Source: Hypericibacter terrae
GTDB lineage: Bacteria > Pseudomonadota > Alphaproteobacteria > Dongiales > Dongiaceae
Assembly: GCF_008728855.1 (NCBI RefSeq)
Contig: NZ_CP042906.1
Location: 124,001-188,000 of the forward strand
Reading direction: 5' to 3'
Length of the DNA stretch: 64,000 bases
Shown here: one piece after another, positions 1 to 64,000 of the stretch
Layout of the letters: every line of letters begins with the position of its first letter
Position numbering within the stretch: the first letter of the stretch is position 1
Position numbers and translations under genes: made by a program
Notes under the pieces: model-generated
What the model saw: the letters and a program-made list of their open reading frames with translations, nothing else
Database searches by the model: none
What the model was told of the DNA's origin: nothing

Positions 1-1
1 T

Positions 2-583
2 CAGGAGCTTGCGGCGGTCGCCGGGACGGCGACGGCCGGCCGCGATTTCGCGTCCGCGCGCATCTTCGCCAGGACCATCGATGACGTCGCACCGCTGGCG
101 GAGCTGGTCGGCCGCACCGGCCTCTCCGTCAGGACGCGCAGTCAGGATATCGCGGCGGTCAAGCTGCTCGACAGGTCGCTGGGCATCGCCTTCGCGATCA
201 TCGCGACGGTCGGCGGGAGCGGCTATCTGCTTTCGGTCGTGGCAAGCCAGTGGGCCAATCTCGAGCGACGCCGGCGCGACCTCAGCATCCTGAGGCTCAT
301 CGGGATAACCAAGATCGGTGTCCTGATGTTGCCGGTCATCGAAGCGGTCATGATCGCGGGGTTCGGGTTCGGGATCTCCACCCTGCTGTTCTTTGCCGGA
401 TCTCGCATCCTCAACTGGGCTTTCGCCTCAAGCCTTCTGGCTGAAGGCGTGGTCTGCCAACTGGGTCTGGTGGAGATTGCGGCAATCGGCGCGACAACAA
501 TTATCGTCGCCGCGATCGCCGCCGTCATTGGAGGATTCAATGTCGTTCGCATCGAACCCGGCGAAAGCCTCCGGACCCTTTAG
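2..583 (+). CDS. ABC transporter permease, FtsX/MacB-like (C-terminal part, cut by window edge)
   Basis: Only the last ~193 residues are present; the reading frame is open from base 2. Hydrophobic segments are visible at about 200-265 (GIAFAIIATVGGSGYLL), 320-400 (VLMLPVIEAVMIAGFGFGIS) and 470-540. The motif ERRRRDLSILRLIGIT between the first two is the loop seen in FtsX/MacB permeases, and the end (RIEPGESLR) matches the family's usual C-terminus after the last membrane helix. Such permeases work in the inner membrane with an ATP-binding subunit, often coupling ATP hydrolysis to a periplasmic partner rather than moving a small solute; the ATPase must lie left of the window. The downstream gene starts 44 bases inside this one, so the two are very probably translated together and may act together. 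Confidence 0.85.
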   Translation, partial: QELAAVAGTATAGRDFASARIFARTIDDVAPLAELVGRTGLSVRTRSQDIAAVKLLDRSLGIAFAIIATVGGSGYLLSVVASQWANLERRRRDLSILRLIGITKIGVLMLPVIEAVMIAGFGFGISTLLFFAGSRILNWAFASSLLAEGVVCQLGLVEIAAIGATTIIVAAIAAVIGGFNVVRIEPGESLRTL

Positions 584-2111
584 AGTCGCTGTGCTGGCGT
601 TCGCCATGCTCGGCTGGGCCGTCGGCGCGAACGCGCAGACAGCCTGGCCCGAGAAGCTCTTCAATCCCACCCCGGCAACCGACGACGTGGTGCTGCCGAT
701 GCCTTGCGGCGGAGCGATGGTCTTCCGTCCGGTCGTTGTCCCGGGCGTCAAAATTCTCGACGATTATCAGGTGCAGCTTGGCGACAGCGACAAGGAGTAC
801 GCGTTCTCCGAATACCGGCACTCGGAATATCTGTCCGCCCCCTTCGCCGACAAATCTCAGGGACGCTATTTCCTGATTGCCAAATATGAAACCACCGATC
901 TCCAGTACAACACGATGACCGACCCCAATTGCCCCGAGGCGACGCTGATCGGGCGACGGCCAGTGGTGGAGAAGACCTGGCTGGAAGCCATGGAATTCGC
1001 CGAAAAATACTCCACCTGGCTGATCAAGAACGCGGCGCGGTCGCTGCCCAGCGCCGGCTCCAGCACGGCTTTCCTGCGCCTGCCCACGGAAACCGAGTGG
1101 GAATATGCCGCCCGCGGCGGCGTTGCGGTATCGCCGTCGGAGTTCGAGGAGCGTACCTTCCCCATGCCGGAGGGCATGGAAAAATACGTCTGGTTCTCCG
1201 GATCGGGCTCGTCCAATGGAAAGCTGCAGCTGACGGGCTTGCTCAAGCCAAACCCTCTTGGGCTCTACGATATGCTGGGCAATGCGGATGAATTCACGAT
1301 CGACCTGTTCCGCTTGAACCGTGTCACCAGGATGCTGGGCCGGCCGGGCGGATATATCATCAAGGGCGGAAACTATCTGACGTCGATGGACGCGATCAGG
1401 TCATCGAGCCGCAGCGAGTTCCAGCCTTATTCGGAGCAGGGGCCGCGCCGGTCGAAGACCACGGGATTCCGCCTGGTCGTTTCGGCGGCTGCACTCAACA
1501 ACCAGGACGATATTGCCGAGGCACGGGCGGAGTGGGATCGCCTGGGGTCGGCCAACGCGGCGTCGTCGACCGCCGCGGCGAGCGACGATCCTGTGAAGGA
1601 AATCCAGTCCCTGACCGAACTGGCAGACGCCGGCAGCGCCATGAAGGAGCGGCTGGAGCGCCTCGCCGCCAAAGTGAAGGCCGACATCCTCGAGCTCGAG
1701 GATCAGAAGCAGCGCTCCGCGCGGACCATGCTGAGACTGGGCGCATGGCTGGCAGCCAAACTGCAGCAGGATGTTCATGCCGTCGCGCTCGACAAGAGCA
1801 ACCTGGACAAGGGGCTCTTCGACGAGAAGTTCTCCGCCCAGATCCGGGATCGCATCGAGAAAGACGAGGAAACGATCAGGAAGAACATGAATTTCTACAG
1901 CGATCTCGTGATCCGGGTTTCGGACGACTTCGATCCGGCGCTGTTGGACGAAGGCGGTGCTGTTCTGGTCACGGAGCTGCAGGCGGCTCAAGTGTCTTAC
2001 CTGATTGATTTCGTGGACCTGTTCCGCAAGCATGTCGATGACTTCACGAAGAAGCACATCGTCGAGCAAGATGCCTGGCTTGCTGACTTCGCGGCAAGCG
2101 ACGGAAAGTGA
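540..2111 (+). CDS. Secreted SUMF1/formylglycine-generating-enzyme-like protein with helical tail, catalytic cysteines absent
   Basis: 523 residues. The ATG at 540 follows a GGAGG ribosome site and gives a signal peptide (residues 1-32, cleavage after GANA), whereas the longer in-frame opening adds no sensible sequence. Residues ~55-315 resemble the FGE-sulfatase (SUMF1) fold: RLPTETEWEYAARGG at 180-194, GLYDMLGNADEFTID at 241-255 in place of the usual GN.WEW, KGGNYL at 275-280 and TGFRLV at 308-313. The paired cysteines of true formylglycine-generating enzymes, expected between KGGNYL and GFR, are missing, so sulfatase activation is unlikely; binding or structural duty is more plausible (inference). 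Residues ~340-523 are Ala/Glu/Lys-rich and look mostly helical. It overlaps the permease gene by 44 bases, suggesting a periplasmic partner of that transporter. Confidence 0.8.
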   Translation: MSFASNPAKASGPFRVAVLAFAMLGWAVGANAQTAWPEKLFNPTPATDDVVLPMPCGGAMVFRPVVVPGVKILDDYQVQLGDSDKEYAFSEYRHSEYLSAPFADKSQGRYFLIAKYETTDLQYNTMTDPNCPEATLIGRRPVVEKTWLEAMEFAEKYSTWLIKNAARSLPSAGSSTAFLRLPTETEWEYAARGGVAVSPSEFEERTFPMPEGMEKYVWFSGSGSSNGKLQLTGLLKPNPLGLYDMLGNADEFTIDLFRLNRVTRMLGRPGGYIIKGGNYLTSMDAIRSSSRSEFQPYSEQGPRRSKTTGFRLVVSAAALNNQDDIAEARAEWDRLGSANAASSTAAASDDPVKEIQSLTELADAGSAMKERLERLAAKVKADILELEDQKQRSARTMLRLGAWLAAKLQQDVHAVALDKSNLDKGLFDEKFSAQIRDRIEKDEETIRKNMNFYSDLVIRVSDDFDPALLDEGGAVLVTELQAAQVSYLIDFVDLFRKHVDDFTKKHIVEQDAWLADFAASDGK

Positions 2112-2235
2112 GGCGGCGTCAGCGAGCCGGCCTGACGGCGCGCTCGCGGCGGAGTTCGCAGGCAAGAGCGGAAATGCGGCCAACGACCTGTTTCGGCGCC
2201 TTGCGGACGCCGGTGATTCTCGGGAGAAGAGCGCG

Positions 2236-2964
2236 ATGAGCGCGAAATATGACGGCATCGGGATCAACTATGCGGAGCTTCGCAAGCCCGATCGGCGGAT
2301 CGCCAGGATCATCGAGAGCGCGCTCGGGTCGGCGCAAACTATTCTGAATGTCGGCGCGGGCACCGGTTCCTACGAACCGGCCGGTCGATCCCTGATCGCC
2401 GTCGAGCCTTCGCGCGAGATGATCCGGAAGCGCGGTCCGGCGGCGGCCGAGGCGATTCAGGCCAGCGCCGAGGATCTGCCGTTCGACGACAGGAGCTTCG
2501 ACGCTGCGATGGCGGTCCTGACGATTCATCATTGGCCCGACAAGGAGGCAGGCTTGCGCGAGATGCGCCGCGTGACACGCGGCCGGATCGTCCTGCTCAC
2601 CTTCGATCCGTCGCACCGGCCCTGGCTGACGGACTATCTTCCCGAACTGGCGGCGTTGGACGAGGCGCAGATGCCGACGATGTCCGACTACGAACGATGG
2701 CTCGGCTCCGTGCAGGTCACGCCCGTTCCGGTGCCCCACGATTGCAGCGACGGGTTCCTCTATGCCTATTGGCGCCGGCCTGCGGCCTATCTCGATCCCC
2801 ACATCCGGTCCGGCAGCTCGTCCTTCTGGGCCATCGGCAACGCCGAAGCGGGATTAGAGAAGCTGAGGCGGGATCTCGAGACCGGCGCGTGGGAGCGCCG
2901 CTACGCCGAATTGCTGACCCTCGACGAATATGACGCGGGATACCGGGTCGTCGTCGCGGACTGA
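2236..2964 (+). CDS. Class I SAM-dependent methyltransferase (UbiE/Methyltransf_11 type)
   Basis: 242 residues starting at the ATG after GGGAGAAG. Motif I is LNVGAGTGSYE (about residues 36-46), followed by an acidic residue in AVEPS and the post-motif EDLPFDDRSFDAAM, then LTIHHWPDKEAGLREMRRV, all standard for small-molecule methyltransferases that bind S-adenosylmethionine. The substrate cannot be read from the sequence. An in-frame extension back to 2005 overlaps the preceding gene and is not family-like, so I rejected it. The gene sits 124 bases after the FGE-like gene on the same strand and converges with the VOC gene to the right; nothing ties it functionally to either. Confidence 0.85.
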   Translation: MSAKYDGIGINYAELRKPDRRIARIIESALGSAQTILNVGAGTGSYEPAGRSLIAVEPSREMIRKRGPAAAEAIQASAEDLPFDDRSFDAAMAVLTIHHWPDKEAGLREMRRVTRGRIVLLTFDPSHRPWLTDYLPELAALDEAQMPTMSDYERWLGSVQVTPVPVPHDCSDGFLYAYWRRPAAYLDPHIRSGSSSFWAIGNAEAGLEKLRRDLETGAWERRYAELLTLDEYDAGYRVVVAD

Positions 2965-3044
2965 TCCGCAAGCGACCGTTTTTCACCCCTCTCTGCCGCC
3001 GCTCGCCCGAAGCCGAAGGTCCGGGTTCGGTCGACCGGGGACCG

Positions 3045-3524
3045 TCAGCCGCGCCGGGCCGCCTCGATCGCGGCGACGTCGATCTTCTTCATATCCATCA
3101 TCGCCTCGAACGCGCGCTTCGCTTCCTCGCCGCCGACAGCCAGCGCCTCCATCAGCACCCGCGGCGTGATCTGCCAGGACAGGCCCCATTTGTCCTTGCA
3201 CCAGCCGCACGCACTCTCCTGGCCGCCATTGCCGACGATGGCGTTCCAGTAGCGGTCGGTCTCCTGCTGATCGTCGGTGGCGATCTGAAACGAGAAGGCT
3301 TCGTTATGCGTGAAGGCGGGCCCGCCATTGAGGCCGAGACAGGGGATGCCGGCGACGGTGAATTCGACCGTCAGCACGTCGCCCGCCTTGCCGGACGGGT
3401 AGTCGCCGGGCGCACGGTGGACGGCACCGACCGAGCTGTTGGGAAAGGTCTTGGCATAGAAGCGGGCCGCAGCCTCGGCGTCCTTGTCGTACCACAGGCA
3501 GATCGTGTTCTTGGCCATCGCCAT
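3045..3524 (-). CDS. VOC family protein, PhnB/3-demethylubiquinone-methyltransferase-like
   Basis: 159 residues. The chosen ATG has AAAGGA seven bases upstream, and the protein opens with NTICLWYDKDAEAAARFYAK, the standard first beta-alpha unit of PhnB-like VOC proteins. Further family marks are GKAGDVLTVEFTVAGIPCLG, FTHNEAFSFQIATDDQQETD and CGWCKDKWGLSWQITP near the C-terminus. These proteins adopt the glyoxalase/dioxygenase fold; their reactions are mostly unknown despite the old methyltransferase label. It is a single gene converging with the methyltransferase upstream and divergent from the GFA gene. Confidence 0.88.
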   Translation of the reverse strand: MAMAKNTICLWYDKDAEAAARFYAKTFPNSSVGAVHRAPGDYPSGKAGDVLTVEFTVAGIPCLGLNGGPAFTHNEAFSFQIATDDQQETDRYWNAIVGNGGQESACGWCKDKWGLSWQITPRVLMEALAVGGEEAKRAFEAMMDMKKIDVAAIEAARRG

Positions 3525-3821
3525 CGCTTGTCCTTTCGAGTTCGAAGCCGATTGGTGCCCCGCACATGTGGGGCGGTTCATCGCCGGCCTCAATACTCAC
3601 CACGAACTCATAATGGGGGCGAGCCATCGGACGTTCCGCCGATTCGCGCGTGGCGCGCCGTCTCGGGCGATGACGAAAACGGCGTTTAGGCCATGGCCCT
3701 CTGAGATTTGGCCTGAGAGCCAGACGGAATACGTTGAAAGCACGATAAAATTCCGGAGCATGGACGCTCGACGGGGTTCGTTGTAACCATTCCGAGCGCT
3801 TGATCTCAGAGGAGGCGCAGC

Positions 3822-4214
3822 ATGGACCGATTCACCGGCGGTTGCCTGTGCCGCAATGTCCGATTTGTGGCGTTGGGACTCCCCTACCGGGTCGGCATTT
3901 GTCACTGCCTCGACTGCCGCAAGCATCACGGGGCCCTTTTCCACGCGTCCGCGATATTCCCTCAGGATGCGGTGACGATCGAGGGCGAAACAAGCGACTA
4001 TGCCGGCCGGTTTTTCTGTCCCCGCTGCGGCTCCTCCGTTTTCTCGCGCAGCGCCGATGAAATCGAAGTGAACCTGGGATCCCTGGATGCCCCCGATCAA
4101 CTGAGGCCAACCTACGAACTCTGGACCGTCCGCCGCGAGTCCTGGTTGCCGCCGTTTCCGCTCACGAGACGATACGAGCGCAATCGCGACGCCACGGGTC
4201 GGTCCGAGGGGTAG
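3822..4214 (+). CDS. GFA family protein (glutathione-dependent formaldehyde-activating-like, zinc-binding)
   Basis: 130 residues, start preceded by GAGGAGG. The zinc-ligand cysteines of the GFA fold are all present: CLC at residues 8-10, CHCLDC at 27-32 and CPRC near residue 70. The family name comes from an enzyme that speeds formation of S-hydroxymethylglutathione, but most members have no proven reaction, and I would not infer formaldehyde metabolism from this gene alone. It is divergent from the VOC gene (297-base gap in which I see no further feature) and converges with the small excalibur-domain gene. Confidence 0.88.
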   Translation: MDRFTGGCLCRNVRFVALGLPYRVGICHCLDCRKHHGALFHASAIFPQDAVTIEGETSDYAGRFFCPRCGSSVFSRSADEIEVNLGSLDAPDQLRPTYELWTVRRESWLPPFPLTRRYERNRDATGRSEG

Positions 4215-4361
4215 GTAGGGCGACCGTCACTTCGGAAGAGCGGCCTTGCGGTAGCCGTCGAGGAAATGCTGAAGCGTCGCGGAGTGGTTCCATCGCGGCC
4301 CAGTGGCGGATCGTTAGATGCCGGTTGCCGACGAGGAACAGCTCGACCTCTGCGCGCGCCG

Positions 4362-4706
4362 TCAACGTGGCGTCCACGGTTCGCAGGCGATACCGTCGCC
4401 ATCGCGATCATGCTGCGGCCAATAGCCGGGCTCTCCACGTCTCGCCGGCGCCAGGCCGACAGCTCGAGCCGCCGCACAGTTCGGTTCGGCGGCTAGGTGC
4501 CGGAGCGTCGTCAGCGGACCCCAAGCATTCGATCCGGTCGCTGCCAGGGCATAGCCACCGAGCGCACCGATGAAGACTGCGGCGATGAATAGCGTCCACC
4601 AGGTGCGTCGGCCGGCGCGCGAGCGGCGATCGAGGCGGCGCGAGACCTTGGCAAAGCGACGGTGCAGCTGGCGTAGGGCGGCCTCTGCCTGAGGATAAGG
4701 ACGCAT
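4362..4706 (-). CDS. Small membrane-anchored excalibur calcium-binding domain protein
   Basis: About 114 residues. There is an Arg-rich N-terminal part, one membrane segment (TWWTLFIAAVFIGALGGYAL, ~residues 36-55) and a C-terminal excalibur motif: NCAAARAVGLAPARRGEPG, then DRDGDGIACE, where the DxDxDGxxCE loop is the expected calcium site. Excalibur domains are extracytoplasmic, so the C-terminus probably faces the periplasm. The start is uncertain: the ATG at 4706 has no clear ribosome site, and a TTG at 4733 would add nine residues. The gene lies immediately downstream of tRNA-Arg on the same strand. Confidence 0.72.
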   Translation of the reverse strand: MRPYPQAEAALRQLHRRFAKVSRRLDRRSRAGRRTWWTLFIAAVFIGALGGYALAATGSNAWGPLTTLRHLAAEPNCAAARAVGLAPARRGEPGYWPQHDRDGDGIACEPWTPR

Positions 4707-4826
4707 GGGATCACGGTAGCGACCACTTCCCAACGCTCCATGAATCGCACCCGCTCGACCATTGGCGTGTGTCGTTTCCGCCGCCGGTCGGAGGACTCCT
4801 CGGCTTTCGCTAACTCATTGAAATAT

Positions 4827-4903
<77 letters not shown>

Positions 4904-4931
4904 GCAGGGGCTGGAAGCCTTGGAGCGGGGG

Positions 4932-4961
4932 ACCATACTGCAACCGGCGGCCCGGGGTAAA
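4932..4961 (-). promoter_or_regulatory. Promoter of tRNA-Arg
   Basis: On the minus strand TTTACC (4956-4961) and TATGGT (4932-4937) are separated by 18 bases and stand about 29 bases before the mature tRNA 5' end, as expected for a sigma-70-type tRNA promoter. The matching boxes in the decayed copy are TTTACA and CGTGGT with the same spacing, so there only the -10 box is ruined. Confidence 0.6.
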
Positions 4962-5062
4962 GCGCGGCGCAAAGGCTTGCGGCTGCGGCCGAATTTCGCG
5001 GATTCCGGCCGGGTGGCGGGTCCTTTCCAGTGCCCGCCCGCCCATTCAGACCCGGCCGTCCA

Positions 5063-6586
5063 TCAACTCTCCCGTTCCGCCGCCATCGCGGCGAAGAACC
5101 CCTCGGGGCTGTCGACCTCCTCGAGCTTCCGTCCCTCGATCAGGAAGAAGCGCGAGCCGATGGCGCGCACGAAGCTGCGGTCATGCGAAACCAGGATGCA
5201 GGTCGCCTCATGCTCGAGGATCTCGGCCTCCAGGGTCTCGCGGCCCGGGATGTCGACATGGTTGGTCGGCTCGTCCATCAGGTAGAAGTTCGGCTCGGTC
5301 AGCCGCAAAGCGAGCAGGCCCAACCTTGCGCGCTGCCCGAAGCTCAGCTCCCCGATCGGCCGCTGCTGCTTCTCGATCGGGAATCCCGCCTGGGCCAGCA
5401 ATCCGCGGCAGCGCTGGTCGCCGACGCCGAAGGCGGCGATCAAATCCCAGGGCGTGCTCGTGGCCGGCAGCTGCGACATGTCCTGGTCGGTATAGCCCAG
5501 CACCAGCGAGGGCGTGACGCGGATGCCCTTCACGCCCTCCGCCGTCGCCATGGCCCGATGCAGCAGCTTGATGAATTGCGATTTGCCGGCACCGTTGCGG
5601 CCCAGCAGCAGGATGCGGTCGCCCTGGAAGACCGGCAGCTTCTCGATCCGGAACAGCATGTCTCCGGCCGGCGTCGTGACGGCCACGCCTTCGACATTCA
5701 CCAGCAGCTTCGCATGCGTCCCGCTGTTGGCGAGCCGGATCTCGCCGGGCCGCTCCTTATGCAGGGATTTGACGCCGCTCTCGATCTTCGCGGCGCGCTC
5801 GCGCAGATATTTCGACTTCACCGTCAGGAGGTCGCTGCCGGAATTGATGCCGATATTGGTGAGCTTGGCCGCCTGCTTGCGCAGCTTGCTTGCCTCCTTC
5901 AGGTCGCGCTCGCGCTTGGCCGCCGCCGCCTCGTCGATCTCAGCAAGAGCCGCGCGCGCTTTACTATAGGGCAGGGCGAAATAATGCGAGGCCTCCGGTC
6001 GCAGGAACAGCGTCCGGTTGGTGCAGGCGTCGAGGAAATCGCGGTCATGACTGGCGATCACCACCGGTATTTGCTGCAGGGCGCTGTGGATCCAGGTCTC
6101 GAGCTGAAACAGTTTCGCCAGATCGAGATGGTTGGTCGGCTCGTCGAGCAGCAGGGCATCGGGCTGGGTCACCCAGCATTGGGCGATCAGCGCCAGACGC
6201 TGCCAGCCGCCGCTGAGCGCACGCACTGGGCGGTCACGCATGGAGGCAGGCGTCTCGAACTCGTCGAGCACCAGATCGGCGCGCCAGCTCTGCGTCTCCC
6301 GCTCTTCAGGCGGAAGGGCCCGGCGGATGGTCTCATAGAGCGTGAGGTCCATCAGCGAGGCCGGAACATCCTGCTCGACGAAGCCGATCCGAAGCCCGCG
6401 CGAGCGATCGATCTCGCCGCTGCTCGATTCAGCTAGCCCCGCCAGGCAGCGCAGCAGCGTGGTCTTGCCCCCGCCATTGCCGGCGACGAGCCCCACGCGA
6501 TCGCCATCGCCGACCACGAGATTGATGTCCTTGAAGAGCGGGGTGCCGACAAGGAGGCTGACGTTACGAAGGCTGAGAGAACCCAT
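5063..6586 (-). CDS. ABC-F family ATPase (ribosome-associated type)
   Basis: 507 residues with two ATP-binding domains in one chain and no membrane segments, the mark of ABC-F proteins, which act on ribosomes or in regulation rather than in transport. The first domain has Walker A GNGGGKT (~37-43), signature LSGGWQR and LLLDEPTNHLD; the second has GRNGAGKS, signature LSFGQRAR and LMDEPTNHVD. Between them is a basic linker with REKR/K-rich helices (about 210-280). The ATG chosen starts the usual MGSLSLRNVSL opening; an in-frame extension of 35 residues is not family-like. The gene stands alone, 160 bases upstream of tRNA-Arg, and is the first gene in the 6-kb block bounded by the two tRNA-Arg copies. 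Confidence 0.9.
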   Translation of the reverse strand: MGSLSLRNVSLLVGTPLFKDINLVVGDGDRVGLVAGNGGGKTTLLRCLAGLAESSSGEIDRSRGLRIGFVEQDVPASLMDLTLYETIRRALPPEERETQSWRADLVLDEFETPASMRDRPVRALSGGWQRLALIAQCWVTQPDALLLDEPTNHLDLAKLFQLETWIHSALQQIPVVIASHDRDFLDACTNRTLFLRPEASHYFALPYSKARAALAEIDEAAAAKRERDLKEASKLRKQAAKLTNIGINSGSDLLTVKSKYLRERAAKIESGVKSLHKERPGEIRLANSGTHAKLLVNVEGVAVTTPAGDMLFRIEKLPVFQGDRILLLGRNGAGKSQFIKLLHRAMATAEGVKGIRVTPSLVLGYTDQDMSQLPATSTPWDLIAAFGVGDQRCRGLLAQAGFPIEKQQRPIGELSFGQRARLGLLALRLTEPNFYLMDEPTNHVDIPGRETLEAEILEHEATCILVSHDRSFVRAIGSRFFLIEGRKLEEVDSPEGFFAAMAAERES

Positions 6587-7065
6587 TTTCTTTTCTCTGG
6601 TTCGACAGGCGCCCCCATGGGGCGCAAAGCTGCCAAGGCCAAACTTCGGCTGTCGAACGCGCGCGCAGAGTGCCACGACGTCGACAGCCACGAAGGGCAG
6701 ACCAGAGATGGATGGGGCTAAGAAGCCGTCAGATCCCGCTTTTGGTCAGCCCTGCAAGCAATTGCCGCAGGGCCAACACGGGGCCACGCTGACGATGGTG
6801 ACGGAAGAAAATGTCCACGCAGCCCTCCTTTTTTCGAGTGCGAAACCGACAAGACCATAACGATCTGCCCGTTCCGGTGCAATCCCGTCGATGGTGGTGC
6901 GGGGCAATGCCTCTAAACCCACTATCCCCTAGGACCGCTTGCGAATTGCACCACAGCAAGAGACTGCGTTCTGGTTATCACTCACTCGTCGGAGGCTAAA
7001 GGGCCGGTCGTGCTTCCGCTCCTTATGTGGTGAACGGCGTGGGGTAGGAAAACCCGAACCTCTGT
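6587..7065. other. Gene-free stretch between the ABC-F and methyltransferase genes
   Basis: I see no coding sequence with family-like content, no RNA gene and no strong terminator here; short open frames are not supported by codon pattern or similarity. It should contain the promoter of the leftward ABC-F gene near 6590-6700, but no box pair stands out. Confidence 0.5.
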
Positions 7066-7899
7066 TCACTTGGTGGCAATGCCGATGTTGATCGGATTGG
7101 ACAAGAGTGCGGGGCCGTCGCCGCCGGCGCGCTCGCGAACCAACGTCTCCAGGGCCTGCCGGATGGTTTCTCTTTCTTCGCCCGTCAGGTTCAGGGCACC
7201 GAGCACGGCTTCGGCGATCGGGTTGCTCCATATGACCCATTCCCACAGTTCCGTGCCCGTATGGAACTTCGTGGTCTCTGTGATGGTTTCAACCCTGATG
7301 TCCTTCAATCCCGCGGCGGCGAACTCCTTCCGCAGCCGCTCCGGCTCTCGCAGTTGAAACGGGAGTGGAGGAGGATCCATGGGGGGACCGACGAAATCGG
7401 GACGGACAGATTGAATCGCGCTCACGAAGAAGCCGAAGAATTCAATCTTGCGCGGATCGCCATACACATTCATGAGCACGCGGCCACCCGGTTTGACCAC
7501 CCGCGCCATCTCGCTGATGCCTTTCGGCATGTCGGGGAACAGCATGACACCAAACTGCGATCCGGCCATATCGAAGCTGTTGTCGTCGAATTCGAGAGCA
7601 TGGCCGTCCATGAGCCGGGTCTCGATGTCGAGCCCCTCCTTGTCGGCGCGCTTCTTGAGCAAGTCGAGCATGACTGGGGACTGGTCCGTTGCCAGCACAA
7701 GCGCGCCGATGCGTGCTGCCGGGATACTGAGGGCGCCGCTGCCAGCCGCCACGTCCAGGAACCGCATGCGCGGAAGAAGCCCGGCACGGCGGAGACCTTC
7801 ATTCCCCAACCACATCTGGGTCGGAGTGTTAGTATTGTCATAGCCTGGCGCGATCTTGTCCCACGCGGCTCGCGTTTGTTGCTGTTCCTGAGTGGCCAT
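7066..7899 (-). CDS. Class I SAM-dependent methyltransferase (UbiE-like)
   Basis: 277 residues from an ATG preceded by GAAGGAA. Motif I is LDVAAGSGALS, followed by LATDQSP and later GHALEFDDNSFDMAGS and RVVKPGGRVLM, matching the Methyltransf_11/25 core. The C-terminal ~110 residues are specific to a subfamily with FHTGTELWEWVIWSNPI. The substrate is unknown. It lies 23 bases downstream of the alpha/beta-hydrolase-fold gene on the same strand and is probably co-transcribed with it, perhaps under the LuxR-type regulator next door. Confidence 0.87.
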   Translation of the reverse strand: MATQEQQQTRAAWDKIAPGYDNTNTPTQMWLGNEGLRRAGLLPRMRFLDVAAGSGALSIPAARIGALVLATDQSPVMLDLLKKRADKEGLDIETRLMDGHALEFDDNSFDMAGSQFGVMLFPDMPKGISEMARVVKPGGRVLMNVYGDPRKIEFFGFFVSAIQSVRPDFVGPPMDPPPLPFQLREPERLRKEFAAAGLKDIRVETITETTKFHTGTELWEWVIWSNPIAEAVLGALNLTGEERETIRQALETLVRERAGGDGPALLSNPINIGIATK

Positions 7900-7922
7900 G
7901 TCTGGTTCCTTCGCTCTAAGCA

Positions 7923-8834
7923 TCAAGAGCTCGCGAGTGCGGCGCTCAGCGCTTTTACGAATGCTTCGGGCTGCTCCATGGGCGGATCGTCGGCGGCGTT
8001 CTCGATTACATGGAGGGGCCATCCGTAGCGGGCGTTCGCAGCCTCAGCGACCGGCAGCCGTGTAGCGAGATCATGGCGCCCCCAGATGAGTGTCGTGGGA
8101 ACGGCGATCCGTGCCAGCTCTGCCGCCGGGATCGCAGGCATCCCGAACTGCTTCATGAGGCTTTGCTGAGTGGCGTGAAGGCTCGGCGTGCGCGCCCGGT
8201 CGAGGTTGTACGCCTTGATCCAGTTCCAGCTGTCGCCCATTCGATCGCGCATGCGGTCAAGATCGAAGGCACATCGCAACCAGAGACGGTCATGCGTGTC
8301 CTCGGTTGGGTCAGTGATAAATTCGGTAAGGGCGAGCCCGAACTCAGGCGCAGGATGGAATGGTGCCAAGCCCAGCGTGTCGACAAGCACCAGTCGGCTG
8401 AGCCGGTCACCATGATCGCTGGCGAAGCGAGCAGCGATGGCACCGCCGAGGATTTGTCCGACGAGCACCGGCGGAGCCGAGCAAGTGCGCTCGATCAGCT
8501 CGTCGAGCCATTCAAGCACCCGATCAGCCGCCAGCGAGCCTTCGGGCACTTCCGATATTCCGTGTCCCGGCAGATCGGGGGCGATCACACGACGGGCCGA
8601 CACCAGATCGGGGACGACCCGTATCCACTTGGCTGCATACTCTCCTGGACCATGCAGGAGCACGATCGGCGGGCCATCACCGCCTTCCAAAACAGCCGTC
8701 GAAATGCCTGCAAGGTCGAGCCGTCGCTCGGTGAGCGGCATTTCCGCCATCAGCTGTTCGCGAACGTCGTCGCCTAGTCGGCGGGGTTCATCCTTCCCTT
8801 TGTGAGGGGGTATTCGTGTTGCAACCGCGCCCAT
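7923..8834 (-). CDS. Alpha/beta-hydrolase-fold protein lacking catalytic Ser and His
   Basis: 303 residues; the ATG at 8834 has GGAGG six bases away. The fold is clear: PPIVLLHGPGEYAAKW, RRVIAPDLPGHGISE, the elbow strand, LIWGRHDLATRLP and a C-terminal PPMEQPEAFVKAL. At the nucleophile elbow, however, the usual G-H-S-L-G-G reads G-Q-I-L-G-G (codon ATC at about 8450), and at the catalytic-His site the usual A-G-H-D-P reads A-A-D-D-P. The Asp of GRHD is kept. It is therefore probably not a hydrolase; a ligand-binding or regulatory role is possible (inference). Its reading frame is intact and it is followed closely by a methyltransferase gene. Confidence 0.85.
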   Translation of the reverse strand: MGAVATRIPPHKGKDEPRRLGDDVREQLMAEMPLTERRLDLAGISTAVLEGGDGPPIVLLHGPGEYAAKWIRVVPDLVSARRVIAPDLPGHGISEVPEGSLAADRVLEWLDELIERTCSAPPVLVGQILGGAIAARFASDHGDRLSRLVLVDTLGLAPFHPAPEFGLALTEFITDPTEDTHDRLWLRCAFDLDRMRDRMGDSWNWIKAYNLDRARTPSLHATQQSLMKQFGMPAIPAAELARIAVPTTLIWGRHDLATRLPVAEAANARYGWPLHVIENAADDPPMEQPEAFVKALSAALASS

Positions 8835-8970
8835 GGCTTCCTCCGTGTTGCGTCTCCGGGGTCGTTCCGGGATTAACGCTACAATGGAGGGCTTGAGCTG
8901 TGCTTCGGCGAAACCACCCAATTTTCGCCAGGTGACGGCATGGGTAGTTTCGCTAAGTGCAGCAGACGGT

Positions 8971-10635
8971 TCAGACGAGATTCTGCTTGTGGGCGTAAGC
9001 TGCGGCCGCAGTCCGCGAGGTGACATCGAGCTTACGGATCAAGTTGCTCACATGCCTGTCGACTGTCCTCTGGCTCAAGAACAGCTCGGCAGCAATTGCC
9101 TTATTTGTCTTGCCGGCGGCGACCATTCGGAGCACCTGCAATTCTCGCGACGTCAGCCCATGGAGTTGAGCCGAGGATGTGCTCATGGCGAGGGAACCGA
9201 CACGGGCGAGATCCGGCATGGCACTGAGCTGTTTGAATACAATCCGCGCCGCCTCCAGCTCCAGCCTTGCTCCCTCATTATCTCCCAAGGCCCGGCAAGC
9301 CAACCCCACCAGCTCTCTTGCGCGTGCGGCTTGGTAGGGAGCTTCAACTTGTTGCCAGATCTCGAAAGCGTAGCGTAATGAGTTGAAGGCAGTTCCGGCA
9401 TCGCCTTCGGCCAGTTCGACTGATCCGCGGGAGTGCGCGGCGATCGCACGAAGCACGCGGATATCGTGCGCGTCCGCAATGTTGTCCAGTTCGCGACAGG
9501 CGGCGCGCGCATTCTGGGTGTCGCCAACCCCCAGCATGATCTCGACATAAGCTGGCAGCAGCCGCGTGCGCTGTAGCTTGTCCCTTGTTCCCGTCGCTAC
9601 CCGACGAATTGTAGCGGCAGCGTCGACGCCATGTCCTTGCGCCATCCGCAAAAGGGCTAGGCCAGGTTGCGGTTCGAATCCACGGCGGCTCGCCTCGCGA
9701 TAGGCACCCTCGGCTGCCTTGAACTCGCCGCGCAGGCGGTGCATCTCCCCCTGCTGATAAAACGCCGCAGGGGGGGCCTGCTGCATTACCTCAGCGCAGG
9801 CACGACGTCCCTCCTCAATGGCATCTGCCCAAGCGCCATGCAGCCGCATGACCTCCGCGCGATGCACGAGGCAGGCGCCCGTAAAGCTGACGAGCTGCGG
9901 CTGCTCTGCGCACCACTGAGCCAGGGCGGAGGTCCACTCTCGTGCACGGGCGAACGCGTAAACTTGCAGGCAACTGTCGATAACGCTGCAGTAAATCAGC
10001 CCCGTCATGCGCGGGGACAGTTCCCCCGCGATAACCGCAACCATGGCTTCATCCAGTAGCGCGAGGCCACGTTCAACCTGCCCCTGCTGCATCAGAGCCC
10101 GGCCCTCAAGATGGCGGGCACAGGCGATCAAATCCGACTCTCCGAAGCGCTCGCCGACCTCGGCTGCTCTTGTCGCTATGGTATATGCCTCTTGCGAAGC
10201 CGACGCGGAGAGGTGCTGCTCCACGAGGGGCAGCAACAGGTATCCCTGCTCCACGCAATCGTGCCCCTCTCGTTCGAGCAGGCGCTGGGCGCGGCCGAAC
10301 CACCCGGTCGCTGGACCCGTCTCACCTCGAAAGAGAAGACAAAGACCTATCCAGAACGCGCAACGGGCCCCGCGCATGCATTCGTCTGCATCAATGTAGG
10401 CGTGATGGGCACGATCGAGCGCCCGCATATAATCGTCTTCGCGGCCAATCAGATAGGCGGACATTGCAAGCAGTTCGAGATCTTGGACTCCCAACCGAAC
10501 TGCAAGGTCGGCGCGTTCGAGCGAGTTGTATGCATCGGCCCAGGCCCGCCGTTCGTAATGCTCTCGGCCCCGTTTGAGGTGATCGAGTCGTTCCGAGGCG
10601 CTGCCGCGCAATGGGCGTTGATTGGAGCTGCTCAT
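8971..10635 (-). CDS. LuxR-family transcriptional regulator with TPR-like body
   Basis: 554 residues. The C-terminus is a LuxR/GerE helix-turn-helix (LTSRELQVLRMVAAGKTNKA, then SQRTVDRHVSNLIRKL), which binds DNA. The preceding ~450 residues are repeated Ala/Arg-rich helical pairs (for example RAWADAYNSLERADLAVR) like the tetratricopeptide regions of LAL/MalT-type regulators, but there is no N-terminal P-loop ATPase. I chose the ATG at 10635 (GGAG upstream), which starts just before the first helical repeat; an ATG at 10746 behind GGGGGTGA is a real alternative adding 37 residues. It lies 136 bases upstream of the hydrolase-fold gene, same strand, so it is the obvious candidate regulator of that pair. 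Confidence 0.85.
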   Translation of the reverse strand: MSSSNQRPLRGSASERLDHLKRGREHYERRAWADAYNSLERADLAVRLGVQDLELLAMSAYLIGREDDYMRALDRAHHAYIDADECMRGARCAFWIGLCLLFRGETGPATGWFGRAQRLLEREGHDCVEQGYLLLPLVEQHLSASASQEAYTIATRAAEVGERFGESDLIACARHLEGRALMQQGQVERGLALLDEAMVAVIAGELSPRMTGLIYCSVIDSCLQVYAFARAREWTSALAQWCAEQPQLVSFTGACLVHRAEVMRLHGAWADAIEEGRRACAEVMQQAPPAAFYQQGEMHRLRGEFKAAEGAYREASRRGFEPQPGLALLRMAQGHGVDAAATIRRVATGTRDKLQRTRLLPAYVEIMLGVGDTQNARAACRELDNIADAHDIRVLRAIAAHSRGSVELAEGDAGTAFNSLRYAFEIWQQVEAPYQAARARELVGLACRALGDNEGARLELEAARIVFKQLSAMPDLARVGSLAMSTSSAQLHGLTSRELQVLRMVAAGKTNKAIAAELFLSQRTVDRHVSNLIRKLDVTSRTAAAAYAHKQNLV

Positions 10636-11142
10636 ACGCTTCGCTCCGGCGGGAGTTCGGCAGATTGGCAACGTATTCAGCACTCTTGCATCAATTGGGC
10701 CTGGCGGTAGCCGGCGGAATGCCACGTTCTGATGCGACTCCGCCATTCACCCCCGGCTGAGTGCATATTTTATTGTCGCACCAAGCAATCGTATTCCAGG
10801 ACCGGGGCCCGGGCTTTAGCGAAGATTGGGCGTGCCCCGCGGAAATTCGAACTCAGGATCTCCGCCTTAGAACGGTAGCGCGCTATCCAACGGAGCTATG
10901 GGTGCACCTGGACTAGGAGCCTTCGCGCGGGCACCACGCGGCAAGCGCCGTCTTCCTGTAAAACGCGGCGCAAGCGCCTGCGGGCGGGGCCGAATTTCGC
11001 GGATTTCAGGCGGTTTGGGCCGCCGGCTGGTGCTTATGGCCACGTTTTTGCCCCGGCCTCCAGACCTCCTCTTGATTGAATCGCCGCCCGTCGTCATCCA
11101 CTCTGGGATACTTTATCGGGGGTCTATGAGGGGGATACCATC
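10636..11142. other. Gene-free stretch containing the decayed tRNA-Arg
   Basis: Apart from the tRNA remnant (10827-10905) and its homologous upstream segment to about 11017, I see no gene. Bases 10640-10780 must hold the LuxR-regulator promoter; no consensus box is obvious. Confidence 0.5.
10827..10905 (-). pseudogene. Decayed tRNA-Arg copy
   Basis: Read leftward this aligns almost base for base with the intact tRNA-Arg at 4827-4903 and keeps GTTCGAAT of the T-loop, GGATAG of the D-loop and the GCTC and GGTGC blocks. Folding fails in several places: acceptor GCACCCA no longer pairs with the 3' strand, the D-stem (GCTC/GCGC) and T-stem each have a mismatch, and the anticodon stem has an A-C mismatch around loop GTTCTAA (anticodon would be TCT). 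Homology continues about 110 bases upstream through the promoter region, where -35 TTTACA survives and -10 is CGTGGT. It is almost certainly not a working tRNA. Confidence 0.85.
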
Positions 11143-12510
11143 ATGAATCGCGTGTGGAATCGGTGCATCTCGCGCCGCGCTTTCGGCCGCCTGGCCGCAT
11201 TGGGTCTGGTGCTGGCCGGCTCGCTGTCGCTGGCCGCCTGCGAGACCTTCAACGAAACCTTCAAACCGGCGCCCAAGCTCGCCGACCAGGACATCACCGA
11301 TGCCTATATCTACATCCTGGGCCGCATGCTGGTGGTGCGCCAGGAACAGTTCGATCTGGGATCCGACTTCAAATGGAACCAGGTGGTTTACCGCGCGCCC
11401 GGCGAGGTGAGCGGGGCCAACCCCAATCTCGACGTCGCCTATAGCGAGGCCTGGATCGCGGTCGACGAATCCAGCTGCACCATGGTCACGCTGCCCAGCG
11501 TCAAGGACCGCTATTACACGGTGCAGGTCCTCAATGGCTGGGGCGAAACGATCGCCAATATCAATGAGCGTACCTATCCGGAGCATCCCTCCGGCCAGTT
11601 CGCGCTCTGCCTCAAGGGCGCCAACGTGCTGCTGGAAAGCAGCGTCCAGCGCGTCGATCTGCCGAGCCGCAAGTCGCGGATCCTGATGCGCGTCGAGCTG
11701 GGATCCGACCCGGCCCAGGCGATCAAGCTGCAGCGCAAGACCACCATGATCGCGACCGGCACGCCGGTGATCGCGCCGACCTTCGACCAGCCGAATTTCG
11801 CCAACGACGCCCTGCCGGGCATCGATGCCTTCGACCGCGCCGAGGCGCTGCTCGCCACCGAACCCGACATCAATCCGGGCATGGAGGCGATCCAGGCCAC
11901 GGTCCACAAGGTGGCCGCCGCCGCCGCCGACCCGAAGCAGCGCGCCCATATCGAGCAGGTGATCCAGGAACAGTCGATCCCCGCCTTCTATGACGATCTG
12001 GAAAAGCTCGGCGCCACCGGCAATGGCTGGACCCGGCCCCGCACGGTCGGCAATTACGGCTCGGACTATGTGAGCCGGAGCCTGGCCGATTTCGCCGGCA
12101 TCTGGGCCAACAACACCGGCGAGGCGGTCTATTTCAGGACCAACAGCGATGGCGACGGCACCAAGCTCGACGGCAGCAGCGTCTATACGATGACCTTCCC
12201 GAAGGACCAGCTGCCGGGAAGCCTGGCGCATTATTTCTGGTCGGTCGTCGCGGTGGATTCGGTCAAGTTCCAGGTGATCGACAATCCGCTCAAGCGCTAC
12301 CTGCTCAACAACCAGTCGAAGCTGAAGCCGAATTCGGACGGCTCCTTGACGCTGGTGTTCGCGCCCAAGCGGCCCTCGGGCACGCCCAAGGCCAACTGGC
12401 TGCCGACGCCGGAGGGCGAGAACTACAATCTCATCTTCCGCTTCTACGGCCCCAGCCAGGCGATCACTGCCGGCGAGTATTTCCCGCCGCCGCTGGTCAA
12501 GAAGGAATAG
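11143..12510 (+). CDS. DUF1254/DUF1214 family lipoprotein
   Basis: 455 residues. The N-terminus has a twin basic start, a hydrophobic stretch and a lipobox-like LSLAAC, so the mature protein is probably a lipoprotein anchored at residue ~31. Then comes a DUF1254-type domain (YTVQVLNGWGETIANINERTYP, KGANVLLESSVQRVDLPSRK) and a C-terminal DUF1214-type domain (AVYFRTNSDGDGTKLDGSS, YFWSVVAVDSVKFQVIDN, LNNQSKLKPNSDGSLTLVF, NWLPTPEGENYNLIFRFYGP). The pair of domains is common in secreted bacterial proteins of unknown reaction. Start is at the ATG at 11143, the first good start before the signal sequence. It is a single gene. Confidence 0.88.
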   Translation: MNRVWNRCISRRAFGRLAALGLVLAGSLSLAACETFNETFKPAPKLADQDITDAYIYILGRMLVVRQEQFDLGSDFKWNQVVYRAPGEVSGANPNLDVAYSEAWIAVDESSCTMVTLPSVKDRYYTVQVLNGWGETIANINERTYPEHPSGQFALCLKGANVLLESSVQRVDLPSRKSRILMRVELGSDPAQAIKLQRKTTMIATGTPVIAPTFDQPNFANDALPGIDAFDRAEALLATEPDINPGMEAIQATVHKVAAAAADPKQRAHIEQVIQEQSIPAFYDDLEKLGATGNGWTRPRTVGNYGSDYVSRSLADFAGIWANNTGEAVYFRTNSDGDGTKLDGSSVYTMTFPKDQLPGSLAHYFWSVVAVDSVKFQVIDNPLKRYLLNNQSKLKPNSDGSLTLVFAPKRPSGTPKANWLPTPEGENYNLIFRFYGPSQAITAGEYFPPPLVKKE

Positions 12511-12571
12511 GCATTCCTCATCCGATGGGTGCTTGCGCGAGCAGGGGCGGGCCCGCGACAATGGCCCTTGC

Positions 12572-12856
12572 ATGGTCCGCCCCGATCCCGCCCCCGATCC
12601 CGAGACGCTCGCGCTGATGGCGCTGGCCTATATCGCCGGCGACAGCGACCTGCTGGAACGCTTCCTGGCGCTCTCCGGCCTCGATCTGGAGGGGCTGAAG
12701 GCGCGCGCGCAGGACCCGAACCTGCTGGGCGCCATCCTGGATTTCCTCCTCGCCCATGAGCCCGATCTCATGGCCTTCGCCTCCCACAGCCAGGTGCTGC
12801 CCGAGAGCATCGCCGCCGCGCGGCGCAAGCTGCCGGGTGCCGCCATCATCGACTGA
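12572..12856 (+). CDS. DUF3572 family protein
   Basis: 94 residues. The core DPETLALMALAYIAGDSDLL followed by ERFLALSGLDLEGLKARA and ILDFLLAHEPDLMAFA is the whole DUF3572 domain, a small helical family conserved in alphaproteobacteria with no known function. The ATG at 12572 gives the normal family start; an in-frame ATG at 12533 adds 13 unrelated residues. Its 3' end abuts the truncated ubiT remnant on the other strand. Confidence 0.88.
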   Translation: MVRPDPAPDPETLALMALAYIAGDSDLLERFLALSGLDLEGLKARAQDPNLLGAILDFLLAHEPDLMAFASHSQVLPESIAAARRKLPGAAIID

Positions 12857-13197
12857 GCCGGCCGATCGCCGAACAGCCTCTTTGAAGCCGCCCTGCGTCC
12901 GGCCTCGCGCCCCCCGGCAATGCGCACGTCGATCTGCTGCGGCAAAGTCCTCACGGCCACGAGCGTGGGCCGGACCGGCCTCGGTTCGAGGACGAACGCG
13001 AAAGGCAGATCGATTGCGTCGATGCCGTACCGTTTTTCGGCATAGGGGCCGAGCCTCTCGAATATCCCGGGATGGCGCTGCAGGATCCGCTGAAGAAGCA
13101 GGGCGAGCAATGGCTGAAGCGGCAGGAGCGGCAATGTGCGCAGCGCCAATGAAAACAACGGGGGCTGCGTCGGCAAGGCCGAACGGGACGAGAGCAT
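12628..13197 (-). pseudogene. Truncated ubiT-like gene (SCP2 domain, C-terminal half lost)
   Basis: From the ATG at 13197 (AGGGG upstream) to about 12895 the reading frame encodes the N-terminal ~100 residues of an SCP2 sterol-carrier-like protein of the UbiT type: LLPLQPLLALLLQRILQRHP, GIFERLGPYAEKRYGIDAID, LPFAFVLEPRPVRPTL and QIDVRIAG. UbiT helps oxygen-independent ubiquinone synthesis with UbiU and UbiV. After RIAG the expected ~70 residues (the part usually ending in FFSRD...EGDTEAV) are missing; the frame instead runs across the opposite strand of the DUF3572 gene, so the remaining ~90 codons are not real ubiT. It lies 33 bases downstream of hemN on the same strand, matching the usual anaerobic grouping. 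The lost part looks like a deletion, not a frameshift. Confidence 0.7.
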
Positions 13198-13230
13198 CGG
13201 AATCACCCCTAATCCTTGTATGTGCGCCGC

Positions 13231-14583
13231 TCACACGGCTCGGCTATGGACTCGACTGGAGGAGGCGAGATAGGCGTCGAAGGCAGAGGCAACGACGCGC
13301 ACCAGCGCGCGCGCATCCCCCGCCAGGCGGACCTTGGCGCCGTCCAGATGGACGATCCCTTCGGCGGCGAGAGCCTGGAGCCGGGGCATCGATTGAGCGA
13401 GCACGTCCGACGAGGGGAAACGTTGCGCGCAGATGCGCCCGATATCGACTTCCAGATCGCACATCAGCCGCTCGATCAGTTCGGCGCGCAAAAGGTCGTC
13501 CGCGGTCAGCAGATATCCCTTTGCCGTCGCAAATTCGCCTCGCAGCACCTGTTCGGCATAGCGTCCAAGGATCACCTCGTTCTGCACATAGCCTTGCGGC
13601 AAACGACCGATGGCCGAAGCGCCGAAACCGATCAAGGTTTCGCAAGAATCGGCGGTGTAGCCCTGGAAATTGCGACGCAGGCCGCCGCTCGCTTGCGCCC
13701 GCTCCATCGGATCGCCGGGCAACGCGTAATGGTCGAAACCGATGCGCGCATATCCGGCCGCCACAAGGGTCTCGGCGATCGCTTCCGCCTGATCGAATCG
13801 CGCCGCGCCTTGCGGAAGACTGGTCTCGGCGATCTTCCGCTGGTGCTTCTTGAACGCCGGTACATGGGCATAACCGAAAACCGAAAAGCGGTCCGGGCGC
13901 AGCTCGATACATAGCTTGGCGGTCTCGATGCAGGATTGGACCGTCTGGCCCGGCAGGCCGTAGATGAGATCGACATTGACCCCTTGCACGCCCGCCGCGC
14001 GGAGAGCCGTCATGGCCGCTGCCGTCTGCTCGACAGTCTGGATCCGGTTGATGGCCCTCTGCACTTGCGGATCGAAGCTCTGGACGCCGAGGCTTGCCCG
14101 CGTGACGCCGACCTCTCCGAGCGTCGCGGTCATGGCGGGGGTCAGCGTACGCGGGTCGATCTCGACGGCAATCTCTCCCGCCGGTGCCAGACGGAACCGT
14201 TGCCGCAGCAGATCGACCAGGCTGCGAAGCGCCTCGGGCGCGATGATGGTCGGTGTCCCACCGCCGAAATGCAGATTCTGGACCGGAAGCGGGGCGCCGA
14301 GCAGATCGGCGACGGTCTCGATTTCGCGACTCAGGGCGGCCAGATAGTCGACGATCGGACCGTCGCGCCGGGTAATGACCGTGTGACAGCCGCAGTACCA
14401 GCACATCGAGCGGCAGAATGGAATATGCAGATACAGGGAGACGGGCGCTGCGCGCGGAAGGGCCGCGAGCCATTCGCGATAGATTCGCGACGAGACGGCC
14501 GGGGTGAAATGCGGCGCGGTCGGATAGCTCGTATAGCGAGGCAAGCGCTCCTCCGCGTAACGGGCCCAAGGCTTCTCATTCAT
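13231..14583 (-). CDS. hemN: Oxygen-independent coproporphyrinogen III oxidase (radical SAM)
   Basis: 450 residues. It converts coproporphyrinogen III to protoporphyrinogen IX without oxygen, using S-adenosylmethionine. The radical-SAM iron-sulfur ligands are CRSMCWYC (Cys 57, 61, 64; CxxxCxxC), followed by NLHFGGGTPT, EIDPRTLT, GVQSFDPQVQRAINRIQ and NVDLIYGLPGQT, with the C-terminal HemN domain from ~330 (IERLMCDLEVDIG). N-terminal RLPRYTSYPTAPHF identifies true HemN rather than HemW. The ATG at 14583 sits behind GGAGGAGAG. Together with the adjacent ubiT remnant it marks an anaerobic or microaerobic function; an FNR/FixK-like box lies 163 bases upstream. Confidence 0.95.
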   Translation of the reverse strand: MNEKPWARYAEERLPRYTSYPTAPHFTPAVSSRIYREWLAALPRAAPVSLYLHIPFCRSMCWYCGCHTVITRRDGPIVDYLAALSREIETVADLLGAPLPVQNLHFGGGTPTIIAPEALRSLVDLLRQRFRLAPAGEIAVEIDPRTLTPAMTATLGEVGVTRASLGVQSFDPQVQRAINRIQTVEQTAAAMTALRAAGVQGVNVDLIYGLPGQTVQSCIETAKLCIELRPDRFSVFGYAHVPAFKKHQRKIAETSLPQGAARFDQAEAIAETLVAAGYARIGFDHYALPGDPMERAQASGGLRRNFQGYTADSCETLIGFGASAIGRLPQGYVQNEVILGRYAEQVLRGEFATAKGYLLTADDLLRAELIERLMCDLEVDIGRICAQRFPSSDVLAQSMPRLQALAAEGIVHLDGAKVRLAGDARALVRVVASAFDAYLASSSRVHSRAV

Positions 14584-14745
14584 GCAGTCGCTCTCCTCCA
14601 GCCCTCTGCGGAAGGGCGGCAGCGATCGAACGGCCACTGTCGGAACGATGGGGAAGGCGGATCGGAGGCGAGGCTGCCGCCGACAAAAAGCCCGCAAGCG
14701 ACCGTTACGACAGGGTCAAATTAGTCGCCCCGTCGGGCGGCAGCC

Positions 14746-14759
14746 TTGCGCTAGCTCAA
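14746..14759. promoter_or_regulatory. FNR/FixK-like operator
   Basis: TTGCGCTAGCTCAA has the TTG-N8-CAA arrangement and a palindromic AGCT centre; compared with the usual TTGAT-N4-ATCAA the TTG and CAA ends are kept, and the right half also keeps TCAA. It lies in the 254-base divergent region between hemN (leftward) and the DUF2478 gene (rightward), about 78 bases before the latter's ATG. An oxygen-responsive regulator acting on hemN is well known in other bacteria; here it is inferred from position and sequence. Confidence 0.45.
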
Positions 14760-14837
14760 TTTCCGCGCGCGCCGAACCGGCTAGGCTGTCGCAGATTTGC
14801 CGAAGGATAAGAACTGGGTCTTTTCAAGAGAAACGCA

Positions 14838-15419
14838 ATGAATCAAGCAGTTAAGACGATCGCCGCGGTGCAGGGCGCACCCAGCGCGGCCATTCAGGAG
14901 ATGTTTCGGGCCCTGGCCGAGCGCTGGCGGCCGAGCGCCCGCCTCGCCGGTGTGATCGAAGACAGCCATGGGCTGGCGGATCGAACCCGCTGCGCGGGGC
15001 TGCTGCGGAGCATCGCGGACGGAAGCTGCTACCCGATCTTTCAAGATTTGGGGGCCGGCTCGACCGCCTGCAATGTCGATGGATCGGGTGCGATCTCGGC
15101 TTGCGAGGCGGTCCGAAGGGATATCGTCGCGGGATGCGATCTGGTTCTGATCAGCAAGTTCGGGAAGCTCGAGGCCGCGCGCGAGGGCCTCATGGCCGCG
15201 TTCATCGCGGCGATCGAGGTTGGCGTGCCCGTTCTCACCTCGGTATCTCCGGCCTCTTATGAAGCCTGGACGCGGTTTGCGTCGCCTCTCTTCGTGACCT
15301 TGCCGGCGGAGCCGGACAAGGTCGACGCGTGGTGGCGCGCCGTGAGGAAGAACCGGGAACATCCCCAGAATCAAACGCCGGAACCGGCCCCGTGGGTCGA
15401 TCAAGGCCTGGTGCGATGA
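14838..15419 (+). CDS. DUF2478 family protein
   Basis: 193 residues; ATG preceded by AAGAG. The body GVIEDSHGLADRTRCAG, then IFQDLGAGSTACNVDGSGAI, CDLVLISKFGKLEAAREGL and AIEVGVPVLTSVSP matches DUF2478, a family often found near molybdenum, nitrogen-oxide or anaerobic genes and thought to be a nucleotide-binding-like fold. No reaction is established. Divergent from hemN across a region with an FNR/FixK-like site, so joint oxygen control is plausible. The 3' end faces the lipase-like gene. Confidence 0.85.
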   Translation: MNQAVKTIAAVQGAPSAAIQEMFRALAERWRPSARLAGVIEDSHGLADRTRCAGLLRSIADGSCYPIFQDLGAGSTACNVDGSGAISACEAVRRDIVAGCDLVLISKFGKLEAAREGLMAAFIAAIEVGVPVLTSVSPASYEAWTRFASPLFVTLPAEPDKVDAWWRAVRKNREHPQNQTPEPAPWVDQGLVR

Positions 15420-15536
15420 AAGAGCTTCCGGCGCCTGCACAGGGCCGGGCCATTCCGACGAGAGCATAGCCGCGCGTTGCTCAGGTCAGGTGCGCGGCCT
15501 GATGGCGGCGCGGACGGGCGCAGGAAACGCGTCCGG

Positions 15537-16598
15537 TCAGGGCACCGCGGCCTGCGACACGGGTTTCAGCTCCGGCGCATCGCTCTTCAGCATCGCCTCG
15601 GCGCGCGTGTCGGCGCCCGAGGGGAGCGCCGCCAGCGTCGGATTCAGCACCCAGGCCGCCACATCCTCGCGCACCACGTCGCCTTCGAGATCGCGCAGCA
15701 GCATGTGATAGCCGGACTGGTAGATCGCGATCCGGGGACGCCCGGGCGGCGGCGGCAGGCGGCGCAGCATCGTCATCGCGGCACTCGAAGGCAGCACCTG
15801 CTCGCGCTGGCCATAGAGCACGAGGGCGCGGGTCTTGAGCTCGGGGGCGGCGGCCAGCGCGCGATCCATGAGATCGACCAGCCCATAGACCGCGTCGACG
15901 CGCGTCTCCTTGATCACATGCGGATCGGCGCCGAGCGCCCGCAGCATCTTGATGTTGTCCGACGGTTTCACATTGAAGCCGCCGCCGCTGACCGTGAGCC
16001 AGGGCACGGTGTGGGCGAAGAACCAGAGCGCGCCGGCGCCGACCGGCCCCTGCAGCTCGCGGCCCCAGATCGCGGGGGCCGCCAGGATCACGCCGTCGCA
16101 GTCGGGCGGATGGGGCGCCGTCTCGGCGGTCATGATCAGGGCGCCGCCCATGCTTTCGCCCAGGAGATAGAGCGGGGTCCCGGGATAGCGCGCGCGGATG
16201 AGGGAGGTCGCGCTGCGCAGATCCTCGACCATGGTGTCGGTGCCGGGCCAATAGCCGAAATCGGGCGCATAGCCGAAGCCGCGCTGGTCATAGGCGAAGG
16301 TGGCGATGCCGTGCGAGGCCCAATTGGCGGCCGGCTCCTCGAACGACTTCGAGTAGTCGTTGAAGCCATGCAGCGCCAGGATGATGGCGCGCGGCTGGCC
16401 CTCGGGCAGCCATTGGCGCAAGGGGAGTGCGATGCCGTCCGCCATCACCAGCTTGTCATTGTCGAAATGCGGGCTCGTCACCGGCGGGCCCTCCGCCATG
16501 ACGGTGGGCGCGCAGGCGCTCATCGACAATGCGCCCAGCGACAGCAGCCCCGCCAGAAGCAGGGCCGCCAGGCGCCGCCGGCCGCGGGCGCGGATCAT
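15537..16598 (-). CDS. Lysophospholipase/monoglyceride-lipase-like lipoprotein
   Basis: 353 residues. The N-terminus is a lipoprotein signal (LLAGLLSLGALSMSACAP, Cys 29). The alpha/beta-hydrolase core follows: ILALHGFNDYSKSF (oxyanion region), FAYDQRGFGYAPD, nucleophile elbow LLGESMGGALIM, and C-terminal SGYHMLLRD with the catalytic His. At the acid position the usual GxxD reads GQRE, so Glu may replace Asp. It resembles monoacylglycerol lipases (PldB/Hydrolase_4 type) and probably acts on acyl lipids in the periplasm or outer membrane. Its ATG overlaps the stop of the upstream ABC ATPase gene by four bases, so the two are translationally coupled. Confidence 0.88.
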   Translation of the reverse strand: MIRARGRRRLAALLLAGLLSLGALSMSACAPTVMAEGPPVTSPHFDNDKLVMADGIALPLRQWLPEGQPRAIILALHGFNDYSKSFEEPAANWASHGIATFAYDQRGFGYAPDFGYWPGTDTMVEDLRSATSLIRARYPGTPLYLLGESMGGALIMTAETAPHPPDCDGVILAAPAIWGRELQGPVGAGALWFFAHTVPWLTVSGGGFNVKPSDNIKMLRALGADPHVIKETRVDAVYGLVDLMDRALAAAPELKTRALVLYGQREQVLPSSAAMTMLRRLPPPPGRPRIAIYQSGYHMLLRDLEGDVVREDVAAWVLNPTLAALPSGADTRAEAMLKSDAPELKPVSQAAVP

Positions 16599-17788
16599 GG
16601 ACGGCGGCCTCGCGCGGCGGCGGCGGTCGCGTCGATCGTGACGTCGTCACGGCGCGTCAGCTGCAGGAAGATGTCCTCGAGGTCGGTCTCGAGCGTGGAG
16701 ATGTCGATAACCTCGATGCCGGCGCTCTGCAGGGCCGCCAGGATCTCGGCCACCTTGGTGGCGCTGGGGCGATAGCGCAGCCGCAGGCGGCGCGGGTCGA
16801 GCAGCGTCGCGTCCCAGCGCGCGAGCGAGGCGGGCGGTTCGGTCAGATCGCGGCCGGCGATGAAGACGATCTCCTTGCTGTCGAGGCGCGCCAGCAACGC
16901 GTCGGTGGTGTCGCAGGCGATGAGCTTGCCGTGATTGATGATGGCGATGCGCCCGCAGAGCTCTTCCGCCTCTTCCAGGTAGTGCGTCGTCAGCAGCACG
17001 GTCGTGCCGGCACGGTTGAGCTCGCGCACATAGGCCCAGAGCTGCTGGCGCAGCTCGACATCGACGCCGGCCGTGGGTTCGTCGAGCACCAGCACCGGCG
17101 GCGTATGGACCATGGCCTTCGCCACCATCAGCCGCCGCCGCATGCCGCCCGAGAGCGAGCGCGCATAGGAGTCGGCCTGCTCGGTCAGGCGCATGGCCGC
17201 CAGCAATTCGGCGGTACGCCGCTCGGCGCGCGGCACGCCATAGAGGCCGGCCTGCAGATCCAAGAGCTCGCGCGGCGTGAAGAAGGGATCGATATTGAGT
17301 TCCTGCGGCACCACGCCGATCGCCGCCGCCACCTGGCGCGGCTCGCGGTCGAGATCGTGGCCCCAGACCCCGACCTGTCCGCTGGTCTTGTTCACGAGCT
17401 GCGCCATGATGTTGATCATGGTGGACTTGCCGGCGCCGTTGGGTCCCAGCAGGCCGAACAGCTCGCCGCGCCCGATGGTCAGGTTGATGTCGAAGAGGGC
17501 CTGCTTGTCGCCGCCCTTCTTGCGCCGATAGATCTTGTTCAGGCCCTGGATCGAGACCGCGGCCGTCGCGGGATCGACCGCGGTGGCGCCGGTCAACGCC
17601 GTGCCGACGGCGGCGTCGGGGCTGCGGGTCAGGCGGTTTTCGGCGGCGATGGCGGACAAGCGGCTGATCTCATGGGTGATCGAGGAAAGCGGGGCGGCGG
17701 CGCCGAATGGGGTTCCGATGCGGGGCTCCGGGAGCCTGTCCTGGCCGCGGCACCTCGCCTTGTCTGGGGGCCACGCCATGGGTATCAT
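16595..17788 (-). CDS. ABC transporter ATP-binding protein (ABC-2 exporter / CcmA-NodI type)
   Basis: Up to 397 residues; the real start is uncertain because the first ~75 residues are unlike the family and may be partly untranslated. The domain has Walker A GLLGPNGAGKST, Q-loop VVPQELNIDPFFTPRE, signature LSGGMRRRLMVAKAM, Walker B VLVLDEPTAGVD and H-loop LLTTHYLEEAEELC, with a C-terminal extension as in drug or lipid exporters. No ABC-2 membrane subunit is adjacent; instead the next gene, overlapping by ATGA, is the lipase-like lipoprotein. The permease must be encoded elsewhere or the protein serves another partner. Confidence 0.87.
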   Translation of the reverse strand: MIPMAWPPDKARCRGQDRLPEPRIGTPFGAAAPLSSITHEISRLSAIAAENRLTRSPDAAVGTALTGATAVDPATAAVSIQGLNKIYRRKKGGDKQALFDINLTIGRGELFGLLGPNGAGKSTMINIMAQLVNKTSGQVGVWGHDLDREPRQVAAAIGVVPQELNIDPFFTPRELLDLQAGLYGVPRAERRTAELLAAMRLTEQADSYARSLSGGMRRRLMVAKAMVHTPPVLVLDEPTAGVDVELRQQLWAYVRELNRAGTTVLLTTHYLEEAEELCGRIAIINHGKLIACDTTDALLARLDSKEIVFIAGRDLTEPPASLARWDATLLDPRRLRLRYRPSATKVAEILAALQSAGIEVIDISTLETDLEDIFLQLTRRDDVTIDATAAAARGRRP

Positions 17789-17941
17789 CCGCGCCGCTTG
17801 GGGGTCAACGCCGGGCGCTCCTCAGCGGCGGCCCGCCGCGGCCAAGACCCTGCCGGCATTACGGGATCGTCAGGCTCACGGGCGCCAAGGCTCCACCGCG
17901 CCAAGGTTATGTGGGTCTGCTTAAGAGAGTCGGAAGATCGA

Positions 17942-18139
17942 ATGACAACGGCGACGCAGACCCGCGAGCCTTTCGAGACCATCCAGACCGACAGCCGGAC
18001 GGTCGCCTGCGACGGCGGGGACGGCCCCCTGGGCCATCCGCGCGTCTATCTCGAGATCGGCGCCTCTGGCAGCATCGAATGCCCCTATTGCAGCCGGCTT
18101 TATGTGCTGAAGGCGGGTGCCAAGGCCGGCGGCCACTGA
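17942..18139 (+). CDS. Zinc-finger (zf-CHCC) protein, NDUFS6-like
   Basis: 65 residues, ATG preceded by GGAAGA. The C-terminal half carries the CHCC zinc motif: VACDGG, GHPRVYLEI and ECPYCSRLYVL, which is the domain of the mitochondrial complex I accessory subunit NDUFS6. In alphaproteobacteria this small protein is widely kept and is thought to associate with complex I. It is divergent from the ABC ATPase gene and 106 bases upstream of polA. Confidence 0.88.
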   Translation: MTTATQTREPFETIQTDSRTVACDGGDGPLGHPRVYLEIGASGSIECPYCSRLYVLKAGAKAGGH

Positions 18140-18245
18140 GCCCTCGTCCGCGCCGCCGCTGCCCGTCGATCCGCCGACCCTGGCGCCGGGTCTTTCCGCC
18201 CGGGATTTCGCCCGCCCATCGTCCACCGCGCGAGGAGAGCCCGAC

Positions 18246-21107
18246 ATGAGCGCGGCCAAGACCAGCCCCGCCGACGAGAAGGCCCCAGCCAAGAAGCCCG
18301 ATCACGTCTTCCTGATCGACGGCTCCGGCTACATCTTCCGCGCCTTCCATGCCCTCCCGCCGCTGACGCGTCCCGACGGGACGCCCGTCAATGCGGTGCT
18401 GGGCTTCACCAACATGCTGCTGAAGCTGGTCTCGGACACGGACGCGGAATATATCGCCGTGCTGTTCGACACCGCGCGCAAGAATTATCGCAACGACATC
18501 TTTCCGGACTACAAGGCCCACCGTCCGCCGCCGCCGCCCGAGCTGATCCCGCAATTCGCGCTGATCCGCGAGGCGACCAAGGCCTGCAACGTGCCGCAGC
18601 TCGAGATGGAGGGCTTCGAGGCCGACGACCTGATCGCGACCTACGCGCGCCAGGCGGCCGAAGCCGGCGCGCAGGTGACGATCGTCTCCTCCGACAAGGA
18701 TCTGATGCAGCTGATCGGCCCGCAGGTCAGCATGCTCGACCCGATCAAGAACCGACCGATCGGTCCGGCCGAGGTCGAGGAGAAGTTCGGCGTCGGCCCC
18801 GACAAGGTGGTCGAGGTGCAGGCGCTGGCCGGCGATTCGAGCGACAATGTGCCGGGCGTGCCCGGCATCGGCGTCAAGACCGCGGCCGAGCTGATCAAGA
18901 CTTATGGCTCGCTCGAGGAGCTCCTGGCGCGCGCGGGCGAGATCAAGCAGCCGAAGCGGCGCGAAGCCCTGCAGCAGAATGCCGAGCTCGCGCGGATCAG
19001 CCGCCGGTTGGTGCTGCTCAAGAACGACGTGCCGGTAAAGCAGCCTTTCACCGCCTTCGCGCGGCGCGAGCCCGACGCGGCGCTGCTGATCCCGTTCCTC
19101 GAGGAGAACCAGTTCCGTTCCGTGCTGGCGCGGGTCCAGGGCCAGTTCGCCAAGAAGAGCGCCGGCGACGCCGCGGTGGCGGACGGCAGCGGCAAAGGCC
19201 ATGCGGCCGCGAAGCAGGCGGCGGCCTCGGCCAAGCCCACGGGCGAGGCGGCCTATGAGCTGGTCATGACCGAGGCGGAACTCGCCCGGTGGGTCGCGGC
19301 GGCGCGCGAGAAGGGCGCGGTCGCGTTCGACACCGAGACCACCTCGATCGATCCGATGCAGGCCTCGCTCGTTGGGTTCTCTCTCGCCATCGAAACGGGC
19401 CGCGCCTGCTATGTGCCGGTCGGCCATCGCGGCGGGCCGCCGCAAGGCCAGCTCGATCTCGGCGGCGACGGGGAGGGCGGATTGCTGCCCAACCAGATTC
19501 CCCTGGCGAAGGCGCTCGCCCTGATCAAGCCGCTGCTCGAAGACCCTTCGGTGCTCAAGATCGGGCAGAACATCAAATACGACATGACGATCATGGCGGC
19601 GCATGACATCGCCATCGCGCCCTATGACGACACCATGCTGATCTCCTACGTGCTCGCCGGCGGCGCCCACGGCCATGGGATGGACGAGCTCTCCGAGCTG
19701 CATCTGAACCACCGCACGATCCACTATGAGGAGGTCGCCGGCACCGGCAAGGCGCAGGTGACCTTCGATCGCGTGCCGCTCGACAAGGCGCTCGCCTATG
19801 CGGCCGAGGATGCCGACGTCACCTTGCGGCTGCATCAGGTGCTCAAACCCCAGATGCTGGCCGAACGTCTCGCGACCGTCTACGAGACCATCGACCGGCC
19901 GCTGGTGCCGGTGGTGATGGCGATGGAGCGCGCGGGCGTCAGGCTCGACCGCAAGGTGCTGCAGGACCTCTCCGCCGATTTCGCCGCGCGGCTGATCGAG
20001 CTGGAGAAGCAGATCCACAAGCTCGCCGGCCATGAGTTCAACATCGGCTCGCCCAAGCAGCTGGGCGAGGTGATGTTCGACGAGATGGGACTGGGCGGCG
20101 GCAAGAAGGGCAAGACCGGCGCCTATGCGACCGGCGCCGATGTGCTCGAGGAGCTGGCGGCGCAGGGCCACGACCTGCCGGCGCGCGTGCTGGACTGGCG
20201 CCAGCTCTCCAAGCTCAAGAGCACCTATACGGACTCGCTGCAGGAGCAGATCAACGCCAGGACCGGCCGCGTTCATACCAGCTTCGCGCTGGCGGCGACC
20301 TCCACCGGCCGACTCTCCTCGACCGATCCGAATTTGCAGAACATTCCGATCCGCACCGAGGAGGGCCGCAAGATCCGCCGCGCCTTCGTCGCCGAGAAGG
20401 GATGGGTGCTGCTCTCGGTCGATTATTCGCAGATCGAGCTGCGCCTCGCGGCCCATATGGCCGAGGTGCCGCAACTCAAGGAAGCCTTCCGCGAAGGCAT
20501 CGACATCCATGCCATGACCGCGAGCCAGGTCTTCGGCGTGCCGGTCAAGGGCATGGATCCGATGGTCCGCCGCCGCGCCAAGGCGATCAATTTCGGCATC
20601 ATCTACGGCATCAGCGCCTTCGGCCTGGCGGCCCAGCTGGGCATCCCGCAGGGCGAGGCGCGCGCCTATATCGACGCCTATTTCAAGCGCTATCCCGAGA
20701 TCCTCGGCTATATGGACCGCACCAAGAAATTCGCACGCGACCATGGCTATGTGCTGACGCTGTTCGGCCGGCGCTGCCATGTGCCGGGCATCCTCGACAA
20801 GAATCCCGCGCGCCGTTCCTTCATGGAACGTGCCGCGATCAACGCGCCGCTGCAGGGCACCGCCGCCGACATCATCAAGCGCGCCATGATCCGCGTGCCC
20901 GCGGCGCTGGCCGACGCGAAGCTCCAGGCCCGCATGCTGCTGCAAGTCCATGACGAACTGCTGTTCGAGGTGCCGAAGGCCGAAGCCAAGGACACCGCGG
21001 CCCTGGTGAAGAAGGTCATGGAACGCGCCTGCGCGCCGGCACTCGAACTCGACGTGCCGCTCGTCGCCGAGACCGGCACCGCCGACAACTGGGCCGACGC
21101 ACATTGA
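18246..21107 (+). CDS. polA: DNA polymerase I
   Basis: 953 residues; start at the ATG behind GAGGAGAG. Three domains are seen in order: 5'-3' exonuclease (FLIDGSGYIFRAFHALPPLT, FEADDLIATYA, GDSSDNVPGVPGIG; residues ~20-300), an intact-looking 3'-5' proofreading domain (FDTETTSID at ~362, NIKYDMTIM, YAAEDADVT) and the A-family polymerase (TGRLSSTDPNLQNIPIR, VDYSQIELRLAAHMAE near 725, RRRAKAINFGIIYGIS, LLQVHDELLFEV). It fills gaps and removes primers during replication and repair. Unusually long open frames on the opposite strand are composition artefacts. Downstream is a palindromic repeat, then a converging gene. Confidence 0.98.
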   Translation: MSAAKTSPADEKAPAKKPDHVFLIDGSGYIFRAFHALPPLTRPDGTPVNAVLGFTNMLLKLVSDTDAEYIAVLFDTARKNYRNDIFPDYKAHRPPPPPELIPQFALIREATKACNVPQLEMEGFEADDLIATYARQAAEAGAQVTIVSSDKDLMQLIGPQVSMLDPIKNRPIGPAEVEEKFGVGPDKVVEVQALAGDSSDNVPGVPGIGVKTAAELIKTYGSLEELLARAGEIKQPKRREALQQNAELARISRRLVLLKNDVPVKQPFTAFARREPDAALLIPFLEENQFRSVLARVQGQFAKKSAGDAAVADGSGKGHAAAKQAAASAKPTGEAAYELVMTEAELARWVAAAREKGAVAFDTETTSIDPMQASLVGFSLAIETGRACYVPVGHRGGPPQGQLDLGGDGEGGLLPNQIPLAKALALIKPLLEDPSVLKIGQNIKYDMTIMAAHDIAIAPYDDTMLISYVLAGGAHGHGMDELSELHLNHRTIHYEEVAGTGKAQVTFDRVPLDKALAYAAEDADVTLRLHQVLKPQMLAERLATVYETIDRPLVPVVMAMERAGVRLDRKVLQDLSADFAARLIELEKQIHKLAGHEFNIGSPKQLGEVMFDEMGLGGGKKGKTGAYATGADVLEELAAQGHDLPARVLDWRQLSKLKSTYTDSLQEQINARTGRVHTSFALAATSTGRLSSTDPNLQNIPIRTEEGRKIRRAFVAEKGWVLLSVDYSQIELRLAAHMAEVPQLKEAFREGIDIHAMTASQVFGVPVKGMDPMVRRRAKAINFGIIYGISAFGLAAQLGIPQGEARAYIDAYFKRYPEILGYMDRTKKFARDHGYVLTLFGRRCHVPGILDKNPARRSFMERAAINAPLQGTAADIIKRAMIRVPAALADAKLQARMLLQVHDELLFEVPKAEAKDTAALVKKVMERACAPALELDVPLVAETGTADNWADAH

Positions 21108-21130
21108 AGCGATAGCGCTGCAGAGAAAAT

Positions 21131-21272
21131 CCTTCCTCTCCGCCCGCGTAGCGGGGGAGAGGGCAGGGTGAGGTGGGTCGAAGGTTCACCCTCACCCAGC
21201 TCCGAGTAAGTCTCCGCTTCGCTCCGACTCACTCTTCGCAACCCTCTCCCTCACTTTGTAAGGGAGAGGAAA
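21131..21272. repeat. Palindromic GC-rich intergenic repeat pair
   Basis: Between polA and the converging PPOX gene are two related arms, CCTCTCCGCCC...GGGGGAGAGGG and CCCTCTCCCTCACTTTGTAAGGGAGAGG, plus an inverted GGTGAGGTGGGTCGAAGG/CACCCTCACC. This is a divergent relative of the paired elements at 32127, 45891, 58321 and 61629. It may act as a bidirectional transcription end. Confidence 0.6.
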
Positions 21273-21287
21273 GAAATCAGGCGATCG

Positions 21288-22004
21288 TCAGCCCACTGCC
21301 TCCAGCGCCCGCGTCACCAGCACGGGGGCCTTCTTCATGCTGGTGAGCGGCTCCTCGAAGGCGACGCGGCGCAGCTCCGTGCCGCGGCGCAGGTCGACGC
21401 CCTCGGGATCGAGCGCCACCGCCTGCCATTGCTGCTCGTCGCGGCCTTCATTGACGGCCGCGAGGATCGCCTCCTCGGAATCGCCGCAGCTCAGGCATTG
21501 CGTCGCCGGCAGCAGCAGCTGATCGCGCTCGATCCATTCGATGCGTCCGAAGCCCGCCACCTGATGGGCGCGCTCGAGCTCGATGCGATAGACATGGAAA
21601 TCCCTGAAGCCGGCATAGAGCGCCGCCGACGGGTGGCGCGCGATGAAGCGGCGCTTCGATTGCGGGTCCTCGGTCCGGCGCGCGCGGCCGAGCAGCGTGA
21701 CGCGGGGCCCGGTCAGGACATCCTTGTGGCCGTCGGTGCCGTCGACCATCAGGCTCACATGCGGATTGCCGTCGATGTTGTGCGTGTGCTGCGCCAGCTT
21801 CGACAGCAGCAGGATCGGCGTGCCGTCCACGTCGGCCGCGACCAGGACCAGCGACGCGTAGGGCCAGGAGCCCTCGATCGTGCCGCCCTCGAGGCGGGTG
21901 GCGAGCGTCGCCTTGACCGCCTCGCGCAGCAACCGGCGCGCGAGCTGCCCCGGCGTCTCGGTGTGGCCCGCAGGCTCGGCCGGGCCCGCCGGCGTCGGGT
22001 TCAA
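21288..22004 (-). CDS. Pyridoxamine 5'-phosphate oxidase-fold / HugZ-like protein
   Basis: 238 residues. The N-terminal split-barrel domain reads KATLATRLEGGTIEGSWPYA, then LVLVAADVDGTPILLLSKLAQHTHN and TLLGRARRTEDPQSKRRF; the end has a DUF2470-like tail (RIEWIERDQLLLPATQ, AVALDPEGVDLR). Such proteins bind flavin or heme; HugZ degrades heme in some bacteria, but I cannot assign this reaction. The start codon is probably TTG at 22004 (GAGGT seven bases upstream), since no ATG stands before the conserved QLARRLLREAVKATL. Single gene, converging with polA. Confidence 0.82.
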   Translation of the reverse strand: MNPTPAGPAEPAGHTETPGQLARRLLREAVKATLATRLEGGTIEGSWPYASLVLVAADVDGTPILLLSKLAQHTHNIDGNPHVSLMVDGTDGHKDVLTGPRVTLLGRARRTEDPQSKRRFIARHPSAALYAGFRDFHVYRIELERAHQVAGFGRIEWIERDQLLLPATQCLSCGDSEEAILAAVNEGRDEQQWQAVALDPEGVDLRRGTELRRVAFEEPLTSMKKAPVLVTRALEAVG

Positions 22005-22344
22005 CGCGCCACCTCGGATCGCGGCGTCGAAAGGGATGGGGCGCGATTCCGGCGGATGTCAGGCCTGCTGACTCGTCGAATGGGCATGGCAACTCCCGAG
22101 CGGTGGAGCGGAGGACGACGGCGGCCCGGTCACCAACATGGCAAAGTCGGGGCAAACACCTCGAAAATCGAGCATTTCGTCTCGGAATTGCCTTGGCAAG
22201 CGCCAAAATGGCGCCATATTCCACCACGACAACCAGGAGCGTCGCAATTCGGCCGCCATGCGGCCCGGAACCGGGCTGGGACTCGTTCGCTGGCGGGGAC
22301 CCGATCAACGCTTTAGACTTGCTCCTGGGGGAAGATGCAGAGCC
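22005..22344. other. Divergent intergenic region upstream of chvI
   Basis: 340 bases without a supportable gene. Near 22190-22225 there are short inverted repeats (TTGCCTTGGCAAG; GGCGCC...GGCGCC) and an AT-richer patch that could hold the chvI promoter, but no clean -35/-10 pair is visible. Confidence 0.4.
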
Positions 22345-23055
22345 ATGGCTCAGACGATCGCGCTGGTCGATGACGACCGCAATATCCTGACCTCGGTCCA
22401 GATCACGCTGGAAGCCGAAGGTTTCAACGTGCGCACCTATACGGACGGCGCCGAGGCCCTGCGCGCGCTGACGGCGCAGCCGGTGGACCTTGCCATCCTC
22501 GACATCAAGATGCCGCGCATGGACGGCATGGAGCTCCTGGAGCGGCTGCGCCGCACCAGCGACCTGCCGGTGATCTTCCTGACCTCGAAGGACGACGAGG
22601 TCGACGAGATCATGGGCTTGCGCATGGGCGCCGACGATTACATCAAGAAGCCCTTCTCGCAGCGGTTGCTGATCGAGCGCATCCGCACGTTGCTGCGCCG
22701 CGAGACCCTGGTGCGCGAGGCCGAGGCCTCGCCGCAAGGCGCGGGCAATCCCGAGAGCATCGTGCGCGGCGAGCTGGTGATGGATCCGATGCGCCATGCC
22801 TGTACCTGGAAGGGCCAGGCGGTGCAGCTCACCGTCACCGAGTTCCTGCTGCTGAAGGCGCTGGCGCAGCGCCCGGGCCATGTGAAGAGCCGCGACCAGC
22901 TGATGGACGCGGCCTATGGCGAGCATATCTATGTCGACGACCGGACCATCGACAGCCATGTCAAAAGGCTGCGCAAGAAATTCAAATCGTCCGATGGCGA
23001 GTTCCAGATGATCGAGACGCTCTATGGCGTCGGTTATCGATATCGCGAGAACTGA
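22345..23055 (+). CDS. chvI: Two-component response regulator ChvI
   Basis: 236 residues, OmpR/PhoB class. The receiver domain has LVDDDRNIL, phospho-acceptor Asp53 in [25 protein letters not shown] and DDYIKKPFS; the C-terminal winged helix ends [12 protein letters not shown]. The strong match to ChvI and its place directly before a ChvG-like kinase and hprK, as in many alphaproteobacteria, decide the name. ChvI controls acid, envelope and symbiosis/virulence responses. The ATG at 22345 gives the standard start; GGGGGAAG lies upstream. Confidence 0.93.
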
Positions 23056-23128
23056 TCGGGCCGGAGACCTCCGACGCTGCTGAGATCACTGTCACGCTTC
23101 CGGCCGGCGCCCATCGATCCGATCCTTC

Positions 23129-25036
23129 ATGTCGGCGGAGCCTGAGTTCCGGGCCTCGCGGCCCGAGCGCGGCCCCGGCCGCGACAGCGATCCCCCGCTG
23201 GTGGCGAAGCGCGATTCCGGCCCGCGCGCGCCGGGCCTCGACGGCATCCGCGCGCTCGACTCCGACCGGCCCGCGGGCAAGGCGAAGCCCGAGGCGCGCC
23301 GGCCCGAGGCCGCCGATCCCGACATCGCGAAACCGCCCGGCAAGCGCGAGCCGGATGCGGCCACCAAGGCCGCCATTCGCCGCCGTCGCCGCCGGCGGCG
23401 GCGATTGTCGCCGCTCACCCGACGCATCCTCGCCCTCAATGTGCTGGCGATCGCGATTCCGGTCGCAGGATTGCTCTATCTCGGCGACTATCGCGACGAC
23501 CTGGTGAAATCGCAGCTGGCGGGCTTGCGCACGCAGGCCGAGCTCTTCGCCGGCGCGCTCGGCACCAGCGGCGTGGTGACCGGGCCGCTGGGGGAGGAAA
23601 AGATCCTGCCCGAGACCACGCGCCATACGGTGCGCCGCCTGGTCGACGTCTCCAAGGTGCGCGCACGGCTGTTCGACTCCGACGGCATCCTGCTCGCCGA
23701 CAGTTTCAAACTGGTCGGACCCTCGGGCCAGGTCGATATCGAGGTGTTGCCGCCGCAGGAGCAGCACAACCTCTTCGGCAATCTGGTGGCCGATATCTAT
23801 GACTGGGTGATCGCGCAGATGCCGGGCAACCGGCGCATGCCGCTCTATCGCGAGGCGGCCGACCAGAAGGCCGAGGATTATCCCGAGGCGGAGCGCGCGC
23901 TCCAGGGCGAGACCGCGGAAATGGTCCGCAGCAACGGCGCCGGCGGCATGATCCTCTCGGTCGCGGTGCCGGTGCAGCGCTATCGCCAGGTGCTGGGCGC
24001 GCTGATGGTCTCGACCGACGGGCGCGAGATCGAGGATTCGCTGCGCCGGGTGCGGCTCGGCATCCTCAAGGTCTTCGCGGTGGCCGCCGCCATCACGACG
24101 CTGCTCTCGCTCTATCTCGCCGGCACCATCGCGCGGCCCATTCATCGCCTGGCGGAAGCGGCCGACCGCGTGCGGCGCGTGCCGGGGCGCCAGGTGGCGA
24201 TTCCCGATTTCGGCAAGCGCAAGGACGAGATCGGCGATCTGGCCGAGGCGCTGCGCGACATGACCAACGCGCTGTGGCAGCGGATGGACGCGATCGAGCG
24301 GTTCGCCGCCGACGTCGCGCACGAGATCAAGAATCCGCTGACTTCGCTCCGGAGCGCGGTCGAGACGGTCGCGCGCATCGAGGATCCGGTGCAGCAGAAA
24401 AAGCTGATGGGCATCATCCTCGACGACGTCCAGCGGCTCAACCGCCTCATCACCGACATTTCGGACGCCTCGCGCCTCGATGCGGAATTGTCGCGCGCGG
24501 AGAGCGAGCCGATCGATCTGCCGCGCCTGCTGCAGGCGCTGGCCGATCTTCACGAGAACACGATCGGCCAGGAGGGGCCCCGGCTGGTGCTGGATATCGC
24601 CGAGCGTCAGGGCCTCGAGGTGATGGGAATCGAAAGCCGCCTGGTGCAGGTGTTGCGCAATCTGATCGCCAATGCGGTCTCCTTCAGCCCGCCCGACGGG
24701 CGCATCCGTCTCGCCTGCGGCCGGCAGGGCGACATGGTCCGCATCCTGGTCGAGGATGGCGGTCCGGGCATTCCGCCCGGCAAGCTCGAGGCGATCTTCG
24801 AGCGTTTCTACAGCGAGCGGCCGAAGGCCGAGAAGTTCGGCGCCCATTCGGGCCTGGGCCTCTCCATCTCCAAGCAGATCGTCGAGGCCCAGGGCGGGCG
24901 GATCTGGGCCGAGAACATCGAGGATGCGCATGGCGAGATTCTGGGCGCGCGCTTCGTGATCCTGCTGCCCGCTCGCGAGCATCAGCCGCGCGACCGCCAG
25001 CCGCGCGACCGCCAGTCCCGCGACTGGCAGCGCTGA
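23129..25036 (+). CDS. chvG: Sensor histidine kinase ChvG
   Basis: 635 residues. A long Pro/Arg/Asp-rich cytoplasmic N-terminus (1-98) ends in nine consecutive arginines at ~84-92. Membrane helices lie at ~99-118 and ~311-331 with a periplasmic sensor between, then HAMP (IARPIHRLAEAADRVR), H-box AADVAHEIKNPLTSLRSA (His398) and the ATPase boxes NLIANAVSFSPP, EDGGPGIPPG and HSGLGLSISKQI. The last ~18 residues repeat RDRQPRDRQS. It phosphorylates ChvI; it lies 73 bases after chvI and 10 before hprK. The N-terminal extension is longer than usual, so a later start is possible, though ATG 23129 is in frame and plausible. Confidence 0.92.
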   Translation: MSAEPEFRASRPERGPGRDSDPPLVAKRDSGPRAPGLDGIRALDSDRPAGKAKPEARRPEAADPDIAKPPGKREPDAATKAAIRRRRRRRRRLSPLTRRILALNVLAIAIPVAGLLYLGDYRDDLVKSQLAGLRTQAELFAGALGTSGVVTGPLGEEKILPETTRHTVRRLVDVSKVRARLFDSDGILLADSFKLVGPSGQVDIEVLPPQEQHNLFGNLVADIYDWVIAQMPGNRRMPLYREAADQKAEDYPEAERALQGETAEMVRSNGAGGMILSVAVPVQRYRQVLGALMVSTDGREIEDSLRRVRLGILKVFAVAAAITTLLSLYLAGTIARPIHRLAEAADRVRRVPGRQVAIPDFGKRKDEIGDLAEALRDMTNALWQRMDAIERFAADVAHEIKNPLTSLRSAVETVARIEDPVQQKKLMGIILDDVQRLNRLITDISDASRLDAELSRAESEPIDLPRLLQALADLHENTIGQEGPRLVLDIAERQGLEVMGIESRLVQVLRNLIANAVSFSPPDGRIRLACGRQGDMVRILVEDGGPGIPPGKLEAIFERFYSERPKAEKFGAHSGLGLSISKQIVEAQGGRIWAENIEDAHGEILGARFVILLPAREHQPRDRQPRDRQSRDWQR

Positions 25037-25046
25037 GCCGGCGGTC

Positions 25047-25523
25047 ATGACGCGCGGCGCGGGAGCTTCGGCCGATGCGATCGACGTCCACGCCACCGCG
25101 GTCGCGATCGAGGGCAGGGCCCTGCTGCTGCGGGGTCCCTCGGGCAGTGGCAAGTCGGATCTGGCCTTGCGGCTGGTGGACGGAGGGGCGCGGCTGATCG
25201 GCGACGATCGGGTCCGGATCGAGCGGCGAGGGACCGCTCTCTGGGCGCTGACGCCGCCGGACATTCCCGAGGCGCTGCGCCACAAGATCGAAATCCGCGG
25301 AATCGGTATCGCCAGCCTCCCCGGCCTGGCCGAGGCCCCCCTGATCCTGGCGGTCGATCTGGTGCCGGGCCCGGCGCCGGAACGGCTGCCCGCGGCGCAA
25401 AACTGTCATTATCTGGGGGTTGCCCTGCCTTTGATCGCCCTCGACCCCTTTACCGCCTCGGCCGCCGCCAAGCTGCGGCTTGCGGTAAAGCTCGGCCCCG
25501 GGTCTATAATCCCACCCCCATGA
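25047..25523 (+). CDS. hprK: HPr kinase/phosphorylase (short alphaproteobacterial form)
   Basis: 158 residues, just the C-terminal kinase domain, as normal in alphaproteobacteria (the Gram-positive enzyme is ~310). Walker A is RGPSGSGKSD (Lys36), followed by RLIGDDRVRI and the family segment IEIRGIGIASLPG. It phosphorylates HPr on serine (Ser56 of the HPr encoded 1.4 kb downstream). The stop overlaps the rapZ ATG by four bases. It links the ChvI/ChvG pair to the PTS genes, a conserved arrangement. Confidence 0.93.
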   Translation: MTRGAGASADAIDVHATAVAIEGRALLLRGPSGSGKSDLALRLVDGGARLIGDDRVRIERRGTALWALTPPDIPEALRHKIEIRGIGIASLPGLAEAPLILAVDLVPGPAPERLPAAQNCHYLGVALPLIALDPFTASAAAKLRLAVKLGPGSIIPPP

Positions 25524-26458
25524 CCCAACAGGCAGCGCCCGAGGCGCCAGCGTCTACCGTGGGCGGGTATGCGTCGATCGCATCCCGCCCGGAGCGCCTG
25601 CCGGTGGTGCTGGTGACCGGATTGTCCGGCGCCGGCCATACCACCGCGCTCAAGATCCTCGAGGATCTCGGTTACGAAGCCGTCGACAATCTGCCCCTGA
25701 CCCTGATGGACGGGCTTGCCGGCGGCAAGCTGGCGCGTCCGCTGGCGGTCGGCGTGGACAGCCGCACGCGCGACTTTTCGGCGGAAGCCCTGATCGAGCG
25801 GCTCCGGCTGCTGACCGGCGATTCGGCCCTCGAGGTGAAGCTTCTGTTTCTTGACTGCAGCGACGAGGTCTTGCGCCGGCGCTTTACCGAGACGCGGCGG
25901 CGCCATCCGCTGGCGCTCGACCGCCCCGTCGCCGACGGCATCCGCCAGGAGCGCGAGCTGCTCGATCCCTTGCGCGAACACGCGGATCTCGTGGTCGACA
26001 GCACCGATCTCGCCATCGGCGACCTGAAACATCTGCTGCAGGGTCATTTCCGCATCCGCGCGGCCTCGGCGGCCGCGATCACCGTGATGTCGTTCTCCTA
26101 CCGCCATGGCCTGCCGCGCGAAGCCGACCTGGTGTTCGATGCGCGCTTCCTGAGCAACCCGCATTATCGCGACGAGCTGCGCCCGCTCAGCGGCAAGGAC
26201 GAGCCGGTGGCGCGCTTCATCGAGGCCGACCCCGCCTGGACTCCCTTCTTCGCGGCGCTTGGCAATCTGCTCCTGCCGCTGCTGCCGCGATTCGAGCGGG
26301 AGGGCAAGAGTTATCTGACCTTGGCCGTCGGATGTACCGGCGGCCGTCACCGCTCGGTCTTTACCGCCGAACGCTTGGCCCAGTGGTTGCGCGAGCAGGG
26401 GCGTCATGTCAGCTTGCGCCACCGCGATCTCGACCGGGGGGCCGGAGCGGATCGATGA
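25520..26458 (+). CDS. rapZ: RNase adapter protein RapZ (YvcJ family)
   Basis: 312 residues. The N-terminal nucleotide-binding domain has VLVTGLSGAGHTTALKILED and YEAVDNLPLTLM; the C-terminal domain has FSYRHGLPREADLVFDARFL, NPHYRDELRPLSG and the signature VGCTGGRHRSVFTAERLA. In E. coli RapZ guides decay of the small RNA GlmZ and responds to glucosamine-6-phosphate; the alphaproteobacterial role is not settled. At the Walker-A lysine position this protein has His (GAGHTT), so nucleotide binding may be altered. Coupled by overlap to hprK, and 37 bases before manX. Confidence 0.92.
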   Translation: MTQQAAPEAPASTVGGYASIASRPERLPVVLVTGLSGAGHTTALKILEDLGYEAVDNLPLTLMDGLAGGKLARPLAVGVDSRTRDFSAEALIERLRLLTGDSALEVKLLFLDCSDEVLRRRFTETRRRHPLALDRPVADGIRQERELLDPLREHADLVVDSTDLAIGDLKHLLQGHFRIRAASAAAITVMSFSYRHGLPREADLVFDARFLSNPHYRDELRPLSGKDEPVARFIEADPAWTPFFAALGNLLLPLLPRFEREGKSYLTLAVGCTGGRHRSVFTAERLAQWLREQGRHVSLRHRDLDRGAGADR

Positions 26459-26495
26459 CGGCGATGGGATCGAGCATGGGGTGGGGAAAAGCAGC

Positions 26496-26903
26496 ATGAT
26501 CGGCATGGTGTTGGTGACGCATGGTCGATTGGCCGAGGAGTTCGTCTCGGCGCTCGAGCATGTCGTCGGCAAGCAGAAGAACATCGCGGCCATCTGCATC
26601 GGCCCGGATGACGATATGGAACGCCGGCGCCAGGAGATTCTCGACCAGGTGGCCAAGGTCGATGACGGCGAAGGCGTGGTGCTCCTGACCGACATGTTCG
26701 GGGGCACGCCGTCCAATCTCGCGATCTCGGTGCTCGATCGCGCCAATGTCGAGGTGATCGCCGGCGTCAATCTGCCGATGCTGATCAAGCTCGCCTCGAT
26801 CCGCGGCACGCAGAAACTGCCGGCCGCGGTGGCCGCGGCGCAGGAGGCCGGCCGCAAATACATCAACGTCGCCTCGCAGCTGCTCGCGGGTGCGGGTCAA
26901 TGA
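26496..26903 (+). CDS. PTS EIIA component, mannose (ManX) family
   Basis: 135 residues, start behind GGGGAAAAG. The phospho-acceptor is His9 in MVLVTHGRLAEEF; LLTDMFGGTPSNLAISVL and NLPMLIKLAS are the fold's other hallmarks. It accepts phosphate from HPr. No EIIB or EIIC sugar permease lies nearby, so as in other alphaproteobacteria it probably works in regulation, not sugar uptake. The stop overlaps the HPr ATG by four bases (ATGA). Confidence 0.93.
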   Translation: MIGMVLVTHGRLAEEFVSALEHVVGKQKNIAAICIGPDDDMERRRQEILDQVAKVDDGEGVVLLTDMFGGTPSNLAISVLDRANVEVIAGVNLPMLIKLASIRGTQKLPAAVAAAQEAGRKYINVASQLLAGAGQ

Positions 26904-27196
26904 ATTCCGGCTTGGCTTCCGGTGCCGCCCCCTTGTCGGCCCTTGCGGAGATCCGCAACCAGCGCGGGCTTCATGCGCGCGCTGCGGCGAAGTTCGTGCA
27001 GGCGCTGAGCGGCTTTCAAGCCGATATCGTCGTCGTCAAAGGCGATATGGAAGTCTCGGGACGCTCCATCATGGGATTGATGATGCTGGCCGCGGGCCCG
27101 GGCTCGGTGATCGAGATCCGCGCCTCGGGCCCCGACGCGATTGCCGCCTTGGGAGCGCTCGAATCCCTGATCGGACGCAAATTCGATGAAGACTGA
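26900..27196 (+). CDS. ptsH: Phosphocarrier protein HPr
   Basis: 98 residues. His25 in NQRGLHARAAAKF is the site phosphorylated by Enzyme I, and Ser56 in SGRSIMGLMMLAA the site for HprK. It carries phosphate between Enzyme I and the EIIA protein. It has about ten more N-terminal residues than the ~88-residue norm. It overlaps manX upstream and ptsI downstream (11 bases), giving tight translational coupling. Confidence 0.95.
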   Translation: MNSGLASGAAPLSALAEIRNQRGLHARAAAKFVQALSGFQADIVVVKGDMEVSGRSIMGLMMLAAGPGSVIEIRASGPDAIAALGALESLIGRKFDED

Positions 27197-28985
27197 ACGC
27201 GAACGCCCGCCCAAGCCCCGCAAGCGCGCAACCCCCGGCAAATCCGAGCTGGTGTTCGAGGGGCTGGGCGTCTCGCCCGGCATCGCCGTGGGCCCCGCCC
27301 ATGTGGTCGAGGGCGGCTCGGTGCATGTGCCCGAATACCGCATCGAGCCGGATCAGATCGAGGCCGAGCGCGCGCGCTTCTCCGCCGCCGTCAACAAGGC
27401 GCAGAAGCAGCTGGTCAAGCTCAAGGCCAAATCGACCAACCTGCCCGGCACGGCGGCCGAGGAAATCGGCTTCCTGCTCGACGCGCATCTGCAGATGCTG
27501 ACCGGCTCGCGCGTCGTGCGCGGGGTCGAGAAGCTGATCGAGGACGGGCTCAATGCCGAGGCGGCCGTGCAGGCCGAGATCTCGAAGGTGGCGCTCGATT
27601 TCGCGGCCCTCGACGATGCCTATCTGGCGGCACGCGCCCAGGACATCCGCGAGGTCGGCGACCGGCTGATCCGCAACCTGACGCAGACGCCCTATGAGGC
27701 CTTCTCCCATCTCTCGCCCGGCAGCATCATCGTCGGCGAGGAACTGACGCCGGCCGATACGGCGCTGATGAATCCCGACATGGTGGGCGGCCTGGCGGCG
27801 GTGCTGGGCGGCGCCGAGAGCCATACCTCGATCATGGCGCGCTCGCTGGGCCTGCCGGCGGTGCTCGGCGTGGCCGGCCTGATCGGCAATGTCCGCAGCG
27901 GCGACATCATCGCGATCGACGGCGACGCGGGCCGCGTCTATCTCAATCCCAGTCCGAAGACCCTGGCGCTCTTGAAGGTGCGCCATGCCGAGGACGAGAA
28001 AGAGGAAAAGCTGCTGTCGCGGCTGAAGAAGCTGCCGGCGATCACGCGCGATGGAATCAATATCGGGCTGCAGGCCAATCTCGAGCTGCCGCGCGAGCTC
28101 GAGATGGCGATGGATGCCGGCGCTGAGGGCGTGGGCCTGCTGCGCACAGAGTTCCTCTATATGAACCGCGACGATCTGCCCGACGAGGAGGAGCAGTACA
28201 AGACTCTGGTCGAGCTGATCCAGGGCCTGGACGGCCGCCCGATCACGGCGCGCACGCTCGATGTCGGCGCCGACAAGCTCGCCTATTCGCTGGCGGCGCA
28301 TCTGGGCGGCGGCATCAATCCGGCGTTGGGGCTGCGGGCGATCCGGCTCTCCTTGCGCGAGCGCTCGCTGCTGGAAACCCAGCTCGCGGCCATGATCCGC
28401 GCCGGCGCCCACGGGCCCTTGCGCATCTTGCTGCCGATGATCTCGACCCTGATCGAGATCCGCCAGGTGCGCGAGGTGCTGGACAAGGTCGTCCGCCGGC
28501 TCCACCGCCGCCGCATCAAGATCGCCGATCCCTTGCCGCCCATCGGCGTCATGATCGAGGTCCCCGGCGCCGCCCTGTCGGCCGATGCCTTCGCGCAGAT
28601 CGTCGATTTCTTCGCCATCGGCACCAACGACCTCACCATGTACACGCTCGCCATCGACCGCGGCGAGGAGCAGGTGGCGCATCTCTATAATCCGCTGCAT
28701 CCGGCGGTGCTGCGCCTGATCCAGTTCGCGACCGAGGCCGCCTTGCGCGCGCGCATTCCGGTCAGCGTCTGCGGCGAGATCGCGGGCGACCCGCGCTACA
28801 CGCCGCTGCTGCTGGGGCTGGGTATCCGCGAGCTGTCGATGGCCTCGACGGCGCTGCCGCGCGTCAAGCAGCGCATCCGCGACCTCGACCTGGTGGCGGC
28901 GACGCGCTGCGCCAGCACGATCATGGACCAGTCCGATCCGGGCCGGATCGCTGCCCTGCTGGACGATTTCAACACGCTGGCGTAG
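27186..28985 (+). CDS. ptsI: PTS Enzyme I (phosphoenolpyruvate-protein phosphotransferase)
   Basis: 599 residues. It moves phosphate from phosphoenolpyruvate to HPr. The active histidine is His213 in GGAESHTSIMARSLG; the PEP-binding part has GVGLLRTEFLYMNR, NPALGLRAIRLSL, MIEVPGAALSADAF, FAIGTNDLTMYTLAIDRG and SVCGEIAGDP. An N-terminal Lys/Arg-rich tail of ~22 residues precedes the normal start LVFEGLGVSPGIAVG. There is no GAF domain, so this is the PtsI rather than PtsP form. It is the last core PTS gene of the operon. Confidence 0.95.
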   Translation: MKTERERPPKPRKRATPGKSELVFEGLGVSPGIAVGPAHVVEGGSVHVPEYRIEPDQIEAERARFSAAVNKAQKQLVKLKAKSTNLPGTAAEEIGFLLDAHLQMLTGSRVVRGVEKLIEDGLNAEAAVQAEISKVALDFAALDDAYLAARAQDIREVGDRLIRNLTQTPYEAFSHLSPGSIIVGEELTPADTALMNPDMVGGLAAVLGGAESHTSIMARSLGLPAVLGVAGLIGNVRSGDIIAIDGDAGRVYLNPSPKTLALLKVRHAEDEKEEKLLSRLKKLPAITRDGINIGLQANLELPRELEMAMDAGAEGVGLLRTEFLYMNRDDLPDEEEQYKTLVELIQGLDGRPITARTLDVGADKLAYSLAAHLGGGINPALGLRAIRLSLRERSLLETQLAAMIRAGAHGPLRILLPMISTLIEIRQVREVLDKVVRRLHRRRIKIADPLPPIGVMIEVPGAALSADAFAQIVDFFAIGTNDLTMYTLAIDRGEEQVAHLYNPLHPAVLRLIQFATEAALRARIPVSVCGEIAGDPRYTPLLLGLGIRELSMASTALPRVKQRIRDLDLVAATRCASTIMDQSDPGRIAALLDDFNTLA

Positions 28986-28990
28986 CGGCC

Positions 28991-29548
28991 TTGAGCAAGC
29001 CAGCCCGCATCGTCTTTCTCAATGGCGTGGGCAGCGTCGGCAAGAGCTCGATCGCCAGGGCGCTCCAGACCCTGACAGCCGAGACCTTCCTGCTGGTCGC
29101 CATGGACAGCTTCCTCGAAATGCTGCCGCTGCCGATGCAGGACCATCCCGACACCTTCCTCTACGAGACCCTGGAGGAAGACGGACATCCCTCGGTCGAG
29201 ATCAGGACGGGTCCGGTCGGCGAGCGGGTGATGCGCGGCATGCGTCATGCCATCGCCGCGTTGGCGGCACAGGGCAACAATCTGATCGTCGACGAGGTCA
29301 TGACGGCGAGCGACTGGGCGGAGTATGCGTCGCTGCTCCGGGGACTCGATGTCGTCAGGGTCGGCGTCTTCGCGCCCCTCGACGTCATCGAAGCCCGCGA
29401 GCGGGAGCGCGGCGACCGCCTGATCGGCACCTCGCGCCGGCAGTTCGACCGACTGCATCGGGGCATGAGCTACGATTTCGAGGTCGATACCGGCCGCGCC
29501 ACGGCGATGGAATGCGCCCGGCTGATCCAGCGCAGATTCGCTCTCTAG
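28991..29548 (+). CDS. Chloramphenicol phosphotransferase-like P-loop kinase
   Basis: 185 residues. Walker A is LNGVGSVGKSSIARAL (Lys18), then VAMDSFLEMLP, LIVDEVMT and VFAPLDVIEARERERGDR, the pattern of the CPT family of small-molecule kinases. Members from antibiotic producers phosphorylate chloramphenicol; most homologues have unknown substrates, so resistance should not be assumed. The start appears to be TTG at 28991, since the conserved sequence begins at once and no other start fits. It lies five bases after ptsI, probably at the end of that operon. Confidence 0.85.
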   Translation: MSKPARIVFLNGVGSVGKSSIARALQTLTAETFLLVAMDSFLEMLPLPMQDHPDTFLYETLEEDGHPSVEIRTGPVGERVMRGMRHAIAALAAQGNNLIVDEVMTASDWAEYASLLRGLDVVRVGVFAPLDVIEARERERGDRLIGTSRRQFDRLHRGMSYDFEVDTGRATAMECARLIQRRFAL

Positions 29549-29626
29549 AGCGACTGCAGATTTTGTCAGCAATCGTCGCAGGGCCCGGATGACGTGGTTC
29601 GGCCCCGCCCGTATCAGGAGCTTGTC

Positions 29627-30640
29627 ATGAGTGCGGAATTGCCGTCGCCCTACTCGATCATGCAGCTGGCATTGGGGTTCTGGTCATCGAAGGCGCTCTT
29701 GAGCGCCGTCGAGATCGGCCTCTTCACCGTCCTGGCGGAGGAAACGCTCGACGCACCGGCGCTCTGCCGGAGGATGGCGCTCCATCCGCGCGGCGCGCGG
29801 GATTTTTTCGATGCGCTGGTGGCGCTCGGCATGCTGGAGCGCAAGGATGGCCGCTACGCCAATACACCCGAGACCGAGCGCTATCTGGTGCGCGGCAAGC
29901 CCGACTATATCGGCGGCATCCTCGAAATGAGCAACGCGCGGCTCTATGGCTTCTGGGGTTCCCTCACCGAGGCGCTCAAGACCGGTCAGCCGCAGAACGA
30001 ATCGAAGCAGGGCGGCGATCTCTTCGCTCAGCTTTACGCCGACCCCGAGCGGCTCGCGCTCTTCCTCAAGGGCATGACCGGCGTCAGCCGTCCGATCGCG
30101 CGCCAGTTGGCGCAGCGGGTCGACTGGCGGCGTTACAAATCGGTGATCGATATCGGCACCGCGGAAGGCGCGGTGCCGGTCACGCTCGCCCAGGCTCATC
30201 CGCACCTGACGGGCGGCGGCTTCGATCTGCCGCCGGTACGGCCGGTGTTCGAGAGCCATATCCGCGCCATGGGGCTCGAGAATCGGCTCCGCTTCCATCC
30301 CGGCGATTTCTTCTCGGATCCGCTTCCCGCGGCCGATGTCCTGATGATGGGGCATATCCTCCATGACTGGGATCTGACCGTGAAGCGCCAGCTTCTCGCC
30401 AAGGCCCATGCGGCATTGCCCAAGGGCGGGGCCCTGATCGTCTATGACATGATGATCGACGATGAGCGCCGGACGAACGCGACCGGTCTCCTGATGAGCC
30501 TGAACATGTTGATCGAGACGGCCTCTGGCTTCGACTATACCGGGGCCGATTGCGCCGGCTGGATGCGCGAGGCTGGGTTCGCCGATGTCCGGATCGAGAG
30601 GCTGGAAGGGCCCTATTCGATGGCGATCGCGACCCGATAG
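29627..30640 (+). CDS. O-methyltransferase (acetylserotonin/HIOMT-type, plus dimerisation domain)
   Basis: 337 residues, ATG behind AGGAG. The N-terminal winged-helix dimerisation domain (LGFWSSKALLSAVEIGLF, LERKDGRYANTPETERYL) precedes a Rossmann core with IDIGTAEGAVPVTLAQ, GFDLPPVRP, VLMMGHILHDWD and GGALIVYDMMIDDERRTNA. His-Asp in HILHDWD is the catalytic pair region of these enzymes. The substrate is probably a small hydroxylated compound but cannot be named. It lies upstream of ahcY, whose enzyme removes the S-adenosylhomocysteine such reactions produce, though ahcY seems to have its own promoter. Confidence 0.88.
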   Translation: MSAELPSPYSIMQLALGFWSSKALLSAVEIGLFTVLAEETLDAPALCRRMALHPRGARDFFDALVALGMLERKDGRYANTPETERYLVRGKPDYIGGILEMSNARLYGFWGSLTEALKTGQPQNESKQGGDLFAQLYADPERLALFLKGMTGVSRPIARQLAQRVDWRRYKSVIDIGTAEGAVPVTLAQAHPHLTGGGFDLPPVRPVFESHIRAMGLENRLRFHPGDFFSDPLPAADVLMMGHILHDWDLTVKRQLLAKAHAALPKGGALIVYDMMIDDERRTNATGLLMSLNMLIETASGFDYTGADCAGWMREAGFADVRIERLEGPYSMAIATR

Positions 30641-30738
30641 ACGGCGCACCGGCGGGGGCTTCGGCGCCTCGCAGGGCCCATCGAATGCTGCATTTGCGAC
30701 ATCTTGCCAAGGGGTTACCGGTGCCCTGCCGGCAGCCC

Positions 30739-30768
30739 TTGCTCGCGCCCCGCGCCCCCTGCTATAGG
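30739..30768 (+). promoter_or_regulatory. Candidate promoter of ahcY
   Basis: TTGCTC (30739-30744) and TATAGG (30763-30768) with an 18-base spacer, 50 bases before the ahcY ATG, in a GC-rich run. It fits the alphaproteobacterial TTG.../CTATA pattern. Confidence 0.5.
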
Positions 30769-30818
30769 GGCGCGCCATTTCCCTCTTAGACCCTACGAGA
30801 ATCAGGAGAATTTGTCCG

Positions 30819-32114
30819 ATGAGCGCGCGTCAGGACTTCAAGGTCGCCGACATCTCCAAGGCCGATTGGGGCCGCAAGGAGATCGCCATCGCCGAGACCG
30901 AAATGCCGGGTCTCATGGCGCTGCGGCGCGAGTTCGGCGAGAAGAAGCCGCTCAAAGGGGCCCGCATCGCCGGCTGCCTCCATATGACGATCCAGACCGC
31001 GGTGCTGATCGAAACCCTGATCGCGCTCGGCGCCACGATCCGCTGGTCCTCCTGCAACATCTTCTCGACCCAGGATCAGGCCGCGGCCGCGATTGCCGCC
31101 GCCGGCATCCCGGTCTTCGCCTGGAAGGGCATGAACGAGGAAGAGTTCTGGTGGTGCATCGAGCAGACCATCAAGGGGCCCGACGGCTGGACCCCCAACA
31201 TGATCCTGGATGACGGCGGCGACCTGACCCAGATCATGCATGAGAAATATCCGGCGATGCTCAAGGACGTGAAGGGCATCTCCGAGGAGACCACGACCGG
31301 CGTGCATCGCCTCTACGAGATGGCCAAGAAGGGCACGCTCGCGGTGCCGGCGATCAACGTCAACGACAGCGTCACCAAGTCGAAGTTCGACAATCTCTAT
31401 GGCTGCCGCGAGAGCCTGGTGGACGGCATCAAGCGCGCCACCGACGTGATGATGGCCGGCAAGGTCGCCGTGGTCTGCGGCTATGGCGATGTCGGCAAGG
31501 GCTCGGCCGCCTCGTTGCGCAGCCAGGGGGCCCGCGTCATGGTGACCGAGGTCGATCCGATCTGCGCGCTGCAGGCGGCGATGGAAGGCTACCAGGTCAC
31601 GACCATGGATGACGCGGCGGCGCATGCCGACATCTTCGTGACGGCGACCGGCAATATCGACGTCATCACGCTCGACCATATGCGCCAGATGAAGGACCGG
31701 GCGATCGTCTGCAACATCGGCCACTTCGACAGCGAGATCCAGATCGGCGCGCTCAGGAACTACAAGTGGGACAATGTGAAGCCGCAGGTGGACGAGGTGG
31801 TGTTCCCCGACGGCAAGCGGCTGATCGTCCTGGCCGAAGGCCGGCTGGTCAATCTCGGCTGCGCCACCGGCCATCCGAGCTTCGTGATGAGCGCCTCCTT
31901 CACCAACCAAGTGCTGGCCCAGATCGAGCTCTGGAGCAATCACGGCCAGTATGAGCGCAAGGTCTATGTGCTGCCCAAGCATCTGGACGAGAAGGTCGCG
32001 GCCCTGCATCTGGAGAAGATCGGCGTGAAGCTGACCAAGCTCTCCACCAAGCAGGCCGACTATATCGGTGTCGCCCAGAAGGGCCCCTACAAACCCGAAC
32101 ATTACCGGTACTGA
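30819..32114 (+). CDS. ahcY: Adenosylhomocysteinase (S-adenosyl-L-homocysteine hydrolase)
   Basis: 431 residues. It splits S-adenosylhomocysteine into adenosine and homocysteine, clearing methylation by-product. Family signatures are [45 protein letters not shown] and the NAD-binding [17 protein letters not shown], ending in the conserved PYKPEHYRY. The start follows AGGAGAA. I looked for an SAH riboswitch in the 178-base leader and did not recognise one. A palindromic repeat pair follows the gene. Confidence 0.97.
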
Positions 32115-32126
32115 GGCTTAGCTCGT

Positions 32127-32270
32127 CCCGTTCCCTCCCCCGTTCCGGGGGAGGGTGAGGGAGGGGGCTGCTCGGTCAATGAGGTTGGGACCGACCAGCA
32201 TTCGGGCCCGTATCGCTTATCCAGTCATCCCCCTCCCTACCCTCCCCCGAAGACGGTGGAGGGAAAGCAA
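32127..32270. repeat. Paired GC-rich palindromic element (Y and Z type ends)
   Basis: One arm (about 32129-32179) reads CCCTCCCCCGTTCCGGGGG then AGGGTGAGGGAGGGGGC and ends GCTCGGTC (32170-32177); the other (about 32225-32268) begins TCATCCCCCTCCCTACCCTC. The two arms are inverted relatives around a ~45-base spacer. The GCTCGGTC end is the reverse complement of the GACCGAGC seen at 58376 and 61629. It fills the gap between ahcY and the DivL-like gene. Confidence 0.75.
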
Positions 32271-32353
32271 ATGGCATTTCCCTTTGCCGGCCACGCTCAT
32301 GGCCTCCGTGACAAATCCGCGATAAAGTGATTCGCGTGGGGTCTCGACACAAC

Positions 32354-34492
32354 ATGTTGGGTCTGGTGAGGGCTGCCTCTTCCGGGCTGGCGATCGCAGC
32401 CGTGGGGCTGGGCGCGCCGCGCTGGGCGCTGGCGGCCGAGGCCGGTGAAATGGCCGGTTGGGGCTCGGGCTGGCTCCTGACGGCCCTCCTCCTGGGCCTG
32501 CTGGTGGGGCTGGTGGCGGCGGGCCTGCTGGTTCGCCGCGAGCGGACCCGGGCCGTGGCGCGCGAGCGCGAAGCCGCCATCGAACGCACCACGCTGGAAA
32601 ACGCCCGCGCCGAGGCCGCCGGCCAGATCGCCTCGATCGCCGGCCAGCGCGACGGGCTGCAGCAGATCCTCGACAACATCCCCGTCCCGATCTGGCGCCG
32701 GCGCGGGGATCTCTCGCTCGATTTCGTCAATCTCGCCTATGCCCGCGCGGTCGAGGCCGACCGGCCCAAGGTGCTCCTGGAACAGACCGAGCTGGCCGGC
32801 GGCCGGGCGCTGGCCGAGCGCGCGCGCGATCTGGGGCTGGGCCAGTCGGAAAGCCGGCCGACCGTGGTCGGCGGCGAGCGGCTGCTGTTCGACTTCAACG
32901 AGCAGCCGCTGCCCGACGGCCGCCTCATCGGCTATGCCCGCGACATGACCAGCGTCGAATCGACCCAGTTCGAGCTGGCGCGCCATATCCAGGCCCATGG
33001 CGAGGTCCTGGAGCAGCTCAGCACCGGGATCATCATCCTGGGGCCCGATGCCCGGGTGAAGTTCTTCAACAGCGCCTATACCCGGCTCTGGGGCCTCGAG
33101 GCCGAGTTCCTGCGCAGCGAGCCGACCCTGGAACAGCTCCTGGAGCAGCTGCGCGAAAAGCGCCGCCTGCCGGAGCAGCCCGATTTCCCGGCCTATAAGC
33201 GCGAGCTCCGCCGCAGCCTGATGAGCGCCATCAACCCGCTGGAGGCGCTGCTGCATCTGCCCGACAACCGCACCATCCGGCGCGTGGCCGCCCCCCATCC
33301 CTTCGGCGGCATCGTCATGACCTTCGAGGACGTGACCGACACGCTGGCGCTGGAGCGCTCCTACAACACGCTGATCGATGTCCAGCGGGAGACGCTGGAC
33401 AATCTGTTCGAAGGTGTCGCGGTGTTCGGCGCCGACGGGCGGCTCAAGCTTTTCAATCCGGCCTTCGTGCGGATGTGGGGCTTCCATGAGGGCGACCTCG
33501 TCGACGAGCCGCATGCGACGCAGCTGGTCGATCTCATCCGCAGTTTCTTCGAGACGGTGGCCTGGCCGCGCCTCAAGCAGCGCATGATCGACCGGCTCCA
33601 GGACCGCACCGCGCGCACCGGCCGGATGGAGCGCGCCGACGGCTCGACCATCGATTTCGCGGCGGTGCCGCTGCCCGACGGCGCCTGCCTGATGATCTAT
33701 ATGGATGTGAGCGACAGCGTGCGGGTGCAGCGCGCGCTCGCCGAACGCAACGCGGCGCTCGAGACCGCCGACCGGCTCAAGTCGGAATTCATCGCCAACG
33801 TCTCCTACGAGCTGCGCACGCCCTTGAACGCGATCATCGGTTTCGCCGAGATTCTCGATCAGCAATATTTCGGGCCGCTGACCGAGCGCCAGGCGGAGTA
33901 CAGCCACGGCATCATCGATGCCTCGCAGCAACTGCTGCTGCTGATCAACGACATCCTCGACATCGCCACCATCGAAGCGGGCTATCTCCAGCTCGAGCTG
34001 GCGCCGGTCGATGTGGCGGCGATGCTGAAGGATCTCGTGACGCTGAGCGCGGAGCGTGCGCGCTCGCGCGGCGTGGCCTTGGAGCTCGACTGTCCGCCCG
34101 ATATCGGCCGCGTCACCGGCGACGAGCGGCGCCTCAAGCAGGCGATCTACAATCTCATCAGCAATGCGATGAAGTTCACGCCCCTGGGCGGCGCGGTGCG
34201 GATGGCCGCCAGGCGCACCGAGGGCCAGCTCGAGATCGAGGTGGTCGACAACGGCGTCGGCATCGCCGAGCAGGATCAGGGCCAGGCCTTCCAGAAGTTC
34301 GCCCGCGTCGGCGGCCGGCGCCAGAGCGGCAGCGGGCTGGGCCTCGCTTTGGTGAAGAGCCTGATCGAGCTCCATGGCGGCCAGGTCGAGCTCGTCTCCA
34401 AGCCCGGCGTCGGCACCCGCGTCGCCTGCCGCCTGCCAGCCACCCCCAGCGACGCCCCCATCGACACGCCGGAACGCCGCGCGGCGGGGTGA
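32354..34492 (+). CDS. divL: DivL-like PAS-domain pseudo-histidine kinase (Tyr in place of His)
   Basis: About 712 residues. Order: hydrophobic N-terminus and one membrane helix (~residues 36-58), PAS-like domains near 105-210, 225-330 and 355-450, a HisKA-like helix pair and an HATPase domain. The H-box reads FIANVSYELRTPLNAIIGFA: codon 33806-33808 (TAC) puts Tyr where kinases have His, just as in Caulobacter DivL, which controls the CckA kinase and polarity rather than passing phosphate itself. ATPase boxes NLISNAMKF, DNGVGIAEQ and GSGLGLALVKSL are kept. The symbol rests on this and on PAS layout. Start is uncertain: GTG at 32327 would add nine residues. Confidence 0.8.
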   Translation: MLGLVRAASSGLAIAAVGLGAPRWALAAEAGEMAGWGSGWLLTALLLGLLVGLVAAGLLVRRERTRAVAREREAAIERTTLENARAEAAGQIASIAGQRDGLQQILDNIPVPIWRRRGDLSLDFVNLAYARAVEADRPKVLLEQTELAGGRALAERARDLGLGQSESRPTVVGGERLLFDFNEQPLPDGRLIGYARDMTSVESTQFELARHIQAHGEVLEQLSTGIIILGPDARVKFFNSAYTRLWGLEAEFLRSEPTLEQLLEQLREKRRLPEQPDFPAYKRELRRSLMSAINPLEALLHLPDNRTIRRVAAPHPFGGIVMTFEDVTDTLALERSYNTLIDVQRETLDNLFEGVAVFGADGRLKLFNPAFVRMWGFHEGDLVDEPHATQLVDLIRSFFETVAWPRLKQRMIDRLQDRTARTGRMERADGSTIDFAAVPLPDGACLMIYMDVSDSVRVQRALAERNAALETADRLKSEFIANVSYELRTPLNAIIGFAEILDQQYFGPLTERQAEYSHGIIDASQQLLLLINDILDIATIEAGYLQLELAPVDVAAMLKDLVTLSAERARSRGVALELDCPPDIGRVTGDERRLKQAIYNLISNAMKFTPLGGAVRMAARRTEGQLEIEVVDNGVGIAEQDQGQAFQKFARVGGRRQSGSGLGLALVKSLIELHGGQVELVSKPGVGTRVACRLPATPSDAPIDTPERRAAG

Positions 34493-34545
34493 GTCCTGGG
34501 CCAGAGCCCAGGACCCTCAAAGAGTTCAAGTTCGCAAGCTGGAAC

Positions 34546-34576
34546 TTGACATATGTAAGCAATAAGTTTACATATT
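34546..34576 (+). promoter_or_regulatory. higBA promoter and palindromic operator
   Basis: A perfect inverted repeat ATATGTAA-N9-TTACATAT occupies 34551-34575. It sits on a -35 TTGACA (34546-34551) and a -10 region with TACATA or CATATT (34569-34576). This AT-rich island stands out in GC-rich DNA. Binding of the HigA antitoxin here would close the promoter, the usual autoregulation of such pairs. The predicted start of transcription coincides with the GTG start codon at 34583. Confidence 0.75.
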
Positions 34577-34582
34577 GCCTCT

Positions 34583-34861
34583 GTGATCCGGTCGTTTCGC
34601 AGCAAAGCTCTTCGCCGATTTGCCGAGACCGGCAACAGCTCGAAATTAAGCGTGCAGAACCCTGAAAGAATCAGGCGAATTCTTTTGGCTTTGGATAGTG
34701 CGCGAAGACCCGAGGCGCTCGATCTGCCGGGCTTGCGCGTCCATCCGCTCAGGGGCCGGGAAAAAGGGCGCTATGCAGTGGACGCGAGCGGCAACTGGCG
34801 GCTCACTTTTGGCTGGGATGGCGAAGATGCCATCGATCTGTACCTGGAGGATTATCACTGA
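34583..34861 (+). CDS. higB: HigB-type toxin (RelE/ParE fold, mRNA interferase)
   Basis: 92 residues. The sequence IRSFRSKALRRFAETG, LALDSARRPEALDLPG, LHPLRG-like VHPLRGREKGRYAVD and GNWRLTFGWDGEDAIDLYLE is the plasmid-maintenance HigB family; its members cut mRNA on the ribosome. The GTG at 34583 is the family start; there is no ribosome-binding site before it, and the mRNA may be leaderless. Toxin-first order is normal for higBA. The stop TGA overlaps the antitoxin ATG (TGATG), coupling the two. Confidence 0.92.
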   Translation: MIRSFRSKALRRFAETGNSSKLSVQNPERIRRILLALDSARRPEALDLPGLRVHPLRGREKGRYAVDASGNWRLTFGWDGEDAIDLYLEDYH

Positions 34862-35172
34862 TGAGCACCAAATCCCTGCTGCGAGGCCTTCATCCGATGC
34901 ATCCGGGCGAGTTGCTCCGCGAGGAGATCCTGCCGGCTGTCGATCGGCCAAAGGCCGAAATCGCGCGGCTACTCGGCGTCTCGCGCCAGCATCTCTATGA
35001 CATCCTCGACGAGCGCAAGCCGGTCACGCCGGCGATGGCGGTGCGTTTCGGGAAGCTGTTCGGCAACGGCCCGGAGCTCTGGCTCGATCTGCAGAGCGCC
35101 TATGACTTGGCCGCCGTGACAAAGAAACTGGCGGCCGAGCTGAGGAAGATTCCAACCCTGACGGCGGCCTAG
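34861..35172 (+). CDS. higA: HigA-type antitoxin (XRE/Xre-like HTH)
   Basis: 103 residues. The HigA signature HPMHPGELLREEILP is followed by the helix-turn-helix AEIARLLGVSRQHLYDILDE and NGPELWLDLQSAYDL. It should bind HigB to neutralise it and bind the palindrome at 34551-34575 to repress the pair. Its gene overlaps higB by one base. The pair sits between the DivL-like gene and the converging formate dehydrogenase cluster, so it may be a later insertion. Confidence 0.92.
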   Translation: MSTKSLLRGLHPMHPGELLREEILPAVDRPKAEIARLLGVSRQHLYDILDERKPVTPAMAVRFGKLFGNGPELWLDLQSAYDLAAVTKKLAAELRKIPTLTAA

Positions 35173-35195
35173 AGCGGCTGGGGCCGCGAGGTCCT

Positions 35196-35408
35196 CTAGC
35201 TCACCTTGATCTGCTCGACGGCCTTGCGGGCGATGGGCTCCAGGCCGTCGCCCCCGGAGGCGAGCACGGCCAGGATCTCGCGGCGCATGCGCGGCTCCCA
35301 GAATTTCTGGATATGGTCGAGCGTGTCGGCGACCGCGCGGTCTTCGGTCTTGAGGCGGAAACCCTTGGCGATCTGGTTCGCCATATAGACGAGGCGGTCG
35401 GGATTCAT
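35196..35408 (-). CDS. fdsD: Formate dehydrogenase delta subunit
   Basis: 70 residues: NPDRLVYMANQIAKGFRL and IQKFWEPRMRREILAVLASG are the FdsD/FdhD-delta signature. The small subunit helps assembly or stability of the soluble NAD-dependent formate dehydrogenase (FdsABG). It is the last gene of the cluster; its ATG overlaps the fdhD stop by four bases. It converges with higA. Confidence 0.93.
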   Translation of the reverse strand: MNPDRLVYMANQIAKGFRLKTEDRAVADTLDHIQKFWEPRMRREILAVLASGGDGLEPIARKAVEQIKVS

Positions 35409-36286
35409 GGTCTGGTCTCGGCGATTCGCTCGGGGTGGGTATAGGCCTGGAAGCCCTCGTCGCGCGCGCCGGCCACCAGCGTGAGGCCGCAGGCCCGGGC
35501 GGTCTCGATCGCGAGCGTGGTGGGGAGGGAGACCGCCACCAGGAGCGCGATGCCGGCGGTCGCGGCCTTCTGCACCATCTCGACGCTCATGCGGCTGGTG
35601 ATGACGGCGAAGCCCGGCGCGTAATCGCCCTCGGGGAACATACGGGCGCGGGCGCCGATCAGCTTGTCGAGGGCGTTATGGCGGCCGACATCTTCGCGCG
35701 CGAGCACCGGCTCTCCGTCGACGGTGAACCAGACCGCGGCATGGACGGCGCGGACTTCGCGATTGAGCGGTTGCAGCGCAGGCAGGCTTTCGACGGCCGC
35801 GGCGATGACGCGGCTCGAAACCACCGGCCCGGGACCGAGCTGCGGCAAGGGCCGCAGCGCCTGACCGAGCTCGGCGATGCCGCAGAGCCCGCAGCCGGCG
35901 CGGCCCGCCAGATTGCGCGACCGCAGGCCCAGCATGCGGGCGCGGCGTTCGGGAATGGTCACATCGATCTGGAGGCCGCGGCCATGATCGGTCACCCGGA
36001 TGGCCCCGACCTCGCTGGCGCGCTTCACGATGGCTTCGGCGAGGCTGAAGCCCAGCGCGAAATCCTCGAGATCGGCCGGGCTTCCCATCATCACGACATA
36101 GGATTTGCCGTTATAGGTGACGGCGAGCGGTGTTTCGGCCGCGATCGCCTGCTCGATGGCCTCGTGGCTCTCGCCGCGCCAGCGCTCGGCGCCCAGCCGG
36201 GCCGAAGCCGCCGGGATCTTCAGGGCATCCGATGCCGGCATCGGAGCCGCGCGCGTGGCGCCGTCGTGCGTCAGCATCTTGCCCAT
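35405..36286 (-). CDS. fdhD: Formate dehydrogenase accessory sulfurtransferase FdhD
   Basis: 293 residues. FdhD moves sulfur onto the molybdenum cofactor of formate dehydrogenase. The sulfur-carrying cysteines are Cys132 and Cys135 in RAGCGLCGIAEL; further motifs are EDFALGFSLAEAIV, ARMLGLRSRNLAG, AREDVGRHNALDKLIGA and TSRMSVEMVQKAATAGI. It starts four bases after fdsA and is coupled to fdsD, so maturation and structural genes are expressed together. Confidence 0.95.
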   Translation of the reverse strand: MGKMLTHDGATRAAPMPASDALKIPAASARLGAERWRGESHEAIEQAIAAETPLAVTYNGKSYVVMMGSPADLEDFALGFSLAEAIVKRASEVGAIRVTDHGRGLQIDVTIPERRARMLGLRSRNLAGRAGCGLCGIAELGQALRPLPQLGPGPVVSSRVIAAAVESLPALQPLNREVRAVHAAVWFTVDGEPVLAREDVGRHNALDKLIGARARMFPEGDYAPGFAVITSRMSVEMVQKAATAGIALLVAVSLPTTLAIETARACGLTLVAGARDEGFQAYTHPERIAETRP

Positions 36287-36290
36287 GTCG

Positions 36291-39131
36291 CTACTCGGCC
36301 GCCGGCGCTGCCGCGATGCGACGTGCGCGTCGGGTGAATTCGTTATTCTCCTCCTGCCAATCCGAGCGGCGGTTGGTCGGGCGGACCTGGACGGCGGTCA
36401 CCTTGTATTCCGGGCAGTCGGTCGCCCAGTCCGAGAATTCCGTGGTCACGACATTCGCGCCGGTGTCGGGGTGGTGGAAGGTCGTATAGACCACGCCCGG
36501 CTGCATCCGTTCGGAGACGCGCGCCCGCAAGGTGGTCTCGCCGGCGCGGCTCTTCAGCTGCACCCAGTCGCCGTCATTGATGCCGCGATCCTCGGCATCG
36601 ACCGGATGGATCTCCAGCCGGTCCTCCTCATGCCACACCGAGTTGGCGGTGCGCCGTGTCTGGGCGCCGACATTGTACTGGCTGAGGATTCGACCAGTGG
36701 TCAGGATCAGCGGGAAGCGCGGACCGGTGCGCTCCTCGGTCGGCACGAACTCGGTCAGGACGAACAGGCCCTTGCCGCGCACGAAGCCCTTCTCATGCAT
36801 GATCGGGGTGCCCTCCGGCGCCTGGTCGTTGCAGGGCCATTGGATACTGCCCAATTCCTCGATCCGCTTGAACGAAACGCCCGCAAAAGTCGGCGTCAGC
36901 CGGGCAATCTCGTCCATGATCTCGGAGGGGTGCTTGTAGGTCATCGGGTAGCCCAGCGCCGCCGAGAGGGCCATCGTGGTCTCCCAGTCGGCCTTGCCCG
37001 CCATCGGCGGGATCGCCTTGCGCACGAGGCTGATGCGGCGCTCGGCATTGGTGAAGGTGCCGTCCTTCTCGAGGAAGGAGGAGCCCGGCAGGAACACATG
37101 GGCATAATTCGCGGTCTCGCTCAGGAACAGATCCTGGACGACCACGCATTCCATGGCGGCGAGGCCGGCGCCCACATGGTGGGTGTTGGGATCGGACTGC
37201 AAGATGTCTTCGCCCTGCACGTAGAGGCCCTTGAAGCTGCCATCGACGGCGGCATCGAGCATGTTGGGAATGCGCAGGCCCGGCTCCGGATCGATCGCGA
37301 CACCCCAGGCGCTTTCGAAGAGGGCGCGGGTCGGCGCGTCGGAGACATGGCGATAGCCCGAGAGCTCATGCGGGAAGGAGCCCATGTCGCAGGCCCCCTG
37401 CACATTGTTCTGACCGCGCAGCGGATTTACGCCGACGCCGTTCCGGCCGATATTGCCGGTGAGCATGGCGAGGTTGGCCATGGCCATGACCGTGGTCGAG
37501 CCCTGGCTGTGCTCGGTGACGCCAAGGCCGTAATAGATCGCACCACGGCCGCCGGTCGCATAGAGACGCGCCGCGCCGCGCAACTCGGCCGCCGGCACGC
37601 CGGTATAGGCCTCGCTCGCTTCCGGCGAATTCAGCGGCTGACGGATGAAGGCGAGCCACTCGCGGAAGCTCTCGAGATCGCAGCGCTCCTTGACGTAGTC
37701 CTCGTCCATCAGGCCCTCCGTCGCGATCACATGGGCGAGCGCATTGACGACTGCCACATTGGTGCCGGGCTTGAGCGCCAGATGGAACTGGGCCTCGATA
37801 TGGGGCGAGCGCACCAGATCGATGCGGCGCGGATCGACGACGATGAGCTTGGCACCCTGACGCAGACGGCGCTTCATGCGCGAGGCGAAGACCGGATGGG
37901 CGTCGGTCGGGTTGGCGCCGATCACCAGCGCCACATCGGTCTCGTCGACCGAATCGAAATCCTGCGTGCCGGCCGAGGTGCCCAGCGTGGTCTTGAGGCC
38001 ATAGCCGGTCGGCGAATGGCAGACGCGCGCGCAGGTGTCGACATTGTTGTTGCCGAAGGCGGCGCGGATCAGCTTCTGCACCAGGAAGGTCTCTTCGTTG
38101 GTGCAGCGCGAGGAGGTGATGCCGCCGACCGAGTTGCGGCCGTATTTTCCCTGGATGCGCTTGAACTCGGAGGCCGCGTAATTGATCGCCTCGTCCCAGG
38201 AGACCTCGCGCCAGGGCTGGTCGATGCTGGAACGGATCATCGGCTTCAGGATGCGTTCCTTGTGCGCAGCATAGCCCCAGGCGAAGCGGCCCTTGACGCA
38301 GGAATGGCCGTGATTGGCCTTGCCGTCCTTCCAGGGCGTCATGCGCACGACGGTGTTGCCGTTGAGCTCGGCCTTGAAGGAGCAGCCGACGCCGCAATAG
38401 GCGCAGGTCGTGATCACCTCGCGGCGCGGCTGGCCCAGCTCGATCACCGACTTTTCGATGAGCGTCGCGGTGGGGCAGGCCTGGACGCAGGCGCCGCAGG
38501 AGACGCATTCGGAACCGAGGAAGCCCTCGTCCTGGCCGGGCGAGACATGCGATTCGAAGCCGCGCGCGCCGATCGTCAGCGCGAAGGTGCCCTGGACCTC
38601 CTCGCAGGCCCGCACGCAGCGCGAGCAGGCGATGCATTTGGCGGGATCGAAGGTGAAATAGGGGTTGGACTCGTCCTTCTTGGCGTCGAAGTGATTGGCG
38701 CCTTCATAGCCGTAGCGCACCTCGCGCAGGCCCACCGCACCCGCCATGTCCTGCAGCTCGCAATCGCCGTTCGCGGCGCAGGTCAGGCAGTCGAGCGGAT
38801 GGTCGGAGATATAGAGCTCCATCACGCCCTTGCGCAGCTTCTCCAGCCGCGGGGTCTGGGTCTTGACCTTCATGCCGGGCTCGACCGGCGTGGTGCAGGA
38901 GGCGGGCGTGCCGCGGCGGCCTTCGATCTCGACCAGGCAGAGGCGGCAGGAACCGAAGGGCTCGAGATTGTCGGTGGCGCAGAGCTTGGGGATCGGGAGC
39001 CCGGCCTCGACCGCGGCATGCATCACCGAGGTGCCGGCCGGCACCGTGATCGCCTGGCCGTCGATCTCGAGCGTGACCGGCGTGCCGACCCGGGCGGGGG
39101 TGCCGTAATCGATCTCGGGGTGCAGAGCCAT
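36291..39131 (-). CDS. fdsA: NAD-dependent formate dehydrogenase alpha subunit (molybdopterin)
   Basis: 946 residues. It oxidises formate to CO2 at a molybdenum bis-MGD centre and passes electrons through iron-sulfur clusters. N-terminal 2Fe-2S domain (EPFGSCRLCLVEIEG, ASCTTPVEPGM), a His/Cys 4Fe-4S site (DHPLDCLTCAANGDCELQ), ferredoxin pair (CIACSRCVRAC, CVSCGACVQACP), then the catalytic domain with CAYCGVGCSFKAEL and the active-site segment NVDTCARVCHSPTGYGLK. C-terminal dinucleotide-binding domain from ~830. Start: MALHPEIDYG matches the family; a 14-residue extension was rejected. It follows fdsB by 22 bases. Confidence 0.97.
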   Translation of the reverse strand: MALHPEIDYGTPARVGTPVTLEIDGQAITVPAGTSVMHAAVEAGLPIPKLCATDNLEPFGSCRLCLVEIEGRRGTPASCTTPVEPGMKVKTQTPRLEKLRKGVMELYISDHPLDCLTCAANGDCELQDMAGAVGLREVRYGYEGANHFDAKKDESNPYFTFDPAKCIACSRCVRACEEVQGTFALTIGARGFESHVSPGQDEGFLGSECVSCGACVQACPTATLIEKSVIELGQPRREVITTCAYCGVGCSFKAELNGNTVVRMTPWKDGKANHGHSCVKGRFAWGYAAHKERILKPMIRSSIDQPWREVSWDEAINYAASEFKRIQGKYGRNSVGGITSSRCTNEETFLVQKLIRAAFGNNNVDTCARVCHSPTGYGLKTTLGTSAGTQDFDSVDETDVALVIGANPTDAHPVFASRMKRRLRQGAKLIVVDPRRIDLVRSPHIEAQFHLALKPGTNVAVVNALAHVIATEGLMDEDYVKERCDLESFREWLAFIRQPLNSPEASEAYTGVPAAELRGAARLYATGGRGAIYYGLGVTEHSQGSTTVMAMANLAMLTGNIGRNGVGVNPLRGQNNVQGACDMGSFPHELSGYRHVSDAPTRALFESAWGVAIDPEPGLRIPNMLDAAVDGSFKGLYVQGEDILQSDPNTHHVGAGLAAMECVVVQDLFLSETANYAHVFLPGSSFLEKDGTFTNAERRISLVRKAIPPMAGKADWETTMALSAALGYPMTYKHPSEIMDEIARLTPTFAGVSFKRIEELGSIQWPCNDQAPEGTPIMHEKGFVRGKGLFVLTEFVPTEERTGPRFPLILTTGRILSQYNVGAQTRRTANSVWHEEDRLEIHPVDAEDRGINDGDWVQLKSRAGETTLRARVSERMQPGVVYTTFHHPDTGANVVTTEFSDWATDCPEYKVTAVQVRPTNRRSDWQEENNEFTRRARRIAAAPAAE

Positions 39132-39153
39132 GGGGAGGTCTTCCTCTTCTCGG

Positions 39154-40704
39154 CTATTCGGCCGCGGCCGCAACCGGCCGCTTGAAGTCTTCGGGGAAAT
39201 GCTCGAGCGCGCTCAGGACCGGCAGCGGCGTCAGGCCGCCCAGCGCGCAGAGCGAGCCGTCGGTCATGACCTCGCAGAGGTCCCGCAGCAGCGCGGTCTG
39301 CGCCTCGACGTCGCGGCCCGCGATAATGCGATCCATGATCTCGACGCCGCGGGTCGAGCCGATGCGGCAGGGTGTGCATTTGCCGCAGGATTCGACGGCG
39401 CAGAATTCCATGGCGAAGCGCGCCTGGCGGGCGAGATCGACACCGTCGTCGAACAGCACCATGCCGCCATGGCCCAGCATGCCGCGCTTGGCTGCCAGCG
39501 CCTCGTAATCCATCGGCAGATCGAGCAGGCTCGCCGGGAAATAGGCGCCGAGCGGGCCGCCGATCTGGACCGCGCGCAAGGGCCGGCCCGACGCGGTGCC
39601 GCCGCCGAAATCATTGATCAGCGTATCGAGCGTGACGCCAAAGGCGAGCTCGACCAGCCCGCCGCGCTTCACATTGCCGGCGAGCTGCACCGGCAAGGTG
39701 CCGCGCGAGCGGCCCATGCCGAAATCGCGATAGGCCTCCGCACCCTCGGCCAGGATGAAGGGCACGGTCGAAAGCGTGACCAGGTTGTTGACGACCGTGG
39801 GCTTGCCGAAGAGGCCCTGGAGGGCCGGCAGCGGCGGCTTGAAACGGATCACGCCGCGCTTGCCCTCGAGGCTTTCCAGCAGCGAGGTCTCCTCGCCGCA
39901 GATATAGGCGCCCGCACCCAGGCGAACTTCGATATCGAAGCTGAAATCGCTGCCGAGAATTTTCGTGCCCAGCCGGCCTTCGTCGCGGGCGTTCGCGACC
40001 GCGCGCTTGAAGGTGCGGAAGGCATGGGGATATTCGGAGCGGATATAGACGAAGCCTCGCGTGGCGCCGACGGCGAGGCCCGCAATCGTCATGCCTTCGA
40101 TGAGCCCATAGGGATCGCCTTCGAGCAGCATGCGGTCGGCGAAGGTGCCGCTGTCGCCCTCGTCGGCGTTGCAGACGATGTATTTCTGATCGGCCTGGGC
40201 ACCGAGCACGGTCTTCCATTTGATGCCGGTCGGGAAGCCCGCGCCGCCGCGTCCGCGCAGGCCGGACGCGGTGACGGTGTCGACGATGGCGGCGGGCTCC
40301 AAGGTCAGAGCCTTGGCGAGGCCGCGATATCCGCCATGGGCCTCGTAATCCTCGAGCGACAGGGGATCGATGATGCCGCAACGCGCGAACGTCAGGCGCT
40401 GCTGGCGCTTGAGCCAGGGGATCTCCTCGACCAGCCCGAGGCGCAGCTTGTGCTCGCCGCCCTCGAGCAGTCCGGCGGCGAGAAGGCCCGGGACATCGTC
40501 CGGCGTCACCGGCCCATAGCCGACGCGGCCGGCCGGCGTTTCCACCTCGATCAGCGGCTCCAGCCAGAAGAGGCCGCGCGACCCGTTGCGGACGATCTCG
40601 GCCTTGGCGCCCTGGCGCTTCAGGGCGAGCGCGAGAGCCTCGGCCACTTCCTCGGCATCGAGCGAAAGCGCCGTCGAATCGATCGGAACGAAGAGGCGGG
40701 TCAC
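39154..40704 (-). CDS. fdsB: Formate dehydrogenase beta subunit (NADH-binding, NuoF-like)
   Basis: 516 residues, starting with GTG that overlaps the fdsG stop (GTGA). It holds FMN and NAD sites: GLRGRGGAGFPTGIKW, NADEGDSGTFADRMLLEGDP, GAGAYICGEETSLLESLEG, and the 4Fe-4S motif ESCGKCTPCRIGSTRG. The N-terminal ~110 residues are a thioredoxin-like domain. In the complex it takes electrons from FdsA via clusters and reduces NAD+ to NADH. An earlier in-frame ATG at 40812 lies inside fdsG and is not used. Confidence 0.96.
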   Translation of the reverse strand: MTRLFVPIDSTALSLDAEEVAEALALALKRQGAKAEIVRNGSRGLFWLEPLIEVETPAGRVGYGPVTPDDVPGLLAAGLLEGGEHKLRLGLVEEIPWLKRQQRLTFARCGIIDPLSLEDYEAHGGYRGLAKALTLEPAAIVDTVTASGLRGRGGAGFPTGIKWKTVLGAQADQKYIVCNADEGDSGTFADRMLLEGDPYGLIEGMTIAGLAVGATRGFVYIRSEYPHAFRTFKRAVANARDEGRLGTKILGSDFSFDIEVRLGAGAYICGEETSLLESLEGKRGVIRFKPPLPALQGLFGKPTVVNNLVTLSTVPFILAEGAEAYRDFGMGRSRGTLPVQLAGNVKRGGLVELAFGVTLDTLINDFGGGTASGRPLRAVQIGGPLGAYFPASLLDLPMDYEALAAKRGMLGHGGMVLFDDGVDLARQARFAMEFCAVESCGKCTPCRIGSTRGVEIMDRIIAGRDVEAQTALLRDLCEVMTDGSLCALGGLTPLPVLSALEHFPEDFKRPVAAAAE

Positions 40705-41186
40705 GATTGACGCTCGTCGGCGAGATGGCGCGCCAGATGGAATTCGACCTTCGTCAGATCGACCCGGCCCAGGATCCGTTCGTCGAGCATCGCCGCGGGC
40801 CCGCAGGCGCAATTGCCGAGGCAGAAGACCGGCTCGAGCGTCAGCTTGCCGTCGGCGCTGGTGTCATGGAAATCGACGCCGAAGCGGGCCTTGACCTGGG
40901 CCGCCAGGGCGTCCGCGCCCATGGCCTGGCAGGCCTCGGCGCGACAGAGCTTCAGCACATGCCGGCCGGGCGCGGTCTTGCGGAAGTCGTGATAGAAGGA
41001 AACGACGCCATGAACTTCGGCGCGCGACAGGTTCAGCGCCTGCGCCACCAGCGGCACGGCTTCGGCCGGGACATGGCCGAACTCCTCTTGCAAGGCATGC
41101 AGGATCGGCAGGCAGGCGCCGGCCTGGGGCCGATGTTGCTCGATCAGCTCGGCCGCTCTTGCTGCCGACCAGGGCATGACGCCCAT
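40701..41186 (-). CDS. fdsG: Formate dehydrogenase gamma subunit (2Fe-2S, NuoE-like)
   Basis: 161 residues. The 2Fe-2S ligands are in KLCRAEACQAMG and VFCLGNCACGP, the NuoE/thioredoxin-like pattern; the N-terminal helical part reads ACLPILHALQEEFGHVP and RAEVHGVVSFYHDFR. It is the first gene of the fdsGBA-fdhD-fdsD operon. Upstream, palindromic sites separate it from the LysR regulator gene on the same strand. Confidence 0.95.
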   Translation of the reverse strand: MGVMPWSAARAAELIEQHRPQAGACLPILHALQEEFGHVPAEAVPLVAQALNLSRAEVHGVVSFYHDFRKTAPGRHVLKLCRAEACQAMGADALAAQVKARFGVDFHDTSADGKLTLEPVFCLGNCACGPAAMLDERILGRVDLTKVEFHLARHLADERQS

Positions 41187-41230
41187 GACGCTCTCCCTCG
41201 CCTTTTGTCGGTATGGCGGAGAGACCGTAT

Positions 41231-41292
41231 TTGATAGATCGAGTCTATTTCAAAGTGGAAAATACTATCGATTGATAGATCTTATCTATCAA
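41231..41292. promoter_or_regulatory. Operator region of the formate dehydrogenase operon
   Basis: A perfect palindrome TTGATAGAT-CTT-ATCTATCAA spans 41272-41292, and a second copy of TTGATAGAT starts at 41231 with a weaker right half (ATTTCAA, 41247-41253). The two copies are 41 bases apart, close to four helical turns. They lie between the fdsG start (41186) and the stop of the LysR gene (41299), so they are good binding sites for that regulator, with strong-site and activation-site roles. Confidence 0.75.
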
Positions 41293-41298
41293 AACTAA

Positions 41299-42213
41299 TC
41301 AGTGATTGGCTGCGAGCGGAGACAAAGTTGCTTCAATATCAAGAGTTTGTGCTATTTCGACCAAGGCCCGGGCGGTCGGCTGCTGCGGCTCGCGCTCCGG
41401 ATAGACCAGCCCGATGACGCGTTCGGGCTTGGGGTCGGTCAGCGGCAGGGCACGCAGCCAATGAGGCTGCCCCAGGAGATGCAAGGAGGCCTGGCTCAAC
41501 ACGGCGGCGAGGCCGCTGCGCACATGGGTGTAAAGCCCCAGAATCGAGTCCGATTCGACCACCGGGATCGGCATGGCGCCGGCCTCCTGAAAGGCATGAT
41601 CGACGATGCGGCGGTTCTGCATGTCCGGCGTCAGGAGACACAAGGGGGCCTTCGCGGCTTCGGCCCAGCTCACATTCCGATAACCTTCGAAGAGCTTGGG
41701 ATCGCCTGTCACCAGGTAATAGCGTTCGTGATAGAGAGCGACGCTGCGCACGCGCAAGAGCGGCTCGTTGTCGAGATAGGTGAGGGCGGCATCGATGTCG
41801 AAATTGTCGAGCCCGCGCTGGATCTCGATCGAGCTCATCGACAGGACCTTGATCTGCACGCGCGGATAAGTGTTGCGGAAGGGTGTCGTCAGCAGGCCCA
41901 GCGCTGCCAGCGCCGTCGGAATCACGCCGATGCTGAGATGACCGCTCAGCCCCTCCTTCAGCAGCGCCACTTCCTGATGCAGGGCGTCGCGATCGGCGAG
42001 GATGCGGTGCGCCCATTCGACGATCCGCTCGCCTTCGGGCGTGAGGCCGCGGAAGCGCTGGCCGCGCTCGACGATGAGAACGCCCAGCTCGGATTCGAGC
42101 TCGCGGATCGCCGCGGACAAGGTGGGCTGGGTCACATGGCAGACGGCCGCCGCGCGGCCGAAATGTCGCTCGCGGGCAAGCGTCACGAGATATTCGAGCT
42201 GGCGAAGAAGCAT
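41299..42213 (-). CDS. LysR-family regulator of formate dehydrogenase
   Basis: 304 residues. N-terminal winged helix-turn-helix (LEYLVTLARERHFGRAAA, QPTLSAAIRELESELGV) and a C-terminal effector-binding domain (IGVIPTALAALGLL, DIDAALTYLDNEPLLRV, GLYTHVRSGLAAVLSQA). It lies just upstream of, and in the same direction as, the fds genes, whose promoter carries LysR-like palindromes. Related regulators of this operon respond to formate or its precursors in other bacteria; the inducer here is unknown. Stop-to-fdsG distance is 112 bases. Confidence 0.9.
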   Translation of the reverse strand: MLLRQLEYLVTLARERHFGRAAAVCHVTQPTLSAAIRELESELGVLIVERGQRFRGLTPEGERIVEWAHRILADRDALHQEVALLKEGLSGHLSIGVIPTALAALGLLTTPFRNTYPRVQIKVLSMSSIEIQRGLDNFDIDAALTYLDNEPLLRVRSVALYHERYYLVTGDPKLFEGYRNVSWAEAAKAPLCLLTPDMQNRRIVDHAFQEAGAMPIPVVESDSILGLYTHVRSGLAAVLSQASLHLLGQPHWLRALPLTDPKPERVIGLVYPEREPQQPTARALVEIAQTLDIEATLSPLAANH

Positions 42214-42255
42214 GGCCGTTGCGATCCCGTTTCTTCGCCCCGATGCCTGGGCGCG

Positions 42256-43275
42256 CTAAGCGCCCGGCACGCCCGATGTCGTCGAATATTCGAAATGCAG
42301 CACTTCGCCCACATGCACCAGCGGATAGATCGCATGGGCCGCGGCGGCCGCCTCGGCGAAGCCCGAGAGGATCAGTTTCAGCTTGCCCGGATAATGCGCG
42401 ATGTCGCCGATCGCGAAGATGCCCGGCCGGCTGGTGGCGCAGGTCGAGGGATCGACCAGGATATGGTTGTGGTCGAGATTGAGGCCCCATTGCGCGATCG
42501 GCCCCAGATTCATCGAGAGACCGAAGAAGGGCAGCAGCACATCTGCCGGCAGGCTGCGCTTCTGGCCGTCGAGCGTGGCGACGACAACGGCGCTGATCTG
42601 GCCGTCGCTGCCTTCGAGCCCCGAGAGCTGATAGGGCACCACCATCTCGACCTTGCCGGTCTTCACCAGGGCTTCCATGCGCGCGACACTTTCGGGGGCC
42701 GCGCGGAATTTCGGCCGGCGATGGATCACATAGACATGCGCCGCGAGGTCCGCCAGCGAGAGCACCCAGTCCAGCGCCGAATCGCCGCCACCGGCGATGA
42801 CGATGCGCTTGCCGCGATAATCTTCGCGCCGTTTCACCAGATAATGGACGCTTTTGCCCTCATAGGCCTCGATGCCGTCGAGCGGGGGGCGGTTGGGCCC
42901 GAAGGCGCCCACGCCGGCCGCGACGATGACCGCGCGCGCATCGACCGTGACGCCGCCCGCATTCGACACCAGGAAGCGATCGCCATGGGGTTCGACCCGC
43001 GTCACCGCATGGCCGAAGTGATAGACCGGCTTGAAGGGTGCCGCCTGGGCCTCGAGCTGGCGCACCAGCTCGGCCGCGTCGATCCGCGGGTGGCCCGGAA
43101 TGTCGTAGATCGGCTTTTCCGGATAGAGCGCGCTGCATTGGCCGCCCGCCATGTCGAGCGCGTCCAGCACATGCGCCTTCATCTTCAGCATCCCGCATTC
43201 GAACACGGCGAAGAGCCCCACAGGGCCGGCGCCAATGATGGCGACGTCGGTCTGATGCGTGGCGCTGGCGGTCAT
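42256..43275 (-). CDS. Ferredoxin/flavodoxin-NADP+ reductase, thioredoxin-reductase-like (TrxR-type FNR)
   Basis: 339 residues. FAD-binding VAIIGAGPVGLFAVFECGML, AGGQCSALYPEKPIYDIPG, NADPH-binding IVIAGGGDSALDW and C-terminal FAIGDIAHYPGKLKLI. It resembles thioredoxin reductase but has no CxxC redox pair, which defines the YumC-type ferredoxin-NADP reductases. It should pass electrons between NADPH and ferredoxin. The ATG at 43275 (GGAG upstream) gives the usual start; the longer opening is untypical. It is 42 bases upstream of the LysR gene, same strand, possibly one transcript. Confidence 0.92.
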   Translation of the reverse strand: MTASATHQTDVAIIGAGPVGLFAVFECGMLKMKAHVLDALDMAGGQCSALYPEKPIYDIPGHPRIDAAELVRQLEAQAAPFKPVYHFGHAVTRVEPHGDRFLVSNAGGVTVDARAVIVAAGVGAFGPNRPPLDGIEAYEGKSVHYLVKRREDYRGKRIVIAGGGDSALDWVLSLADLAAHVYVIHRRPKFRAAPESVARMEALVKTGKVEMVVPYQLSGLEGSDGQISAVVVATLDGQKRSLPADVLLPFFGLSMNLGPIAQWGLNLDHNHILVDPSTCATSRPGIFAIGDIAHYPGKLKLILSGFAEAAAAAHAIYPLVHVGEVLHFEYSTTSGVPGA

Positions 43276-43595
43276 GGACAGATACTCCGGCAGTGAAACA
43301 GGTGGCGGGCCGAGGGCCGGGAGGCGCTCGCCCGGGAACATGAAGGCCGAATTCGCCCATGGCAAGCATGCCGGGAGCGACCCGAAAACGCGGGATTCGC
43401 TCAGGATTTGGCCGTAAGAACCCTTGCCACGATGGGGTTTTGACGCATTTTCGCGGCCGATTCGCCGCCGAAAGGGCCCTCGAATGGGTCGAATCGAAAT
43501 GGTTTGGAAGCGTTTCCGACGCAAAAAGGGGCTGTTTGAGTGCTTCCTGAGCGGCGGTTGCGCCGTTCCGGGCCCCTCGCTACAACCCATCCGGC
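43276..43595. other. Divergent intergenic region between the reductase and tsaE
   Basis: 320 bases with no supportable gene. It must contain promoters in both directions; the AT-richer patch around 43495-43540 is the likely place, but no clear box pair or operator is visible. Confidence 0.45.
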
Positions 43596-44081
43596 ATGAC
43601 CGATTCCGCCGCCTCATCCCCTGTCCGGTCCCTGTTTCTGCCCGACGAAGCCGCGACCGAGCGGCTGGGGGCCAGCCTCGCCGCCGCCCTGGCGCCGCGC
43701 GATCTGGTGGCCCTGTCGGGCGAACTCGGGGCCGGCAAGACCTGCCTCGCCCGGGCGGTGATCGCGAGCCTCATGGGCGGTCCGGAAGAGGTCCCGAGCC
43801 CGACCTTCACCCTGGTCCAGACTTATGAGACCCCCAAGGGCCCGCTCTGGCATTTCGATCTCTATCGGCTCTCGGCGCCCGACGAGGTGTGGGAGCTGGG
43901 CTTCGAGGAGGCGTTGTCCGAGGGCATGTCGCTGATCGAGTGGCCCGAGCGGCTGGGCCGGCTGTTGCCGCCGATGCGGCTCGATCTCACGCTGCGCTTT
44001 GCCGATCGCCCCGGCGCCCGCCATGCCGATTTCGTCGGCCATGGGAGTTGGGCCGCGCGCATCGACCGTCTCGCGGCATGA
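43596..44081 (+). CDS. tsaE: tRNA threonylcarbamoyladenosine synthesis ATPase TsaE
   Basis: 161 residues. Walker A GELGAGKTCLARAV, then PSPTFTLVQTYE, LWHFDLYRL and SLIEWPERLG are the TsaE signature. It is the ATPase that supports the TsaBD complex in making t6A37 on ANN-decoding tRNAs. Its stop overlaps the next gene's ATG by four bases. First gene of a rightward run tsaE-amgK-murU-addB-addA-trxA that is common in alphaproteobacteria. Confidence 0.95.
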   Translation: MTDSAASSPVRSLFLPDEAATERLGASLAAALAPRDLVALSGELGAGKTCLARAVIASLMGGPEEVPSPTFTLVQTYETPKGPLWHFDLYRLSAPDEVWELGFEEALSEGMSLIEWPERLGRLLPPMRLDLTLRFADRPGARHADFVGHGSWAARIDRLAA

Positions 44082-45127
44082 CGGAGCCGTCCGCGCAGGC
44101 CATGACGACATCCCTCAAGCTTCACGAACAGCCCGAGCGCGTCGCGAGCCGCGACGCGTTCCTGAAGCGGGCCGGCTGGGGCAGCGCCGAGCGACGGTTG
44201 CTCGCGGGCGACGCCTCCTTCCGGCGCTATGACCGATTGACCCTGGGCGGCCGCACGGCGGTGCTGATGGACGCGCCGCCGCCGCACGAAGATGTGCGGC
44301 CCTTCGTGGCGGTGCGGAAGATCCTGGGCGGCCTCGGCCTGTCGGCGCCCGAGCTCTATGCCGCCGACGAGGCGCAGGGCTTCCTGCTGCTCGAGGATCT
44401 GGGCGACGACACCTATACGCGCCTGCTGCAGCGCGGCACCGACGAGCCGATGCTCTATCGCCTCGCCGTCGATGTGCTGATCGAGCTGGCGAAACATATC
44501 CAGCCGAAGGATCTGCAGTCGCTGCCGGCGCTCGACGATGCGCGCGCCCTCGACGAGGTCTCGCGCCTGACCGAATGGTGGTGGCCGACCGTGATGGGCG
44601 CGCCGATCCCGGAGACGGTGCTGGGCGACTATCGCGAGGCCTGGCGGCAGGTGCTGCCGCGCGGCCGGCGGGCGCCGGAATCGATCGGCCTGTTCGACTA
44701 TCACGTCGACAATCTGCTCTGGCTGCCCAAGCGCAAGGGCGTGGCCGCCTGCGGTCTGCTGGATTTCCAGGATGCCGTGCGCGTGCCGATGGGATTCGAC
44801 CTGATGTCGCTGCTGCAGGATGCGCGGCGCGATCTCAAGCCGGGGCTCGAGCCCGAGCTTTACGACCGCTTCGTCGCCGGATTGCCGGGGCTCGATCGCG
44901 CTTCCTTCGCCGATGCCTTCGCGGTGTTCGGCGCCGAGCGCCATTCGCGCATCATCGGCACCTTCGTCCGGCTTTGGAAACGCGACGGCAAGCCCGCCTA
45001 TCTGGTGCATCTGCCGCGGGTCTGGCGTCAGCTCGAAAGCGCGCTCGCGGCGCCCGCCATGGCGCCGCTCAAGACCTGGTTCGACATTCATGTGCCGCGC
45101 GCCAAGCGCGGCGCGATCACCATGTGA
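44078..45127 (+). CDS. amgK: Aminoglycoside-phosphotransferase-fold sugar kinase, AmgK-like
   Basis: 349 residues. The APH-type kinase fold is shown by LLAGDASFRRYDRL, FLLLEDLGDDTY, the catalytic loop GLFDYHVDNLLWL and the metal site LLDFQDAVRVPMGFDL. Position directly before a MurU-like nucleotidyltransferase points to AmgK, the anomeric kinase for N-acetylmuramate/N-acetylglucosamine in peptidoglycan recycling, which with MurU bypasses de novo UDP-MurNAc synthesis. The assignment is by fold and context. ATG at 44078 overlaps the tsaE stop; a longer in-frame opening lies wholly in tsaE. Confidence 0.85.
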   Translation: MTEPSAQAMTTSLKLHEQPERVASRDAFLKRAGWGSAERRLLAGDASFRRYDRLTLGGRTAVLMDAPPPHEDVRPFVAVRKILGGLGLSAPELYAADEAQGFLLLEDLGDDTYTRLLQRGTDEPMLYRLAVDVLIELAKHIQPKDLQSLPALDDARALDEVSRLTEWWWPTVMGAPIPETVLGDYREAWRQVLPRGRRAPESIGLFDYHVDNLLWLPKRKGVAACGLLDFQDAVRVPMGFDLMSLLQDARRDLKPGLEPELYDRFVAGLPGLDRASFADAFAVFGAERHSRIIGTFVRLWKRDGKPAYLVHLPRVWRQLESALAAPAMAPLKTWFDIHVPRAKRGAITM

Positions 45128-45145
45128 GTTCCTGGAACAGCCCTG

Positions 45146-45868
45146 ATGTCATTTCCCGATACCGCGATGGTTCTGGCGGCCGGCTTCGGCAAGCGCCTGC
45201 GGCCCTTGACCCAAGAAACGCCGAAGCCGCTGGTGAAGGTCGCGAACCGCGCGCTGATCGACTGGGTGCTGGACAGGCTGGTCGAAGGCGGCGTCAGGCG
45301 CGCCGTCGTCAACACGCACTGGCTGGGCGAGCGCATCGTCGAGCATCTCTCCCATCGCAGCGCGCCCGAGATCGTCTATTCGCACGAGGAGGAGATCCTC
45401 GAAACCGGCGGCGGCATCAAGAAGGCGCTGCCTTTGCTGGGGACGGGGCGCTTCTTCGCGGTCAATGCCAAGATCCTCTGGCTCGACGGCAAGACCAACG
45501 CGCTGCATCGGCTGGCCGCCGCCTGGGACGATGCGCGGATGGACGCACTCCTGCTGCTGCAGCCGACGGCCACGGCCGTCGGTTATGACGGCCAGGGCGA
45601 TTTCGCCCTCGATCCGCAAGGCGTCATCCGGCGGCGGCGCGAATGGGAGGTCAGCCCCTTTCTCTATTCCGGCATCCAGCTCCTGCATCCGCGCCTGTTC
45701 GACAACTCGCCGGACGGATTCTTCTCGCTCAATCTCCTCTATGACCGGGCGATCGAGGCAGGGCGGCTTTATGGGCTGCGCCATGACGGCGAGTGGTATC
45801 ATGTGAGCACGCCGCGGCAATTGACCGAGGTGGAGGAGCGCCTGGCCGAGGTGGGGTTCAGGCGCTGA
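45146..45868 (+). CDS. murU: Nucleotidyltransferase, MurU-like (N-acetylmuramate-1-phosphate uridylyltransferase)
   Basis: 240 residues. The nucleotide-binding loop AMVLAAGFGKRLRPLTQETP, followed by PKPLVKVANRALIDWVLD, EEEILETGGGIKKALPLL and FLYSGIQLLHPRLF define the sugar-phosphate nucleotidyltransferase family of MurU. Paired with the kinase 18 bases upstream, it likely makes UDP-MurNAc from recycled sugar. The metal-site Asp expected at FAVNAD reads FAVNAK in this protein, though LDG follows; this deserves a look. After the gene comes the long inverted repeat. Confidence 0.84.
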   Translation: MSFPDTAMVLAAGFGKRLRPLTQETPKPLVKVANRALIDWVLDRLVEGGVRRAVVNTHWLGERIVEHLSHRSAPEIVYSHEEEILETGGGIKKALPLLGTGRFFAVNAKILWLDGKTNALHRLAAAWDDARMDALLLLQPTATAVGYDGQGDFALDPQGVIRRRREWEVSPFLYSGIQLLHPRLFDNSPDGFFSLNLLYDRAIEAGRLYGLRHDGEWYHVSTPRQLTEVEERLAEVGFRR

Positions 45869-45890
45869 TAAAAGAGGGAACGCGATGATG

Positions 45891-46136
45891 CGAGAAACTC
45901 CACGCCCCCTCCCCTTGCGGGAGGGGGTAGGGGGAGGGGCGCTTCAAGTAAGAATGAGGACGTCGACTGCCGATCTCGACTGAAACCTGGTAGCAGAGCG
46001 TCGCGATCACATGCATTTGGGGCCGCCGACACGGAACCTTATCCGCAATGAGAGGTGGCGCGCGAGTTCTTCACGGATTCGCGAGAACCCCTCCCCCTAC
46101 CCCCTCCCGCAAGGGGAGGGGGCGTGGAGTTTCTCG
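45891..46136. repeat. Perfect 49-bp inverted repeat with internal hairpins
   Basis: Bases 45891-45939 (from CGAGAAACTCCACG to TAGGGGGAGGGG) are the exact reverse complement of 46088-46136, separated by 148 bases. Each arm contains its own hairpin CCCCCTCCC-CTTGC-GGGAGGGGG. Arms resemble the other paired GC-rich elements of the window but carry different ends (CGAGAAACTCCACG). The right arm ends two bases before the addB ATG, so transcripts could fold the addB ribosome site into a long stem. Confidence 0.9.
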
Positions 46137-46138
46137 TG

Positions 46139-49100
46139 ATGACGAGCCCTCACCTCCCGCCCGACCGCATCTTCTCGATCCCCGCGGGCGTGCCGTTCCT
46201 CGATGCGCTGGCGCGCCGTCTTCTGGCCGAGACTCATGACGATCCGCTGGCGCTCGGGCGCTATCGCGTGCTGCTGCCGACACGCCGGGCCTGCCGCGCG
46301 CTGCAGGAGACCTTCCTGCGCTTGCGCGAAGGCCGGCCGCTGCTGCTGCCGCAACTGACACCGCTGGGCGATATCGACGAAGAAGAGCTGGCGCTCGCGG
46401 CCGAGGCGGAAGAGCCTGGCGCCGCGCTCGACCTGCCGCCGGCGCTGCCGCCTCTGATGCGCCAACTGATGCTTTCGCGTCTGGTCGCGGGCGCGGCCGA
46501 GGCGCGCGGCGAATCGATGTCGGCCGACCGGGCGGCCTCGCTGGCGGAAGAGCTGGCGCGGCTGGTCGACCAGGTCGCGACCGAACGGCTGTCTTTCGAG
46601 CGGCTGGCCGAGATCGTGCCGGGCGAGCTGGCGCGGCATTGGCAGCTCACGGTCGAGTTCCTCGAGATCGTCACCAAGGCCTGGCCCAGGATCGAGAAGG
46701 CGGCGGGTGCGATCGGGGCGGCCGAGCGGCGCAATCTCCTGCTCGAGCGCCAGGCGCGGCTCTGGCTCAAATCGCCGCCGCAAGATCCGGTGATCGCGGC
46801 CGGATCGACGGGCTCGATCCCGGCCACCGCCGATCTGATCGCCGCGGTCGCGCAATTGCCGCAAGGCCGCGTGGTGCTGCCGGGCCTGGCCACCGGCGGC
46901 AATGCGGAGTTCTGGCAGAAGGTCGAGGCCGATCCGAGCCATCCCCAGCATGGGCTCCGGCTGTTGCTGCAGCGGCTGGATGTTGCGCCCGCAGCGGTGC
47001 TGCCCTGGCCCGACTCGCAGGCCCATCCCACGGTCGCGCGGCGCCAGGCCTTCCTCACCGAGGCGCTGGCCCCCGCCGATCTGACCCATCTCTGGAGCCG
47101 CCCCGATCGCGACGCCGCGGCCGACCGGATCGCACTCAAGGGCGAAGGCCATGAGATCGGCCTGACGCGGCTCGATTGCCCGGGCCTGAGCGAGGAGGCG
47201 CTCACCATCGCGCTCCTGATGCGCGAGGCGGTCGAGAAAAAAGGGCAGCGCGCGGCGCTGGTGACGCCGGATCGCTCCTTGGCGCGCCGTGTCGCCGCCG
47301 AGCTCAAGCGCTGGTCGATCGAGATCGACGATTCCGCCGGTACCGATCTGGGCCAGACGCCGCCCGGCAGCTTCCTGCGGCTGGTGGCAGCATTGCCGCT
47401 CGATGGCGTGGCGCCGGTGCCGCTGCTCTCTTTGCTGAAACATCCGCTGGCGGCCGGTGGCGAAGCGACGTCGGCGTTTCGCGCGAAGCTGCGGGCGCTG
47501 GAACGCGCGGCCTTGCGCGGGCCGCGGCCGGCGCCGGGTTTCGACGGCCTGCAGGCGGCCCTGGCGCCGTCGATCGAGCGCTATCCCGAGCTGGAGGGGC
47601 TGTCCTCCTGGCTCGACGGCATCGCCCGCGCCGCGGCGCCCTATCTCGAGCTTGCGGGTTCGCGCCGCGTGACGCTGGAAGACCTGATCCGCGCCCATCT
47701 GACGCTGGCCGAGGCCCTGGCCGCGAACGACGGCGAGACCGGCGCCTCGCGGCTGTGGCGCGGCGATGCCGGCGAAGCGGCGGCGGGCTTCTTCACCGAG
47801 TTCCTGGCCGCCTCCCGGGAACATGAGCCGATCGCGGGACCGGAATATCCGGCCCTGCTCGATGCCTTGATGGCGGCGCAGCGCGTGCGGCCCCGCTACG
47901 GCCGCCATCCGCGGCTGTTCGTCTGGGGTCCGCTCGAGGCGCGGCTGCAGCAGGTCGATCTGATGATCCTGGGCGGGCTCAACGAGGGCACCTGGCCGGT
48001 GACGCCCCCGCCCGATCCCTGGATGAGCCGGCCGATGCGCGAGGCCTTCGGCCTGCCGCCGGCGGAGCGGCGCATCGGCCTCTCGGCCCACGATTTCCAG
48101 CAGGCCTGCGGCGCGCCGCGCGTGGTGCTGACGCGCGCGCGCAAGGTGGATGGCACGCCCAGCGTGCCCTCGCGCTGGCTGACGCGCATAGATGCGCTGA
48201 TGAAGGCCGCGGGGCTCGATCCGGCGCTGCTCCAGGCGCCGCAATGGCTCGCCTGGGCCGCCGCCTGGGATCGTCCCGCAGGTCCGCCGCAACCGGTCGC
48301 GCGGCCCTCGCCCCGGCCGCCCGTGGAGGTCCGGCCGCACAAGCTCTCGGTCACCGAGATCGAGACCTGGAAGCGCGATCCTTACGCGATCTATGCGCGC
48401 CATATCCTGAAGCTCCGGCCGATGGAACCGATCGACGCGGCGGCGGAAGCCGCCGAGCGCGGCACCATCATCCACCAGGCGCTGGACGCCTTCATCCGCG
48501 CCTATCCGGACCGCTTGCCGGCCGATGCCTATGACAGGCTGATGCGCTTCGGGCGCGAGGCCTTCGGCGGCTGGCTCGACCGTCCTGCCGTCTGGGCCTT
48601 CTGGTGGCCGCGCTTCGAGCGTATCGCCGGCTGGTTCCTCGAGCAGCGCGCCAAGGAGTTGCCGGCGCTCCTGGAATCGCTCACCGAGCTCCGGGGCAAG
48701 ATCGAGATCGACGCCGGCGGCTTCGCCTTCACCCTCACCGCCAAGGCCGACCGGATCGACCGCCTGCGCGACGGCAGCACCGCCATCATCGACTACAAGA
48801 CCGGGGCGCTGCCCTCGGCCAGGATGGTGAAGCAGGGCTATGCGCCGCAATTGCCGCTGGAGGCGGCGATGGCGGCGCTGGGCGGCTTTCCCGATCTGGG
48901 CCGGGCGGTCGCGACGCGGCTCGATTACTGGCGTCTTTCCGGCGGCGACCCGCCCGGCCATATCGAGGTCGCCGGCGGCAAGGATGCCGATGCGGTGACC
49001 CTGGCCGAGGACGCGCTGGCGGGCCTGATCCGGCTCGTCGTCACCTTCGCGAATGAAGCGACGCCCTACGACTCCGAGCCGCATCCGGCCTATGCGCCGC

Positions 49101-49165
49101 ATTACAGCGATTACGGCCATCTCGCGCGCATCGCCGAATGGTCGGCCGCCGGAGGCGAGGAATGA
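46139..49165 (+). CDS. addB: Double-strand break repair protein AddB (helicase-like/nuclease subunit)
   Basis: 1008 residues. With AddA it resects broken DNA ends for recombination. The N-terminal region (RYRVLLPTRRACRALQETFL) lacks a functional Walker A, as in alphaproteobacterial AddB; the middle has RLFVWGPLEARLQQVDLMIL and LGGLNEGTWP; the C-terminus is a RecB-type nuclease (KLSVTEIETWKRDPYAIYAR, GTIIHQALDAF, AKADRIDRL, IIDYKTG). I start at ATG 46139: the longer opening from 46055 would translate straight through the inverted repeat (LPLPPPARGGGVEF) and is not protein-like. GGAG lies 11 bases before the ATG. Confidence 0.93.
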   Translation: MTSPHLPPDRIFSIPAGVPFLDALARRLLAETHDDPLALGRYRVLLPTRRACRALQETFLRLREGRPLLLPQLTPLGDIDEEELALAAEAEEPGAALDLPPALPPLMRQLMLSRLVAGAAEARGESMSADRAASLAEELARLVDQVATERLSFERLAEIVPGELARHWQLTVEFLEIVTKAWPRIEKAAGAIGAAERRNLLLERQARLWLKSPPQDPVIAAGSTGSIPATADLIAAVAQLPQGRVVLPGLATGGNAEFWQKVEADPSHPQHGLRLLLQRLDVAPAAVLPWPDSQAHPTVARRQAFLTEALAPADLTHLWSRPDRDAAADRIALKGEGHEIGLTRLDCPGLSEEALTIALLMREAVEKKGQRAALVTPDRSLARRVAAELKRWSIEIDDSAGTDLGQTPPGSFLRLVAALPLDGVAPVPLLSLLKHPLAAGGEATSAFRAKLRALERAALRGPRPAPGFDGLQAALAPSIERYPELEGLSSWLDGIARAAAPYLELAGSRRVTLEDLIRAHLTLAEALAANDGETGASRLWRGDAGEAAAGFFTEFLAASREHEPIAGPEYPALLDALMAAQRVRPRYGRHPRLFVWGPLEARLQQVDLMILGGLNEGTWPVTPPPDPWMSRPMREAFGLPPAERRIGLSAHDFQQACGAPRVVLTRARKVDGTPSVPSRWLTRIDALMKAAGLDPALLQAPQWLAWAAAWDRPAGPPQPVARPSPRPPVEVRPHKLSVTEIETWKRDPYAIYARHILKLRPMEPIDAAAEAAERGTIIHQALDAFIRAYPDRLPADAYDRLMRFGREAFGGWLDRPAVWAFWWPRFERIAGWFLEQRAKELPALLESLTELRGKIEIDAGGFAFTLTAKADRIDRLRDGSTAIIDYKTGALPSARMVKQGYAPQLPLEAAMAALGGFPDLGRAVATRLDYWRLSGGDPPGHIEVAGGKDADAVTLAEDALAGLIRLVVTFANEATPYDSEPHPAYAPHYSDYGHLARIAEWSAAGGEE

Positions 49166-52100
49166 GCCGCGCCGATACAACCGCACGGGATCCGATCAGG
49201 CTCGCCAGCGAGGCGCAGGCGCGGGCCGCCGATCCGCGCCATTCGGCCTGGGTGAGCGCCTCGGCCGGCAGCGGCAAGACCAAGCTCCTGGTCGATCGTC
49301 TGCTGCGGCTCCTGCTCGACGGCGTGCCGCCGACCAAAATTCTCTGTTTGACCTATACGCGCGCGGCTGCGGCCGAGATGCGCAACCGCATCGACGCGAC
49401 GCTCGCGAGCTGGGCCGCCTCGAATCCCGAGACCTTGCGCAAGTCGCTCACCGAGCTGACGCCGCAGGTCGCGACGACCGAGCTGCAGGACAAGGCGAAG
49501 CAGCTCTTCGCCAAGCTGCTCGATGCGCCGGGCGGCATGCGGATCGAGACGATCCATGCCTTCTGCCAGTCGCTCCTGGCGCGCTTCCCGGTCGAGGCCG
49601 GTATCGCGCCGCATTTCACCGTGCTCGAGGAGCGCGACGCGGAAGCGTTGCGCGCGGCCCTGCGCGAAGAGGTGCTGTCCGATGCGAGGGCGGGGCGCGA
49701 TCCCGCGCTCGCGCGGGCGCTGGCCGCCGTCACCGAGCGCGTCGGCAGCGAGGCCGAGTTCGACGAGCTCCTGCAGAAGCTGATGATCGAACGCCGCCGG
49801 CTGGAGGCCCTGGCCGCCGGGACCGGCGGGCTGGGGGCCGCGGTCAAGCGGCTGCGCCAGCGCCTGCGGCTGAAGCCCGACGACACGATCGAATCGCTCA
49901 TGACGGCGGCGGTCGCCGAGGGCGCCTTCGATCGTGCCGGCCTGACGCGCGCCGTCGAGGCGCTGAGCCTGGGCGGCAAGACCGACAAGGCTCACGCGCC
50001 GATCCTGGCCGAGTGGCTGGCGGGCGACGCGGCGGAGCGGCTGGCGAATTTCGATCTCTATCGCACCGTCTATTTCACAAGCAGCGGCTCGCCGCGTGCA
50101 AAACTCATCACCAAGGCGGGCGAGGATGCGCTGCCGGGCGCGGCCGAGGCGCTGACGGCGGAGCAGGACCGGCTGGTGCAGCTGGGCGAGCGGCTCAACG
50201 CCGCCGAGATCGCGACCGCGACCGAAGCGTTGCTGACCTTGGGCCGCGCGGTGCTGCTGGGCTATGCGCAGCGCAAGCGCGACATGGCGGCGCTCGATTA
50301 CGACGATCTCATCGTGCTGACGCGCGATCTGCTGCGCCGCCCCGGCCTGGCGCCCTGGGTTCTCTACAAGCTCGATGGCGGCATCGACCATATCCTGATC
50401 GACGAGGCGCAGGACACGAGCCCCGAGCAGTGGGACATCGTCGCCTCCATCGCCGACGAGTTCTTCGCCAATTGGGACACGCGCGCGACACCGCGCACGC
50501 TCTTCGCCGTCGGCGATGCCAAGCAGTCGATCTACAGCTTCCAGCGCGCCGATCCGGAAGGTTTCCGGCGCATGCGCGAGCATTTCCGCGCCAAGCTGAC
50601 CGAAGTGAAGGAGGTGCTGCTCGAGGAGCCCTTGCATGTCTCCTTCCGCTCGGTGCCGACCGTGCTGGAAGCGATCGACACGGTCTTCGCCGATCCGCAG
50701 GCCGCGGCCGGCGTCGCCCCGCCAGGCGAGGCGGTCGCGCATATCTCGGCCCGGCCCGGACAAGGCGGAAGGGTCGAGCTCTGGCCGATCGCGGTCGAGA
50801 TCAAGGGCGAGGAGCCGGAAGCCTGGAGCCTGCCGGCGGTGGTCGACGATGTCGATCTGCCACGCGCGCGTCTGGCCCGGACCCTCGCCGCGCGCATTGC
50901 CGAGATGATCGGCCATGACGAGCTGCCCTCGCGCGGACGCAAGGTCCGGCCCGGCGACATCTTGGTGCTGGTCAGGCGCCGCAACGCCTTCGTCGAAGAG
51001 CTGGTGCGCGAGCTCAAGGACAAGAATGTCGAGGTCGCCGGTATCGACCGCCTCAAGCTCGACGAGCATATCGCCGTCATGGACCTGATGGCGCTGGGTC
51101 ACTTCCTGCTGATGCCCGAAGACGATCTCACGCTGGCGACGGTGCTGAAGAGCCCGCTGGTCGGACTCGACGAGGCGGCGCTGTTCGATCTGGCACATGA
51201 TCGCGGGACGCAGACGCTCTGGCGCAGCCTGACCGAGCGCGCGGGCTTGCGGCCGGATTTCGCCGCGGCCCACGCGCTCCTGGCCGATCTCCTCGCCCAT
51301 GTCGATTTCCTGCCGCCCTTCGAGCTCTATGCCGAGATCCTCGGTGCGCGGGGCGGGCGCAGGCGCATGCTGGCGCGGCTGGGGCCGGACGCGGCCGATC
51401 CCGTCGAGGAGTTCCTGCGCCTCGCGCTCGATCACGGCCGCAGCCATCCGCCCTCGCTCCAAGGCTTCCTCGCCTGGCTCGAGGCGGGCTCGATCGAGGT
51501 CAAGCGCGACCTGGACCAGGAGACGAACGAACCCGGGAGCGCAGGCCAGGTGCGGATCATGACGGTGCATGGCGCCAAGGGCCTCGAGGCGCCGATCGTG
51601 ATTCTGCCCGACACGGCGCAGGTGCCCAAACAGACCGAGCGCATTCTCTGGGCGGGCGAAGGCGACAGCGCCTTGCCGCTCTGGGTGCGGCGCAAGGGCT
51701 TCGACGAGGAGCTGGCGACCGCGGCGCGCGCGCAGCGCGACGCGGCGCAGGCGGACGAATATCGCCGGCTGCTCTATGTCGGCCTCACGCGCGCCGCCGA
51801 CCGGCTCTATCTCTGCGGCTGGGACTCGCGCAAGAGCGGCCAGCCCTTGAGCTGGTACGAGCATCTCGTGGCCACTCTCGCCGACAAGGGCGAGGCGCTG
51901 AGCTTCGCGCCGGCCGACGCGCGACCGGAAGGCTGGCAGGGCCCGAGCCGCGCCATCGCCGCCGCCTCGACTGCGGCACCCGACAAGGCGAGGGCGCAAG
52001 GGACGGTTGTGCTGGTGCCGCCGCCGCCGCCCGACTCGCTGCGCCAGCCGGCGGGGAGAGAGCCCGAGCCCTGGCGGCCGGTGGCCCCGTCGCGGCCCGC

Positions 52101-52662
52101 GATCGCCGAGCCGGGCCTCCTTTCGCCGCTGCGCCAGGGCGATGCGCAAGCGACGCGTTTCGGGCGCGGCCTGCTGATCCATCGGCTGCTGCAAAGCCTG
52201 CCGGAGATTGCGCCGTCGCGGCGCAAGGCGGCGGCGCAGCAGCTCTTGAAGCGCTCGCTCTATGGGCTGGATCCCGCGGCGCGCGAGGAGCTCCTGGCGC
52301 GCGTGCTCGATCTCCTGGCGCGGCCCGATCTGGCGCCGATCTGGTCGCCGAAGGCCCGCGCCGAGCAGCCGATCGCCGGCGAGGTGATCGGCCGGCACGG
52401 GAACAGCCTCGCGATCGCCGGCCAGATCGACCGCTTCGCCGTCGATGCGAACGGCGTCTGGATCGTCGATTTCAAGACCAACCGGCCGCCGGCCTCGAGT
52501 CTCGACGAGGTGCCGGCCGCCTATCTGCGCCAGATGGCCGCCTACCGCGCGCTGCTGGCCGGCATTTACCCCGGCTTGCCAATCGCTTGCCACCTGCTCT
52601 GGACAGAGACCCCGTTGCTGATGCGGTTACCGGACGAACTCCTTGACGCGCATCTGCCATGA
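49162..52662 (+). CDS. addA: Double-strand break repair helicase-nuclease AddA
   Basis: 1166 residues, ATG overlapping the addB stop (ATGA). UvrD-type helicase: Walker A VSASAGSGKTKLLVDRLL (Lys39), LCLTYTRAAAAEM, ETIHAFCQSLLARFP, DYDDLI, ILIDEAQDTSPEQW, VGDAKQSIYSFQRADP, MTVHGAKGLEAPIV and LLYVGLTRAADRLYL. The C-terminal nuclease has IAGQIDRFAV and WIVDFKTNRPP. It is the motor and one of the two nucleases of AddAB, the RecBCD counterpart in alphaproteobacteria. The antisense strand is open for >1,100 codons but this is a codon-composition effect. Confidence 0.97.
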   Translation: MSRADTTARDPIRLASEAQARAADPRHSAWVSASAGSGKTKLLVDRLLRLLLDGVPPTKILCLTYTRAAAAEMRNRIDATLASWAASNPETLRKSLTELTPQVATTELQDKAKQLFAKLLDAPGGMRIETIHAFCQSLLARFPVEAGIAPHFTVLEERDAEALRAALREEVLSDARAGRDPALARALAAVTERVGSEAEFDELLQKLMIERRRLEALAAGTGGLGAAVKRLRQRLRLKPDDTIESLMTAAVAEGAFDRAGLTRAVEALSLGGKTDKAHAPILAEWLAGDAAERLANFDLYRTVYFTSSGSPRAKLITKAGEDALPGAAEALTAEQDRLVQLGERLNAAEIATATEALLTLGRAVLLGYAQRKRDMAALDYDDLIVLTRDLLRRPGLAPWVLYKLDGGIDHILIDEAQDTSPEQWDIVASIADEFFANWDTRATPRTLFAVGDAKQSIYSFQRADPEGFRRMREHFRAKLTEVKEVLLEEPLHVSFRSVPTVLEAIDTVFADPQAAAGVAPPGEAVAHISARPGQGGRVELWPIAVEIKGEEPEAWSLPAVVDDVDLPRARLARTLAARIAEMIGHDELPSRGRKVRPGDILVLVRRRNAFVEELVRELKDKNVEVAGIDRLKLDEHIAVMDLMALGHFLLMPEDDLTLATVLKSPLVGLDEAALFDLAHDRGTQTLWRSLTERAGLRPDFAAAHALLADLLAHVDFLPPFELYAEILGARGGRRRMLARLGPDAADPVEEFLRLALDHGRSHPPSLQGFLAWLEAGSIEVKRDLDQETNEPGSAGQVRIMTVHGAKGLEAPIVILPDTAQVPKQTERILWAGEGDSALPLWVRRKGFDEELATAARAQRDAAQADEYRRLLYVGLTRAADRLYLCGWDSRKSGQPLSWYEHLVATLADKGEALSFAPADARPEGWQGPSRAIAAASTAAPDKARAQGTVVLVPPPPPDSLRQPAGREPEPWRPVAPSRPAIAEPGLLSPLRQGDAQATRFGRGLLIHRLLQSLPEIAPSRRKAAAQQLLKRSLYGLDPAAREELLARVLDLLARPDLAPIWSPKARAEQPIAGEVIGRHGNSLAIAGQIDRFAVDANGVWIVDFKTNRPPASSLDEVPAAYLRQMAAYRALLAGIYPGLPIACHLLWTETPLLMRLPDELLDAHLP

Positions 52663-52685
52663 TCCCGGCGCTGTCCACGCGCGGC

Positions 52686-52714
52686 TTGACGCTGAACCGG
52701 CCGGTTCCTAAGTT
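52686..52714 (+). promoter_or_regulatory. Possible trxA promoter
   Basis: TTGACG (52686-52691) and TAAGTT (52709-52714) with a 17-base spacer lie in the 123-base gap between addA and trxA. The -10 match is weak. An own promoter makes sense because trxA is usually far more strongly expressed than addA. Confidence 0.35.
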
Positions 52715-52785
52715 TTGCGTCGAGTCTGAAGTCCGGGTGGCTTAATCTTTCCCCATAAGGCCGCCCAACCCGTTAGGGAGTGTTT

Positions 52786-53106
52786 ATGTCGACAACCAAG
52801 GTTTCCGACGCGAGCTTCGACAGCGACGTGCTCAAGGCGCCCGGCCCCGTGCTGGTGGATTTCTGGGCGGAGTGGTGCGGTCCCTGCAAGATGATCGCGC
52901 CGGCGCTCGAGGAGATCGCGACCAGCATGAACGGTCGCGTCACCATCGCGAAGATCAACATCGACGAGAACCCGAACACGCCGCGCAAATATGGCGTGCG
53001 GGGCATTCCGACGCTGATGCTGTTCAAGGACGGCCAGGTGGCCGCCACCAAGATCGGCGCCCTGCCGAAGAACAAGCTCTCCGAGTGGGTCGAATCGGTC
53101 ATCTGA
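52786..53106 (+). CDS. trxA: Thioredoxin
   Basis: 106 residues, ATG behind AGGGAG. The active site is [14 protein letters not shown] (Cys31, Cys34), with [20 protein letters not shown] and the cis-proline TLMLFKDGQ. It is the general disulfide reductant of the cytoplasm. A GTG six bases earlier is in frame but poorly placed. It closes the tsaE-addBA run and is followed by a strong terminator. Confidence 0.97.
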
Positions 53107-53142
53107 TCGACGCGATCACAAGCCCATCTTTCGAGATACCGG

Positions 53143-53175
53143 GACCGCTCTCCTGAAAGGAGAGCGGTCTTTTTC
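53143..53175 (+). terminator. Rho-independent terminator of trxA
   Basis: A perfect 12-bp stem GACCGCTCTCCT / AGGAGAGCGGTC with a GAA loop is followed by TTTTTC. It lies 36 bases after the trxA stop. It is the clearest intrinsic terminator in the window. Confidence 0.95.
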
Positions 53176-53423
53176 ATTCTCGCACGGTGCGACGACGTCC
53201 CTCTTTTCCTCTCCGTCTGCCTACTGGCGAATTTCGGACCGACTGGTTTGAATTAAGGGCAGCAGGACTCTTTCGTGGATGGACCCATCTCTCCTCGAGG
53301 GAGAGAGGATTCAGGCGGCGAGCCTGAGCCTGAGGAGAGGCTGCTGACGAGACCGTCGGAAATTATGCGTTCATTCACATAATCAATATTTATCGGATTT
53401 AACACATAATATGATTTTATGCG

Positions 53424-53464
53424 CTGATTCCGATATTGTTATTTTATCGGAATCAGACCATAAT
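53424..53464 (+). promoter_or_regulatory. hipBA promoter and operator
   Basis: A perfect inverted repeat CTGATTCCGATA-N9-TATCGGAATCAG spans 53424-53456. It overlaps a -35 TTGTTA (53436-53441) that is 17 bases from a -10 CATAAT (53459-53464). A second AT-rich inverted repeat ATTATG-N10-CATAAT lies upstream at 53362-53383. The predicted transcription start falls on the hipB ATG (53471). Repression by HipB at the main palindrome fits the known autoregulation of hipBA. Confidence 0.75.
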
Positions 53465-53470
53465 ATTTCA

Positions 53471-53728
53471 ATGATAGAGGAACACCTCGGTCGCAACCCA
53501 AAGCAGATCGGAAACATCATCCGCAACGCTCGCAGGCAACGCGGATGGAGTCAGATGCTGCTTGCCGAGAAGACCGGCCTGCGCCAGGAAACCATTTCCC
53601 TGATCGAGACGGGTAACCCGGCCACCAAACTCGATACCATCCTTTCGGTGCTGGCGGCACTCGATCTGGAACTCCGGATCGCGCCTCGATCCAAGGGGCA
53701 ACCCGTCGCGATCGAGGAGCTGTTCTGA
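53471..53728 (+). CDS. hipB: HipB-type antitoxin/repressor (XRE HTH)
   Basis: 85 residues. The helix-turn-helix reads IGNIIRNARRQRGWSQMLLA then EKTGLRQETISLIETG, followed by LDTILSVLAALDLELRI, matching HipB in length and layout. It should bind HipA and the operator upstream. I chose the ATG at 53471, placing the operator before the gene; an in-frame ATG at 53411 would put the operator inside the coding region. There is no ribosome-binding site, in keeping with a leaderless mRNA. The stop overlaps hipA (TGATG). Confidence 0.88.
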   Translation: MIEEHLGRNPKQIGNIIRNARRQRGWSQMLLAEKTGLRQETISLIETGNPATKLDTILSVLAALDLELRIAPRSKGQPVAIEELF

Positions 53729-55041
53729 TGCCGCGCCGCAAGCGGCATGCGCCGCTGCGCGTCTATCTGAACAACCGCCTCGTCGGGCACCTGCTCAAGG
53801 AGCCCAGCGGCGCGGTCAGCTTCCGGTACGATGAAAGCTGGCTGAGCCGGCGGAGCGCCATTCCGGTGTCCCTTTCGCTGCCGTTTCGCGAGGACGCCTA
53901 TCGCGGCGCGCCGGTTTCGGCGGTGTTCGAGAACCTGCTTCCCGATTCCGAGGCGCTGCGCCGCCGTGTCGCCGAACAAGTCGGTGCCGAAGGCAGCGAT
54001 GCCTACAGCCTGCTCGCTGCGATCGGGCGCGACTGTGTCGGTGCGCTCCAATTCATTGCGGGCGACGATGATGTGGTCGATTCCACTCCCATGATCGAAG
54101 GCGAGCCTGTCGACGCTGGCGCCGTCGAAAAGCTGCTGCGCAATCTTGCGCAGGCCCCGCTTGGCCTCTCGCGGGACAAGGATTTCCGCATCTCGATCGC
54201 AGGGGCACAGGAAAAGACCGCCCTGCTGTGGGATGGCAAACGCTGGCGCAAGCCGCTCGGCACGACCCCGACGACGCATATTCTGAAACCCCAGATCGGC
54301 GAGCTGCCGAACGGAATCGACCTGTCGAACAGCGTCGAAAACGAATTCTATTGTCTCAAATTGCTTGCGGCTTTCGGCTTGCCTGTCAACAGCGCGACGA
54401 TCGAGACCTTCGGCAAGACCAAGGCGCTCGTGATCGAGCGTTTCGACCGGCGTTGGACGCGCGACGGGCGCCTGCTGCGCTTGCCACAGGAGGATTGCTG
54501 TCAGGCGCTCTCGGTGCCGCCCAGCCGGAAATATCAGAGCGATGGCGGGCCGGGACTCGTCGACATCATCGACCTGCTCAAGGGCAGCGACACGCCCGAC
54601 GAAGACCGCAAGACCGTATTCAAGGCGCAAATCCTGTTCTGGCTGATCGGCGCCACGGACGGGCATGCCAAGAATTTCAGCATCTTCCTCGGGCCGGGCG
54701 GCAGCTACAGCCTGACGCCGCTCTACGACGCGCTCACGGCGCAACCGAGCCTGGATGTACGGCAGATCGAGCGCAAGCAGATGAAGCTGGCGATGGCCGT
54801 GGGCGAGACGAATCACTACCGGATCGACGGCATCCACGGGCGGCATTTCATGCAAACGGCGCAAGCCGCCGGCCTGCCCAGGGCGATTGCCTCGGCCGCG
54901 ATCGAGGAGGTCGTCGCCGCTGCCGATGGCGCCTTGGAACGGGTGCAAGAAGAACTGCCGGCCCGGTTCCCCGCATTCATCCACGATTCCGTGAGGAGGG
55001 CCGTATCCGAGCGCGTCCGTGGATTGGCTTCGCTGACATGA
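53728..55041 (+). CDS. hipA: HipA-type Ser/Thr kinase toxin
   Basis: 437 residues, very like E. coli HipA throughout. N-terminal domain VYLNNRLVGHLLKEPSGAVS and FENLLPDSEALRRRVA; autophosphorylation/P-loop segment ISIAGAQEKTALL; GTTPTTHILKPQIGEL; LVIERFDRRW; LLRLPQEDCCQAL; catalytic IGATDGHAKNFSIFL and metal-site LTPLYDAL. HipA of this group phosphorylates glutamyl-tRNA synthetase and stops translation, causing persistence. All catalytic residues look intact. With the AT-rich upstream DNA and position after a terminated operon, it was probably acquired horizontally. Confidence 0.95.
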   Translation: MPRRKRHAPLRVYLNNRLVGHLLKEPSGAVSFRYDESWLSRRSAIPVSLSLPFREDAYRGAPVSAVFENLLPDSEALRRRVAEQVGAEGSDAYSLLAAIGRDCVGALQFIAGDDDVVDSTPMIEGEPVDAGAVEKLLRNLAQAPLGLSRDKDFRISIAGAQEKTALLWDGKRWRKPLGTTPTTHILKPQIGELPNGIDLSNSVENEFYCLKLLAAFGLPVNSATIETFGKTKALVIERFDRRWTRDGRLLRLPQEDCCQALSVPPSRKYQSDGGPGLVDIIDLLKGSDTPDEDRKTVFKAQILFWLIGATDGHAKNFSIFLGPGGSYSLTPLYDALTAQPSLDVRQIERKQMKLAMAVGETNHYRIDGIHGRHFMQTAQAAGLPRAIASAAIEEVVAAADGALERVQEELPARFPAFIHDSVRRAVSERVRGLASLT

Positions 55042-55286
55042 CGGCGGCAAGATTGCGACGATCCGAGCACAAGGAAATCCATTTCATCCCGTCCACCCGC
55101 TCCCTTTTCTGATCGGCCAGTCATGAAAGGGAGCGGGTCGCTGCGGCCAATTGTCCGTCCACACCGATTCCATGACGTGGCTTCGCGCTTCGTACCCCTA
55201 GGATCGAAATCCGATCCGACGAGGCTGGCATTTTGCCAGGCGGGTTCGCGGTCGCATCAGGCGCTGGCCTGACAGGGAGAGTGACG

Positions 55287-56468
55287 ATGTCGGCGGGTCG
55301 CAATTTTCTGTTCATTCCCGGTCCCACCAATATGCCCGAGACGGTTCGCCGTGCGATGGGCGGTGCCCAGGAAGATCAGCGAGCTCCCGACGTCCCGGAT
55401 TTCACCCTGCCGCTCTTCGCCGATCTGAAGAAGGTGTTCCAGATGAAGACCGGCCATGTGCTGGTGTTCGCCGGGACCGGCACCGGCGGCTGGGAGGCGG
55501 CCATCACCAACACGCTCTCGCCCGGCGACGGCGTGCTGGCCTCGCGCTTCGGGCTCTTCAGCCAGCTCTGGGCCGAGCTCTGCCAGCGCCACGGCCTTGC
55601 GGTCGACGCGATCGATGTCGAGTGGGGCGAGGGCGTGCCGGTAGCGGCTTATGCCGAGCGGCTCAAGGCCGACCGCGCCCACAAGATCAAGGCGGTGCTG
55701 GTGACGCATAACGAGACGGCGACCGGCGTCGCCTCCGACGTCGCCGCGGTGCGCCGGGCGCTCGACGAGGCGAAACATCCAGCCCTCCTTTTCGTGGATG
55801 GCGTCTCCTCGATCGCCTCGATCGATTTCCGCATGGAGGAATGGGGCGTCGATATCGCCGTCGCCGGCTCGCAGAAGGGCTTCATGATGCCGACCGGCCT
55901 CGCCATCGTCGCGGTCAGCGAGAAGGCGCTGGCCGCCATGGCCACGGCCAAGCTGCCGCGCAGCTATTTCTCCTTCGACGACATGCTGCGCATGAACAAG
56001 AACGGCTATTTTCCCTACACGCCGCCGATGACGATGCTGCGCGGCTTGCGGGCCTCGGTCGATCTGCTGCTGGGCGAGGGGCTGCCCAACGTGTTCGCGC
56101 GCCACCATCGCATGGCCGAGGCCGTGCGCCGTGCCGTGGGCGCCTGGGGCCTGTCCTTGGTCGCCAAGGCGCCGCAATGGCATTCCGACACGGTCAGCAC
56201 GATCTGGACGCCGCCGGGCGTCGACGGCGCCGAGCTCGTGCGCCATGCCTATCGCCGCTACAACCTCTCGCTCGGCGTCGGGCTGGCGCGGCTCGCGGGC
56301 AAGGTCTTCCGCATCGGCCATCTGGGCGAGCTCAACGAGCTGATGGTGCTGGCGGCCTTGTCGGGTGCCGAGATGACGATGCGCGACCTGGGGGCCACCC
56401 TGGCGCCGGGCTCCGGCGTCGCGGCGGCCGAGGAACATTTCCGCGCCACGGCGCCCAAGACGAACTGA
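55287..56468 (+). CDS. Serine-glyoxylate aminotransferase-like (PLP, class V)
   Basis: 393 residues, ATG behind GGGAGAG. Class V fold: NFLFIPGPTNMPETVRRAM, FAGTGTGGWEAAITNTLSPG, VTHNETATGV, LFVDGVSSIASIDF and the PLP lysine Lys197 in VAGSQKGFMMPTG; ends with FRIGHLGELNELMVLAAL. It closely follows the serine-glyoxylate aminotransferases (SgaA) of the serine cycle/photorespiration-type glyoxylate metabolism; related aspartate-glyoxylate enzymes (BhcA) cannot be excluded. With formate dehydrogenase nearby it suggests C1/C2 metabolism. It ends exactly where the converging GNAT gene ends, with no spacer. Confidence 0.9.
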   Translation: MSAGRNFLFIPGPTNMPETVRRAMGGAQEDQRAPDVPDFTLPLFADLKKVFQMKTGHVLVFAGTGTGGWEAAITNTLSPGDGVLASRFGLFSQLWAELCQRHGLAVDAIDVEWGEGVPVAAYAERLKADRAHKIKAVLVTHNETATGVASDVAAVRRALDEAKHPALLFVDGVSSIASIDFRMEEWGVDIAVAGSQKGFMMPTGLAIVAVSEKALAAMATAKLPRSYFSFDDMLRMNKNGYFPYTPPMTMLRGLRASVDLLLGEGLPNVFARHHRMAEAVRRAVGAWGLSLVAKAPQWHSDTVSTIWTPPGVDGAELVRHAYRRYNLSLGVGLARLAGKVFRIGHLGELNELMVLAALSGAEMTMRDLGATLAPGSGVAAAEEHFRATAPKTN

Positions 56469-56993
56469 TCAGCTGTTGAGGCCGAAGGCGGCGGGGTAGG
56501 TGACCTTGCCGTTCTCGCCCTGGAGCGCGCCCGGCTCCAGCTCCAGCGCCATGAAGGCCTCGCCCGAGAAGGGGCCGGCGAGGTGGCGCGCCATCTCGGC
56601 GGAGAAACCGAAGCGCGGATAGAAGTGGGGATGGCCCAGCACGATCACGGCGGTGGCGCCGAGAGCCGGCAATTGCTTCAGCCCCTCGCGCACCAGTTGC
56701 GATCCGATGCCCCGGCGCTGGCGGTCGGGATGCACGGCCATCGGTGCCAGCGCCACGGCCGCCACCTCGCGGCTGTCGATCCGGGTCGGGAGCCAGCTGA
56801 AGAGGATATGGCCGACGATCCGGCCCTTTTCCTCGGCCACCAGCGAGAGCGCGATCAGCTTCGCCTGGCGCAACCGGGCGACGATCTGCCATTCGCCAGG
56901 GCCGCCGAAGGCCAGGCGGTTGAGCGCATTGATGGCAGCGATGTCGCTTGCGGCTTCGCGGCGGATCCGGATCGCGGGGGTCCGCTCAACCAT
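56469..56993 (-). CDS. GNAT family N-acetyltransferase (YhbS-like)
   Basis: 174 residues. The GNAT core has IVGHILFSWLPTRID, ALAPMAVHPDRQRRGIGSQLV (acetyl-CoA loop Q/RxxGxG), AVIVLGHPHFYPRFGFS and FMALELEPGAL, the YhbS-type C-terminus. The acetyl acceptor is unknown. The ATG at 56993 overlaps the end of folC by eight bases, so it is the last gene of the leftward operon. Its stop codon is directly adjacent to that of the converging aminotransferase. Confidence 0.9.
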   Translation of the reverse strand: MVERTPAIRIRREAASDIAAINALNRLAFGGPGEWQIVARLRQAKLIALSLVAEEKGRIVGHILFSWLPTRIDSREVAAVALAPMAVHPDRQRRGIGSQLVREGLKQLPALGATAVIVLGHPHFYPRFGFSAEMARHLAGPFSGEAFMALELEPGALQGENGKVTYPAAFGLNS

Positions 56994-58293
56994 TCTTCGC
57001 CAGGACTTCACCGGCGAGATAGAGCGAACCGCAGATGAGAAGCCGTGCCGCCGTCGGGTCGGCGGCGACGATCGCGCGCGCCGCTTCATCGGCCGAGGAG
57101 GCGCCGCGAACCTGCGCGGCACCGGCGCGCCTGGCGGCCTCGACCAGCGCCTCGACATCGAGCGCCTGGTGATTGCCGCCGACCGCGACCGCGGTCACGT
57201 CCTGGATATGGGGCAGCAGCGGCTTGAGGAATCCGACCGGATCGTGTGTCGAGAGCATGCCGAAGACGAGGCGGATCGGCAGATCGGGACGCTCCCGCCG
57301 CCAGCCCGCGGCATGAAGGCCCAGCGCCTGTCCGCCGGATTCATTGTGGCCGCCATCGAGCCAGGCTTCCCAGCCGGGCGGCAGCGCCTCGACCACGGGT
57401 CCGCGCCGCAACCGCTGCAGCCGCGCCGGCCATTCGACGCTGCGCAAGCCCTTGGCGATGGCGTTCTCGGAAATCGAGAAGCCGTCGAGCAGCGGCAGGG
57501 TCGCCAGCGCCAGTCCCGCATTCTCGATCTGATGCAGGCCCGGGAGCGCGGGCAGCGGCCAGCTTGTCTCGCCGCGCTTGTCGCGGAAAAGGAGCGCATC
57601 GCCCTCGCGCCGGGCGTTCCATTCCTGGCCGAACCGGTGGAGCGGGGCGCCGAGCTCGGCGCCGCGCGCCTCGAACACGGCCTCCGCCTCGGCCGGCTGC
57701 GGCCCGATCGCGACCGGGCGCCCCCGTTTCATGATGCCGGCCTTGTTCGCCGCGATCTCGGCCAGCGTATGGCCCAGATGCTGCATATGGTCCATCGAGA
57801 TCGGCGTCAGGCAGCAGGCGAGCGGATGCTCGATCACGTTGGTCGCGTCGTGAGTGCCGCCCAACCCGACTTCGAGCAGGAGAATGTCGGCCTTGTGCCG
57901 GGTGAAGGCGAGGAAGGCCGCCACGGTCGTGACCTCGAAGAAGGTGATCTGCTGATCGCCATTGGCACGCTCGCATTCCTCGAGCAGCGCCAGCAGCTCG
58001 GGCTCCTCGATCAATCTGCCGGCGAGGCGGATGCGCTCATGGAACCGCACCAGATGCGGCGAGGTGTAGGCGTGGACGCGATAGCCCGCAGCCTCGAGGA
58101 TCGCGCGCAGGTAAGCGACGGTCGAGCCCTTGCCGTTGGTCCCGGCCACATGCACCACCGGCGGCAGGCGCCGCTCCGGATTGCCGACGCGATCGAGCAG
58201 GCGCTGCACGCGATCGAGTACCAGGTCGATCAGCTTGGGGTGCAGCTTCGTCAGCCGCTCCAGCACGAGATCGCTGCCGAGGGGGGCGGTCAT
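56986..58293 (-). CDS. folC: Bifunctional folylpolyglutamate synthase / dihydrofolate synthase
   Basis: 435 residues. It adds glutamate to folates and makes dihydrofolate. Motifs: VVHVAGTNGKGSTVAYLRAI (P-loop), YTSPHLVRFHERIR, ILLLEVGLGGTHDATNV, SMDHMQHLGHTLAEIAANKA and AWLDGGHNESG. The family usually has GGRLDATN at the third motif; here it is GGTHDATN. It lies downstream of accD with a paired palindromic repeat between, and overlaps the GNAT gene. The accD-folC order is conserved in alphaproteobacteria. Confidence 0.95.
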   Translation of the reverse strand: MTAPLGSDLVLERLTKLHPKLIDLVLDRVQRLLDRVGNPERRLPPVVHVAGTNGKGSTVAYLRAILEAAGYRVHAYTSPHLVRFHERIRLAGRLIEEPELLALLEECERANGDQQITFFEVTTVAAFLAFTRHKADILLLEVGLGGTHDATNVIEHPLACCLTPISMDHMQHLGHTLAEIAANKAGIMKRGRPVAIGPQPAEAEAVFEARGAELGAPLHRFGQEWNARREGDALLFRDKRGETSWPLPALPGLHQIENAGLALATLPLLDGFSISENAIAKGLRSVEWPARLQRLRRGPVVEALPPGWEAWLDGGHNESGGQALGLHAAGWRRERPDLPIRLVFGMLSTHDPVGFLKPLLPHIQDVTAVAVGGNHQALDVEALVEAARRAGAAQVRGASSADEAARAIVAADPTAARLLICGSLYLAGEVLAKNG

Positions 58294-58320
58294 GGGCGGC
58301 GAGGCTGTGCGTTTTTGTCC

Positions 58321-58432
58321 CCTCCCCCTTTATGGGGGAGGGCTAGGGAGGGGGAAGACACGGCGTCGATTGAACGACCGAGCAGCCCCCTCCCCAACCC
58401 TCCCCCGCAAGCGGGGGAGGGGACAATATTGA
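58321..58432. repeat. Paired GC-rich palindromic element inside the accD-folC gap
   Basis: Two inverted relatives: CCTCCCCCTTTATGGGGGAG then GGCTAGGGAGGGGGAAGAC on the left, and GACCGAGC (58376-58383) then AGCCCCCTCCCC...CCCTCCCCCGCAAGCGGGGGAGG on the right. It lies within the leftward operon, 33 bases after the accD stop and 27 before the folC ATG. Confidence 0.8.
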
Positions 58433-58465
58433 TACCGGAAAGGTCCATGGACGATGCCGCGGCGT

Positions 58466-59353
58466 TCAAATCGCGCCGTAGGGGACCGGGCTCGTGTTCT
58501 GGAGGCGGCGCTGGCCCAGGAGGCGCAGGATGCGGATGAGCGTGTCGCGCAGCTCGATGCGCGGTGACACCAGATCGACCATCCCGTGATCGAGCAGATA
58601 TTCGGCGCGCTGGAATCCCTCGGGCAGCTTCTCGCGGATCGTTTCCTCGATCACGCGGGCACCGGCGAAGCCGATGACGGCGCCCGGCTCGGCGATCTGG
58701 ATGTCGCCCAGCATGGCGAAGGAGGCGCTGACGCCGCCCGTGGTGGGATCGGTCAGCAGCACGATGTAGGGCAGGCCCGCCTCCTTGACCTCGTCGACGG
58801 CGATGATGCTGCGCGGCATCTGCATCAGCGAGATGATGCCTTCCTGCATGCGCGCGCCGCCCGAGGCCGGGATCACGATCAGGGGCGCGCGCTTCTCGAC
58901 CGCGAGCCGCGCGGCCGCGATCAGCCCGTCGCCCACGGCCTTGCCCATCGAGCCCGCCATGAACTCGAAATTGAAGACGGCGATCACGGTCGCCAGGCCG
59001 CCCATGCTGCCATGGGCCACCACGATCGCATCCTGCTCGGCGGTCTTGGTCTGGGTGTCCTTCAGGCGATCGGCATAGCGCTTGCGGTCGCGGAATTTGA
59101 GCGGGTCGGTCTCCCCCTTGGGCAGGTCGATGCGGTCGAACTTGCCTTCGTCGAACAGGAGCTCGAGCCGGCGGCGCCAGGAGAGGCGCAGATGATGGCC
59201 GCAATGGGTGCAGACGCGCAAATTCGCTTCGAGATCGCGATGGAAGATCATCTGCGAGCAGGCCGGGCATTTTTCCCAGAGATTGTCCGGCACGTCGGTC
59301 TTGCGGACCAGCGCCTGGATCTTGGGACGCACGAAATTGGTGAGCCAGCTCAT
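58466..59353 (-). CDS. accD: Acetyl-CoA carboxylase carboxyltransferase beta subunit
   Basis: 295 residues. It joins AccA to move the carboxyl group from biotin to acetyl-CoA in fatty-acid synthesis. N-terminal zinc ribbon CPACSQMIFHRDLEANLRVC, CTHCGHHLRL; carboxylase core VIAVFNFEFMAGSMGKAVGD, IPASGGARMQEGIISLMQM, LTDPTTGGVSASFAMLGDIQ and EPGAVIGFAGARVIEET. It lies 31 bases after trpA in the usual trpFBA-accD-folC order. Confidence 0.97.
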   Translation of the reverse strand: MSWLTNFVRPKIQALVRKTDVPDNLWEKCPACSQMIFHRDLEANLRVCTHCGHHLRLSWRRRLELLFDEGKFDRIDLPKGETDPLKFRDRKRYADRLKDTQTKTAEQDAIVVAHGSMGGLATVIAVFNFEFMAGSMGKAVGDGLIAAARLAVEKRAPLIVIPASGGARMQEGIISLMQMPRSIIAVDEVKEAGLPYIVLLTDPTTGGVSASFAMLGDIQIAEPGAVIGFAGARVIEETIREKLPEGFQRAEYLLDHGMVDLVSPRIELRDTLIRILRLLGQRRLQNTSPVPYGAI

Positions 59354-59384
59354 GGATGACCTCGCAAAAGGGTCGCCCCCATTC

Positions 59385-60275
59385 TCAACGCTTGCGGGCC
59401 GCGCCGCGCACGCCTTGCGCGAGCTCCGCCACGAAGCCCAGCAGGTCCTTGACCAGACCGGGCTTGGCCTTGCCCTGGCCGTCGAGGCCCGCGACGATCT
59501 TCTCGACGATGGCGGAGCCGACCACGGCCGCGTCCGCGATGCCGGCGACGGTCGCCGCCTGCTCCGGCGTGCGGATGCCGAAGCCGACGCCGACCGGCAG
59601 ATCGGTATGGCGTTTCAGGCGCCCGACCGCGGCTGCGATATCGGAATCGGCCGCCGAGCGCGTGCCGGTGATGCCCATGATCGAGACGTAATAGACGAAG
59701 CCGCTGGTGTTCGCGAGCACGGCCGGCAAACGCTCATCGTCCGTCGTCGGCGTGGCGAGGCGGATGAAATTGACCCCCGCGGCGAGTGCCGGGATGCAGA
59801 GCTCCTGATCTTCTTCTGGCGGCAGATCGACGACGATGAGCCCGTCGACGCCGGCCTTCTTCGCATCGGCGAGGAAGCGATCGACGCCGTAGCGATAGAT
59901 CGGGTTGTAATAGCCCATCAGCACGATGGGCGTGTCCTTGTCGCCCGCGCGGAAGGCGGTCACCAGGGCCAGGGTTTTCTTCAAGGTCATCCCGGCCTTG
60001 AGCGCGCGCAAGGAGGAGGCCTGGATCGCGGGGCCGTCGGCCATCGGATCGCTGAAGGGCATGCCGATCTCGATCAGATCGGCGCCGGCCTCGGGCAGGC
60101 CTTTGACGATGGCGAGCGCGGTCTCATAGTCGGGATCGCCGGCCGTCACGAAGGTGACGAGGCCGCCGCGGCCCTGGGCCTTGAGCGCCTCGAAACGACG
60201 GCGGATGCGGCCGGAATCGGCGCCGCGAAGGGCGGCGGCCGCGGGCTTGGCGCCGGCGGTCACGGCGGCGCTCAC
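59385..60275 (-). CDS. trpA: Tryptophan synthase alpha chain
   Basis: 296 residues. It releases indole from indole-3-glycerol phosphate. Signature [19 protein letters not shown] with the catalytic Glu; [27 protein letters not shown] (catalytic Asp), ISIMGITG-like [12 protein letters not shown], and [11 protein letters not shown]. The start is GTG at 60275, overlapping the trpB stop (GTGA); a longer frame to 60332 lies within trpB. It has an unusually long ~20-residue Ala-rich N-terminus. Confidence 0.97.
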
Positions 60276-61483
60276 AGCGTCACCCCCAGCGCGTCGGCGA
60301 CGGTGAAGATATCCTTGTCGCCGCGCCCGCACATATTCATGACCAGCAGATGGTCCTTCGGCAGGGTCGGCGCGATGCGCGTGACATGGGCCAGCGCATG
60401 GGCCGGTTCCAGCGCCGGGATGATGCCTTCGGTCCGGGCGCAGAGCTGGAAGGCGTCGAGCGCCTCCCGGTCGGTGGCCGACACATAGTTCACCCGGCCG
60501 GTATCGTGCAGCCAGGCATGTTCCGGGCCGATGCCCGGATAATCGAGGCCGGCCGAGATCGAGTGGGCGTCGATGATCTGCCCGTCCTCGGTCTGCAGCA
60601 GATAGGTACGGTTGCCATGGAGCACGCCAGGCTCGCCGCCATTGAGCGAGGCCGCATGCTTGCCGGTCTCGATACCGAGGCCGGCGGCCTCGACGCCGTC
60701 CATCTTCACGGTCGGATCGTCGAGGAAGGGATGGAACAGCCCCATCGCGTTGGAGCCGCCGCCGATGCAGGCGACCAGTGTATCGGGAAGACGGCCTTCC
60801 GCCTTCTGCATCTGCTCGCGCACCTCGCGGCCGATGATCGACTGGAAGTCGCGCACCATCGCCGGATAGGGATGCGGGCCCGCCACCGTGCCGATGATGT
60901 AGAAGGTGTTCTCGACATTGGCGACCCAGTCGCGCAGGGCGTCGTTCATCGCGTCCTTCAAGGTCGCGGTGCCGCTCTTGACCGGCTTCACTTCCGCGCC
61001 CAGGAGGCGCATGCGGAACACGTTGGGCTTCTGCCGCGCGATGTCGGTCTCGCCCATATAGACGGTGCAGGGGAGATTGAAGAGGGCCGCCACCGTCGCC
61101 GTCGCCACGCCATGCTGGCCCGCACCGGTCTCGGCGATGATGCGGGTCTTGCCCATGCGCTTGGCCAGCAGGATCTGGCCCATGCAGTTGTTGATCTTGT
61201 GCGCGCCGGTGTGGTTGAGCTCGTCGCGCTTGAAATAGATCTTGGCGCCGCCGAAATGGCGCGTCAGCCGCTCGGCGAAATAGAGCGGGCTCGGCCGGCC
61301 GACATAATGCTCGAGGTAATAGGCGAGCTCGGCCGCGAAGCTCGGATCGCGCTTGGCCGCCTCATAGGCCTTCTCCAGCGCCAGGATGAGCGGCATCAGG
61401 GTCTCGGCGACGAAACGGCCGCCATAGATGCCGAAATGGCCATGCTCGTCGGGGCCGGCGCGATAGGTGTTGAGACTGGTCAA
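60272..61483 (-). CDS. trpB: Tryptophan synthase beta chain
   Basis: 403 residues. It condenses indole with serine using PLP. The lysine site is [44 protein letters not shown] and the C-terminal CGRGDKDI are diagnostic. It works as an alpha2-beta2 complex with TrpA, whose gene overlaps. Between trpB and trpF is a 282-base gap holding a paired palindromic repeat, so the gene may also have its own promoter. Confidence 0.98.
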
Positions 61484-61628
61484 AGCGGTCCTTGCGGGTT
61501 CGGGCGGAACGGCTTGTTCCTAAATCAGGAACAAGCGCGGCAATGAACCACAAGCGGGCCCCGGGGTCAAAACAATGGCACGGTGTGGGTTGTGTGGGAA
61601 AAAGATATGGGAGATCAGCAGGATGGGA

Positions 61629-61746
61629 GACCGAGCGGCCCCCTCCCTGACCCTCCCCCGCGAAGCGGGGGAGGGGACAATAAGTATGCTGCCCGGCGCT
61701 CCTAATTCTTGTTCCCTCCCCTGAAGGGGGAGGGTCAGGGAGGGGG
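61629..61746. repeat. Paired GC-rich palindromic element in the trpF-trpB gap
   Basis: Left arm GACCGAGCGGCCCCCTCCCT then GACCCTCCCCCGCGAAGCGG GGGAGGGGAC; right arm CCCTCCCCTGAAGGGGGAGGGT then CAGGGAGGGGGATGAC. The arms are inverted relatives around a ~35-base spacer. The GACCGAGC end matches 58376-58383 and (reversed) 32170-32177; the GGGGGATGAC end matches the reversed TCATCCCCC at 32225. Confidence 0.8.
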
Positions 61747-61765
61747 ATGACGCGGTCTCGACGCC

Positions 61766-62413
61766 TCAGAGCGTCTTGGCCAGATCGAGCAGCGCCCTGA
61801 TCTTGGCCGGGTTCTTGAGGCCGGGGCGGTCCTCGACGCCGGAGGCGAGGTCGACGCGCCGGGCGCCGGAGATCGCGACCGCCTCGGCGAGGTTGTCGGG
61901 CGTGAGGCCGCCGGAGAGCATCCAGGGCTTGGACCAGTCACGGCCCTGCAGCAGCCGCCAGTCGAACGAGATGGCATTGCCGCCCGGCAAGGCATCCTTC
62001 ATCGAAGGCGGCGGCTTGGCGTCGAACAGCAGCCGGTCGGCGACCGCCAGATAGGCATCGGCGACCGCAAGGTCCTCGGCGCGCGCCACCGGGATCGCCT
62101 TCATCACCGGCTTGCGGAACCGCGCGCGGATCGCGGCGACGCGCGTCGGGTCCTCGGAGCCATGGAGCTGCAGCATGTCGAGCGGCACCGCGGCCAGGAG
62201 GGTCGCGATCGCCTCGTTGTCGAGGTCGACGATGAGACCGACGCGCTTCACCGTCGCCGGCACGGTGCGGGCGAGAGCCGCCGCCGCGTCATGCGTCAGG
62301 AAGCGCGGGCTCCTGCGATAGAAGTTGAATCCGATCAGCCCGGCGCCGCCCTCGACCGCCGCCGCCAGCGACTCCGCACTGTTGATGCCGCAAATCTTGA
62401 CCTCGATCGCCAT
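61766..62413 (-). CDS. trpF: Phosphoribosylanthranilate isomerase
   Basis: 215 residues. It catalyses the third step of tryptophan synthesis. Family marks: VKICGINSAESLAAAVEGGA (catalytic Cys in KICG), GLIGFNFYRRSPRFL, LDMLQLHGSEDPTR, LFDAKPP (catalytic Asp) and WMLSGGLTPDNLAEA with DLASGVEDRPGLK. It is 33 bases downstream of the membrane-protein gene and upstream of trpB. Confidence 0.97.
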   Translation of the reverse strand: MAIEVKICGINSAESLAAAVEGGAGLIGFNFYRRSPRFLTHDAAAALARTVPATVKRVGLIVDLDNEAIATLLAAVPLDMLQLHGSEDPTRVAAIRARFRKPVMKAIPVARAEDLAVADAYLAVADRLLFDAKPPPSMKDALPGGNAISFDWRLLQGRDWSKPWMLSGGLTPDNLAEAVAISGARRVDLASGVEDRPGLKNPAKIRALLDLAKTL

Positions 62414-62446
62414 GATGCTCCTCGGGCGCGAACGCGAAATTTGTTT

Positions 62447-63271
62447 TCAGACGGTCAACGATCCGCGCGGTCGGCCATTGAGGATGGCCTGGAAGGCGAA
62501 TGCGAAAATGCCGGTCGAGACCGCTATGAACAGGTAATTCAAAACCAGAAAGATGAACTGGCTGGCATAGGGGGCGGCTGCGAACAGCCCGAGATGATCG
62601 ATCACGATCCCGAACAAGACCAGCAGCAGCAGATAAGGCAGCGTCACCAGAATCTGGGTGGCGAGGAGCCGCGCCGCAAGCCGCCCGCGCAGGCCCAAGG
62701 CCTCGCGCAACCCGAACGGATGATCGAGGGCCGCGGCTGGCAGCAGCAGCGTGAGGCGCACCATCACGAACAGATAGATCACCACCAGGATCAGGGCGGC
62801 GATGCCGGTGATGGCAGACTGCCCGAAGATCGCCAGCACGAAGAAGATGGCCAGCATGCTGGCGAACGCCGGAACGAGCGCGATCGCCGCGGCCCGCAGC
62901 AGATAGCGGGTCTCGCGAAGGCCCCATTGAAATCCAAATCCGGCGACGGCCCCGGGCCCCAGCAGCAGGGTTCGGGTCCAGTTGATGCCGAAGAGCGTGC
63001 TGAAGACGAGATAGGCCAGATAGGTCAGGAACGCCGCCAGCAGGGTCCGGGCGGTGGGCGGCGTCGCCCCGGTCGGATCGATGTCGATCGTCAATCCGCA
63101 CCAGAAGAGCAGCAGCTCGGCGATGAACATGCCGATCGCCGGCAGGATCGCGAGGCGCAGGAACAGATTGGTGTCGCGCAGCCCGAGGACGCTGTCGCGA
63201 ATCAACAGCGCCGGATTCAGATCGGGTCCATCGCGGCGGTTTGGACTGTTGCCCAGGGGGCCCTGGGTCAC
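62447..63271 (-). CDS. Integral membrane protein of unknown function
   Basis: 274 residues. I do not recognise the family with certainty. About five to six hydrophobic helices are visible, for example LAILPAIGMFIAELLLFW, LLAAFLTYLAYLVFSTLF, ALVPAFASMLAIFFVLAIFG, IAALILVVIYLFVMVRLTLL and ILVTLPYLLLLVLFGIVI, with a hydrophilic N-terminus of ~20 residues. The start is GTG at 63271, overlapping the pyrF stop (GTGA), so it is coupled to pyrF; the longer in-frame opening runs inside pyrF. Its place between pyrF and trpF does not by itself suggest a pyrimidine or tryptophan role. Confidence 0.8.
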   Translation of the reverse strand: MTQGPLGNSPNRRDGPDLNPALLIRDSVLGLRDTNLFLRLAILPAIGMFIAELLLFWCGLTIDIDPTGATPPTARTLLAAFLTYLAYLVFSTLFGINWTRTLLLGPGAVAGFGFQWGLRETRYLLRAAAIALVPAFASMLAIFFVLAIFGQSAITGIAALILVVIYLFVMVRLTLLLPAAALDHPFGLREALGLRGRLAARLLATQILVTLPYLLLLVLFGIVIDHLGLFAAAPYASQFIFLVLNYLFIAVSTGIFAFAFQAILNGRPRGSLTV

Positions 63272-64000
63272 GCCCCGGCTCCCTTGTCGAAGCCCTTGGC
63301 GATCTCCTGCGCGATCGAGCGCGCGGCCGCGCGCGGATCGGGCGCGCCGGTGATGGGCCGCCCGACCACGAGATAATCGGCGCCCTGCCGGATCGCATCC
63401 GCCGGTCCCATGATCCGCTTCTGATCCTGCGCCGCCGACCAGGTCGGACGGATGCCCGGCACCACGAGCTTGAAGTCGGGGCCGCATTCGGCGCGCAAGC
63501 TTGCGACCTCGCGCGCCGAGCAGACCACGCCGTCGAGGCCGGATTTCTGCGCCAGCACCGCCAGGCGTTTGACCTGGTCCGCGGTCGAGCCATGCTGGCC
63601 CACCGCCGAGAGATCGTCGTCGCTCAGGCTCGTGAGCACGGTCACGGCCAGCAGGATCGGCTTGGGCTTGCGCGCTTTGGCCGCCCCTTCGGCCGCGGCC
63701 GCCGCGGCGGCCTCCATCATGGCGCGTCCGCCCGAGGCATGGACATTGAGCATGAAGGGACCCAGCGCCGATGCCGCGCGCACCGCGCCCGCGACCGTGT
63801 TCGGAATGTCATGGAATTTCAGGTCGAGGAACAGCTTCGCCCCCGCCGCCAGAATCTTGGCGACGCCTTGGGGCCCATGGGCCGAGAAGAATTCGAGCCC
63901 GAGCTTGAGGCCGCCGCAGGATCCCGCCAGCGAACGGGCCAGCCTGACGGCGCCGTCGAGCTCCGCGGTATCGATCGCGACCAGAAGACGATCCTGCGAC
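63268..64000 (-). CDS. pyrF: Orotidine 5'-phosphate decarboxylase (N-terminus beyond window)
   Basis: Leftward gene running off the right edge; about 243 residues are visible. It makes UMP from OMP. The visible start LLVAIDTAEL is the first strand, then GLEFFSAHGPQGV, the catalytic LFLDLKFHDIPNTV (Lys/Asp/Lys-Asp tetrad), then VTVLTSLSDDDL, VVCSAREVASLR, VVPGIRP and VVGRPITGAPDPRAAA at the phosphate site. Only roughly the first few residues are missing. It heads the operon pyrF-membrane protein-trpF. Confidence 0.96.
   Translation of the reverse strand, partial: SQDRLLVAIDTAELDGAVRLARSLAGSCGGLKLGLEFFSAHGPQGVAKILAAGAKLFLDLKFHDIPNTVAGAVRAASALGPFMLNVHASGGRAMMEAAAAAAAEGAAKARKPKPILLAVTVLTSLSDDDLSAVGQHGSTADQVKRLAVLAQKSGLDGVVCSAREVASLRAECGPDFKLVVPGIRPTWSAAQDQKRIMGPADAIRQGADYLVVGRPITGAPDPRAAARSIAQEIAKGFDKGAGA

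Follow-up and report, generated by a model that had tools for sequence, protein, structure and literature searches.

The perfect inverted repeat that ends just upstream of addB is, by its sequence, a pair of intrastrand triplex motif (TM) repeats of class II, the triplex form itself being putative. The copy is best read as a gene-less TM element of a kind associated with DUF559 (PF04480) genes, since its 35-nt core also flanks a DUF559 gene elsewhere in this genome (L293, 1473967–1474275), within 41-nt arms that match at 100%. We consider it reasonably likely that such pairs form a small mobile-element family, in which the DUF559 protein would cut TM, repair would copy the elements, and gene-less members such as the addB copy would have spread in trans.

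The window (the whole 64-kb stretch of DNA that was analysed) places the repeat between a gene for a nucleotidyltransferase (45146–45868, forward strand) and addB (46139–49165, forward; TIGR02786, 1010 bits, cut-off 486.5), which is followed by addA (49138–52662, forward; TIGR02784, 1206.8 bits, cut-off 860.75). The upstream gene matches NF045697 (MurU) at E 5.2e-72 and is called MurU-like because its 242 bits fall below the curated cut-off of 370. An inverted-repeat search of 45500–46500 (minimum 12 nt, seed 9) returned one pair, 45891–45939 and 46088–46136, complementary at 49/49 nt (100%) with 148 nt between the arms; the inner hairpin of each arm, folded alone, reaches −29.2 and −26.9 kcal/mol. 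Repeat search and folds bear out the earlier description of two perfectly complementary 49-nt arms, 148 nt apart and each with an inner hairpin, and also the placement of the right arm directly before the addB ATG: the arm stops at 46136, 2 nt short of the ATG at 46139–46141. Further upstream the addB frame stays open as far as a GTG at 46055, and an in-frame GTG (46136–46138) immediately precedes the ATG. The left arm, on the forward strand, consists of a head (CGAGAAACTCCACG), a hairpin and a third-strand tail that points inward; its core, CCCCCTCCCCTTGCGGGAGGGGGTAGGGGGAGGGG (45905–45939), comprises a C-rich stem, a complementary stem and a mirror third strand. By pattern match, the arm's G-rich half also conforms to a four-run G-quadruplex motif (GGGAGGGGGTAGGGGGAGGGG, 45919–45939, forward), the folding of which is putative. 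The right arm is the exact reverse complement of the left, with its core at 46088–46122 on the reverse strand, and the whole forms a 246-bp, tail-in TM pair. The 148-nt spacer (45940–46087) is gene-free and resembles, over ~70–80 nt at 66–68%, the sequence beside three other units of the family (L006, L201, L215; E 1.3e-5 to 6.9e-4). Immediately outside both arms stands TGATG, at 45886–45890 on the left and at 46137–46141 on the right, where it takes in the beginning of the addB ATG region.

The element belongs to a large dispersed family. The 35-nt core (family A) occurs in 170 copies in this genome, a single contig of 5.89 Mb (84 and 86 by strand, at most 3 mismatches), against 0+0 for the reversed pattern; the congener has 106 copies (55+51), and the core was absent from all 15 other family genomes searched. 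A second family, B, counts 40 copies here and 31 in the congener. In the stretches that were read, family-A units stand singly, as head-in pairs, or as tail-in pairs like the addB copy, and the majority of core copies in this genome are head-in pairs or single units rather than tail-in ones. One tail-in subfamily (L164, L174, L004, L005, L007, L008, L015, L197) keeps 132–134 nt between its cores and shares the spacer and part of the flanks; copies in the congener often read TTGGGGG where these have TAGGGGG, which has the look of concerted evolution. At L213:702–1282 there is a local tandem array of three like-oriented family-A units, which recur in steps of ~228 nt and share their flanks. Across 10 orthologous loci of the two species, 598/622 aligned core positions are identical, compared with 2715/3549 in the surroundings, a comparison that includes one poor pair (L189/L240, core match 23/35). 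The exact identity of the addB arms had been taken earlier to suggest recent formation, gene conversion or a function; because family cores are nearly invariant between the species, the perfect arms need no recent local event, and the pattern of conservation fits homogenisation of, or selection on, the core.

All three core families found (A, B and C) fit the TM definition with a stem of 8 and at most one mismatch per pairing: a C-rich stem is followed by its reverse-complement stem and by a third stem mirroring the second, with short loops between. TM, TMECO and PIT elements are the subject of Holder et al. 2015 (PMC4666352), whose TM, in the accessible part of that paper, share with the present repeats the C-rich stem, the complementary G-rich stem and the mirror third strand, as well as an intergenic position, high copy number and frequent inverted pairing. 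The same part of the paper calls the origin of TM unclear and states that mobility genes were never found near TMECO (PMC4666352); in contrast, the pairs studied here enclose or adjoin DUF559 genes. A description of a link between TM and DUF559 was not found in the open-licence papers searched.

It was the family-B pairs that first led to loci enclosing a small DUF559 gene. This genome has four such genes, each between inverted TM-type arms: one pair of family A (41 nt, 100%), two of family B (51 nt, 86%; 42 nt, 93%) and one of family C (45 nt, 87%). A wider set of 90 DUF559 loci was assembled from this genome, 144 genomes of the class and 17 of the family: of 71 class matches at E ≤ 1.5e-25, 70 were taken, the exception lying at a contig edge; 20 loci were then added, L364 (contig edge) being omitted and L381 merged with L380. 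An inverted repeat scoring at least 16 flanks DUF559 at 59/90 loci, compared with 0/174 windows shifted by 900 bp at the same loci. When upstream and downstream windows were drawn from different loci, 71/600 matched at that score because TM repeats resemble one another, which makes this the weaker of the two flank controls. Lowering the score to 14 gives 66/90 for DUF559, 6/174 for shifted windows and 120/600 for mismatched loci. Among the matches listed in a search of the phylum Pseudomonadota, 27 further loci were flanked in 13 cases (7/13 alphaproteobacterial, 6/14 others), against 1/54 shifted windows, and ordinary ORFs in 80 named loci had a flanking inverted repeat in 2/221 cases. A clear flanking repeat was not found at 31/90 and 14/27 of the DUF559 loci in the two sets. 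Counted instead as a TM unit within 160 bp of DUF559, at least one side is positive at 73/117 loci and both sides at 33/117, with 2/230 and 0/230 in the shifted-window control. The arms lie close to the DUF559 domain (median distances 30 and 36.5 nt) and are strongly oriented, with 54 tail-in, 6 tail-out and 12 unclear among 72.

The association extends to whole genomes. The strict TM pattern is present in 17/144 genomes of the class, with 0 for the reversed control, and all 17 fall within both the set of 54 genomes in which DUF559 matches at all and the set of 38 in which the match is strong (for strong matches p 5.6e-12, uncorrected for phylogeny and G+C). Restricted to genomes of at least 3 Mb, 15/15 TM genomes are DUF559-positive (p 8.7e-7, likewise uncorrected for phylogeny and G+C). 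Inspection by eye of the listed copies shows that every one of the 17 TM genomes has one or more that lie far from its DUF559 genes or on a different contig, so the co-occurrence test does not merely restate the flank result. The DUF559-negative calls may be incomplete, because the profile search gave no PF04480 match in the E. coli control genome, though ycjD of MG1655 is annotated as DUF559.

Plasmids present the same arrangement. Of 40 plasmid matches listed, six records were opened, chosen for variety, together with E. coli KE47; inverted repeats flank DUF559 in 5/6 of the plasmid records. Flanked genes are found in Sphingomonas parapaucimobilis, Azospirillum lipoferum 4B and Deinococcus sp. 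NW-56, in Picosynechococcus PCC 7002 (flanks of 17 nt, 88%), and on pSymB of Sinorhizobium meliloti Ak57, where 114-nt arms (96%), each itself a pair of TM units, surround the endonuclease gene (L413:1049–1738); in Shinella an inverted pair stands upstream of DUF559 only. E. coli K-12 MG1655 has two TM-type units (25 nt, 80% inverted) between fabI and ycjD (L415:2405–2620), the second of which reaches into the end of ycjD, and KE47 has a 40-nt, 85% pair between the same genes; in both strains the whole pair stands to one side of ycjD. The fabI–sapF interval is polymorphic, with 80% or more of its MG1655 form present in 3333/5426 E. coli genomes. An E. coli strain that lacks ycjD carries an efflux operon there instead, which corresponds to eefRABCD as given in the available text of PMC12817139.

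DUF559 is a plausible endonuclease. Its E-x-D-G motif is kept in 113/114 open domains, and the proteins match the endonuclease-like structure 3hrl (2.5e-27) and, weakly, the mobile intron protein 3r3p (E 0.14) in the PDB. In the available portions of the sources, YcjD is assigned to the PD-(D/E)XK nucleases near Vsr (PMC1189080), and Vsr, YcjD and Caulobacter VsrA share their nuclease fold with DUF559 (PMC12907096). Vsr-fold homing endonucleases of the I-Bth0305I type (PDB 3r3p) have the same nuclease fold; unlike those enzymes, which are borne by introns or inteins, DUF559 sits here between TM units. A role in anti-phage defence was also considered and set aside, PADLOC matches being weak (best E 0.0027).

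Several comparisons would fit movement. The two family-B DUF559 elements of this genome align over 428 bp (82%) and their flanks do not, and elements with and without DUF559 are placed differently between the two sister species. The aligned junctions here lack the DUF559 genes of congener loci L372 and L376 and carry other hairpin sequence. The left flank of element L290 is found in the congener without an adjacent DUF559, its right flank not being found there. The congener's DUF559 copy with family-A arms is frame-broken. Junction L292/L379 differs between the two species both in its DUF559 gene and in its arms; at this junction, and at L372/L423 and L376/L424, the species differ in TM family or DUF559 gene at the same intergenic spot, which suggests permissive or hot sites. 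Two sources of element boundaries proved unusable: L271, L274 and L283, three near-identical segments of ~380–400 bp here with the same family-B element and flanking sequence, were rejected as transposon boundaries since their homology runs beyond the element, as though a larger segment had been copied, and empty-site boundaries of other elements could not be drawn, the intergenic regions of this genome and the congener being too diverged. Target-site duplication, counted as 5-bp matches, shows no excess in any of three sets: 1 observed against 1.0 expected in 29 family-A tail-in pairs, 3 against 2.9 in 60 family-A head-in pairs, and 0 against 0.2 in 21 family-B pairs. On these counts target-site duplication was rejected as a feature of the family and DDE-type transposition is unsupported; because there is no family-wide excess, the TGATG at addB may be a chance match. 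Repair-dependent copying triggered by a nuclease, a mechanism that we infer, would agree better with the missing duplication than a DDE transposase does.

The proposed building block is the 35-nt hairpin with its mirror-image third strand. Two blocks, inverted and tail-in, would make one element, and some elements would enclose only a DUF559 gene. DUF559, as a Vsr-like PD-(D/E)XK endonuclease, would recognise the TM structure and cut there; host double-strand-break repair, possibly AddAB-dependent, would then copy either the whole element or its arms, into new sites or ones that already exist. The addB copy and other gene-less pairs would spread in trans, and their arms would be kept alike. 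DUF559 is in this scheme a candidate mobiliser of TM repeats, proposed from genomic context. A broader claim is that DUF559 with an inverted TM pair is a separate class of mobile element, copied by nuclease-triggered repair without a transposase and with gene-less pairs moved in trans, and that it is the source of the TM/PIT repeats in more than 260 genomes, including E. coli K-12; we advance it tentatively, as somewhat less likely than not.

The same associations could arise if something else spread the TM pairs and DUF559, as a homing-type or selfish endonuclease gene, invaded them as a passenger. The existence of Vsr-fold homing enzymes, among them the weakly matching 3r3p, speaks for this, as do the three unrelated arm families that carry DUF559 in one genome, the sister species with different DUF559 genes and arms at one junction, and the correlation between arm and protein similarity, which is weak (rho 0.17; 14/1000 permutations as high). 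Against it, every genome in which the TM motif was found is DUF559-positive (17/17), and no Y1 transposase was found in this genome. We regard the passenger explanation as unlikely, though it is to be taken seriously, and retain DUF559 as the probable mobiliser.

At addB itself the element seems, from its flanks, to have inserted between an ancestral Shine-Dalgarno sequence and the start codon. Joined without the element, the flanks read AGAGGGA-AACGCG-ATGATG, that is, a Shine-Dalgarno sequence, six bases and ATGATG; because the joined flanks restore this 6-nt spacing, the element seems to have parted AGAGGGA (45873–45879, forward), the probable ancestral Shine-Dalgarno, from the addB start. 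The ancestral start would have been left to open a 32-codon leader ORF (45885–45983, forward), predicted by translation to cross the left arm. With the right arm addB would have gained a new GGAG (46126–46129, forward), 9 nt before the ATG and now the nearest Shine-Dalgarno-like sequence. The RNA of 45880–46145 is predicted to fold at −174.2 kcal/mol, against a shuffle mean of −104.1 (sd 5.3, n=200; z −13.3), and 0/200 shuffles fold as well. For GGAG, folding of the full leader predicts an unpaired probability of 0.0 and a local fold one of 0.03, and for GTGATG the two values are 0.32 and 0.42; at the flank-joined site the values are 0.30 for the Shine-Dalgarno and 0.81 for ATGATG. Translation of addB would probably be lowered, or made dependent on ribosome traffic from upstream, and the predicted folds suggest that lower initiation could be eased once ribosomes cross the left arm.

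Whether the repeat is kept as a riboswitch-like or attenuator leader that regulates addB translation is a separate matter. Its very stable predicted RNA fold, the GGAG buried in both predicted folds and the leader ORF that spans the left arm would all suit such a device. Against these stand the dispersal of the element across the genome and the comparison with relatives. The murU–addB junction of the congener (L131:1332–1481) carries a family-B TM pair instead of the family-A pair, so this junction has been struck by different families in the two species, and an empty counterpart was not found in the congener, where the family-B pair occupies the site. Two unrelated TM elements, one of family A and one of family B, are in this way seen in one very short junction of two species. 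In 3/8 distinct relatives compared (L132, L133, L135; read by eye), murU and addB touch or lie at most 5 nt apart, repeat-free and with no space for a leader. In Rfam the only gathering-level match in the window is a tRNA at 4830–4903, and no family matches at the addB leader. A conserved addB switch is unsupported because the congener holds another family and three relatives have no repeat, and regulation as the reason for the repeat's maintenance is very unlikely. Of the control over addB translation that the earlier note proposed, what survives is the predicted burial of GGAG, as a property of one inserted copy.

The repeats also invite comparison with REPINs, which are inverted palindrome pairs with short spacers, intergenic and high in copy number, whose palindromes carry a foot tag of the GTAG or CGTC type and whose partnership with RAYT is not known to leave target duplications. 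After the stem, the core here reads GGGGGTAGGGGG, which contains the string GTAG. As with REP/REPIN and RAYT (TnpA-REP), small inverted palindrome pairs occur together with a one-gene partner that these palindromes also flank; the partner here is a candidate PD-(D/E)XK endonuclease, whereas that of REP/REPIN is a Y1 HUH enzyme. A REPIN-type element moved by a RAYT (Y1) transposase that the lineage has since lost would account for the inverted palindrome pairs, the short spacers, the intergenic position, the high copy number and the lack of target-site duplication. However, the pairs contain DUF559 instead, and a PF01797 (Y1/RAYT) profile search, made of this genome only, gave 0 matches though the control set was positive in 5/14 genomes; a lost RAYT is very unlikely indeed. 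A likeness to MITEs is also apparent, these elements too being short, gene-less, bounded by inverted terminal repeats and accompanied by gene-bearing copies. Unlike MITEs, the present family has no family-wide target-site duplication. A gene-bearing copy with the same core exists in this genome, and its gene is DUF559.

The idea that TM pairs are terminators or insulators, placed by selection around many genes including DUF559, draws on their highly stable hairpin and intergenic position; yet ordinary ORFs are flanked at only 2/221, no T-run follows the G-rich tail, and tail-in orientation is strongly preferred (54 vs 6), which leaves this idea extremely improbable. An assembly error, raised earlier as a possible undoing of the repeat, is unlikely, and an artefact or chance palindrome at addB has a negligible chance of being the explanation, given 170 core copies against 0 in the reversed-pattern control and the same architecture in the congener, an independent genome.

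On its own, the addB copy is an ordinary member of its repeat family, and the wider meaning lies in the partnership with DUF559. A DUF559 gene within or beside TM is a concrete and testable candidate for the origin of TM, which the accessible part of Holder et al. 2015 leaves open (PMC4666352), and TM would in turn be the likely substrate of the widespread DUF559 family. If the proposal is true, DUF559–TM elements, ~430 bp long and with a single Vsr-fold nuclease between two triplex-forming ends, would be among the smallest mobile elements known, and one element class would have spawned hundreds of gene-less pairs. The DUF559–TM pairing would then be a second, independently built counterpart of the REP–RAYT partnership.
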